From: a virus
IMG/VR virus record: IMGVR_UViG_3300020472_002243
Location: 1 to 27,276 of that record
Length of the DNA: 27,276 nucleotides
Reading direction: 5' to 3' (one strand)
Part shown: positions 1 to 27,276 of the stretch, piece by piece
Numbering within the stretch: position 1 is the stretch's first letter
Layout: each line of letters opens with the position of its first letter
Translations under genes and position numbers: made by a program
The notes under the pieces: model-generated
The model's database searches: none
The model's input: only the letters and a program-made list of their open reading frames with translations
What the model was told of the DNA's origin: nothing

Positions 1-582
1 TCTTTCTCTGATGGTATGCCTTTAGGTATATCTGGTACGTTCAACTTCATGTTCGTATTCCAAGCAGAACATAATATACTGATGCACCCCTTCCATATGG
101 CAGGTGTCGCAGGTATGTTCGGTGGAGCACTCTTCTCTGCTATGCATGGTTCACTAGTTACTTCTTCACTCATTCGTGAAACCACTGGGTTAGATTCTCA
201 GAACTATGGTTACAAGTTTGGACAAGAGGAAGAGACATATAACATCGTTGCTGCTCATGGATACTTTGGTAGACTTATCTTCCAGTATGCATCATTCAAC
301 AACAGTAGAAGTCTTCACTTCTTCCTTGCTACATTCCCTGTAGTATGTGTATGGTTAACCTCTATGGGTATCTGTACTATGGCATTCAACCTCAATGGAT
401 TTAACTTCAACCAGTCGGTTGTTGATGCATCTGGTAAGGTTGTTCCTACATGGGGTGACGTTCTTAACAGAGCAAACTTAGGTATGGAAGTAATGCACGA
501 AAGAAATGCACACAACTTCCCACTTGACCTAGCATCTGCTGGTTCATCTGAGGTTGCACTCGTTGCTCCTTCAGTTGGTTGA
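1..582 (+). CDS. psbA: Photosystem II D1 protein, 3' part (5' end outside window)
   Basis: The reading frame is open from base 1, so the gene starts upstream. By alignment from memory with cyanobacterial D1, the first codon here corresponds to about residue 167. Metal ligands of the Mn4CaO5 cluster fall in register: D170, E189, H332, E333, H337, D342 and the processing-site A344, followed by a 15-residue C-terminal extension. H190, H198, the QB-pocket segment [16 protein letters not shown] and H272 are also present, so the protein looks functional. D1 is the core subunit of the photosystem II reaction centre in the thylakoid; phage copies are known to replace host D1 that turns over during infection. 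No intron or homing endonuclease is seen in this part. The TGA stop lies inside the TTGACA element of the next promoter. Identity is certain; only the start is missing. Confidence 0.98.
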
Positions 583-606
583 CACTTAATCACAACGTGA
601 TATAAT
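579..606 (+). promoter_or_regulatory. Sigma70-type (early) promoter overlapping the psbA stop
   Basis: TTGACA at 579-584 and TATAAT at 601-606 are perfect consensus hexamers separated by 16 nt. The psbA stop codon TGA (580-582) is part of the -35 box. Transcription would start near 613, inside the left arm of the terminator at 608-633, so the new RNA would lack most of that arm. Host-type promoters of this form drive early genes in T4-like cyanophages. Activity is inferred from sequence only. Confidence 0.8.
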
Positions 607-607
607 A

Positions 608-633
608 AGGGGGTCTAACGACCCTCTTTTTTT
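608..633 (+). terminator. Rho-independent terminator after psbA
   Basis: An 8-bp stem with one G-T pair (608-615 with 620-627, loop TAAC) is followed by a run of T residues to 633. It would end psbA transcripts. The next start codon follows the T run directly. Confidence 0.85.
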
Positions 634-1137
634 ATGAACATTTTTGTAACTGATCCTGATCCTGTTGTTTCAGCACAGTGTTTACCTGACAAGCACGTTG
701 TCAAGATGCCATTAGAGACCTGTCAGATGCTCTCTATTGTTGCTTCTCATCAGTGGGGTCATGGTTACGGTGACCTACCCAAGAAAGATAGTGGTTTCTA
801 TGCTACTGCTAAGGGTGCGTTTCGTAATCATCCATGCACTATCTGGGCGCAAGAAAATTTCCGTTGGTTGCTCAAGCATGGTCTTGCTTTGTGTGCTGAG
901 TACACACATCGTTACAACAAGGTTCACAGTTGTCAGTTTACTCTAGAGTATGCTGACACTATATTTCCTTCCGTCGAATGTCCTACTCCATTCACACGTG
1001 CTATGCCTGACGAGTTCAAGTTTGACACAAGCATTGACACTATTACTGCTTACAAAAAGTATATCTCTAGTAAGTCTTGGGTTTCTACAAATTACTTACG
1101 TGATCCATCTAGACGACCTACTTGGTTGACAGACTGA
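634..1137 (+). CDS. Conserved phage protein of unknown function
   Basis: 167 residues. The N-terminus (MNIFVTDPDPVVSAQCLPDKHVVKM, quoted in two parts as MNIFVTDPDP and DKHVVKM) matches from memory a widespread phage and bacterial family starting MNIFVLDxDPxxAA and containing a DKHVVKM motif; it is usually annotated as hypothetical, and I do not know a proven activity. Conserved His, Asp and Trp residues (DKHVVK, HPCTIW, W in ENFRWL) suggest an enzyme-like fold, but that is speculation. The ATG follows the terminator T run at once and has no Shine-Dalgarno sequence; the predicted transcript from the promoter at 579-606 would have a leader of only about 20 nt. The start is supported by the family-like N-terminus. 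It is the first gene of a short early unit that also reads toward the glutaredoxin. Confidence 0.85.
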   Translation: MNIFVTDPDPVVSAQCLPDKHVVKMPLETCQMLSIVASHQWGHGYGDLPKKDSGFYATAKGAFRNHPCTIWAQENFRWLLKHGLALCAEYTHRYNKVHSCQFTLEYADTIFPSVECPTPFTRAMPDEFKFDTSIDTITAYKKYISSKSWVSTNYLRDPSRRPTWLTD

Positions 1138-1154
1138 TCATAATCTGATAGGAT
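1126..1154 (+). promoter_or_regulatory. Sigma70-type promoter before the glutaredoxin gene
   Basis: TTGACA at 1126-1131, a 17-nt spacer, then TAGGAT at 1149-1154 (4 of 6 matches to TATAAT). As at 579-606, the promoter lies over the 3' end of the upstream gene and its predicted start (about 1161) falls just after the left arm of a terminator hairpin. Confidence 0.6.
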
Positions 1155-1180
1155 GGGTGGGTAATACCACCCATTTTTTT
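1153..1180 (+). terminator. Rho-independent terminator
   Basis: Perfect 8-bp stem, 1153-1160 (ATGGGTGG) with 1167-1174 (CCACCCAT), a 6-nt loop, then seven or more T residues. It would end the transcript of the 634-1137 gene. Confidence 0.88.
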
Positions 1181-1219
1181 ATGCATGGAAATCTAGAACC
1201 AGAAGAAAAGGTCTTTGGA

Positions 1220-1462
1220 ATGAATATTGTAGTGTATTCTTCTCACGGTTGTTTCTATTGCGAACAGATGAGACTTCTTATGGAGAAAGCAGTCCTACCT
1301 TTTAAAGAGATCAAGATTGATGATAACAATCGTAAAGAATTTGTAAAGAAATATCCTGATGCTAAGGGGTATCCGTATGTTATAATAGATGGTGAACCTG
1401 TTGGTAGTCTAGTTGAGGTCGCCAAAATCTTAATAAAGAAAGGATACATTAATGCCAGATAA
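1220..1462 (+). CDS. Glutaredoxin (NrdC-like)
   Basis: 80 residues, the usual size of a single-domain glutaredoxin. The redox motif CFYC lies at residues 11-14 after a beta strand (NIVVYSSHG), and the cis-proline region is GYPYV (P52), followed by an IDGEP turn. Such proteins reduce disulfides with glutathione and can donate electrons to ribonucleotide reductase, as T4 NrdC does. The start at 1220 is chosen because an AAAGG sequence lies 8-9 nt upstream. An in-frame ATG at 1181 directly after the terminator T run is an alternative, by analogy with the gene at 634; upstream of that the frame runs through the hairpin. It overlaps the next small ORF by 11 nt. The family is clear; the substrate is not. 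Confidence 0.88.
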   Translation: MNIVVYSSHGCFYCEQMRLLMEKAVLPFKEIKIDDNNRKEFVKKYPDAKGYPYVIIDGEPVGSLVEVAKILIKKGYINAR

Positions 1463-1634
1463 AAGTAAGCCTCCAGATCTGTCTATAAATAAAGGTATAG
1501 AACTAATGCTTAGGAGGAAGAAGACAGAACCTATACCAAAGAAAGGTTTTGGTTTTAAGAAAGCGTTCTCTCTGTTCAGACGTAATTATTATTTTATAAT
1601 TGATCTGAGATGGGAGAAGAACACACCATCATAA
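1452..1634 (+). CDS. Small basic hypothetical protein
   Basis: 60 residues, rich in Lys and Arg (LMLRRKKTEPIPKKGFGFKK), with no family I recognise. It overlaps the glutaredoxin end by 11 nt and has an AAAGGA Shine-Dalgarno about 8 nt before ATG, which argues that it is translated. The hydrophobic, aromatic tail (NYYFIIDL) is short and not a clear membrane helix. A TATAAATA sequence lies inside the gene at 1484-1491. It is plausible as a cyanophage-specific gene, but support is limited to position, ribosome site and lack of a competing frame. Confidence 0.55.
   Translation: MPDKSKPPDLSINKGIELMLRRKKTEPIPKKGFGFKKAFSLFRRNYYFIIDLRWEKNTPS
1484..1491 (+). promoter_or_regulatory. Possible T4-type late promoter element
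   Basis: An exact TATAAATA, the T4 late-promoter consensus used by the sigma-gp55/gp33 system. It lies inside a coding region and about 155 nt upstream of the next start at 1648, so it may be chance in AT-rich DNA. Confidence 0.3.
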
Positions 1635-1647
1635 CTGGAGAAGTACA

Positions 1648-1881
1648 ATGACAGATACTACGATTCTTTTTTTCTCGGCTACATTATCTTTTTTGTTTTT
1701 ATGTGTCGGGGTCATTGTTGGTTGGACGGCAAAAGATTTTGCACATGATTACATGTGGTCTAGAGATGAAGTAGGGTATCACCCAGAAATGTATGATGAA
1801 CACGGTCAATTAATCAACGAGCAACTACTATCAGTAAAATTTATTAATGAGGATGAACTAGATGAAACTCCTGATGCATGA
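1648..1881 (+). CDS. Small single-pass membrane protein
   Basis: 77 residues. One hydrophobic helix at about residues 5-26 (ILFFSATLSFLFLCVGVIVGW) is followed by a soluble acidic tail with YHPEMYDEHGQLINEQLL, a pattern I recall from short conserved cyanophage membrane proteins. The short N-terminus and acidic tail suggest insertion with the tail in the cytoplasm, but this is not certain. A GGAG ribosome site lies about 7 nt before ATG. The 3' end overlaps the next gene by 20 nt. Function unknown. Confidence 0.75.
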   Translation: MTDTTILFFSATLSFLFLCVGVIVGWTAKDFAHDYMWSRDEVGYHPEMYDEHGQLINEQLLSVKFINEDELDETPDA

Positions 1882-2293
1882 GGTACTACAAAAAGTATCC
1901 AACGCAAAGACAAAGAAAGAAAAGATTACATTGTTGAAGAAGTATAACACTCAAGCATTGCGATCTTTATTCATCATTAACTTTGATGACACAGTAATTA
2001 GTATGCTACCAGAAGGTAGTGTACCTTACACACCTAATGATGCACCAGAAGGTACAGAACACACACTCTTAGAGAAAGAGGCGAGGTTGCTTCATCATTT
2101 CTTTAAGGGTGGATCAAATGTATCTCGTACCAAGCGTGAGAATATGTTTATTCAAATGCTAGAGGGTCTCAATCAAGGTGAAGCAGAGGTGCTTGTACTT
2201 GTTAAGGATAAGAAACTTGGTAAGCGTTGGAAGATTACTAAGGCATGTGTAAGTGAAGCATTTCCTGGCATCCAATGGGGTGGTAGGTCATAA
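1862..2293 (+). CDS. DUF6433-like cyanophage protein
   Basis: 143 residues. The blocks KTKKEKITLLKKYNTQALRSL, SVPYTPNDAPEGTEHTLL, KGGSNVSRTKRENMFIQMLEG and VKDKKLGKRWKITKACVSEAFPG match my memory of a conserved T4-like cyanophage family (DUF6433) found next to DNA-metabolism genes; its role is unknown. It is charged, mostly helical and soluble. The start overlaps the preceding membrane-protein gene by 20 nt, which suggests coupled translation. The stop (TAA 2291-2293) abuts the GTG of the next gene. Confidence 0.8.
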   Translation: MKLLMHEVLQKVSNAKTKKEKITLLKKYNTQALRSLFIINFDDTVISMLPEGSVPYTPNDAPEGTEHTLLEKEARLLHHFFKGGSNVSRTKRENMFIQMLEGLNQGEAEVLVLVKDKKLGKRWKITKACVSEAFPGIQWGGRS

Positions 2294-2812
2294 GTGAAGA
2301 AAGAAATCTTTGCTATTCCTGTCTTCGAAGAGAAGATTAACTTGAAAAAAATAAAGACTGGCGTTGGTGAGTTCTCACCTACTTGGGAGAGTGGGGTGCT
2401 CACCACTTTTAATAATGGTCTTAAGATTTATGACAGTACATGGGCGTACTTGTTGACAGTCATCAGACCTATGTTAGATTCATTACCAGATAAGGTTAAG
2501 TCTATTGAGTTCATGGGTATGTGGAGGAACAAATATGATCCTCGATCTTATCAAGGGTATCATATTCATCCTCAAGCACAGTGGAGTTTCATCATCTATG
2601 AAGATGTAACATCCAAGACTGCATTCGTTCATCCCATCATGCCATTGATTCAAAATCATTTTGGTGACTGCTCAAAGGTATTCCGAATGGATTACAGACC
2701 TAACTTAGAACCAGGATCTTTGATATTGTTTCCATCCTTTATAGGACATGAAGTTTTACCTGGAAATACTGGAACAACATTATCTGGTAATTTAATTGTT
2801 GAGTATCATTAG
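2294..2812 (+). CDS. 2OG-Fe(II) oxygenase-like protein
   Basis: 172 residues with a GTG start directly after the previous stop. The layout fits the phage 2OG-FeII_Oxy_5 type: a WRNKYDPRSYQGYHIHPQ block with H90 and H92, then PGSLILFPSFIGHEVLPG with H152 as the likely distal iron ligand, then a final strand. In the better known members the last strand carries an Arg that binds 2-oxoglutarate (RISIAFN-like); here the matching segment reads TTLSGNLIVEY with no Arg, so cosubstrate binding may differ or activity may be lost. Such phage oxygenases may hydroxylate proteins or nucleic acids; the substrate is unknown. The fold assignment is by motif memory. Confidence 0.7.
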   Translation: MKKEIFAIPVFEEKINLKKIKTGVGEFSPTWESGVLTTFNNGLKIYDSTWAYLLTVIRPMLDSLPDKVKSIEFMGMWRNKYDPRSYQGYHIHPQAQWSFIIYEDVTSKTAFVHPIMPLIQNHFGDCSKVFRMDYRPNLEPGSLILFPSFIGHEVLPGNTGTTLSGNLIVEYH

Positions 2813-2839
2813 ATACATAGATCAGAGGCATTAATCGCT

Positions 2840-3388
2840 ATGAGATTAGGAGTATTATGTTCTGGCAACGGAACCAACTTCGAAAATATTCTTAGATCAT
2901 GTTGGGAAGATGAGGTTGTGTTGATGATACACAATAAAAAAGACTGTGGTGCTGCTAAGAGAGCAAACAAATTTGGTATTCCTCATTGTTATATAAAACA
3001 TAAGGATGAGGAACAGATCATTCAATTAATGCAAGCATGGAGAGTTGATCTTATTGTTCTTGCTGGATACATGCAGGTGATATCACCTGAGTTTGTCAAA
3101 GCATTTCCTAATAGGATAATAAATTTACATCCATCACTGCTTCCAAAGTATAAAGGACTTCATGCAATAGAACAAGCATTAGAATCAGGTGACACTGAGA
3201 CTGGATGTACTGTTCATTATGTAAATGATGAGTTAGATTCAGGTGAAGTCATACTTCAATTGAAAGTTCCTATTGAACCTAATGATACAGTAGAAACATT
3301 AACACCTAAAATACAGAGACAAGAATATGCAATTCTTCCAGCAGCCATCCAACAAGTTAAGCAACGCATCCCAGTTGCAATTAACTGA
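2840..3388 (+). CDS. purN: Phosphoribosylglycinamide formyltransferase
   Basis: 182 residues, near the length of bacterial PurN. It transfers a formyl group from 10-formyl-tetrahydrofolate to GAR, the third step of purine synthesis. The catalytic triad is visible: N95 and H97 in INLHPSLLPKYKG and D133 in ELDSGEVI. The phosphate-binding N-terminal loop is SGNGTNFENI (8-17), and LAGYMQVIS precedes the catalytic loop. PurN is a known cyanophage auxiliary gene thought to boost purine supply for phage DNA. A GAGG ribosome site lies about 10 nt before ATG. The C-terminus may overlap the next small ORF. Confidence 0.95.
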   Translation: MRLGVLCSGNGTNFENILRSCWEDEVVLMIHNKKDCGAAKRANKFGIPHCYIKHKDEEQIIQLMQAWRVDLIVLAGYMQVISPEFVKAFPNRIINLHPSLLPKYKGLHAIEQALESGDTETGCTVHYVNDELDSGEVILQLKVPIEPNDTVETLTPKIQRQEYAILPAAIQQVKQRIPVAIN

Positions 3389-3542
3389 CATTGTGTGTAG
3401 AATGTTATCAACAGACGGTGAAGTTTCTTTAGACGAACGGATCTGGATGCAAAAACTATGCGACAACAACATACCTGCCAGAGAAATGGTCGGTGCTATG
3501 TTGTGTCCTGATTATGTACCACATTCTTATGAGGCAGATTAA
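3327..3542 (+). CDS. Small hypothetical protein (start uncertain)
   Basis: 71 residues from the ATG at 3327, which would overlap purN by 62 nt. The part that looks coding is the acidic C-terminal two-thirds (DIVCRMLSTDGEVSLDERIWM and the following NNIPAREMVGAMLCPDYVP), which resembles short DGEVSLDERxW proteins found in other cyanophages. Starts closer to the purN end are TTG 3375, GTG 3393 and ATG 3405; none has a strong ribosome site. The DGEVSLDE stretch recalls acidic loops of TerB-like or EF-hand-like helical proteins, but it is too short to assign. Function unknown. Confidence 0.6.
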   Translation: MQFFQQPSNKLSNASQLQLTDIVCRMLSTDGEVSLDERIWMQKLCDNNIPAREMVGAMLCPDYVPHSYEAD

Positions 3543-4227
3543 ACCAATAGGTACTTACTATAAAATCATAGATGAGTATGTTACTAGGGAAATACAACCT
3601 GTACCTAAACAAACACAAAATATATGTGATGTATTTTTGAATGGACTTCCATTAGATGAAGTTCATTCTGTCTACATCAAAGGAGAAATGAATCCAATAT
3701 ATGATATAGATTTCTCTGTTCTATCAGATACTATGCCTGATGATAGTACTACTGCACTTGAGAAACGTATCTTAGATGAGTTTGGTTTAGAGTTAGATTG
3801 TATAGTTAATAATAGAGATGGGTTTGATTGGTATGAAAGGTTTCGTATCACATGCATCTATGGTCATGACATTAGTGTAAGACATTTACATAAGAAACAT
3901 CTACCAGTTTTATTACAGGAAGATATAGATTCTATTAAGTTATTATATGAATGGTTGAGTCACTATCTTGATGAAGGTCACCCTTTACTTTTAAAAAACT
4001 ATAGACTATTCATTAAACTTATCTTAAGAAATACATTCTTGACAACCAAACTGGATGTGTTCACAAGAGATCTATATTATTGTCAGAAGTTTATTGCTGA
4101 GAAGTATCCATACTATAATGACATCACTCATATGTTGTTACAAGCATACTTAGATGGTAATGTCAGACGATACACCCTAAATAGTTGTCAAGTTTTGTTA
4201 CGACATTTACAAAATTGTATTCGTTGA
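3529..4227 (+). CDS. Hypothetical protein
   Basis: About 232 residues from the ATG at 3529 (MRQIKPIGTYYK), which overlaps the previous ORF by 14 nt; the frame is open back to an ATG at 3493. I do not recognise a family. The protein is soluble, mixed charge, with an aromatic, Leu- and Tyr-rich second half that looks helical (SIKLLYEWLSHYLDEG, NCQ-type tail). No transmembrane helix or metal motif is evident apart from scattered His residues (GHDISVRHLHKKH). Its TGA stop lies inside the -35 box of the promoter at 4224-4251, as psbA does with its promoter. Confidence 0.7.
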   Translation: MRQIKPIGTYYKIIDEYVTREIQPVPKQTQNICDVFLNGLPLDEVHSVYIKGEMNPIYDIDFSVLSDTMPDDSTTALEKRILDEFGLELDCIVNNRDGFDWYERFRITCIYGHDISVRHLHKKHLPVLLQEDIDSIKLLYEWLSHYLDEGHPLLLKNYRLFIKLILRNTFLTTKLDVFTRDLYYCQKFIAEKYPYYNDITHMLLQAYLDGNVRRYTLNSCQVLLRHLQNCIR

Positions 4228-4251
4228 TACATTTTTACTTGACTATATAAT
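4224..4251 (+). promoter_or_regulatory. Sigma70-type promoter for the riboswitch/DUF4278 unit
   Basis: TTGATA (4224-4229), 16-nt spacer, TATAAT (4246-4251). The stop codon TGA of the upstream gene (4225-4227) is contained in the -35 box. The predicted start near 4258 places a 7-bp hairpin (4257-4263 with 4268-4274, loop TTAT) at the very 5' end of the RNA, where it could protect the transcript. Confidence 0.75.
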
Positions 4252-4277
4252 ATAACTGTGTTATTATTAACACATAA

Positions 4278-4323
4278 CGTTCATCCTGATACATTCAGGA
4301 CGCAAGTAAGCCGACTCGGAACG
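4278..4323 (+). promoter_or_regulatory. Glutamine riboswitch-like aptamer 1 (glnA / Downstream-peptide type)
   Basis: P1 is CGTTC (4278-4282) with GAACG (4319-4323). An inner hairpin CCTGA/TCAGG (4285-4289 with 4295-4299) is followed by the conserved GGACGCAAGTAAG block. This layout, CGTTCATCC, hairpin, GGACGxAAGTA, GGAACG, is that of the glutamine-binding glnA and Downstream-peptide RNAs of cyanobacteria and cyanophages. The short peptide gene downstream fits the Downstream-peptide context. Confidence 0.8.
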
Positions 4324-4327
4324 AAAT

Positions 4328-4374
4328 CGTTCATCCCCCTTCGACTGGGGACGTAAAAGTTGACTAAAGGAACG
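4328..4374 (+). promoter_or_regulatory. Glutamine riboswitch-like aptamer 2 (tandem copy)
   Basis: A second copy begins 4 nt after the first: CGTTC (4328-4332) pairs with GAACG (4370-4374), an inner CCCC/GGGG hairpin lies at 4335-4350, then GGACGTAAAAGTTGACTAAAG leads into the closing arm. The last segment resembles the Downstream-peptide variant, which is proposed to form a pseudoknot. It ends about 20 nt before the Shine-Dalgarno GGAGA (4395-4399), so control of translation is likely, by inference. Confidence 0.78.
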
Positions 4375-4406
4375 GATTAAAACCCCTACTACTTTGGAGA
4401 AACCCA

Positions 4407-4526
4407 ATGGCAAAAGTCACTTATCGTGGTGTCAAGTACGACACTGATACACGTAAAGCAGATGCACCTGCTAAATCAGACATGATTTATCGTGGTGTGA
4501 AGCACAGCAGCAAGGTTGCTGCATAA
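4407..4526 (+). CDS. DUF4278-like 39-residue peptide
   Basis: A 39-codon gene with a good ribosome site (GGAGA at 4395-4399). The peptide carries the YRGVKYD motif typical of DUF4278 proteins of cyanobacteria and their phages, and it carries the motif twice: residues 6-10 (YRGVK) and 28-32 (YRGVK). The linker is Lys, Asp and Ala rich. Function is unknown; the family is linked to the glutamine-sensing Downstream-peptide RNAs, so a role in nitrogen status is a reasonable guess. It has its own promoter, riboswitch and terminator and is therefore a stand-alone regulated unit. Confidence 0.88.
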   Translation: MAKVTYRGVKYDTDTRKADAPAKSDMIYRGVKHSSKVAA

Positions 4527-4554
4527 AAATCAAAATTCACTTTTGGTTTACATG

Positions 4555-4585
4555 AATCTGGGAAATTTTTTTCCCAGATTTTTTT
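4555..4585 (+). terminator. Strong Rho-independent terminator
   Basis: A perfect 11-bp stem, 4555-4565 (AATCTGGGAAA) with 4570-4580 (TTTCCCAGATT), a TTTT loop, then a T run. It closes the DUF4278 unit. Confidence 0.92.
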
Positions 4586-4600
4586 GTGTTGAAAGACGGA

Positions 4601-4608
4601 TATAAATA
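4601..4608 (+). promoter_or_regulatory. T4-type late promoter
   Basis: Exact TATAAATA in the short gap between the terminator at 4555-4585 and the ATG at 4631. No TTGACA-like box lies at the right distance upstream, so it looks like a pure late promoter for the thyX-phoH-exonuclease unit. Confidence 0.65.
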
Positions 4609-4630
4609 CCTAATGAAGTAGAATAGCCTT

Positions 4631-4921
4631 ATGGTGGAAGAGAGTCAGAGAAAGGACAAAAGGAAGACAGCGAAAAGAATAATCAAGCTTGCCAAAAAGC
4701 ATCCAGAGTGGTATACTAAAGAGGATGTCAAGTACGCCAAGTATATTCGGAAAACATTAAAGAAAAAGTATGCAACAAGTGAAACTGATAACAGTCACAC
4801 CCAAAGCAGAGGAGACGATGGGGTACGTGGCGAGGGTGAGCAACCCGAACAACCAAGACAACCCAAACGTGGCTGGTTTGCTGAGTTACTGCATAAAGCA
4901 CGGTCATTGGTCAGTCTTTGA
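4631..4921 (+). CDS. Small basic protein overlapping thyX
   Basis: 96 residues. The first half (RKTAKRIIKLAKKHPEWYTKEDVKYAKYIRKTLKKK, here cited only as HPEWYTKEDVKYAKYIRKTL) resembles short cyanophage proteins with a PEWYTxEDVxYAK motif, is very basic and helical, and may bind nucleic acid. The second half, from 4770, lies in a different frame of thyX over 152 nt and is Gly, Glu, Gln and Pro rich, as expected if it is constrained by the thyX reading. No ribosome site is evident; the late promoter at 4601-4608 would give a leader of about 15 nt. I think the gene is real but its C-terminal part may be a by-product of the overlap. Confidence 0.6.
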   Translation: MVEESQRKDKRKTAKRIIKLAKKHPEWYTKEDVKYAKYIRKTLKKKYATSETDNSHTQSRGDDGVRGEGEQPEQPRQPKRGWFAELLHKARSLVSL

Positions 4922-5408
4922 GCAAGCACACATGACTGTGGAGATTGAGACTACACGTGGTCTCGCTGCACAGATATTAAGGCATAGATCATTTACATAT
5001 CAAGAGTTCTCTCAAAGGTATGCAGATGTATCTCATATCAGAGAAGACATACCCTTACCTGAACTTCGTAGACAGGACACAAAGAATAGACAGAATTCTA
5101 TTGATGATATAGATCCTATAACACAACAGAATTTTGAGATTGAGATGCGTAAGCATTTTGATCAGAGCATTGATCTCTATAAGAAGATGCTTCATGCAGG
5201 TATTGCTAAGGAGTGTGCTCGGTTTGTACTACCTCTTGCTACACCGACTCGGTTATATATGACAGGTAGTGTACGCTCATGGGTGCATTACATAGACTTA
5301 CGTTCTGCACATGGAACCCAGAAGGAACACATGGATATAGCAGAGATGGTTAGGTCTATCTTTATTCAAGAATTTCCTATAGTATCTAAAGCATTGGAGT
5401 GGAATTAA
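4770..5408 (+). CDS. thyX: Flavin-dependent thymidylate synthase
   Basis: 212 residues, the normal ThyX length. The signature RHRX7S is present: R71-H72-R73 in ILRHRSFTYQEFSQRY with S81. ThyX makes dTMP from dUMP using methylene-tetrahydrofolate and FAD/NADPH, and is a common cyanophage nucleotide gene. Other conserved parts are HGHWSVFEQAHMTVEI near residues 44-59 and the C-terminal region RLYMTGSVRSWVHYIDLRSA, which binds nucleotide. The start at 4770 lies inside the upstream ORF in another frame, with only a weak purine-rich ribosome site (AAAGAAAAAG). Confidence 0.96.
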   Translation: MQQVKLITVTPKAEETMGYVARVSNPNNQDNPNVAGLLSYCIKHGHWSVFEQAHMTVEIETTRGLAAQILRHRSFTYQEFSQRYADVSHIREDIPLPELRRQDTKNRQNSIDDIDPITQQNFEIEMRKHFDQSIDLYKKMLHAGIAKECARFVLPLATPTRLYMTGSVRSWVHYIDLRSAHGTQKEHMDIAEMVRSIFIQEFPIVSKALEWN

Positions 5409-5409
5409 T

Positions 5410-5673
5410 ATGCCAACATATCCTGTAATAAATTTAAAAACTCAAGAGAAACAAGAACTCTCTATGACTATGAAAGAATATGATCAGTGGAGAAAAGATA
5501 ATCCCGACTGGGATAAAGATTGGCAAGCAGGTGTCTGTGGTGATGTTGCGGAGGTAGGTGACTGGCGTGACAAGATGAGTAAGACACATCCAGGATGGAA
5601 AGATGTTATTGGAAGAGCAGGTAGGGTTGATAAGGGATGGGATCGTCGTGGATATGATTGGGGGCAAGGTTAA
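5410..5673 (+). CDS. FmdB-like small phage protein
   Basis: 87 residues. The opening MPTYPVINLKTQEKQELSMT recalls the phage branch of the FmdB family (MPTYxFxNxxTGExxExxMS), followed by a KxNPDW-type block (WRKDNPDWDKDW). Classical FmdB regulators have a Cys zinc ribbon; here only one Cys (C43) remains, so a zinc-binding role is unlikely. The C-terminus is Gly, Trp and Asp rich. GGAG lies about 10 nt before ATG. The stop overlaps the phoH start (TAATG), so the two are co-translated. Function unknown. Confidence 0.72.
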   Translation: MPTYPVINLKTQEKQELSMTMKEYDQWRKDNPDWDKDWQAGVCGDVAEVGDWRDKMSKTHPGWKDVIGRAGRVDKGWDRRGYDWGQG

Positions 5674-6425
5674 TGGCAGCAGGACGTAAACAAAAAGTAC
5701 CCGACCCTCGTGCTATGTCTAAGAGACAGTTGAGGCGTAAGAAACCTATTGATTCTTCTTACATGACAGACATACAACCCTTGACTGAGAATCAAGAGTT
5801 GTTCTTTAAAGAGTGGGGTGCAGACAAGAACCTCTTTGCTTATGGATGTGCTGGTACAGGTAAAACATTCATGGCATTGTATCTTGCACTCAAGGATGTT
5901 CTTAATGATCATACACCATTCGAAAAGGTTTATATTGTTAGATCATTGGTAGCAACGAGAGAGATTGGTTTCTTACCAGGAGATCATGAAGACAAGTCTC
6001 TTCTATATCAGATACCATATAAGAATATGGTTCAGTCTATGTTTGAGATGCCTGATGATGCATCCTTCGAGATGCTTTATGAGAATCTTAAACATCAAGA
6101 GACCGTATCATTTTGGTCTACATCTTTCCTACGTGGTACAACATTAGATAATTCTGTCATCATAGTGGATGAGTGCCAGAACCTTAACTTCCACGAGTTA
6201 GATTCTATTATGACTCGTGTTGGTCAAGACTCTAAGATTATGTTCTGTGGTGATGTAAATCAGACAGACTTAACTAGAGACAAAGAGAAGAATGGTATCA
6301 TAGACTTCCAACGTATCCTTGAGAACATGGAAGAGTTTTCTATGGTTGAGTTTGGGGTGAATGATATCGTTCGTTCTGGATTGATAAAGTCTTATCTCAT
6401 TAGTAAGATGTCGCTTAGTTTATAA
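5673..6425 (+). CDS. phoH: PhoH-like P-loop ATPase
   Basis: 250 residues from the ATG at 5673, which shares one base with the upstream stop; an in-frame TTG at 5658 is less likely. Walker A is GCAGTGKT (58-65) and Walker B is SVIIVDECQN (D166, E167). IVRSLVATREIGFLPGD and MFCGDVNQTDL are further typical PhoH blocks. PhoH is a core gene of T4-like cyanophages and many marine phages; its biochemical role is not settled (an RNA helicase/ATPase-like role has been suggested), despite the historical link to the Pho regulon. The stop overlaps the next gene by one base. Confidence 0.95.
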   Translation: MAAGRKQKVPDPRAMSKRQLRRKKPIDSSYMTDIQPLTENQELFFKEWGADKNLFAYGCAGTGKTFMALYLALKDVLNDHTPFEKVYIVRSLVATREIGFLPGDHEDKSLLYQIPYKNMVQSMFEMPDDASFEMLYENLKHQETVSFWSTSFLRGTTLDNSVIIVDECQNLNFHELDSIMTRVGQDSKIMFCGDVNQTDLTRDKEKNGIIDFQRILENMEEFSMVEFGVNDIVRSGLIKSYLISKMSLSL

Positions 6426-7096
6426 TGTTTATACACAAGGAGGACATCAGTCCCATTAAAATGAATGCTGAGATGGTAGAAGGTAGGAGGTTGTATGCCA
6501 CACCTAGTGGTCACAACTATCCTTCTATCACTACAGTCATTAGTAATAACCCTGCTAAGAAGGCTGGCATTGCTAAGTGGAGAGCAAGGATAGGTAGTGC
6601 TAAAGCAGATGCTATCTGTAAACGTTCTACCACTAGAGGAACAACGTATCATTCTATCGTTGAAGATTACTTTAACAATAATCTAGACATAGATTCTTAC
6701 AAGGATTCTCCTTTACCTGTAGTCATGTTTAATACAAGTAAGCGTGTGCTAGACAGGATAAATAATATATTCTTGCAAGAGGCAGCATTATACTCTGATC
6801 ATCTTGAAATTGCTGGTCGTGTTGATTGTATTGCTGAATTTGATGGAGTCTTATCCATCATAGACTTTAAGACTGCTGCCGAACCTAAGAGAGAGGCTTA
6901 CCTTTACGACTATTATATCCAAGAGACAGCATATGCATGTTGTTTACAGGAGATTTATGGTATAACTGTTAAACAACTGGTGACTATTGTCGCATGTGAA
7001 AACGGTGAGACACAAGTGAAAGTAATCCCACCAAAGAAAGAGTTTCTTTTGAAACTTATTCAATACATCGACCAGTACCAAAACAAATATGGATAA
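6425..7096 (+). CDS. RecB-like PD-(D/E)XK exonuclease
   Basis: 223 residues. The nuclease core is visible: GRVDCIAEFDG with D134, then the strand LSIIDFKTA with D147 and K149, followed by a helix carrying the Q of YIQETAYACC. An upstream GTTYHSIVEDYF block (H76, E80) matches the conserved GxxxHxxxE of RecB/Cas4/MGME1-type nucleases. Phage proteins of this kind process DNA ends or degrade host DNA. Start at 6425 is coupled to the phoH stop (TAATG). A strong AAGGAGG occurs at 6437-6443 inside the gene, 17 nt before an in-frame ATG at 6461, a spacing that is too long for a normal start. Confidence 0.85.
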   Translation: MFIHKEDISPIKMNAEMVEGRRLYATPSGHNYPSITTVISNNPAKKAGIAKWRARIGSAKADAICKRSTTRGTTYHSIVEDYFNNNLDIDSYKDSPLPVVMFNTSKRVLDRINNIFLQEAALYSDHLEIAGRVDCIAEFDGVLSIIDFKTAAEPKREAYLYDYYIQETAYACCLQEIYGITVKQLVTIVACENGETQVKVIPPKKEFLLKLIQYIDQYQNKYG

Positions 7097-7343
7097 ATCA
7101 AAACTACTAGAGGATAAATTTATGACACCTGCAAAGTTTTCGCAGGAAGTTGAGAAGATTGCTATCCACAATTCTGATATGAATTATATTGATGCAGTTC
7201 TACATTTCTGTGAAGTGAATGAGATTGAAGTGGAATCAGTACCTAAGTTACTATCAAAACCACTCAAAGAAAAGATTAAATATGAAGCACAGGAACTAAA
7301 CTTTATTAAAAAAACATCAAGAGCAAAATTACTTCTAGTCTAA
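7089..7343 (+). CDS. 33: Late-transcription accessory protein gp33
   Basis: 84 residues. The segment MNYIDAVLHFCEVNEIEVE followed by SVPKLLSKPLKEKIKYEAQELNFIKK matches from memory cyanophage gp33, which tethers host RNA polymerase to the gp45 sliding clamp and helps gp55 use late promoters. T4 gp33 is 112 residues, so this is short but typical for cyanophages. The C-terminus ends in KLLLV, hydrophobic like the clamp-binding tails of gp33. The start at 7089 overlaps the exonuclease end by 8 nt; ATG 7122 has a better ribosome site (AGAGGA, 7 nt away) and is the alternative. Confidence 0.82.
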   Translation: MDKSKLLEDKFMTPAKFSQEVEKIAIHNSDMNYIDAVLHFCEVNEIEVESVPKLLSKPLKEKIKYEAQELNFIKKTSRAKLLLV

Positions 7344-7690
7344 TGGGAACATTCTTTCAGTCCGAACTGGTACGTGGTACTATACAAGAGATGACAGTAC
7401 TCCAAGAGTTCTGTTTCAAATCTGCTATGAACCTTCCATTATTAAAGAGGGAACAGCAGTTAGAATATTTTGATGCGTTGATACAGTTGATAGAGAAACA
7501 AAAGATATTTTATACTCGTATCCAATTGACTGATGATCCAGAGGCAGACTCTATCAAAGAGAACATGAAGCAAGCAGCACTGTTGCTTGGTGGTGACCCT
7601 AACATGGATGTACTCAACATGTTCAACGATTTGTTAAAAAAAGTTACAGCATACAGAAAGCATGTTGAAGGACTTGACAAAGGTTCCTAA
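7343..7690 (+). CDS. DUF1825-like protein
   Basis: 115 residues. The pattern (FFQSELVRGTIQEMTVLQEF, then REQQLEYFDALIQLIEKQKIFYTRIQL, cited here by parts) matches the DUF1825 family of cyanobacteria and cyanophages, which begins MGFFDSExV. It is all-helical and soluble; its role is not known. Its start shares one base with the gp33 stop (TAATG). In T4 the position after gene 33 is occupied by dsbA, another small late-transcription DNA-binding gene, but there is no sequence evidence for equivalence. The end of the gene contains the TTGACA box of the gp32 promoter (7674-7679). Confidence 0.75.
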   Translation: MGTFFQSELVRGTIQEMTVLQEFCFKSAMNLPLLKREQQLEYFDALIQLIEKQKIFYTRIQLTDDPEADSIKENMKQAALLLGGDPNMDVLNMFNDLLKKVTAYRKHVEGLDKGS

Positions 7691-7704
7691 CCGTGCTATA
7701 AATA
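7674..7704 (+). promoter_or_regulatory. Combined early and late promoter for gp32
   Basis: TTGACA (7674-7679) is followed after a 17-nt spacer by TATAAA (7697-7702), a near-perfect sigma70 promoter. The same -10 is part of TATAAATA (7697-7704), the T4 late consensus. One site could therefore serve host-type RNA polymerase early and gp55/gp33-modified polymerase late. The predicted RNA start is near 7709. Confidence 0.75.
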
Positions 7705-7983
7705 GTATATCGGGTTCGCTACCTGATACGGGAGTGACTGAATCAAACTTGCTGGCAATGGTCTAGTTAAGGTGATGAGTCAGAGGTGGTGCTCGCTGTT
7801 GGTAACAACAGAACTGTCCAACCAGACAGGACTCATGCAACGCAGTAAAAATTTACTTATGTAGAAATGCCCTGTGTTTGTAGGTATACATTATTCCTAC
7901 CTCCCACCCCAAACCTAAGATGCAACTCGTAAGAGTGGGGCAGATGGTTTACACAAAACAAATCCAATTAAATCTAAAACAAT
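7705..7983 (+). promoter_or_regulatory. Structured 5' leader RNA of gp32 (no ORF)
   Basis: This gap of about 290 nt holds no gene. It can fold into several good stems: 7709-7715 with 7721-7727; a closing stem 7775-7781 (ATGAGTC) with 7830-7836 (GACTCAT) enclosing two hairpins, 7796-7801/7806-7811 (CTGTTG-GTAA-CAACAG) and 7814-7818/7824-7828, as a three-way junction; 7880-7884/7896-7900 (GTAGG/CCTAC); and 7925-7928/7933-7936 (ACTC-GTAA-GAGT). Two loops are GNRA type. The last 36 nt before ATG contain no G and so no Shine-Dalgarno. In T4, gp32 represses its own mRNA by binding an unstructured leader next to a folded pseudoknot; the layout here fits that, by inference. Confidence 0.65.
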
Positions 7984-8901
7984 ATGTCATTCGCAGAATT
8001 AAAGAAAAAATCCAGTAGCAATTTTCAATTCCTTCAGAAGGAACTAGAGAAATCATCATCAAACAGTAATGCTGATGATAGATTTTGGAAACCAGAAGTT
8101 GACGCAAGCGGTAACGGTTATGCAGTCATCAGATTTTTACCAGCACCAGATGGTGAGACAGTACCTTGGGCAAAGTTATATTCACATGCCTTTCAAGGAA
8201 CAGGTGGTTGGTACATTGAGAACAGTCTCACAACATTAGGTGAGAAGGATCCAGTAGGTGAAGTCAACCGCAGACTATGGAACAGTGGTGAAGATGCAGA
8301 CAAAGATACTGCACGTAAGCAGAAGCGTAAGCTTTCATACTACAGCAACATCTATGTTGTAAAAGATCCAAAGAACCCTGAGAACGAAGGTAAAGTATTC
8401 TTATACAAGTATGGGAAGAAGATCCATGACAAGATCCTTGCAGCAATGCAACCTGAGTTCCAAGATGAGACACCAGTAAATGTGTTTGATCTTTGGGAAG
8501 GTGCTAACTTCAAGTTAAAGATTAAGAAAGTAGCAGGTTACTGGAATTATGACAGCAGTGAGTTTGATAGTGTGTCTGCTCTTAGTGCAGATGATTCTGA
8601 ACTGGAAGCAACATGGAAGTTGGAGCACTCTCTCGAAGCGTTCACAGCGAAAGACAACTTCAAGTCCTACGATGACCTCGAAGCAAGATTGAATCTTGTT
8701 TTAGGTACTAGTCAACGTAGACAAGCAGCACCTGTTGCTGAAGAACTTGAGGTTCCTATCACTGCACCACCAACAGCAAGTGTTACTCCTTCATCTTTCA
8801 GAGAGAAGGTAGGTGCTTCTGCTAGTCCAGTTAAGAAGGAAGCAGTCGTTGATGATGACGATGCACTATCTTATTTTGCATCACTAGCATCTGATGACTA
8901 A
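7984..8901 (+). CDS. 32: Single-stranded DNA-binding protein gp32
   Basis: 305 residues, close to T4 gp32 (301). It coats ssDNA in replication, recombination and repair. The basic N-terminal LAST-like segment (ELKKKSSSNFQFL), the central OB-type core with GYAVIRFLPAP and YYSNIYVVKDPKNPENEGKVFLYKYG, and the acidic C-terminal tail (DDDDALSYFASLASDD) that contacts partner proteins are all present. The protein has no cysteine at all, so the zinc site of T4 gp32 is missing; the corresponding region reads GEKDPVGEVNRRL. ATG 7984 has no Shine-Dalgarno and sits at the end of a G-free leader, which suggests translational self-control as in T4. Confidence 0.96.
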   Translation: MSFAELKKKSSSNFQFLQKELEKSSSNSNADDRFWKPEVDASGNGYAVIRFLPAPDGETVPWAKLYSHAFQGTGGWYIENSLTTLGEKDPVGEVNRRLWNSGEDADKDTARKQKRKLSYYSNIYVVKDPKNPENEGKVFLYKYGKKIHDKILAAMQPEFQDETPVNVFDLWEGANFKLKIKKVAGYWNYDSSEFDSVSALSADDSELEATWKLEHSLEAFTAKDNFKSYDDLEARLNLVLGTSQRRQAAPVAEELEVPITAPPTASVTPSSFREKVGASASPVKKEAVVDDDDALSYFASLASDD

Positions 8902-9544
8902 TACAGTTGACCTCTGGGTCAACTATAAAAAAGTTCTTGATGATGTTTTCCCTGAGTTTAAATTTGATTCACGGTGGTGTGAGTGGACAGGTAAAGGTGG
9001 TATGCAATTAACAGCAGACATCTTTACTGCTCCGCATTTTATAAAGTCAAGACGAGTAGATATCTACAATAAAAAATGTGATATCTATAACAATGTAATC
9101 TATCCTAAGACAGGGAGTTATCTTCCCTGTTTCGGGATGGATCTCATGGGTTTCCATGAAAAGAAAGTCATCATTGTATTTGACTTCCAACATCCAGTTG
9201 AAAAGTTTTTATTTTCTTTACCTAATTTACCTAAAGCAGAAAGAGACTACAGGTTCTTTGAGATGGGCAACCATTTTTCAGAGAACATTTTTGTTAGGTA
9301 CTGTACCTTTGATGAGGTTGATAAATATCTACCAGAATTCAGAGAGTACCTTGAAACTTATCGTAGTATGATTGATGAAGCACTACCAACTGGTGAGGAC
9401 ACATCATTCTATAAAGACTTTGATATTTACATGAAGAAACTTGATCCTATCTTAGGATATATGACAGGCATCTTCGGTAAAGAAAATGCTGACAGAATGA
9501 TGGACGAGTTCTTTTTCTCTTATGCCGATGAAAACAGCAGGTGA
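8894..9544 (+). CDS. pebS: Phycoerythrobilin synthase (ferredoxin-dependent bilin reductase)
   Basis: 216 residues. It closely follows my memory of cyanophage PebS: NVIYPKTGSYLPCFGMDLMGF, VIIVFDFQHPVEKFLFS, YRFFEMGNHFSENIFVRYC and the final KLDPILGYM. The two catalytic aspartates of PebS match D83 (GMDLM) and D184 (KLDPIL). PebS reduces biliverdin IXalpha in two ferredoxin-driven steps to phycoerythrobilin, joining the host PebA and PebB reactions in one enzyme. Related enzymes (PcyA, PebA, HO partners) are less similar in these blocks. It overlaps the end of gp32 by 8 nt, so it should be made from the same mRNA. No heme oxygenase gene is visible nearby. Confidence 0.9.
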   Translation: MTNTVDLWVNYKKVLDDVFPEFKFDSRWCEWTGKGGMQLTADIFTAPHFIKSRRVDIYNKKCDIYNNVIYPKTGSYLPCFGMDLMGFHEKKVIIVFDFQHPVEKFLFSLPNLPKAERDYRFFEMGNHFSENIFVRYCTFDEVDKYLPEFREYLETYRSMIDEALPTGEDTSFYKDFDIYMKKLDPILGYMTGIFGKENADRMMDEFFFSYADENSR

Positions 9545-9707
9545 GGTTGCTGGACATCCACTATGGATGTTACCAGTAATGATGTTAGCAATTCTCTTAT
9601 TGATAGAGGGTCTTCACACCTCTGCTCACTTACATCAAGAGATTGATGTACATGGTATCTGTAGGCAGAACAAAGAGTACATTGAAAGCAAAGAAGACAG
9701 TTATTAA
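9522..9707 (+). CDS. Small membrane protein after pebS
   Basis: 61 residues (ATG 9522; ATG 9528 gives MKTAGEVAGHP and is equally likely). One hydrophobic helix, about residues 14-30 (LWMLPVMMLAILLLIEG), is followed by a His-rich soluble tail HTSAHLHQEIDVHGI. The His cluster could bind metal, but nothing else supports that. It overlaps the pebS end by up to 23 nt with no ribosome site, so translation is probably coupled to pebS. I recall similar MKTAGEVAGHPxWMLP proteins in other cyanophages. Function unknown. Confidence 0.75.
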   Translation: MPMKTAGEVAGHPLWMLPVMMLAILLLIEGLHTSAHLHQEIDVHGICRQNKEYIESKEDSY

Positions 9708-9742
9708 ACTGTCACAGGGGGGCTACGTTTCCCCCTTTTTTT
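9696..9742 (+). terminator. Terminator after the gp32-pebS unit
   Basis: A G6/C5 stem (9717-9722 with 9730-9735, loop about CTACGTT) followed by a long T run (9736-9742). A second hairpin, GACAGTT/AACTGTC (9696-9702 with 9707-9713), spans the stop codon just upstream. Confidence 0.88.
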
Positions 9743-9776
9743 GTGTATAATATGATTATAGAATCTAAATAAGGAA

Positions 9777-10004
9777 ATGCTAGTAGGACTATTGCAGTTG
9801 GCAGAAGCAACTATGATAGCAACAACACTGTCCATTGGACTAGTTGCTACAGGTCATTCTGTTATCAGTGGTACAGCACCACCAGACCTAAGTACATTCA
9901 TTACATCTGTTCAACCACCATATGAATCAGATGATAAGAGAATATATCCTGACTCTACCAAGAAGCAGAGAGGGGATGAACTACCTGAACTAATCTCTAA
10001 GTAA
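9777..10004 (+). CDS. Small hypothetical membrane-associated protein
   Basis: 75 residues. The N-terminal 35 residues are hydrophobic and Ala, Thr and Gly rich (LVGLLQLAEATMIATTLSIG), which may be a membrane helix or signal anchor, and the C-terminal half is polar with PPYESDDKRIYPDSTKKQRG. I do not recognise the family, although short proteins with this look are common in cyanophages. The AAGGA before ATG is very close (about 2-3 nt), so the ribosome site is poor. A TATAAT at 9746-9751 lies upstream but lacks a -35 match. Confidence 0.62.
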   Translation: MLVGLLQLAEATMIATTLSIGLVATGHSVISGTAPPDLSTFITSVQPPYESDDKRIYPDSTKKQRGDELPELISK

Positions 10005-10011
10005 AAAACTA

Positions 10012-10404
10012 ATGACAAATTCAAACTTTACACCTGAGTATAATAATGAACCAGTGCCAGGCACTGAGGTGACAGAGCAACCTGGATTGTATCCAGAGAA
10101 CATTGCACCTGATACTCCTGATGGTGTTGTTAACGTACCATATCCAACAGATGATTCTGCTAATGGTAGTGTTACTTTCGATGCATCAACTGCTGATGAA
10201 ACTTTTACAGTAGACTATCCACCAGCATCTCTTGATCCTCGTGTAGATCATGTTCTTGGTTTGCTAGAAGAACTTAATGCAAAGGTTGAACATCTGCTAG
10301 AGCATGCACATAAAGAAGCTGACTGTTGTTCACCACCAGTAGTGTACGAAGGTTTGGTAACGTTACAACCTGTGGAACAGACACCACCAGATCACCAAAA
10401 TTAA
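10012..10404 (+). CDS. Acidic hypothetical protein
   Basis: 130 residues. The first 75 are acidic, Pro, Thr and Asp rich and likely disordered (PVPGTEVTEQPGLYPENIAP). Residues about 76-103 form an amphipathic helix, DPRVDHVLGLLEELNAKVEHL, that looks like a short coiled coil, followed by a CC pair and a Pro-rich tail. No homologous family is recognised; the composition suggests a structural or scaffold-like role, but that is a guess. It starts 7 nt after the preceding gene and is followed by a bidirectional terminator. Confidence 0.65.
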   Translation: MTNSNFTPEYNNEPVPGTEVTEQPGLYPENIAPDTPDGVVNVPYPTDDSANGSVTFDASTADETFTVDYPPASLDPRVDHVLGLLEELNAKVEHLLEHAHKEADCCSPPVVYEGLVTLQPVEQTPPDHQN

Positions 10405-10421
10405 TTTTTCAATTCTATAAA

Positions 10422-10449
10422 ACCCCGAAAAATTTTCGGGGTATTTTTT
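10422..10449. terminator. Bidirectional terminator between convergent genes
   Basis: An inverted repeat ACCCCGAAAA (10422-10431) with TTTTCGGGGT (10433-10442) is followed by a T run on the plus strand and by TTTTATAG on the minus strand. It separates the plus-strand unit ending at 10404 from the minus-strand unit ending at 10464. Confidence 0.88.
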
Positions 10450-10463
10450 TGCCTAAAAGTTTT

Positions 10464-10742
10464 TTATCCTACCCACTTAGGTATGTAAACAAAGAACAGA
10501 ACACAACCCCAGAATGTTACAAGGGCAACGATGTCAGTAAGTCTTTGACTACCTGCTAGTAAGAGTCCTAGAATAACTCCACCAAGCCAGACCCAATCCA
10601 TTGTTGAATGAAACTTCTTCCATCCATCACCAAAATCTTTGATGAGTTCTTCTCTTAATTGTGCAAAGAATTTAGACTGGTGTCGCATGATAACGAACCC
10701 TTCATTAAATACCATCACAAAAAATCCAATCCAAAATATCAT
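10464..10742 (-). CDS. Small membrane protein at the end of the minus-strand cassette
   Basis: 92 residues with three hydrophobic segments: about residues 2-18 (IFWIGFFVMVFNEGFVI), 51-64 (VWLGGVILGLLLAG) and 69-88 (TDIVALVTFWGCVLFFVYIP), separated by a charged amphipathic loop (KFFAQLREELIKDFGDGWKK). Its ATG overlaps the gp53 stop as ATGA, so it is part of the same late transcript. The position next to baseplate genes does not explain a membrane protein. Function unknown; conserved small membrane proteins of this sort occur in cyanophages. Confidence 0.75.
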   Translation of the reverse strand: MIFWIGFFVMVFNEGFVIMRHQSKFFAQLREELIKDFGDGWKKFHSTMDWVWLGGVILGLLLAGSQRLTDIVALVTFWGCVLFFVYIPKWVG

Positions 10743-11395
10743 ACTGTTGAAGTTTTCTTTAGTGTTGACGTTATAAAGTCAGATGATTGTTGATACTTGT
10801 TAGTCTTCTTGAAATCTGATAAAAATACATCGATCAATGCTGGTTTGAGTAGATATATCTCTCTGTATTTTTCGTTCTTCTGTACTTCATAATCATAATT
10901 ATATATCACCCTTGCCAATGCTGTGCCTGGTATACTAACAGGACCAGTTCCATTGTTGAGGTCATGGAAACTAGTATACCATGTGTGATCTACTTTTAGA
11001 CCAGCAGGTATCAAAACGTTACCTTTGATGTCTTTATATTCAATAGTTTCGTAATGATGTACACCACTATATGCTTGGTCGCCATACTTATTTTCACTAT
11101 GAATTCTTATAGCATTATCATCCATTGGTAAATCATAACCAGGATTCACCATGTTATTTGTTATTGCTATCACCCAGTCATACCTTACACTACCATAAAC
11201 TTTATTTGAAATAGTATCTAATCTTTCACCTGTTTGCAAGACATACTTGTCAAAGTATATTGCATAGTCATATATGTTTTCATCTATCTTATACTTCTTG
11301 AAGAAATTCTTCGCAATAGTATAGTCAGCTGACGAAAATGGATAACTGATAGGAGATTTAGTATATTCTATACTAGGTAGTAATGAAAAGAACAT
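10739..11395 (-). CDS. 53: Baseplate wedge protein gp53
   Basis: 218 residues, near T4 gp53 (196). The N-terminal third (DYAIYFDKYVLQTGERLDTI then SNKVYGSVRYDWVIAITNNM) contains a LysM-like fold, as is known for gp53, which joins neighbouring baseplate wedges into the hexagonal plate. The rest is rich in aromatic residues and polar. Its ATG overlaps the gp48 stop (TAATG) and its stop overlaps the next start (ATGA). It acts late in virion assembly in the cytoplasm. Confidence 0.85.
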   Translation of the reverse strand: MFFSLLPSIEYTKSPISYPFSSADYTIAKNFFKKYKIDENIYDYAIYFDKYVLQTGERLDTISNKVYGSVRYDWVIAITNNMVNPGYDLPMDDNAIRIHSENKYGDQAYSGVHHYETIEYKDIKGNVLIPAGLKVDHTWYTSFHDLNNGTGPVSIPGTALARVIYNYDYEVQKNEKYREIYLLKPALIDVFLSDFKKTNKYQQSSDFITSTLKKTSTV

Positions 11396-12765
11396 TATAG
11401 TGAGGGACCGCTGTTTGTAATGTCATCTCTGAAGACAAGTTTTGTCTCTAAGAAGTCTAGTGATAGTTCTGTTGCTACTGGTGAACCATCTTCGTAAGTA
11501 GCATATGCTCCATCAGGAGTATAGTTTACTTGTACTCTTGTGATAGCACATGTTTTATATTGTGTTAGGTATGGGTGTCTTGTACCACCTTTCATAAATG
11601 AAACTCTACATTGATGTGGTATTGTTATGAAGTTTCCACCACCTATAGCAGGATCATCTGCATCATTACTTCTACCTGCTTCAACTAGTTCTTCTGCTAA
11701 GGATTGTTTTTCCCAATTTCTTTTACCAACAGAACCAAAACCTGGTAGCGAAGCACGTTTGAATGTGTTGCAGATTGTTCTGATGACACGAGCTTCTTTT
11801 TTATCATGTGGAGTCATCTTAAACTTTAATCCAAACTCTCTTAGGTCTGGTTGATCAAACAAAACTTCTACGTTTGGGTTTAGTATCACACCTCTTGTAG
11901 ATCCAGTAACATCATTCAAACTTATATTTCCACCGATACCAGGAATAGAGTTAACACCTTGTTGAAACAATGATGCAAACGCAGTTCGTAAACCTTGAGG
12001 AACATTATAATCTTTTAGTTTATCGAAGTCTCCATTAGCACTAGCAATTACACCTCTACCAACGTTACTAAATGATTTAGCATTCCATGAAGTTTTATAT
12101 TCAGTTGATACATCTTGAGGCATGTACATGATGATTGGTCTGTACTTTGCATCATCTTCAAATGGTTTGAAAGATACTGCTGATTCATTGTAACTAGCAT
12201 ATCTAGATCCACCTGTAGCAATTTGTACTGCTGAATCATCCACACCAGGAGGGACACCAGCATTAGCCTTTTGTTTTAAGTCATAAAACGGTGGTAGATA
12301 TTCACCAAATTCAAATAAAACATAGTCACTTTCTTTGGTTATATTATCATCATTAGGATAACGTAATGAACCTGTTGATCCACTCGCTTCTCCTCTTTCT
12401 TTAATTGCAATTGGATTACCTGTAACTGCTTCTAGATTAAGGTACGTAGAACTATCTTCACCGTCTGGTATTTGAAAACCACGTTCAGGATACGCACCAT
12501 TTTCTGCTATCCATTCATTACGTAAATCCTTAATTTGGTTTTTTACATCAAAGGTTCCTAGTAGTTCATCTATTTCTTTCTGAGAAGCATAGAAATATTG
12601 ATTGACAGGAGTAGCATTAGCGTCAGACTTATGTACATAGAATGTATCAGTTGTTGCATCAAAATAATACGTTTGACCAGCAGCCATCAGAAAATTACTC
12701 TGCCCATCGTGTTTTATTTGAGTTGCTGTAGTTGGTATCTTTTCGATTTTTAAATCTGCGTTCAT
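11395..12765 (-). CDS. 48: Baseplate tail tube cap gp48
   Basis: 456 residues, longer than T4 gp48 (364), as is usual for cyanophages. Blocks such as IIMYMPQDVSTEYKTSWNA, NPNVEVLFDQPDLREFGLKF and MTPHDKKEARVI are typical of the gp48 family, related to tail tube proteins with a beta-barrel tube domain in the second half. gp48 caps the hub and, with gp54, starts tail tube growth. The N-terminal 190 residues are a variable addition. It overlaps the neighbouring genes by 4 nt upstream (ATGA) and 1 nt downstream (TAATG). Confidence 0.85.
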   Translation of the reverse strand: MNADLKIEKIPTTATQIKHDGQSNFLMAAGQTYYFDATTDTFYVHKSDANATPVNQYFYASQKEIDELLGTFDVKNQIKDLRNEWIAENGAYPERGFQIPDGEDSSTYLNLEAVTGNPIAIKERGEASGSTGSLRYPNDDNITKESDYVLFEFGEYLPPFYDLKQKANAGVPPGVDDSAVQIATGGSRYASYNESAVSFKPFEDDAKYRPIIMYMPQDVSTEYKTSWNAKSFSNVGRGVIASANGDFDKLKDYNVPQGLRTAFASLFQQGVNSIPGIGGNISLNDVTGSTRGVILNPNVEVLFDQPDLREFGLKFKMTPHDKKEARVIRTICNTFKRASLPGFGSVGKRNWEKQSLAEELVEAGRSNDADDPAIGGGNFITIPHQCRVSFMKGGTRHPYLTQYKTCAITRVQVNYTPDGAYATYEDGSPVATELSLDFLETKLVFRDDITNSGPSL

Positions 12766-13448
12766 TGTGCCATTGCTACTGATTCTTGTGTTCCATAACC
12801 TCTCACAACTCTACGTGCTTTGATTTTATCGTAGAAGTTTTCATTAGTTTCATTCCACACCTCTTCCTTTCTGAAATTAAATTCAGATGCTTTCCGAGTA
12901 ATAACAAAATCTTCTATTGGAAGTAGGATTGCTGTATCCCATTCTTCCGAAGATAGATCTAATAAGAGACCATCTATATTAGACTTAAGATATTTATGGA
13001 AGCAAGCCTTAGGTAAGTTGATTCTACCTTTCATTAGATCTCTGACAGCAAGTATTCTTTTCTTAGGTGTCATGTAGTGTAGATTAGCTCCAAAGAATTC
13101 TCTTGGGTCAGATTTAATACAGTAAACAAGCGGAAATTTGTCCCAATATGGTAGATATTTAGACTGTGCTTTGTATTCGAAGAGGTACATGTGACCTTGC
13201 ACTGCATACCTTCTCAATACATTTCCATCTTGTTCATCTTCAGAGTCAAGAGAATCATATCTTTCATCTCTATGGAATTTATTTTTGTCTTCCTTGAATC
13301 TATTTACTTCTTTACGCACAGCATTTTTATACCATGTGTACGTTTTAGTTTCACCGCCAGTTAATGTGGTTATTTTTTCAAATATAGTTTCATATCCACT
13401 ATCGTTTTTTGCAGCAGATCGCTGTATGTCTCCAAATCCTTGTGCCAT
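12762..13448 (-). CDS. Possible DNA end protector (gp2-like) or virion protein
   Basis: 228 residues. The centre reads GHMYLFEYKAQSKYLPYWDKF, PLVYCIKSDPREFFGANLHYM and TPKKRILAVRDLM, a pattern (LPYWDxFPLV, F.G.NLHYL) I recall from T4-like phage proteins annotated as gp2, which protects DNA ends after packaging. In T4, genes 2 and 4 are adjacent, and here it follows gp4 at a distance of 11 nt, which supports the idea. The N-terminal segment SLTGGETKTYTWYKNAV type helix is charged. AGGAG lies about 9 nt before ATG. The alternative is an unnamed structural protein, so no gene symbol is given. Confidence 0.6.
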   Translation of the reverse strand: MAQGFGDIQRSAAKNDSGYETIFEKITTLTGGETKTYTWYKNAVRKEVNRFKEDKNKFHRDERYDSLDSEDEQDGNVLRRYAVQGHMYLFEYKAQSKYLPYWDKFPLVYCIKSDPREFFGANLHYMTPKKRILAVRDLMKGRINLPKACFHKYLKSNIDGLLLDLSSEEWDTAILLPIEDFVITRKASEFNFRKEEVWNETNENFYDKIKARRVVRGYGTQESVAMAQ

Positions 13449-13459
13449 TGTTCATACTC

Positions 13460-13894
13460 CTACACTCCTAAATTATCTTCAGTTAATATTAGAAAACCCA
13501 TCTGCCTATCTCCACACCAGTCTTCGGCAGCATCCCATTTAGCACGATTCTTTGCAAATGTTAGAGCAGCCCTTTTGTAGGTAGATGTTCTTTTATCTTT
13601 ACCATAAGGGGGTTTTGTTTGTTTCTTTGGTTTTATTTCTATGATGTACTTACCATAAGTTCCGTCTTTCTTTCTTACTTTAATATAAAAGTCAGGATAG
13701 TACCTATGTGGTTTACCATCTAGAGGTGAACGGTATGGTATTATGACTTCTTCGCTACCCCATTCTATTATAGAGGTAGTTCTATCACAAAATTTCATAA
13801 AATGAAGTTCCCAAGATGATCGATAAACGATTGTTGTCGGATTGCCCTTGTACTTTTTAGGGTTCTTGGGTTTGTACATTCCAGTTTTGGCCAT
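13460..13894 (-). CDS. 4: Head completion protein gp4
   Basis: 144 residues starting at MAKTGMYKPKNPKKY (ATG at 13894-13892); T4 gp4 is about 150. The frame is open 126 nt further upstream, but this extension crosses the divergent promoter region and the start of the plus-strand gene, so it is rejected. The core has a nuclease-like pattern: YRSSWELHFMKFCD, YYPDFYIKV and YIIEIKPKKQ (D/E-x-K), consistent with the PD-(D/E)XK-like fold noted for gp4/gp50 proteins. gp4 acts on filled heads before tail joining. First gene of the minus-strand cassette. Confidence 0.88.
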   Translation of the reverse strand: MAKTGMYKPKNPKKYKGNPTTIVYRSSWELHFMKFCDRTTSIIEWGSEEVIIPYRSPLDGKPHRYYPDFYIKVRKKDGTYGKYIIEIKPKKQTKPPYGKDKRTSTYKRAALTFAKNRAKWDAAEDWCGDRQMGFLILTEDNLGV

Positions 13895-13917
13895 ATATAA
13901 TATAGATCTCACGTTTT

Positions 13918-13925
13918 TATTTAGT
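13918..13925 (-). promoter_or_regulatory. Candidate late promoter for the minus-strand cassette
   Basis: On the minus strand the sequence reads ACTAAATA, with the TAAATA core of the T4 late box, 24 nt before the gp4 start. It lies in the 49-nt divergent gap, the only place a promoter for the five minus-strand genes could sit close to the first start. Confidence 0.45.
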
Positions 13926-13943
13926 GTGAATATTAATAAGGTA

Positions 13944-14567
13944 ATGGCAAAGATGGGAGCAGCAGGGGGAATGTCCCTTACTACTTCGTATCGAATTAAA
14001 TTTTCTAGAGCAGGTGGCACTAATGATGGGATAATGATGATGTGTGATGAAGCACAGTTACCTAACGTACAAGCTGCTACTGCACAGATGTCAGGTAGGT
14101 ATCTTGGTGAAGGTCCGTTTCAGTATCCACACACTAGATTGTTTACTGATGTGTCTCTAGGATTCTTATGTGATGCACAGTTAACGCAGTTAAAGTATTT
14201 TCAAGTTTGGTATGATGAAATATTTGGTGCTAATAATCAACATTTTATAAAGGATAAGGCAACAGTTGAAGAGATGCATGGTACTGGAACACCTAATAGA
14301 TTCAGAACAAATAGATTAAATTATCCAGCAAATTATACTGCTACCACATATATCACAAAGGTTGAACAAAGAGCAACAGATGTACCATCAATCACATATA
14401 TGCTTGAAGGTTCTTATCCTTATGCTATTGATGCTGTTCCCTTGTCATATGGATCGTCTCAAGTTACTAGAGTGAATGTTAATTTCCATTATGTTAGACA
14501 CTCAATGATTTATAGTAATGGAATGGGTGGACTCACAGGAGCAGAGACACAGGTTTTTAACGACTGA
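13944..14567 (+). CDS. Tail tube-like / baseplate tube initiator protein (gp54- or gp19-like)
   Basis: About 207 residues from ATG 13944 (MAKMGAAGGMSLTTSY); alternatives are ATG 13953 and 13968, the last with a GGGGGA sequence before it. The blocks SYRIKFSRAGG, DEAQLPNVQAATAQMSGRYL and GPFQYPHTRLFTDVSLGFLC resemble the tail-tube fold of gp19 and gp54, and its position next to gp48 (opposite strand) and gp26 fits gp54, which starts tube polymerisation on the gp48 cap. gp54 is favoured but I cannot separate it from a gp19 paralogue by eye. The upstream frame extension overlapping gp4 is rejected. Confidence 0.75.
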   Translation: MAKMGAAGGMSLTTSYRIKFSRAGGTNDGIMMMCDEAQLPNVQAATAQMSGRYLGEGPFQYPHTRLFTDVSLGFLCDAQLTQLKYFQVWYDEIFGANNQHFIKDKATVEEMHGTGTPNRFRTNRLNYPANYTATTYITKVEQRATDVPSITYMLEGSYPYAIDAVPLSYGSSQVTRVNVNFHYVRHSMIYSNGMGGLTGAETQVFND

Positions 14568-14640
14568 TATATACCATCAAATTAAAATTTTCGATTCCAT
14601 GAAATCGGGAAAAAAATCTCCGCACATTTTTCGTTAAAAA

Positions 14641-14664
14641 AGTCGCATATATAAATATACGACT
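14641..14664 (+). promoter_or_regulatory. Late promoter inside an inverted repeat
   Basis: TATAAATA at 14650-14657 is an exact T4 late box 20 nt before the gp26 ATG. It is centred in an imperfect palindrome, AGTCGCATAT (14641-14650) against ATATACGACT (14655-14664), with one mismatch and a 4-nt centre. No -35 box is seen. It should drive gp26 and the tail operon. Confidence 0.72.
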
Positions 14665-14677
14665 TGAATTAGTTTTT

Positions 14678-15391
14678 ATGGCATTACCGAAACTTGGGTA
14701 TCCCACCTATGAATTAGAATTACCTTCAAATGGCAAAACAGTAAAATATCGACCATTTTTGGTAAAAGAGGAAAAAGTACTTTTATTGGCTTTAGAGTCA
14801 GAAGACGAAAAACAGATTACATCTGCTGTTAAGGATTTAATCAAAAATTGCGTTATTTCGAGAATTAAGGTAGATTCGCTACCTTTGTTTGATTTGGAAT
14901 ATCTGTTTTTGAGGATTCGTGCTGCTTCTATTGGAGAAACCATCACTTTGACTGTAACGTGTCTTGATGATAATGAGACAAAAGCAGAAGCACGTATCAA
15001 TATTGATGATATTAAGGTTTTTAAGCCAGAGGGTCATTCTACCAAAATTGCGTTAACTGATGAAATGGGTATTGTGATGAGATATCCAGGTATGCAAAGA
15101 TTCGTTGAATTAGACTTTTTACAGAAAGAATTGAATGCAGAGGAAGTTTTTGAATTAATCGCAGAAAGTATAGATCAGATATATGAAGGCGAGGAGGTTT
15201 ATGATTCAACTACTACTACAAAGAAGGAATTCCGCACATTTGTAGATGGTTTGACTACTAAACAATTTGAGTCAATTCAACAATTCTATCAAACTTCACC
15301 TAAATTGAGTCATACCTTTACAGTGGTAAACCCTAATACTGGAGTGGATTCGGAATATACAATTGAGGGTCTACAGAGTTTTTTCGCATAG
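14678..15391 (+). CDS. 26: Baseplate hub protein gp26 / tail assembly chaperone G-type
   Basis: 237 residues. The start (ALPKLGYPTYELELPSNGK, YRPFLVKEEKVLLLALESED) and LPLFDLEYLFLRIRAASIGE are typical of the T4 gp26 (T4_baseplate) family. T4 gp26 is 208 residues and belongs to the hub assembly set. The gene ends AGT TTT TTC GCA TAG: the T-TTT-TTC heptamer is a canonical -1 slip site two codons before the stop, and the -1 frame stays open into the 15427-15573 ORF, so a fusion of 298 residues is possible. This is the layout of G/GT tail assembly chaperones, which sit just before the tape measure gene. Confidence 0.9.
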   Translation: MALPKLGYPTYELELPSNGKTVKYRPFLVKEEKVLLLALESEDEKQITSAVKDLIKNCVISRIKVDSLPLFDLEYLFLRIRAASIGETITLTVTCLDDNETKAEARINIDDIKVFKPEGHSTKIALTDEMGIVMRYPGMQRFVELDFLQKELNAEEVFELIAESIDQIYEGEEVYDSTTTTKKEFRTFVDGLTTKQFESIQQFYQTSPKLSHTFTVVNPNTGVDSEYTIEGLQSFFA

Positions 15392-15418
15392 CACTCTTCC
15401 ATAATAATTTGGAAGGGT
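15365..15418 (+). other. Programmed -1 frameshift signal in gp26
   Basis: Parts, in order: a Shine-Dalgarno-like GAGGG at 15365-15369; the slippery heptamer T TTT TTC at 15379-15385 (in gp26 phase AGT TTT TTC); a 7-nt spacer; a 9-bp stem 15393-15401 (ACTCTTCCA) with 15410-15418 (TGGAAGGGT), one G-T pair, 8-nt loop. The order and spacings copy the E. coli dnaX signal. The -1 frame has no stop from 15382 to 15573. The right arm also holds the GGAAGGG that would serve as ribosome site for ATG 15427. Confidence 0.82.
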
Positions 15419-15426
15419 ACTATAGA

Positions 15427-15573
15427 ATGAATTTTGCTCTGATGCAGTACCATAAATACAGTTTGACAGAAGTAGAAAATTGGATGCCTTGGGAACGTGA
15501 AGTTTATGTAGCGTTTTTAATGCAATATCTCGAAGAAGTCAAACAAAAGCAACAACAAGCACAGAATGGCTAG
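15427..15573 (+). CDS. T-domain-like ORF downstream of gp26 (48 residues)
   Basis: 48 residues from ATG 15427. The sequence MNFALMQYHKYSLTEVENWM then PWEREVYVAFLMQYLEEV is helical and resembles the T extension of tail assembly chaperones. The same frame upstream of ATG is also coding-like (RIALFHNNLEGYYR joined to MNFAL), which suggests that translation normally enters by -1 frameshift from gp26. Independent initiation is possible because GGAAGGG lies 9 nt before ATG, though it would be held in the hairpin. Its end overlaps the next start by 8 nt. A CATAAATA lies inside at 15451-15458. Confidence 0.8.
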   Translation: MNFALMQYHKYSLTEVENWMPWEREVYVAFLMQYLEEVKQKQQQAQNG

Positions 15574-18500
15574 GTACTCTGCAACATATAGTGGTGATAC
15601 TACCTCTTTTATCGGGGGTAAGATTGCTAGTGCTGCTGGTATGGCCAGAAATGAATCAGAGGCACAGGAGAAGGATAGACAAGCTGGTCTGAATGTTTCA
15701 AATAGTGGTAATTTATTCATTAAAGCATTAGGAAGTGAATTTGGTGGAGATTTATTTGCCAGAACAATAGGTGTTTTTAATCCAAAGCAATCTGCTGCAC
15801 AAACTGATAGAGCTTCTAATAAAGCAAGTAGATTTGCAGCAAATTTCCCTAGAACAGAAAAGAAGGAAGACCAAGACGTAAAAAAGTCTAGTAGAGAAGT
15901 TGATCGTGCTAAGGATGAACTTTTAAGAGATGATGATCACATACCAGTAAAAGATGAAAAACTAAGGGATTATGTTACCCGTGTTTTTGGTGTTGGTATA
16001 GATTCAAAATTAACACAAGTAGATGCTAGAGTAAATAAGGGTTTAGGTGTATTATCTGATATAAGACAATCACATGAGACTAATATCAATCTCATGATTG
16101 ATCATAATGAGTTAATTGCAGGTAAACTTGATAAAATATTGGAATTGTATAGTGAACAATATCAATATCAGACAGGATTAAAAGATAAAGCAGAAGCAAG
16201 TAGGACGGCGAATGAGTTAGCAAGGAGAAAAGATTTATCTATAACTAGACGTTATGGTGCTCTTGATCCAATGGGAGGAATGGGTGGAATGCTTGGTGGG
16301 TTAACTGATAACCTTGTCAAAAAGTTAGTAAAACGTTTGCTTGATAAGGCTAGAAAATCTAAACTTTTAAATAAATCCCAAGCTACTCTATTAGAGACAA
16401 TTTTAACAAAATCATCTACTAGAGCAGCTACTGGTGCAACTGCAACTGCTGCTTTAAGAAAAGCAAGGAAAGATCTAGCAGTAGAGTTTGCAACAGAACT
16501 AGCAGCAGAACGAGCTAGGACAAAGGCAATTGGTGAAAGTTTCTCAGCAGCAACTAGAAGTTCTGGAGCACTAGACTCATTAGCATTAAAACCTAAAAAA
16601 GCAGTAAAAACTACTGCTCAAAATGCACTTAGGAAACTTAGTATAAAAGAATTAACACCGTTCCTTACAAGAGACTTTTTGGAAATGTTTCCAGGATCAA
16701 CTCCATTAGATATGTTAAAATCTATGGAAGGATTTTTGAAAATGGGTGGAGATTTTGGAGGTGGATCTGCTGGTGCTGATACAGTTATTAGACCTTTTAA
16801 GGAATCTGCTATTGCAATGACTCAGAGTAGTAATCCAAAAATTGCAGATGCAGGTAGAGCTCTAATTAATGAAATCCAACAGTTTGCTCCAGGTGCGATT
16901 AAACTTGATGATCTAATTATTGGTGCTGATGCTCTTAGAGTAAAAAAACCAGCTACTGAAGTAGTAGGAGCTGGAACTCCTAAAATGGCGAAGGCATTAT
17001 CAGGTTCTGTTGCTGAAACAGCAGGTAAGAAAATAGCAACTAAAACAGGTGCAAAAGCATTAGCAAAGACTGGTAAGTTTGTACCTGGAGTTGGTACAAT
17101 GATAGCTCTTGGAGAAGCAGGTTATAGATTGGGTGCAGGTGATACTACTGGTGCAATTTTAAGTTTATTGAGTGCTATACCTATCTTAGGATGGGGTGTT
17201 ACTGCTCTTGATATTGGTAGAGATTTTGGATTCAATCCACTTGGGTTGCCACCTCCACCAGAAGAAACCCAGAGTAATCTTGGTGGTTATTATGAAGCTG
17301 GTACTTCTATGTTAACCGAACCAGGAGTTAAAGTACTACATGGTGATGAGAAAGTTCTTGGTGTGGATCCTGGAACTGGTATGACAACAGATCATATTCA
17401 AAATATTGGTGACAGTATAGTATCTGCTAGTGCTAAAATGGCACAAGATCTTGCTGTCAGTAGGGATGTCGCTAATTCAATTTCGAGTCTACCTTTTACT
17501 GTAAAGAGAGTAAATTATAGCACTGGTATAAAGACTGGTCCAGTAAAATCTAGAAGTGATACACAAAGTATATTTGATGTGCAAGGTGATATCAGTAAGT
17601 TTAAGAAAGAAGCTGAAACTGCTACTGATGATCCTAGAGAGGAGCAGGCTGATAGTGCTTTAGAAAACCAAGAAAGGCAAGATAGTCGTTGGTTAACTGA
17701 CCCTAGAAGACATTTTAATTTTGGTAATGGTGGTAATAGTAATATTTCAGCAAATAGTCCTCTTTTAGCACAACAAGGAGATACAACTATACAATTTCAT
17801 GGTCAACAAGGTAGAGATTTGTCTGGAGAACCAGGTGTCGATTTTAGTTATGGTGATTATAGAAATAATTACAATTTATTTGATGGTACAGTTATAGAAA
17901 CAGGATTATTATATGGTAAAAATTATGGTAACGTAGTAGTAGTTAGAAGTACTGATCCTAGTAATGGAAAACAATTTGATGCTTTATATGCACACTTCCC
18001 TGATGGTGGAATTTATGTTAAACCAGGAGATCGTGTGACTGGTGGTGCTATTCTTGGTAAGGTTGGGTTTGTGAGTGTAAGTAAGCCTGGAGTTCCAGAA
18101 TTACAACCAAATAATGCTGGTAACATGTCAGGGTGGCATACCAGTGTTGATTTCTTTGAGCCTGGTAGTGCTGCACGTTATTCTAATGCAGATAAAATAA
18201 TGAATTTAGTTTTATCTTCTAATGGATTAAAACCTAATAATCTTCTACAAAAATTAGCAATTACACCAGTTGAGGAAGCAGTTCCTAGTTCAATGAATAG
18301 TATTGTTGAATATTATACTGGTGATCAGACTCATGCAAATTGGGAACCATATTTACATGATGGTGGAAGAGAGCATGAACATTATGGATTTACTAATAAA
18401 GAAGAAAGGGATCGTGCAATAAAAGTCCTAGAAGCACATGGAATTATAGTTAATCCTGGTGGTGAACCTGGTGATCATACAGAAGGATCATTACATTATG

Positions 18501-18994
18501 AAGATAGAGCAATTGATGTTCAGTTTGGTCCTCATGTGGAGCAAGATAGATTTGACTGGATTAGACAATTGATGGGTACAAAATCAAGACATCGGTTCAC
18601 AGATGATGCAGCAGGTGAAGAAGAGTTTGCTCAATTTATAAGACAAATATTGATTGACAATAACTTCACTGGTATAACTCAAGATGAAGTTGGTTCAGAA
18701 CATTTTGAACAATTTGGTACTCATGACTCTGAGAGATTCAATGATTTAAGTGATCCTTTCTTAAATAAGCAAAAAGAAACTTGGAATATTCCTGAGCATT
18801 TACATAAGAGAAATCTAGAATTACAGAATAAAAGCATGCTTTTAGATGAATTAGAGACTGAAGCTGCGAATAGAATTCAGATTGTTGTGTTAAATAATAC
18901 TGTAGTGAACCAGACAAATAACGAAAGGAAATTTGTTAACGTTTCTGGTGGATTAAATATGGATTTCTTTAGAATGGCAAAACTAGCAGGATAA
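15566..18994 (+). CDS. Tape measure-like virion protein with degenerate M23 and M15-like domains
   Basis: 1142 residues. The N-terminus (MARYSATYSGDTTSFIGGKI) and the PVKDEKL block are shared with the next protein. Residues about 240-450 are helical and Ala/Lys rich; 503-558 is a Gly/Ala hydrophobic stretch (VPGVGTMIALGEAGYRLGAG), as in tape measure proteins; LHGDEKVLGVDPG near 590 echoes their C-terminal HGxE motif. Residues about 745-870 look like an M23 (LytM) domain with H810 (YAHF) and H858 (GWHTSVDF), but two of the usual ligands are lost (HLH is HTS; HxGxD is EPGVD). Residues 930-1050 hold SLHYEDRAID (H977, D984) and EHF (H1046), like M15 peptidases. Placement after the chaperone genes argues for tape measure; structural role is an inference. 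Confidence 0.75.
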   Translation: MARYSATYSGDTTSFIGGKIASAAGMARNESEAQEKDRQAGLNVSNSGNLFIKALGSEFGGDLFARTIGVFNPKQSAAQTDRASNKASRFAANFPRTEKKEDQDVKKSSREVDRAKDELLRDDDHIPVKDEKLRDYVTRVFGVGIDSKLTQVDARVNKGLGVLSDIRQSHETNINLMIDHNELIAGKLDKILELYSEQYQYQTGLKDKAEASRTANELARRKDLSITRRYGALDPMGGMGGMLGGLTDNLVKKLVKRLLDKARKSKLLNKSQATLLETILTKSSTRAATGATATAALRKARKDLAVEFATELAAERARTKAIGESFSAATRSSGALDSLALKPKKAVKTTAQNALRKLSIKELTPFLTRDFLEMFPGSTPLDMLKSMEGFLKMGGDFGGGSAGADTVIRPFKESAIAMTQSSNPKIADAGRALINEIQQFAPGAIKLDDLIIGADALRVKKPATEVVGAGTPKMAKALSGSVAETAGKKIATKTGAKALAKTGKFVPGVGTMIALGEAGYRLGAGDTTGAILSLLSAIPILGWGVTALDIGRDFGFNPLGLPPPPEETQSNLGGYYEAGTSMLTEPGVKVLHGDEKVLGVDPGTGMTTDHIQNIGDSIVSASAKMAQDLAVSRDVANSISSLPFTVKRVNYSTGIKTGPVKSRSDTQSIFDVQGDISKFKKEAETATDDPREEQADSALENQERQDSRWLTDPRRHFNFGNGGNSNISANSPLLAQQGDTTIQFHGQQGRDLSGEPGVDFSYGDYRNNYNLFDGTVIETGLLYGKNYGNVVVVRSTDPSNGKQFDALYAHFPDGGIYVKPGDRVTGGAILGKVGFVSVSKPGVPELQPNNAGNMSGWHTSVDFFEPGSAARYSNADKIMNLVLSSNGLKPNNLLQKLAITPVEEAVPSSMNSIVEYYTGDQTHANWEPYLHDGGREHEHYGFTNKEERDRAIKVLEAHGIIVNPGGEPGDHTEGSLHYEDRAIDVQFGPHVEQDRFDWIRQLMGTKSRHRFTDDAAGEEEFAQFIRQILIDNNFTGITQDEVGSEHFEQFGTHDSERFNDLSDPFLNKQKETWNIPEHLHKRNLELQNKSMLLDELETEAANRIQIVVLNNTVVNQTNNERKFVNVSGGLNMDFFRMAKLAG

Positions 18995-18995
18995 T

Positions 18996-21356
18996 ATGGC
19001 AAGGTACAGTAGCACAGTTGGTGGAGATTTAACTACATTTATATTAGGGCAGATAATAGATGCTGCTAGTATGGGTAAGGTTGAGAAAGCTCGTGCTCAG
19101 AGAGGTGGAGAGATTTCTGGAATGAAACCAGAGGATTTGATGCTCCGTCCTGGTGAATTTACTGCTCAAGCATTGAAATATAAGATGACTCCTAGATGGG
19201 CAAGGAGTCGTAGTTTTGGTAACAAATATCCAGATTATTTTGCTAAGAATTTAAAAGGACAGTTCACGCCATTTTCAAGTGGTATAAATCCAGAACCAAC
19301 ATTTGCTTCTATAAAGGAAAAGATGGTAGGGAATCCATTCCCTTACATTGCACAGGGAACTGATAGAAAGCATCAAGTACAACCACAGACACCATTACTG
19401 TCATCTGGTACTAAGAGGTATGAGAGTACGGTTAGTGAGAAGACGAAACCTGTAGAGGTCAAGGATGAAAAACTTGGTGTATTCTTTGCTGCTATTGCAG
19501 AATCTTTAAACAGGACAGTATCTTCTATTGGTCAGAAACAGAGTCAGATTGAAGGTGAGATCTCTAGTGCTCAACAATCCAATCTTGCTATTGCTTCTGC
19601 ATTAGAATATAGTAATGATCATATAGGATCTAAGTTAGATGCTATTGCTGAACTATTAAATCAGCAAATGCAACTTGCTAAACAACAAGTTGATCAGTCA
19701 GAAACTGATGCTTCTATAAAAGAATTTAGAAAGGAGGATGACTTCTCTGGTACTGAGAGGTATGTTGATGTTGGAGAAAAGACTGAACCAATTAGACGTG
19801 CTAATGAGTTAGAGAATAATCTTGATGTTGATAATGACGAAATAGAAGATTTTGAGAAGGGTGGTATAGCAAGTGGTCCTGATAGCGGATACTTAGCTAG
19901 ATTACACGGTGATGAACTGATTGTTCCATTAGATAATAATTACACACAGGGTCAACCAAGTGCTGTTGATGGAAAGGTTCGTAGTGTACCACAATATGAG
20001 GCAGGTACTGGTGGTTTAACTCAGAAGTCTCTTCCAGTACCACAAACTCCACCAACATCATCTCCATCATTCAATTTCTTTACAAAGAACCAGTCAGAGC
20101 ATGCAGGAACACCTAATGTATTAAATCTTCCTAAGACTGACACTAACGTTGCTGGTGAAGATTTAATGAAGGCTATGAAGTTACCGTTTGAGGTTGCTTC
20201 TTTGGGTATAATGCAAGCTACTGGTAATGCTGTCAGATCGATGCCAGGATTTAGTGACATGAAAGGAACCGTTGGTGCTGTTGTCAGTCCTGTTGCTCAA
20301 GCATTTAGTGTCAGAGATACCATTAGTAATAAAGTTAATAATTTATTAGAAAGTAAGTCGCAACAGACTGAACGTAGGAATACGGAGATATACAAGAAAG
20401 AACAGAGTGAGAACAGACGTGCATGGTGGGATATATTTGGACTGTTTAGAGGTGGTGGCGGTGGCAATGACTATGGTATTGGAGGTCCAGGTCTAAGTGG
20501 TGCTTCTAATCTACAGAACTTATATCATGGAACCAGTAATGCTAGAGCATCTAAGATATTCTCTGGTGGATTTAAACCTAGTAATGCTCTGAGTTGGGCT
20601 GGTAAGGGTAGATCATTCCTAACACCAGATTTCTTTGATGCTGCTAAGTATGCTAGACCTGGAGCTACTGGATTGAATCCTTTTAGTGTTAAAGGTCTTC
20701 CAGGAACTGGTCTTAATAATATGATGAATAGTAGAGGTCAGGTATTAAATGTACTACAACCTAGAGGTTCTGGTATGAGATTACCTGGTTGGTTAAAACG
20801 TTTAGGTTTAGCACCAGAGGTTGCTGTCAAACCTAAGCAAGCAACTAAGGGATTGGGTTTAGCTCAGAGATTGTTGGGTGGAAAATATCCTAACAGTTCA
20901 ACTGCTAATATGGTTAGAGGAATGATGACATCACCAGCAAATAGAGGTCTGGGTATGATGAGTAAGTTGTCACCATTACTTAAGGGTGGTATGAAACTTG
21001 GATCAAAAGCACTTGGTATTGCAAGTTTCCTTACTGATTTTATATTCCCAGATCCAACTGCTCAATATGATCAGACGCAAGGTCCAAATGCATACTATAA
21101 TGATCCTAGATTTACTGGTAAGAGACCAGAGTGGGCTCCTCCATTAGCTAGTAACAAAGCAGATATTGTTGACTTAGGATCTAAAGAACATGTTATGAAT
21201 AAATTATCTAAGAAAGATGTTGATCCAGCAACGTTTACCGTTAATAATTTGGATGCTGCTAATATAAATCAATCAAATGAAGCAATATCTCATATTGATA
21301 ATATGGGTGACTCTCAGGTCGATCAGTATCAATTTGTTTATTCGGCATTTAAGTAA
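18996..21356 (+). CDS. Second tape measure-like virion protein with ADP-ribosyltransferase-like segment
   Basis: 786 residues. N-terminal MARYSSTVGGDLTTFILGQI and the VEVKDEKLGVFF and HIGSKLDAIAELLNQQ blocks match the upstream protein, so the two are paralogues. Residues about 287-310 (GGIASGPDSGYLARLHGDEL) carry the GG...HGDExxxP motif of tape measure C-termini. Residues 509-590 read LYHGTSNARASKIFSGGF, WAGKGRSFLTPDFFDAAKYA and RGQVLNVLQP, the order of conserved features in PARP/ART-type enzymes (HGT, GF, GxG, AxxYA, G-V-L-x-V). H511 would be the first catalytic residue; the expected Tyr is replaced by S540/F541. GGDN-type low-complexity linkers flank it. Transferase activity is not shown. 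Starts 1 nt after the previous gene. Confidence 0.72.
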   Translation: MARYSSTVGGDLTTFILGQIIDAASMGKVEKARAQRGGEISGMKPEDLMLRPGEFTAQALKYKMTPRWARSRSFGNKYPDYFAKNLKGQFTPFSSGINPEPTFASIKEKMVGNPFPYIAQGTDRKHQVQPQTPLLSSGTKRYESTVSEKTKPVEVKDEKLGVFFAAIAESLNRTVSSIGQKQSQIEGEISSAQQSNLAIASALEYSNDHIGSKLDAIAELLNQQMQLAKQQVDQSETDASIKEFRKEDDFSGTERYVDVGEKTEPIRRANELENNLDVDNDEIEDFEKGGIASGPDSGYLARLHGDELIVPLDNNYTQGQPSAVDGKVRSVPQYEAGTGGLTQKSLPVPQTPPTSSPSFNFFTKNQSEHAGTPNVLNLPKTDTNVAGEDLMKAMKLPFEVASLGIMQATGNAVRSMPGFSDMKGTVGAVVSPVAQAFSVRDTISNKVNNLLESKSQQTERRNTEIYKKEQSENRRAWWDIFGLFRGGGGGNDYGIGGPGLSGASNLQNLYHGTSNARASKIFSGGFKPSNALSWAGKGRSFLTPDFFDAAKYARPGATGLNPFSVKGLPGTGLNNMMNSRGQVLNVLQPRGSGMRLPGWLKRLGLAPEVAVKPKQATKGLGLAQRLLGGKYPNSSTANMVRGMMTSPANRGLGMMSKLSPLLKGGMKLGSKALGIASFLTDFIFPDPTAQYDQTQGPNAYYNDPRFTGKRPEWAPPLASNKADIVDLGSKEHVMNKLSKKDVDPATFTVNNLDAANINQSNEAISHIDNMGDSQVDQYQFVYSAFK

Positions 21357-22789
21357 TGAAAACAGCAGAAGATTTTCAAATAAAAACAATTGAAATAAGA
21401 AGAGTTGGTGAAGACCATGCAATAAAGCCTTATGCTATCTTAACTGATGTTGTTCTTGGATTTCAATATTTTGAGGACATAACTACACCATCAGTATCTG
21501 CTACGTTATTCATATCTGATAAGGCAGCAAATCTTCCTTCTTCTATGCCTATACAAGGATTTGAGTTGGTTACTATAGAACTCACTGATAGGAATGGTAA
21601 AGATCATCAGTATGAGTTTCGTGTATGGAAAGTTGGTAATAGAGTTTCTACAGAAAAAGGTCAAGGATATATTTTAGGTTTGATAAGTACAGCAGGATTA
21701 ATTAATGAGGGTGTTAAAGTAAATGCACTATTGAAAGGTACAGCAAATACAATAGTTAAAAAGGTATTACAAGATTATCTTAATATACCTGAAGCTAAGG
21801 TTAGGAGTGATGAAGCAACTAACATAATGAAGATATTCCCTGCTGGCAAGTCTCCATTTGCAGTTATTAGAGATTTGCAAGCTAAAGCAATTTCTAAAGA
21901 TTCATTTGCTGCTAGTGGTAATAGTGCTACATCATCTATAGACATTGATGCTAGTGATTCAGTTGTTGCAAGTTCTGATACAGCAGAAGATACTAAACAA
22001 CTTAATGGTAGTGCTGGATATTTCTTTTGGGAAACTAAAGAGGGATTTAACTTTAGAAGTATAGATTCATTGGCATCAAAAGATCCAAAGAAATTTGGTG
22101 GTAGTGAGTCTGTTGCAACATATGAGTTTGCTCCAGCAATGATAACTGAAACAGAGGCATTGGATCCATATAAGATACAAGAGATTACTTTTAGGTCTGA
22201 ATTGGATATACTGAAAAAATTAAGAGAAGGTGCATACTCTGCCGAATGTACCTTTTTCGACATAAATACTGGTGTTCTTACGGAGTATACCTATAAATTA
22301 AGTGAAAACTGGGACAAAATGGGTCATCTAGGTACTGCAACAAAGTTACCTTGGGGTCAAGAACAATTATCCCAGTATCCAACTAGACGATTATCCTCTG
22401 TCATTAACCACGAATTGTGGCATAATGGCACTGAAATTGCGTCAAATGAGTCTGAGGCAGATAGTGATGAACCAAGTGAAGTTACCGATAACCAGAAGCA
22501 ATTTCTGGTACAATCTATAGCACGTGCTGGTTCATTGTTCAATCAGCAACTGATGATTTCGATTCCAGGTAACTTAGATCTCAGAGCAGGTGATAAGGTC
22601 ACAGTTATGATACCGAACCAAATACCTGAAAAACTCAGGGAAACTGAAGGGGATTTCGATCCCGAACATAGCGGTGTGTATTTGATCAAAAAACTCAATC
22701 ACCAATTTGACAGAATCAAGATGAGCGTTTATACTGTATTGGAACTTATTCGTGACTGTTATGGTTACGAAGACACAGCCACTAAGTAA
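21356..22789 (+). CDS. Baseplate hub protein (gp27-like)
   Basis: 477 residues; T4 gp27 is 391. The two-part hub pattern is visible: an N-terminal beta-rich part (IRRVGEDHAIKPYAILTDVV, LGFQYFEDITTPSVSATLF), a middle (GYFFWETKEGFNFRSIDSLA) like the GFxFxSxxSL of gp27-like hubs, and a C-terminal barrel (ISIPGNLDLRAGDKVTVMIP, SGVYLIKKLNHQF). A Ser, Asp and Ala-rich insert at about 185-215 may be a flexible loop. gp27 forms the trimeric hub on which the gp5 spike sits, and the gp5-like genes follow. Start shares one base with the previous stop (TAATG). Confidence 0.8.
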   Translation: MKTAEDFQIKTIEIRRVGEDHAIKPYAILTDVVLGFQYFEDITTPSVSATLFISDKAANLPSSMPIQGFELVTIELTDRNGKDHQYEFRVWKVGNRVSTEKGQGYILGLISTAGLINEGVKVNALLKGTANTIVKKVLQDYLNIPEAKVRSDEATNIMKIFPAGKSPFAVIRDLQAKAISKDSFAASGNSATSSIDIDASDSVVASSDTAEDTKQLNGSAGYFFWETKEGFNFRSIDSLASKDPKKFGGSESVATYEFAPAMITETEALDPYKIQEITFRSELDILKKLREGAYSAECTFFDINTGVLTEYTYKLSENWDKMGHLGTATKLPWGQEQLSQYPTRRLSSVINHELWHNGTEIASNESEADSDEPSEVTDNQKQFLVQSIARAGSLFNQQLMISIPGNLDLRAGDKVTVMIPNQIPEKLRETEGDFDPEHSGVYLIKKLNHQFDRIKMSVYTVLELIRDCYGYEDTATK

Positions 22790-22803
22790 AATAGGAAACT
22801 ACT

Positions 22804-23031
22804 ATGAAATCTATAGAAGACCATATTAAAAAAGATCAAGAGATCTTACAAGATCCTCAGACAAACCCTCAGATGCGTAGGCATGTTGAAGGAGAATTGC
22901 ATGATCTAGAAGATTATGTTTCTCACCATGCATCAGAGATAGCAGCAGGAGATCATCATGACCCTAATACAATAGAATTATGGTGTGATCAACATCCAGA
23001 CGAACCAGAATGTCTAGTATATGACGATTAA
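22804..23031 (+). CDS. cp12: CP12-like Calvin cycle regulator
   Basis: 75 residues. The C-terminus ELWCDQHPDEPECLVYDD closely matches the GAPDH-binding tail of CP12 (xxCDxNPxxxECRVYxD): the C61-x8-C70 pair and the final Tyr-Asp-Asp are kept. The middle VEGELHDLEDYVSHH resembles the AWDxVEELxAE helix of CP12. The N-terminal Cys pair of many plant CP12s is missing, as in some cyanobacterial and phage forms. CP12 ties up GAPDH and PRK and slows the Calvin cycle, steering reducing power to the pentose phosphate path; phage CP12 is a known auxiliary gene. It lies within the baseplate operon. Confidence 0.8.
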   Translation: MKSIEDHIKKDQEILQDPQTNPQMRRHVEGELHDLEDYVSHHASEIAAGDHHDPNTIELWCDQHPDEPECLVYDD

Positions 23032-23033
23032 AC

Positions 23034-25877
23034 ATGGAAGGACTTAATCAATTATATCCAATCCACCAAATTGGATCCGACGGGTTTGCCTGGTGGATCG
23101 GACAGGTTGAGTCGCCTACACACTCTCAAGATGGTGAAGAAAATAAAGATCAGAAACGTTCTGGGAGATATAAAGTCAGGATCATAGGACATCATCCTAG
23201 ATCATGTAATGCAGTAAAGAGTTCGGATTTACCATGGGCAATCACTATGATGCCTGTGACTACTCCGTATTCATCTGGTGCTGTGCGTTCAGCAACGCCA
23301 CAGTTAGAGCCAGGTGATTGGGTTATGGGGTTCTTTTTAGACAAAGAACAACAGCAACCTGTTATCATGGGATCTATTGGACAGGTCGCTAATTCTGGAA
23401 CACCACCAGGAGAAGATCCTAATCCTGGAGAAGGTTGTAAGAATCTCACAACATTTGTTGATGAAAATAAGAGACAACTAGATCAAGAAGTAGATGAAGT
23501 CGTTGAGTATAGTGTTACTGATGCAGGTCATGCTTTAGATGGCACTCCTTCTGATGGAATTACTAATGGTGTTAATAATCTAACCATAGCAAAGTTTGCT
23601 GATGCATCTGAATCTAATAGAGCAGGTATCAACTTTACAGTCGAAGTTGCTGATAAGTGTACTGGTGAATTGAATGGAAAGTTTAAACGTCTCTTAAGTG
23701 AGATGCTTCGTGATACTCAACAGAGTAATGGTCAGTTAGGAACATATGTTGTTAACCAGTGGACTGGTCAGATCACTGACTATGTTGACATTGGTAGAAA
23801 GTATGTAAACAAAGCTGTACTTATCGTTAGGAAATTCATTGCTAAAGTTAAGGGATTTGTATTAGAGAAGATTAAGAGAGTAGTTGATGATCTTGTTAAA
23901 GCAATTCTATCACCAAGTGAAACTGGTAATAGATTGACTCCAGTGACTAAGTGGTTTAATAATATGTTATCAGATCTTGGATGCTCTATGGCAGATCTAG
24001 GATTACGTTTAGAGAAGTTCTTGGAGGATCTTATCTTTGGTTATTTGTTTGACATCTACAAAGCTGCTGCATGTCAAGTAGACAAGATGGTTAGTGGTAT
24101 CCTTAATAAGATTCAGTCTTTGATGGAAGATTTACTATCCAGTATTCTTGGCCCTCTACAATCTTTACTTGGTGCTATAGCATCACCACTCAATATGATT
24201 GGTGAAGCAATCAATTATGTATTGAATTTGCTTGGTATCAAGTGTACTGGACCTGATAGCAGATGCAATAAGGTCACTGCTGTAACTACTAAGTGTGAAA
24301 CAGATAAGCGAGAGAATTTCTTAGACAGACTACTTGACAGTTTACAAGAGCCGTGGGACGGTGCTGGTGAGGATTGGGCTACCTATACATGTGAAGAAGC
24401 ATACGAAGGTGTTAAGTTAAAGAACACTGAGGTTACATTTGTTGGTGGTAGACAAAAGACAGATGGATTAGAAGATAGGATAACATATAATATTAGTGAC
24501 ATAAGTGTTAAGGAAGGTGATATAGCAAAGTTTGAAGTTACTAGAACTGGTAAGACTGATATTGCTTCTAGTGTTTTTTGGAGAACTATAGAAGGTACGG
24601 CAAAGTATGTGACCGATTTTGAAGAAGGAAATGGAACAGTAGGATTCTCTATAGGAGAAACGAAAAAGTTTATTGAAGTGAGAACACTTTATTCTGATGA
24701 GATAGAAACTTCAGAAGATTTCTTTGTGTCATTGACACCAGGAACTCCTGGTATAGTTACTAGGTCATTTATTAATAGTCTTGCTAGATGTGTTATTAAC
24801 AAATCTAAGATAGGATCTAGTTCAGATCCAGATGTAGATCTAGATAACACACCACCTACTCCATCAAGGAATGCAAATGATCCTACTAATTTTGAATTTG
24901 GAGAAGTATTTGATACACTAACAAATAATAATGACAGTGATACTGTAGTGTCAACACCAGATGGACCAACTTATGCAGTGGAACCTAATAAGAGTTCTGT
25001 TGAAGAAGGTGAGTTTGTAACATATACTATAAAAACTACCAATGTTGATAGTGGTACTGTATTGCAGTATCAGTTATTTGGAGAGGGTATTACTAACTCT
25101 GATATTGTTGGTGGTCAGTTGAAAGGTAATTGTGTTATTGAAGATAATAAATCCTTAGTTGTGGTTGGTATTGAAGATGATGCTAATATAGAAGGTGATG
25201 AGAGACTTATATTTGCTATAAATGGTACAGATGCTAGTGCTACTGTTCTTATTCAATCTCAGTTAACAGATTTTGGTAGAGAAGATTTGTTGAAAGAGTT
25301 GGATGAGTCTGTAGATATTGATAAGACCAATGTTTACACAAAAGCTTCTAAACCAAAGGCAGGAGCACCTGTAACAGATCCAAGTGGAGGTATCATACAA
25401 GTTCCTATAGAGAATCCTGGTACTGCATACACAGAACCACCTTCTGTCCTTATAACAGGTCAAGGGTATGGTGCTGTTGGAATTGCTTTACTTGATAAGA
25501 ATAGTCAGGTTTCGGAGATTAGGGTGACAAATCCTGGATTTGGGTATAAACTTAATGCACCACAGACAGAGCAGAAACGTTGTATCATTGATAGTTTTAC
25601 AATGTTAACACCTGGCACAGGATATACCAGTACTCCTAAAGTATATGTTGATGGAGATTCTACTGTTGCAGAAGCTGTAGTTGAGAAGGGTATGGTTGTT
25701 AGTGTCAGAATTAAGAATAGAGAACTGACATTTGATGATTATCCACGAGTCCAGATCATTGGCGGTGGTGGATATGGTGCAAGATGGATACCATCATTCA
25801 ATTGCTTAAGTACCGAAGCACTTGTTAGGGTTGGTTCTGCTAAGATTGGTACTGGTTCATATATTGATTGTCCGTAA
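23034..25877 (+). CDS. gp5-like baseplate spike protein with OB and Calx-beta-like domains
   Basis: 947 residues. Residues 1-125 look like the gp5 OB-fold (RYKVRIIGHHPRSCNAVKSS, LPWAITMMPVTTPYSSGA, LEPGDWVMGFFLDKEQQQPV), which sits on the gp27 hub. No lysozyme domain like that of T4 gp5 is seen. Residues about 240-410 are helical and hydrophobic (VDDLVKAILSPSETGNRLTP and LLSSILGPLQSLLGAIASPL). Two Calx-beta-like units follow, about 482-590 (ISVKEGDIAKFEVTRTG, SEDFFVSLTPG) and 646-740 (SVEEGEFVTYTIKTT, GDERLIFAING). From 786 there are beta repeats with NPGxGYxxxPxVxI. Stop and next start overlap as TAATG. Confidence 0.8.
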   Translation: MEGLNQLYPIHQIGSDGFAWWIGQVESPTHSQDGEENKDQKRSGRYKVRIIGHHPRSCNAVKSSDLPWAITMMPVTTPYSSGAVRSATPQLEPGDWVMGFFLDKEQQQPVIMGSIGQVANSGTPPGEDPNPGEGCKNLTTFVDENKRQLDQEVDEVVEYSVTDAGHALDGTPSDGITNGVNNLTIAKFADASESNRAGINFTVEVADKCTGELNGKFKRLLSEMLRDTQQSNGQLGTYVVNQWTGQITDYVDIGRKYVNKAVLIVRKFIAKVKGFVLEKIKRVVDDLVKAILSPSETGNRLTPVTKWFNNMLSDLGCSMADLGLRLEKFLEDLIFGYLFDIYKAAACQVDKMVSGILNKIQSLMEDLLSSILGPLQSLLGAIASPLNMIGEAINYVLNLLGIKCTGPDSRCNKVTAVTTKCETDKRENFLDRLLDSLQEPWDGAGEDWATYTCEEAYEGVKLKNTEVTFVGGRQKTDGLEDRITYNISDISVKEGDIAKFEVTRTGKTDIASSVFWRTIEGTAKYVTDFEEGNGTVGFSIGETKKFIEVRTLYSDEIETSEDFFVSLTPGTPGIVTRSFINSLARCVINKSKIGSSSDPDVDLDNTPPTPSRNANDPTNFEFGEVFDTLTNNNDSDTVVSTPDGPTYAVEPNKSSVEEGEFVTYTIKTTNVDSGTVLQYQLFGEGITNSDIVGGQLKGNCVIEDNKSLVVVGIEDDANIEGDERLIFAINGTDASATVLIQSQLTDFGREDLLKELDESVDIDKTNVYTKASKPKAGAPVTDPSGGIIQVPIENPGTAYTEPPSVLITGQGYGAVGIALLDKNSQVSEIRVTNPGFGYKLNAPQTEQKRCIIDSFTMLTPGTGYTSTPKVYVDGDSTVAEAVVEKGMVVSVRIKNRELTFDDYPRVQIIGGGGYGARWIPSFNCLSTEALVRVGSAKIGTGSYIDCP

Positions 25878-27028
25878 TGCCTTTATCAGAAGTAAACAAT
25901 AGAAGCGAACAACTTCAGCAGAAGATGATCAAGGCTGGTCAGGCTGAAGAACAAGATGTTACTATTACTAGACAAGTCACTGTTATATTTCAGAACAAAG
26001 AGTATGTTCTGAGAACTGATGGTGGTGATTTAGATGCTAGGAATAAGTTAACAGGTCACGGATTTACTATCACACAATCAGGTGATTTTGTGTTTGTCTC
26101 TGGTCCTGGAGGTAAGGACAATCCTTGTGGTGGTAGGTTTATGGTAAACACCACTGGTGGTAAGTTAGAGAAGCATGGTGGACCTATTATTGTTGAAGCG
26201 AATGCAAATAAATCTAGTGCTATTGAGACAGATAATGAAAATACCACTGATGGGGTAGGGAGGTCAACAGTAATAAATGGTGATGACAATGAAGAAATCA
26301 CAGCTAATAAGAGAATTGATGCTCTTAATGTCACTATTGAAGCATCAGATCTATTAACTCTTATTGGTCACAATGGTATCAAATTACAAGCAGGACCAGA
26401 GGGTGGTGGTCCTATTTCACTACATGCAGGTACAATAACACAGGTTGCTTCTAATAAAGAAGAATATGTTTTAGGTCAGAAGATGGTTGTAGCATCTGAA
26501 AATACAGAATTCAATTACGATCCTAGAGGAACTAAAGCATTAATATCACCAGGTCATCAGAGTATCAAGTATATGGGTGATGTTAAGCATCAGGTTATGG
26601 GTGCTTATAGATTAGATGTTGCTGGTGTTTCAACAGGTCCATTCATTATTGATAAGAAGACTGGTATTGCCATTAACACTAAGGCAGGAGATTTTAAACT
26701 TGGAACCAATCTTGGTAGTATGCATGTTATGGCGACAGGTAGTGCGGTTTGCCCATCCTTTGATGGTATTAAACCAGGAACTGTTACGATAAACTCAGCA
26801 TTAGGTGCGACTATCAAGTCTAGTACACCTCTTACATCTAAAGTAGTGATAGACACTGGTATTGTTGATATTAAAGCAGGTGTTAGTGTTGATATAGATG
26901 CAACTACGAAGGGTACATTCACTGCTAAGACAGGTTTGGATCTCAAATCAAGTGCTGGACCAATTAATATTGAGTCAGGTCCAGCAGCAAACGTAGTAAT
27001 TAAGGGTTTAGTTATCAAACTCAATTAA
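25877..27028 (+). CDS. gp5 beta-helix / spike needle-like protein
   Basis: 383 residues from ATG 25877 (overlapping the upstream TAA); a TTG at 25868 would add three residues. The C-terminal half is a run of short beta strands with V/I every second position and Gly or Asn turns (VKHQVMGAYRLDVAG, IDTGIVDIKAGVSVDIDATT, KSSAGPINIESGPAANVVIK), as in the triple-stranded beta-helix of gp5C and other tail spikes. The N-terminal 100 residues include GHGFTITQSGDFVFVSGPGG, a beta-rich block. It probably follows the OB-domain protein as the piercing part of the spike, split into a separate gene. No peptidase or lysozyme motif. Confidence 0.72.
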   Translation: MPLSEVNNRSEQLQQKMIKAGQAEEQDVTITRQVTVIFQNKEYVLRTDGGDLDARNKLTGHGFTITQSGDFVFVSGPGGKDNPCGGRFMVNTTGGKLEKHGGPIIVEANANKSSAIETDNENTTDGVGRSTVINGDDNEEITANKRIDALNVTIEASDLLTLIGHNGIKLQAGPEGGGPISLHAGTITQVASNKEEYVLGQKMVVASENTEFNYDPRGTKALISPGHQSIKYMGDVKHQVMGAYRLDVAGVSTGPFIIDKKTGIAINTKAGDFKLGTNLGSMHVMATGSAVCPSFDGIKPGTVTINSALGATIKSSTPLTSKVVIDTGIVDIKAGVSVDIDATTKGTFTAKTGLDLKSSAGPINIESGPAANVVIKGLVIKLN

Positions 27029-27259
27029 ATGGAATTAACAGAAGAGAACGTACTTACAGTGTTAGAGGAACTAGTTCCCTATATTGAAGCTGATGGTGGA
27101 TACCTACAACTATATGATATAGAGGATGGATATGTCAAGGTAAAACTCGGCGGTGCATGTGAAACATGTGCTATGAGTACCATGACATTGAAGCAGGGCA
27201 TAGAAAGAAAGTTAATGGAAGAGATACCTGATGTTAAGGGTGTTGTACAGGTGTTATGA
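27029..27259 (+). CDS. Nfu/NifU C-terminal-type Fe-S scaffold protein
   Basis: 76 residues, the size of a single Nfu domain. The C-x2-C motif GGACETCAMSTMTLKQGIER (C44, C47) with the preceding ADGGYLQL (22-28) is diagnostic of the NifU C-terminal/Nfu family, which carries and delivers Fe-S clusters. Cyanophages are known to carry such genes; the target may be host photosynthesis or ferredoxin-linked enzymes, such as PebS ferredoxin partners, by inference only. It starts 1 nt after the spike gene and its stop overlaps the next start (ATGA), so it belongs to the late baseplate transcript. Confidence 0.92.
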   Translation: MELTEENVLTVLEELVPYIEADGGYLQLYDIEDGYVKVKLGGACETCAMSTMTLKQGIERKLMEEIPDVKGVVQVL

Positions 27260-27276
27260 TTGATTTTGTTGATGAG
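27256..27276 (+). CDS. Start of the next gene (truncated by window end)
   Basis: ATG at 27256 overlaps the Nfu stop as ATGA and reads MIDFVDE to the last base. In T4-like phages a baseplate wedge gene (such as gp25 or gp6) is expected near here, but seven codons cannot show it. Confidence 0.5.

Follow-up and report, generated by a model that had tools for sequence, protein, structure and literature searches.

The window, which is the whole stretch of DNA that was analysed, is a virus record of 27,276 bases and its source phage is a T4-like cyanophage. The leader described here lies near genes for ThyX, PhoH and a gp32-like protein and near a manA RNA. Its DNA matched 104 phage records, named for Synechococcus (69), Prochlorococcus (18), Cyanophage (9) and Marine (8). 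Phage P-SSM2 matched the window at 92% DNA identity over 68% of the query. The manA RNA (RF01745, 160.4 bits) is located at 7708-7910, upstream of the gp32-like gene at 7984-8901, and manA RNAs were also found near the glutamine locus in P-SSM4 (L131) and P-TIM40 (L133). The phage also encodes a Formyl transferase domain protein at 2840-3388 (PF00551, E 2.8e-54). An ORF of 96 amino acids (phrog_14921) at 4631-4921 overlaps the start of ThyX (4770-5408) in another frame.

All features of the leader lie on the plus strand. Overlapping sigma-70-like promoter sites were predicted at 4224-4267, based on motif matches and on the upstream 60-mers of relatives. The first, TTGATA-16-TATAAT at 4224-4251, agrees with the consensus in 11 of 12 letters and the second, TTGACT-17-TATTAT at 4239-4267, in 10 of 12. 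TTGAC[AT] was present in 219 of the 339 distinct 60-mers upstream of the first helix (P1) in relatives. NtcA-like GTAN8TAC boxes occurred in 186 of the same 339 60-mers, compared to a mean of 5.1 (sd 2.0) after letter shuffling, and were centered mostly 50-53 nt or 12-13 nt before P1. No exact GTAN8TAC box was found in the 60 bases before P1 in the window (4218-4277). NtcA sites are known in cyanophages (PMC3037559). An inverted repeat lies over the -10 element at about 4257-4274 and in the same place in relatives, with arms that differ between phages (TGTGTTA, GGTCTA, GGTATG, among others). Repeats with arms of at least 5 had a median center 11.5 nt before P1 and may be an RNA hairpin or an operator.

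The leader is followed by a DUF4278-like gene of 39 amino acids at 4407-4526, identified by profile matches. The ORF scored 24.7 bits against DUF4278 (PF14105, residues 3-33), just missing the gathering cut-off of 25.3, and matched phrog_5049 with an E-value of 4.5e-16. Both YRG motifs, in the form YRGVK, are kept in the protein. An ORF with a YRG-like motif was present downstream of 268 of 289 leaders and absent from 21, the 14 leaders at contig ends having been left out of this count. A hairpin resembling an intrinsic terminator is located 3' of the gene at 4554-4581.

Two CGTTCATCC...GGACGxAA...GGAACG units were located between the promoter and the gene, at 4278-4323 and 4328-4374, separated by the 4 nt spacer AAAT. 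This agrees with an earlier note on this DNA, which had described tandem units 4 nt apart in the leader of a DUF4278-like micro-gene with a promoter ahead of them. The note had also likened the units to the glnA and Downstream-peptide RNAs. Both Rfam models matched, but every score was below the gathering cut-off. Against glutamine-I (glnA, RF01739) copy 1 scored 25.5 bits and copy 2 34.5 bits, under a cut-off of 35 that is the curator's threshold for a single-copy model and not a structural trait. Copy 2 of the related phage P-TIM68 reached 35.4 bits. The E-values of copies 1 and 2 were 0.14 and 0.00045 against the whole Rfam library, and 3.3e-5 and 1.1e-7 when that family alone was searched in this record. 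Against glutamine-II (Downstream-peptide, RF01704) the scores were 25.9 and 26.0 bits, both under the cut-off of 33. The note's view of one glnA-like and one Downstream-peptide-like unit did not hold up. Copy 2 scored better as type I, with several non-standard pairs in the 3' helix of its type II match. A type II identity of copy 1 was rejected, as its scores on both models are level and its type II match omits 18 model positions. The 3' helix past GGAACG that marks type II was found in neither copy.

Predicted fold, pocket and switch

The unconstrained fold of 4262-4415 contained intertwined CGUUC/GAACG pairings, both on the outside and across the AAAU linker. The folding energy of this whole leader was not unusual (z -1.30). 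With helices enforced in 4278-4374, the intertwined fold had an energy of -26.2 kcal/mol compared to -21.4 kcal/mol for two aptamers in series. Mean pair probabilities in the free ensemble were 0.95 for the outer P1, 0.99 for P4, 0.51 for P3 and 0.0 for both serial P1s. A composite covariance model built from 33 related tandems with the window left out found 4278-4374 with 89.6 bits and an E-value of 3.3e-19; E-values of composite models are rough and the effective rows of this one number 1.23, relatedness being high.

In the predicted structure P1 would pair the 5' strand of copy 1 (CGUUC, 4278-4282) with the 3' strand of copy 2 (GAACG, 4370-4374), as supported by the fold, the comparison of relatives and the composite model. 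P4 would pair the 3' strand of copy 1 with the 5' strand of copy 2 across the linker, giving a hairpin at 4319-4332 (GAACG 4319-4323, loop AAAU 4324-4327, CGUUC 4328-4332). Each copy has a P2 hairpin. P2a occupies 4284-4300 (4284-4289 paired with 4295-4300) and P2b occupies 4334-4351 (4334-4338 paired with 4347-4351). The window is a compact form with short P2 loops, and in many relatives the loop of P2b holds an ORF. A single P3 would connect the cores of both copies, with its 5' strand AGCCGACU (4309-4316) forming seven of eight standard pairs and one C.A with its 3' strand AGUUGACU (4358-4365). The outer junction, composed of P1, P2a, J2/3 CGCAAGUA (4301-4308), P3 and J3/1 AAAG, would form a near-complete glutamine-I pocket. 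P3 would lead into a second, degenerate three-way junction of P3, the P4 linker hairpin and P2b, which includes the joint CGUAAA (4352-4357). It is probable that 4278-4374 is one intertwined RNA of two glutamine-I half-aptamers, with a pocket that senses glutamine and acts as a translational ON switch.

The pocket was compared to single aptamers of the host group. Several of these have the order CGUUG-A-P2-CGGAAGUA-P3-GAAG-CAACG. One single aptamer, on the other strand of locus L521 in genome G275, reads CGUUC-A-P2-CGCAAGUA-AGCC-AGA-GGCU-GAAG-GAACG. It corresponds to the first part of phage copy 1 and the last part of copy 2, with a P3 loop of three letters connecting them. In the phage RNA the outer junction has the same joints, one from each copy, and the inner junction has only CGCAAA (CGUAAA in the window) and CG, so one working glutamine site is expected, in the outer junction. 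The three-way junction of RF01739, with J2/3 CGGAAGUA and J3/1 GAAG, is represented there with CGCAAGUA and AAAG. In its crystal structure the junction of the single aptamer reportedly contains a loop-E motif and a pseudoknot of one pair (PMC12510878).

Single and composite forms differed in their distribution. RF01739 matched 100 of 300 genomes drawn from the group that contains the Prochlorococcus single-cell genome G001, compared to two matches for the composite model in the same genomes; both searches used stricter filters with which weak matches are lost and a long-insert composite could be missed. The two matches were in G275, where it was a 49 nt single aptamer, and in G001, where it was on a presumed phage contig. 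The composite was rejected as a common host element on these counts. A host scan for the 3' half of copy 2 returned 14 contigs, two of them titled Prochlorococcus (L347, L359).

The strand CUAAAG (4364-4369), made of the end of P3 and J3/1 AAAG (4366-4369), is a predicted anti-Shine-Dalgarno. Its partner, 4392-4397, is part of the Shine-Dalgarno stretch CUUUGGAG (4392-4399) of the DUF4278-like gene. Among 133 non-redundant loci, 112 had a six-pair match between the corresponding CURAAG and a CUUYRG-like stretch that begins 15-18 nt ahead of the DUF4278 start, and 21 lacked the full match. Letter-shuffled leaders gave a full match in 3.2 (sd 1.8) of 133. Exchanging leaders among loci still gave 103.5 (sd 2.1), so the locus-specific part of the match is small; the highest of 1000 exchanges was 110 and the observed 112 was not reached. 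In all 37 loci with a clear site and A as the third letter of CURAAG, the opposite letter was U. When the third letter was G the opposite letter was C in 35, U in 31 and another letter in 9, and 21 loci had no clear site.

This complementarity and its recurrence among relatives suggest that in the absence of ligand CUAAAG could pair with CUUUGG in the DUF4278 ribosome site, which would prevent translation. L-glutamine would bind the outer pocket and steady P3, J3/1 and P1. Ligand binding would hold the CUAAAG strand within the aptamer and so free the ribosome site, turning translation of the DUF4278-like microprotein ON. A translational ON switch for the DUF4278-like gene is likely on the basis of these sequences. 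In cyanobacteria, glutamine riboswitches are sited mainly before DUF4278 genes and are reported to act as ON switches, and DUF4278 corresponds to the N-terminal portion of IF17, an inhibitor of glutamine synthetase (PMC6316151).

The same intertwined RNA might not sense glutamine at all. It could be a constitutive or protein-bound leader or respond to another metabolite, with the pocket as a relic. A C in the pocket where most host singles have G (CGCAAGUA compared to CGGAAGUA) and the Rfam scores under the cut-off fit such a leader, as does the affinity of the glutamine riboswitch class, reported as only low millimolar (PMC7266159). However, J2/3 and J3/1 are nearly invariant among relatives, CGGAAGUA itself occurs in some phages and CGCAAGUA occurs in the host-group single L521. 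The partner gene is DUF4278, as in cyanobacteria. We regard this explanation as unlikely.

Closing pairs and the probable shared P3 among relatives

The letters of the closing pairs (copy 1 5', copy 1 3', copy 2 5', copy 2 3') were taken from 427 tandem joints, of which 19 with a letter missing were left out. The remaining 408 read CGCG (295), CCGG (98), TCGA (10) and CGCC (5); these and the other IMG/VR-derived counts are samples selected by motif patterns, not frequencies in nature, and redundancy is left in the joint, linker and ORF counts, where the window is present again as L001 and L002 and certain named phages may also be present as IMG/VR records. With CCGG or TCGA neither serial pair can form and both pairs of the intertwined fold are retained. 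The intertwined P1/P4 closing pairs are thus standard in 403 of 408 loci, compared to 295 of 408 for closure of each copy by its own P1. At serial P1 pair 5 both copies had a mismatch in 108 loci, and five further loci had one in a single copy.

Many of the joints came from a scan that demanded both P4 letters changed, and for this reason single-letter scans were run. P4 double mutants were found in at least 120 stretches by the pattern scan of IMG/VR, and two further scans of this collection, each for a change in one of the letters only, found 0 and 0. A second compensatory change, from C-G to U-A in the outer P1, was seen in 10 loci. On a FastTree phylogeny of the nested-ORF proteins (174 rows) the P4 state changed at least 22 times, compared to 41-50 in 30 shuffles. 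Supported branches gave 8 independent pairs, and both P4 letters changed together in all 8 (p 0.0078). For the outer P1 change there was one supported independent pair only.

The P1/P4 letter swaps were seen in a short-core type. The window belongs to a long-core type, and in the loci of this type that were read the P1/P4 letters did not vary. Its own P1/P4 letters fit both folds, and the energies favor the intertwined one.

The cores were compared in 358 of the 427 loci, those without both cores readable being left out. Core lengths were matched between copies, at 21/21 in 223 loci and 24/24 in 126. In the short type AGUCG of copy 1 stands opposite CGACU of copy 2. In the long type AGCCGACN of copy 1 stands opposite N'GCCGACU or N'GUUGACU of copy 2. 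The N:N' pair of P3 (C17-E8) was standard in all 92 distinct long rows (T:A 66, A:T 18, G:C 8) and the outermost P3 pair was A:U in 89, G:C in 2 and A.C in 1. One P3 position with C.A was A.C in 3 of the 92 rows, and another position was mostly A.C (84 of 92).

An unguided ranking by mutual information placed P2a/P2b pairs, P4, the outer P1 and P3 among its top 22, along with some neighbor effects. P4 ranked 2, the outer P1 9 and P3 11 in the short type, and P3 ranked 3, 7 and 14 in the long type, from 2.6 and 7.9 effective rows, relatedness being high. Serial P1 pairs were in neither list.

Both folds were also scored in the 33 compact relatives. The intertwined structure paired 94.5% of cells and had 10 pairs changed on both sides, four of them in P3. 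Two P3 positions were mostly C.A or A.C, with 24 and 18 non-standard rows. Shuffles reached the intertwined score in 0 of 500 for percentage or covariation, 3 of 500 for changed pairs and 82 of 500 for pair types. The serial structure paired 100% of cells and had six changed pairs, all in P2a/P2b and common to both folds. Its mean covariation score, 0.296, was slightly above the 0.273 of the intertwined structure. P1 and P4 are invariant in these relatives.

Linkers were short throughout. Among 248 joints, with up to 60 nt allowed, linkers of 3 nt (142), 4 nt (94), 5 nt (9) and 6 nt (3) were found, 236 of them at 3-4 nt and all of loop size. Linkers of this length leave no room for one platform per aptamer.

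The earlier note had read the units as two separate aptamers that differ in type and may give a steeper or two-step response. In such a serial reading two glutamine-I aptamers, each closed by its own P1, would act independently on one ribosome site. Each unit does match RF01739 separately, and serial P1s could also form in the window and its compact relatives. Tandem glnA RNAs have been described (PMC2864571), and 157 glutamine doublets and four triplets have been counted as pseudo-cooperative (PMC9481103). Two independent aptamers were nevertheless rejected on the closing pairs, the absent single P4 mutants, the covariation of P3 across copies and the folding energy, and are quite improbable here. 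Covariation, folding energy and the composite model favor one intertwined RNA over two separate aptamers. What stands of the note's proposal is a glutamine-I-type RNA in a cyanophage leader ahead of a DUF4278-like micro-gene; translational control is likely.

Genes nested in the P2 loops of relatives

A whole ORF was present in the P2 loop of at least one copy in 14 of 19 named cyanophage records, and five of the 19 were compact. These ORFs are about 49-67 codons long in the named cyanophages. P-SSM2 (L123, 1607-1756) has a phrog_504-like ORF of 49 codons in copy 2, where the window has a short loop. The nested ORF was annotated as a hypothetical protein in 13 of the 14 records, the GenBank record of P-SSM2 leaving it unannotated, and in S-SSM7 it is an annotated ORF of that record.

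After removal of overlapping duplicates (585 to 554), motif units in the fetched loci fell into two length classes, 294 at 38-73 nt and 260 at 167-347 nt, with none between. An ATG 9-21 nt into the unit opened an ORF in 254 of the 260 long units. Six long units were dropped because their nearest 5' motif was that of copy 1, copy 2 starting CGTTGA. In copy 2 the nested ORF stopped 7 nt before the unit end in 180 of 189. It extended past the unit end in two of 254. In S-SRM01 (L139, 1562-1729) the core stop is lost (GGA for URA) and the nested ORF runs 8 nt past the aptamer end.

Sequence comparison showed that the P2 stem spanning the nested ORF covaries. Among 117 copy-2 clusters P2 pairs 1-5 were standard in 116, 115, 115, 113 and 108. 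Pairs 6 and 7, the rest of the start codon in most, were standard in just 58 and 49 of the 117. The mean uninterrupted P2 length was 6.03 for copy 2 compared to 4.65 (sd 0.09) with exchanged partners, and 5.86 compared to 4.01 (sd 0.31) for 28 copy-1 clusters.

The nested ORFs also look protein-selected. The proteins tested were phrog_504 (copy 2) and phrog_6471 (copy 1). Their pN/pS was 0.32 in copy 2 and 0.21 in copy 1, and the other frames of copy 2 gave 0.82 and 1.67, each figure being based on 157 non-independent pairs. Relatives of the phrog_504-type copy-2 protein are encoded in 318 phage records. A search with this protein minus its aptamer-encoded last five residues found 44 loci; 42 lay between both aptamer halves by the strict pattern and two had a slightly altered core.

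Detection of these copies depended on the model. Eight ORF-bearing copies from six loci all went unreported by Rfam at E-values up to 1, because the insert is long. The composite model touched 17 of the 17 sources given and spanned the insert in some only. No ORF-bearing copy with a copy-1 core was found in a scan allowing a 100-130-base gap, too short for the loops found later.

The start of the nested ORF lies within the RNA structure. In many T4-like cyanophages an ORF of about 49-75 codons begins inside the P2 stem, the A of its AUG usually being P2 pair 5, and a GGAG ribosome site is located at the P4 loop in many loci. A GAG linker (possible GGAG ribosome site) with the unswapped P4 letter was present in 150 of 232 ORF-bearing copies 2 and in 0 of 75 compact ones. 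Among swapped P4 joints 47 of 118 had GAG. In the copy-2 form the stop codon is usually a UAA or UGA within the DUF4278 anti-Shine-Dalgarno. Because the GGAG site and the start codon would be hidden in the folded aptamer, glutamine is expected to turn the nested ORF off. We tentatively propose, as a possibility somewhat short of an even chance, that the aptamer is also a gene. Glutamine would open DUF4278 and at the same time close the nested ORF, and DUF4278 would also be freed by ribosomes that finish translating the nested ORF, so that the choice between two small phage proteins would depend on glutamine and on translation of the RNA itself. In this reading the marine glutamine doublets counted as tandem riboswitches would for the most part have the one interlocked fold. 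That the RNA is mainly a device for coupling translation of the nested ORF, with glutamine secondary and compact forms as degenerate remnants, would fit the protein-selected ORFs of many relatives and the stop codon within the anti-Shine-Dalgarno, but is very improbable given that compact forms retain P1, P3, P4, both joints and the DUF4278 gene.

Comparison with known glutamine RNAs

Both aptamer classes, tandem glnA RNAs, the association with DUF4278 and ON switching in cyanobacteria are already known. A glutamine riboswitch is known in an OM43 phage; the literature set was PMC2864571, PMC6316151, PMC9964418, PMC9602691, PMC9004378 and PMC3037559. In the part of the literature covered by the search, we found neither tandems that were intertwined or shared a P3 nor genes nested within riboswitch aptamers.

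The phage RNA shares P1 CGUUC/GAACG, P2, J2/3 CGxAAGUA, J3/1 (R)AAG and downstream DUF4278 genes with glutamine-I (RF01739). Host-group singles of that class have a plain P3 hairpin, whereas in the phage RNA P1 would connect the two copies and P3 would also belong to a second, degenerate junction. With glutamine-II (RF01704) it shares the CGUUCA...GGAACG core and a short gene downstream, but past GGAACG the matches in the window omit or mispair the 3' helix of glutamine-II.

The glnA RNA is in print for cyanophages (PMC9964418, PMC9602691). That of S-CREM1 and other cyanophages is of the same locus type, with L129 1489-1581 scoring 87.0 bits on the composite model. It was named at 164330-164232, and the accessible portions of those papers do not mention an intertwined fold or nested genes.

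If the intertwined reading is true, a presumed aptamer pair becomes one intertwined aptamer with a shared helix. Protein genes nested inside riboswitch aptamers are present in many marine cyanophages. Phage reading of the host nitrogen state would also become testable. Published glnA doublets likewise have two motif copies in tandem and may be the same fold. In the available part of PMC9481103 they are treated as separate pseudo-cooperative aptamers, whereas the phage copies would instead form each other's helices, which suggests that counts of tandem glutamine riboswitches deserve a second look.

Follow-up and report, generated by a model that had tools for sequence, protein, structure and literature searches.

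Organization of the locus

The window, i.e. the whole stretch of 27,276 nt that was analysed, derives from a T4-like cyanophage, in which the ORF list and Pfam identify a DUF1825-like gene (7343-7690), followed by a leader RNA and by gp32 (7984-8901). The preliminary description had presented the leader as possibly undescribed and matching no nameable family. For positions 7708-7910 this is ruled out by cmscan, which recognizes the manA RNA (RF01745) over the whole model, 1-192 out of 192, with 160.4 bits (E 5.2e-43), in excess of the gathering score of the family, 55.2 bits. Up to E = 1, manA is the only Rfam family matched in the leader, and "undescribed" is correct solely for the 3' hairpin at 7911-7950, called E2 below. 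The full record, IMGVR_UViG_3300020472_002243, contains a single manA copy. The features of the locus are the following:

7343-7690, plus strand: upstream gene, DUF1825-like (Pfam PF08855, 24.7 bits, slightly below the cut-off of 25)
7674-7679, plus strand: manA promoter, -35 box TTGACA, lying within the final codons of the DUF1825-like ORF that precedes manA
7697-7702, plus strand: -10 box TATAAA, preceded by a 17-nt spacer (from sequence)
7697-7704, plus strand: TATAAATA, also matching the T4 late-promoter core (from sequence); among the copies listed, found in gp32-linked ones only
7708-7910, plus strand: manA RNA (RF01745), full length (cmscan, covariation); predicted transcription start at about 7709
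7730-7734, plus strand: 5' strand of the manA pseudoknot, GGGAG, with partner 7901-7905 (Rfam alignment mapped to the window)
7901-7905, plus strand: 3' strand of the manA pseudoknot, CUCCC (Rfam alignment mapped to the window)
7911-7950, plus strand: element E2, hairpin AAACC[UAAGAUGCAACUC-GUAA-GAGUGGGGCAGAU]GGUUU, a 3' domain beyond the Rfam model (comparative structure counts, MFE)
7951-7983, plus strand: gp32 translation-initiation region (sequence common to the gp32 leaders of manA-less phages)
7984-8901, plus strand: gp32 gene, ssDNA-binding protein (Pfam PF08804, 159 bits)

The manA family is already known, and E2 is absent from Rfam. The motif has been a riboswitch candidate of unknown function since 2010, and is filed as cis-regulatory (Weinberg 2010, PMC2864571); the paper on phage S-CREM1 repeats this reading, still to be verified according to its authors (PMC9964418). 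In the open-access literature we found no paper on the function of the RNA and, in what is available there on PHM2_011 and cyanophage ncRNA, no evidence of its expression; the accessible parts of PMC5082946 and PMC7368042 contain nothing on manA. The window copy resembles the family in matching the full-length model, with the same helices and pseudoknot, and in its cyanophage, marine setting; it differs in standing before gp32, in the TATAAATA form of its -10 region and in the 3' E2 domain, absent from the model.

Secondary structure and covariation

The stems proposed in the preliminary description are confirmed at their positions, the Rfam consensus helix 7776-7781/7830-7835 being the one given there as 7775-7781/7830-7836. 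This helix had been taken to close a three-way-junction-like core with two hairpins: the helix stands, but the consensus, mapped to the window, encloses three hairpins (7783-7785/7792-7794, 7796-7801/7806-7811 and 7814-7818/7825-7829), so that, with the 3-bp hairpin included, the junction is four-way. Both GTAA tetraloops are found where they had been placed, 7802-7805 in the second of these hairpins and 7929-7932 in the hairpin 7925-7928/7933-7936, within E2.

The folding energy of the leader is mildly unusual (z -1.76; 10 out of 200 shuffles fold as well or better), that of the minus strand featuring a z of -1.35. Folding energy alone is weak evidence for structure; covariation is decisive. 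In an alignment of 42 diverse manA copies 91.5% of the cells are paired, two-sided changes occur in 37 out of 55 pairs, and 307 cells carry them, against 87 in shuffles. The loops contain 55 columns invariant among the 42 sequences, about 18 of which are fixed by the selection pattern. Since the same pattern fixes the pseudoknot letters, GGGAG/CUCCC is invariant in this alignment; P-HM1 and MED4-213, however, feature GGGUG/CACCC, a two-sided change which is probably one event. The pseudoknot was drawn with a question mark by Weinberg (2010, PMC2864571), and the manA alignment of Rfam 14 has 48 significant base pairs (PMC7779021). Covariation, which had been proposed as a check on the leader, is strong both for manA and for the E2 hairpin, the latter in 55 sequences; the refuting outcome named along with it, absent covariation together with weak conservation among relatives, did not occur.

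Two other roles of the RNA were considered and discarded. A small protein encoded within manA is rejected, as RNA and core lengths occur in all three phases modulo 3, with no long common frame. A role of the conserved AGGUGAU in binding the 3' end of 16S rRNA is likewise discarded, as this sequence is not preserved in the divergent copies of P-TIM40, S-SSM4 and L220. Several "hypothetical proteins" are annotated inside or over manA (L202:4063-4237, L203:4015-4221, L213:4041-4214, L209:3951-4127, L217:4056-4187), examples of such ORFs being PHM2_011/012, SSSM5_127, PSSM4_169.1, PHM1_121 and SSSM7_180; they are probably not genes.

The E2 element

E2 is defined by the motif ACCUAAGAUGCAAC..GGGCAGAUGGU, and its window copy lies outside the Rfam manA model. 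Among the 102 places listed, 89 follow a manA core at a distance of 174-191 nt, and none was found apart from manA, the remaining 13 having less than 200 nt of contig in front, too little for linkage to be decided.

As loci L002-L081 were retrieved with a gp32 query and L219-L313 with an E2 query, less biased counts use the pattern set alone, i.e. the 99 copies, among the matches listed, that were found by the manA core pattern and have at least 120 nt downstream; some of its loci recur in the E2 scan. The set includes 15 out of 17 isolates, P-RSM1 having been missed by the regular expression and P-RSM3 merged as a duplicate of P-SSM4. E2 follows manA in 23 of these 99 listed copies and in none of the 15 isolates; by its exact pattern, which fixes its conserved letters, it is absent from the 17 isolate genomes and from two large IMG/VR records.

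Over the 55 sequences 97.7% of the cells of the hairpin are paired, and two-sided cells number 19, compared with 3.8 in shuffles. The outer stem covaries, G-C being replaced by A-U in 11 out of 55, and the internal loop, part of which was fixed by the search pattern, is almost invariant. In the window the MFE of E2 is -10.8 kcal/mol, 9 out of 200 shuffles being equally good. Elsewhere a T-run is frequently found 3' of E2, which suggests that the element doubles as a terminator; this run is absent in the window.

The manA promoter

Boxes of the sigma-70 type, positioned so that transcription would begin near the first base of the 5' hairpin of manA, match at 10/12 or better in 201 of the 207 listed copies with enough upstream sequence, compared with 6 out of 207 shuffled sequences and 22 out of 612 random places; TTGACA is exact in 183 of the same 207. 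By its sequence, the RNA thus has a promoter of its own at the 5' end, as expected of a ncRNA gene. Of four copies lacking it, three (L090, L144, L198) begin 3 nt from a tRNA-Thr, and the fourth (L145) has, by eye, a tRNA-like sequence upstream.

In 85 out of 203 listed copies the -35 box falls within the hairpin that terminates the gene upstream (control, 2 out of 203), an arrangement suggesting that manA is severed from that gene and started anew. Examples (L029, L083, L093, L209) read GAGGGTTGACACCCTC-T7-..TATAAT, some 60-35 nt upstream of the manA core.

The TATAAATA form of the -10 box is found in 29 out of 62 gp32-linked copies and in none of the 119 others, among those listed, and in the window it could also serve late transcription. 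A T4 late promoter was rejected as a signal by which manA copies in general would be started, because TATAAATA is missing from all these 119 copies and sigma-70 boxes are nearly universal.

Copy number and position

Each of the 17 isolate genomes carrying manA has exactly one copy by covariance model, at sites which we grouped, by annotated neighbors, into about seven kinds: gp32, gp23, pstS, regA-purS, the talC region, ferredoxin and tRNA-Gly. Exactly one copy was also found in 18 out of 19 IMG/VR records, the other having none, and in all three records of a further set; as these were mostly found through manA or E2, they are informative only on the lack of a second copy. Two copies lie on a 4.8-kb contig, L162 (119-315 and 3636-3836), one preceding a small gene and thyX, the other gp32, and the genes are ordered as in the window.

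The clearest change of position is seen in P-HM1 and P-HM2, which share a species name and carry 87% identical copies about 100 kb apart, each having the site of the other empty. In P-HM2, manA lies between the gp32 promoter and gp32, where P-HM1 shares the promoter sequence and has a short hairpin; in P-HM1 it lies behind gp23, with its own promoter and a terminator before the next ORF, where P-HM2 has a plain terminator only. Such a relocation, as read from the two genomes, is hard to square with the control of one particular gene.

Downstream sequences

The next long ORFs fall into 41 clusters across the 188 manA copies listed, and in 179 of these the next ORF is on the same strand, an orientation which does not discriminate between the readings weighed below. 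Pfam names of the next genes include gp32, transaldolase, ThyX, DUF6561, PMM, Hsp20, mannose-P isomerase and PurS. The functional coherence that characterizes the genes behind a riboswitch is not observed in these listed clusters, where gp32 and talC occur along with ThyX, Hsp20 and PurS.

In the pattern set, among the matches listed, a terminator is found within 120 nt behind manA in 28 out of 99 copies (control, 8 out of 328) and a tRNA within 60 nt in 14; one or the other, a candidate 3' end before the next gene, occurs in 42, neither being present in the window. A U-run right behind CUCCC is found in 39 of the 99, and its inclusion raises the figure to 63; the other 36 of these listed copies have no terminator, tRNA or U-run. 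In S-SSM7, manA abuts a tRNA-Gly.

In four loci (L110, L161, L173, L189) manA is followed by CGTTCATC..GGACGCAAGTAAG, which we take to be a glutamine-riboswitch-like sequence and which would by itself regulate the next gene. In P-RSM6 (L205:3527-3579) a match to the Glutamine-II riboswitch, at 33.1 bits (cut-off 33), lies about 400 nt before manA.

The gene most often found next to manA is gp32, with 19 out of 99 listed pattern-set copies, the other 80 lying elsewhere; the linkage to gp32 expected of a T4-type operator is therefore not observed. All 8 Synechococcus-isolated reference phages lack manA, and gp32 is annotated in 7 of them. The gp32 start region, CAAATCCAATTAAATC.., is common to phages with and without manA. 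In the window no terminator separates manA from gp32, and, with nothing to stop transcription, the manA RNA would here also be the gp32 leader. Gp32 leaders without manA contain, right behind the promoter, a hairpin-closed element, GTTGG(G)CAG..CGTAAGAC(C)CAAC (L012 upstream of 5001, L023 upstream of 3647, L385 upstream of 433), for which no match was found in Rfam.

Distribution among phages and hosts

Twenty-four "Prochlorococcus phage" records contain a T4-like gp23 or gp32, and blastn detects manA in 20 of them; the remaining four are presumably Syn1 and Syn33, with two records each, both isolated on Synechococcus and manA-negative by covariance model. Counting distinct Prochlorococcus-isolated T4-like phages, including the P- named cyanophages, manA is present in 14 out of 14, 13 by covariance model and P-SSM5 by blastn. 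It is found in 8 out of 377 Synechococcus-named records by blastn, and in none of the 8 Synechococcus-isolated reference genomes by covariance model; further Synechococcus-isolated carriers are S-TIM4, S-SSM6a and S-SSM6b. S-CREM1 has manA according to its paper (PMC9964418), and blastn gave no manA match for it: either divergent copies are undercounted or its record is outside the collection. The records point to a link between manA and Prochlorococcus which is strong, not exclusive.

A bacterial manA was also considered and rejected: out of 68 pattern matches in bacterial genome contigs no more than three survived the motif filter, all of them scoring as manA. Among 201 genomes of the host family manA was found in one, which holds one of these three matches, a Prochlorococcus single-cell genome (L353), on a 189-kb contig which also carries a T4-like gp23; the cell was probably infected.

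Nature of the manA RNA

Taken together, promoter, copy number, position and 3' context make it rather probable, as far as genome comparison can tell, that manA is a separate, single-copy, independently transcribed and relocating phage RNA gene, acting in trans. The preliminary description had left the choice between a different RNA element and an independent small RNA; the latter appears the better alternative, given the dedicated promoter, the one copy per genome, the shifting location and the terminators and tRNAs frequently found behind. The present evidence favours a separate RNA gene over the cis-regulatory filing of RF01745. Host sigma-70 RNA polymerase would start at about 7709 from TTGACA-17-TATAAA, and the transcript would fold into a 5' hairpin, a multi-branched core closed by the pseudoknot and the E2 hairpin, in line with the covariation. 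The RNA would act in trans on some part of the infected cell, which is in most cases Prochlorococcus, and could for this reason occupy any genome position and move between sites. As E2 has no strong U-tract here, transcription would very probably continue into gp32, and manA would at this site also be the gp32 5' leader, possibly freed by partial termination or processing.

Some observations count against a separate gene: the next gene is on the same strand in 179 out of 188 listed copies, which a leader requires; none of the three 3' signals follows 36 of the 99 listed copies; gp32 is the commonest neighbor, with no terminator before it in the window; L162 has two copies; and a promoter at the 5' end is equally expected of a leader RNA. 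A rival reading is a cis-acting riboswitch or regulatory leader which senses a metabolite or the state of the cell and sets the expression of the next gene, here gp32. It is in keeping with the mostly same-strand next gene, with the conserved internal loops and pseudoknot, with the fact that, in the window, manA is not separated from gp32 by a terminator, and with the U-run behind CUCCC (39 out of 99 listed copies), which could be an attenuator. The window is consistent with the type assigned by Rfam, a cis-regulatory 5' UTR; the relocation in P-HM1 and P-HM2, the tRNAs next to manA (14 out of 99 listed copies) and the complete terminators found in between elsewhere fit it poorly, as do the single copy per genome, the 41 unrelated clusters of next genes among the matches listed and a gp32 start region independent of manA. 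We consider a cis-regulator rather unlikely.

The almost constant attachment of a promoter, and the short hairpin that manA-less phages have at the same place right behind the gp32 promoter, would also suit a portable expression cassette, in which a strong promoter and a stable 5'-terminal structure boost the level or the life of the following mRNA. A mere stabilizer, however, would not need loops so conserved (55 invariant columns, about 18 of them pattern-fixed), and many copies are followed by a terminator or a tRNA, which makes this function improbable. T4 gp32 has a leader that is short and gp32-specific, with which manA shares the position of a structured RNA before gp32; manA differs in being about 200 nt long and in lying mostly elsewhere in other phages. 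That manA is a longer version of the T4 leader pseudoknot, serving as a gp32 autogenous operator, is suggested by its position in the window and in P-HM2, but 80 out of 99 listed pattern-set copies are not beside gp32, and many gp32 genes stand without manA. Such a role is most improbable, and not tenable as the general function of manA, in agreement with the earlier suggestion that the leader differs from T4 gp32 autoregulation.

As a separate RNA gene, manA would resemble stand-alone RNAs of phages and bacteria such as 6S RNA in having its own sigma-70 promoter, terminator or tRNA neighbors and a single copy; it differs from them in that the leader matches none of the other Rfam families up to E = 1. 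More tentatively, and with some doubt, the comparisons may be extended to a mobile single-copy trans-acting RNA gene present in essentially every Prochlorococcus T4-like phage, which would have a variable 3' domain (E2), capture or carry a promoter that is often merged with the preceding gene's terminator, hop among intergenic sites, and act on a conserved part of Prochlorococcus that most Synechococcus phages need not target. To judge from the accessible parts of the open-access literature, there appears to be no earlier description of E2, of the promoter rule, of the fusion between terminator and promoter, or of the relocation of manA.

If manA is a trans-acting phage RNA, the search for a ligand would be the wrong experiment, and the P-HM1/P-HM2 pair, with its common host MED4, would make direct experiments possible. 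As an RNA gene carried by each Prochlorococcus T4-like phage examined, manA would indicate a shared step in the takeover of a very abundant photosynthetic cell.

Follow-up and report, generated by a model that had tools for sequence, protein, structure and literature searches.

The window, the whole 27,276-base stretch analysed here (virus record IMGVR_UViG_3300020472_002243), carries T4-like cyanophage genes for a gp32-type SSB, PhoH, gp53, gp48, gp2, gp4, a tail tube protein, gp26, and a gp5-type hub lysozyme. The gp26 gene product matched PF12322 (E 3.5e-72) and phrog_150 (E 5e-81), and the ORF in the -1 frame at the 3' end of the gene matched phrog_634 (E 4e-26). The zero frame of gp26, read from the window, ends GAG GGT CTA CAG AGT TTT TTC GCA TAG. 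The -1 frame is free of stops from just 5' of the slip site to its own TAG, and a gp26-gp51 fusion would have 236 + 62 = 298 aa. The features of this region are listed in Table 1. The heptamer, the GAGGG element, the stem, the open -1 frame, and the 298-residue fusion were all found as described in the initial annotation. The sequence TTTTTTC occurs 8 times in the whole window against 8.0 expected, so that the motif by itself proves nothing; its conservation is what exceeds chance. An Rfam search at the frameshift site gave no match.

Table 1. Features of the gp26-gp51 region and its neighbours, in positions of the window.
Feature	Position	Strand	Remarks
Tail tube-like protein	13950..14567	+	PF23849 Phage_TTP_2, E 4.5e-49; phrog_45 tail tube, E 1e-28; 5' of gp26
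gp26, putative TAC-N (G-type tail assembly chaperone), zero-frame product	14678..15391	+	237 aa; PF12322, phrog_150
Shine-Dalgarno-like stimulator GAGGG (predicted)	15365..15369	+	9-nt gap to heptamer
Slip heptamer T_TTT_TTC, predicted tandem tRNA-Phe slippage	15379..15385	+	In correct phase; conserved in relatives
Zero-frame stop TAG	15389..15391	+	One codon past slip site
3' hairpin, predicted to be stimulatory	15393..15418	+	9-bp stem 15393-15401/15410-15418, 8-nt loop, 7-nt spacer
Possible outer extension of 3' hairpin	15388-15391/15420-15423	+	
Putative TAC-C (T-type) extension in -1 frame	15385..15573	+	62 codons (15385-15570), stop TAG 15571-15573; usually annotated as separate gene gp51
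Next gene, candidate tape measure protein	15566..18994	+	1142 aa, M23-like segment; assigned from position

The AF2 model of gp26 (pLDDT 92) retrieved the HK97 tail assembly chaperone 2OB9 first of 350,542 PDB chains; the match was weak (E 0.35, probability 0.93, TM 0.27 by query), and the resemblance of the predicted fold to this chaperone is suggestive. A sequence search for a solved structure found none, and no solved structure matched the C domain in a fold search. The 1142-aa gene matched Peptidase_M23 (E 2e-6, just under its cut-off) and had no match to tape measure families in profile searches. Its candidacy as the tape measure gene comes from the order tube-TAC-TMP, and the arrangement of tube gene, gp26, gp51, and large gene fits a tail module. 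When tail length is considered, a scale of about 0.15 nm per residue suits the 933-aa product of the short-tailed relative S-N03 (138 nm) but not the 1565-aa product of S-CREM2 (reported tail 418 nm). The large genes after gp51 encode 1565 and 1456 aa in S-CREM2 (L123:14937-24008), and the corresponding ones in S-N03 encode 933 and 722 aa, both shorter. Tape measure length may be set by more than one gene in these phages.

The close-relative set comprised 80 IMG/VR relatives (49-78% protein identity) and the window, 81 sequences in total, which were reduced to 73 by dereplication at a 90% threshold. The slip site reads TTT TTC in 81 of 81 close relatives, with an invariant heptamer, and the stop follows after one codon in 79 and after two codons in 2 of them. 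In all 81, the -1 frame enters the homologous 'gp51' domain, two contigs ending inside it. Within the dereplicated set, Phe-Phe at the slip site is encoded by TTT TTC in 73 of 73 cases versus 3 of the 62 Phe-Phe pairs at other places in these genes, which are mostly TTC TTT. The codon just before has T in third position throughout, whether it encodes Ser, Asn, Ala, Asp, or Gly. At the sequence level, this synonymous codon choice shows strong selection for the slip codons. Alignment of gp26 3' ends, proposed in the initial annotation as a check, revealed that the heptamer, the stem, and the open -1 frame are kept across cyanomyoviruses and beyond. Stops in the -1 frame or loss of the heptamer in close relatives, which it had named as evidence against frameshifting, were both absent (no stops in 73 of 73, heptamer in 81 of 81).

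Upstream of the slip site, AGGG was found at a spacing of 8-9 nt in 67 of the 73 relatives and was absent in 6. The motif was defined after inspection, and Glu-Gly pairs within the same genes were used as the control: AGGG occurs in 67 of 67 such pairs upstream of the slip site versus 11 of 40 elsewhere. By these counts, synonymous codons show strong selection for AGGG 8-9 nt 5' of the slip site. With a loose set of Shine-Dalgarno-like motifs, 68 were seen versus 68 expected, giving no excess; the stricter AGGG test alone was positive. Shine-Dalgarno elements stimulating -1 frameshifting sit 9-14 nt upstream (review, PMC5009743).

The window hairpin has a minimum free energy of -15.9 kcal/mol, with z of -4.9 against dinucleotide shuffles and -4.7 under a control in which the -1 frame protein was kept and synonymous codons were resampled. 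With the same control, the stretch just 3' of the slip site had a mean folding z of -2.97 +/- 0.20 (n = 72 relatives); the other gp26/gp51 segments ranged from -0.75 to +0.22, except for an overlapping one at -2.28. This control shows strong selection for RNA structure just downstream of the slip site only. Three lineages use different stems, each with covariation or compensatory changes. In close relatives forming the window's group, stem pair 9-32 is C-G or G-C; the second group alternates between GGUCC/GGACC, GGUUC/GAACC, and GAUCC/GGAUC; the third has G-U to U-A and U-A to A-U changes. The fraction of paired cells was 0.93-0.99 in the three groups and lower in every slid register, these percentages being inflated because the groups were picked after viewing the folds; the group-free z test is not inflated by the post hoc grouping. 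The layout corresponds to a dnaX-like three-element -1 signal, with an X_XXY_YYZ heptamer in gp26 of the window and its close relatives, a Shine-Dalgarno-like element expected 9-14 nt upstream (9 nt in the window, under synonymous selection), and a stem-loop a few nucleotides downstream, present in the window and selected among relatives.

A wider HMM-based survey of all fetched loci yielded 204 distinct gp26-family ORFs. An in-phase TTTTTTN heptamer is present in 177 of these genes (156 with C, 20 with T, and one with G as the last base), and the -1 domain was detected in 175 of the 177 heptamer-bearing loci, the other two showing a -1 ORF on inspection. The slip site and a homologous -1 frame also occur in distant phages of Caulobacter, Rhizobium, Sinorhizobium, Vibrio, Aeromonas, Cronobacter, Stenotrophomonas, Acidovorax, Xanthomonas, and Pelagibacter. 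In Cronobacter phage S13 (L087:4711-4875) and Salmonella phage heyday (L110:2301-2450), the C domain is unannotated and exists only as an unlisted -1 frame. The exceptions to the heptamer among the 204 genes form two groups, Tevenvirinae (T4-type coliphages) and Ackermannviridae. The genes of Ackermannviridae lack the heptamer, reading NNT TTC ATT TAA or similar, but retain the C domain in the -1 frame. The loci L110, L111, L112, L119, L089, and L090, from Ackermannviridae and relatives, have a -1 C domain with no X_XXY_YYZ, e.g., GAG ATT TTC ATT TAA, and L110 and L112 additionally lack an overlapping ATG. Slippage of a single tRNA at T_TTC is perhaps the route to the C domain in gp26 of this type. 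Viral contigs scanned with Ackermannviridae-type gp26 gave no match.

In most GenBank records, e.g., those of S-PM2, S-CAM3, and P-SSM2, gp51 is annotated as a separate small gene. Such a gene would have to rely on ATG 15427 as its start or on termination-reinitiation, and the heptamer would be incidental. The GGAAGGG placed before ATG 15427 in the window agrees with this reading, as do a -1 frame ATG 5 nt past the gp26 stop in 39 of 73 relatives and overlapping TGATG/TAATG in several distant phages. However, an ATG is found at the codon of 15427 in only 5 of 72 relatives, and a separate 'gp51' is therefore not the conserved product. No -1 ATG lies within 30 nt of the gp26 stop in 24 of 73 relatives, yet the stretch from the slip site to 15427 is without stops in 73 of 73 and has a pN/pS of 0.35, which bears out the earlier description of this pre-ATG stretch as coding-like. 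In the 20 relatives without an ATG at -1 codons 0-14, pN/pS is 0.27, i.e., coding constraint exists before any ATG. For the -1 frame, values were 0.35 (codons 3-13) and 0.17 (codons 15-39), versus about 1.2 or more in other frames, which are stop-rich. The GGARGGG hairpin arm persists in relatives that have no ATG there (L001, L004, and L006-L008), and GGAAGGG before ATG 15427 is thus better read as the hairpin 3' arm. The invariant TTT TTC, the AGGG spacing, and the selected stems are also left unexplained by a separate gene. An independent start was rejected as the conserved route to gp51, and we consider the separate-gene reading very improbable. The initial annotation had further suggested that frameshift and internal start may exclude each other; with ATG 15427 so rarely present, this is not a conserved design. 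Since a -1 ATG lies 5 nt after the stop in the 39 relatives mentioned, some free C domain could arise there by reinitiation. It is conceivable, though unlikely, that in many relatives the stop, AGGG, and the hairpin form a two-way signal splitting ribosomes between slippage and reinitiation and giving N, NC, and C. If so, the window's clade, without an ATG 5 nt after the stop, would make the fusion only.

Two further explanations of the frame break were considered and rejected. The six to seven consecutive T residues present at all slip sites speak for transcriptional slippage, in which mRNAs longer or shorter than the gene would bring the C domain into frame; but the strict codon phase, AGGG at the spacing of -1 stimulators, and the covarying 3' stem, placed at ribosomal spacing, point to slippage of the ribosome, and the usual site has T6 plus C, which is short for slippage by bacterial polymerase. 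We consider transcriptional slippage very improbable. The window being a metagenome-derived virus record, the frame break might also be put down to faulty sequencing or assembly, or to decay of a once fused gene, but the break is shared by 175 distinct loci, including independently sequenced cultured phages, and its conservation refutes this reading, to which we give practically no credence.

We conclude with high confidence that gp26 encodes TAC-N and, by -1 programmed frameshifting, a predicted 298-residue TAC-NC, i.e., a G/GT-type tail chaperone pair; this central claim of the initial annotation is supported by the comparative tests of the heptamer, the stem, and the open -1 frame. A ribosome translating gene 26 would reach T_TTT_TTC, where in a fraction of passages two Phe tRNAs would re-pair one base upstream. 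The majority of ribosomes would read GCA-TAG and release the 237-aa gp26 (TAC-N), and the slipped fraction would add 62 codons in the -1 frame to give the 298-aa gp26-gp51 fusion (TAC-NC). If the pair works as gpG and gpGT do in lambda, N would coat the tape measure protein in many copies, and a few NC molecules would use their C domain to recruit tail tube subunits. We infer the slippage itself and the chaperone action from the sequence, its conservation, the selection on codons and RNA structure, and the homology presented here.

Window gp26, T4 gp26, and T4 gp51 all match PF12322/phrog_150, and the T4 gp51 C-terminus and the window -1 ORF match phrog_634. T4 gp26 and gp51 are paralogs, both matching PF12322 (E 9e-64 and 4e-52) and each other directly (BLASTP E 2e-6). 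In T4 gp51, a gp26-like N part and the C domain (phrog_634, E 1e-23) share one reading frame; T4 thus encodes N and NC as separate genes. T4 has two genes and no slip site (gp26 ends ...TTC TTT GAG..., and gp51 is a fusion), whereas the window has one gene with a predicted frameshift. In the T4 locus (L081:5303-6729, genes 26 and 51), the ancestral slip-site FF survives in gp26 as non-slippery TTC TTT (GLKEFFELL). With T4-like TACs, the window shares the protein family of T4 gp26/gp51 and the poly-T slip site ending TAC-N. Vladimirov, Gautam, and Davidson reportedly stated in a 2022 abstract that frameshifting is conserved in several T4-like groups. A 2016 review described the frameshift as conserved in long-tailed phages 'except T4' (PMC5009743). 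In some T4-like phages, a short gene and a fusion gene replace frameshifting, according to the PRFect paper where it cites Vladimirov et al. 2022 (PMC10885494), and a passage of PMC12846349 attributes to Vladimirov et al. 2022 (Virology 566:9) the poly-T slip sites that T4-like phages carry in TAC-N genes.

In lambda, gpG forms a coat on the tape measure, gpGT recruits the tube protein through its T domain, and the N:NC ratio is 30:1 (PMC5009743). The window resembles lambda gpG/gpGT (Xu, Hendrix & Duda 2004) in having a short/long chaperone pair, predicted to arise when ribosomes slip by -1 close to the 3' end of ORF1, after the tail tube gene; its slip site is a U-run with the stop one codon later, and the comparison is one of layout. 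The E. coli dnaX cassette has a Shine-Dalgarno-like element, heptamer, and stem-loop in the same order, but the gene is unrelated, its slip site is A_AAA_AAG instead of T_TTT_TTC, and the shift shortens the dnaX product whereas it would lengthen that of the window. The Vandenendeviridae TAC (phage Adele, PMC12846349) also combines a -1 frameshift with a conserved poly-T (GTTTTT) ending TAC-N, its C part being usually a separate hypothetical gene; it belongs to another phage family and is likened by layout.

For T4-like phages, poly-T -1 frameshifting is not new, as it was already proposed by Vladimirov et al. 2022 according to the passages citing them (PMC10885494, PMC12846349), and the window gene is therefore a strong further case of a phenomenon known from these accounts. 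This analysis adds the three-part signal, its covariation, and the evidence against the annotated gp51 start; the stem and AGGG evidence may be additional to the earlier work. A single tail assembly chaperone gene most likely lies behind two old but little understood cyanophage annotations, 'baseplate hub subunit gp26' for one half and 'baseplate hub assembly catalyst gp51' for the other; listing gp51 as a free-standing gene would be a misannotation in most cyanophage records examined. One family would have two solutions to the same need, a frameshift or, in T4, gene duplication plus fusion. Reporter studies could draw on the many natural variants of this compact three-part -1 signal.

The sequence TATAAATA, a T4-type late promoter -10 motif, lies at 14650-14657, 20 nt 5' of gp26, and also occurs at 1484, 4601, and 7697, its count in the window not being above chance. 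The window also has a ferredoxin oxidoreductase-like gene (8894-9541; phrog_7278, E 2e-58); its family is listed among those for auxiliary metabolism or host takeover.
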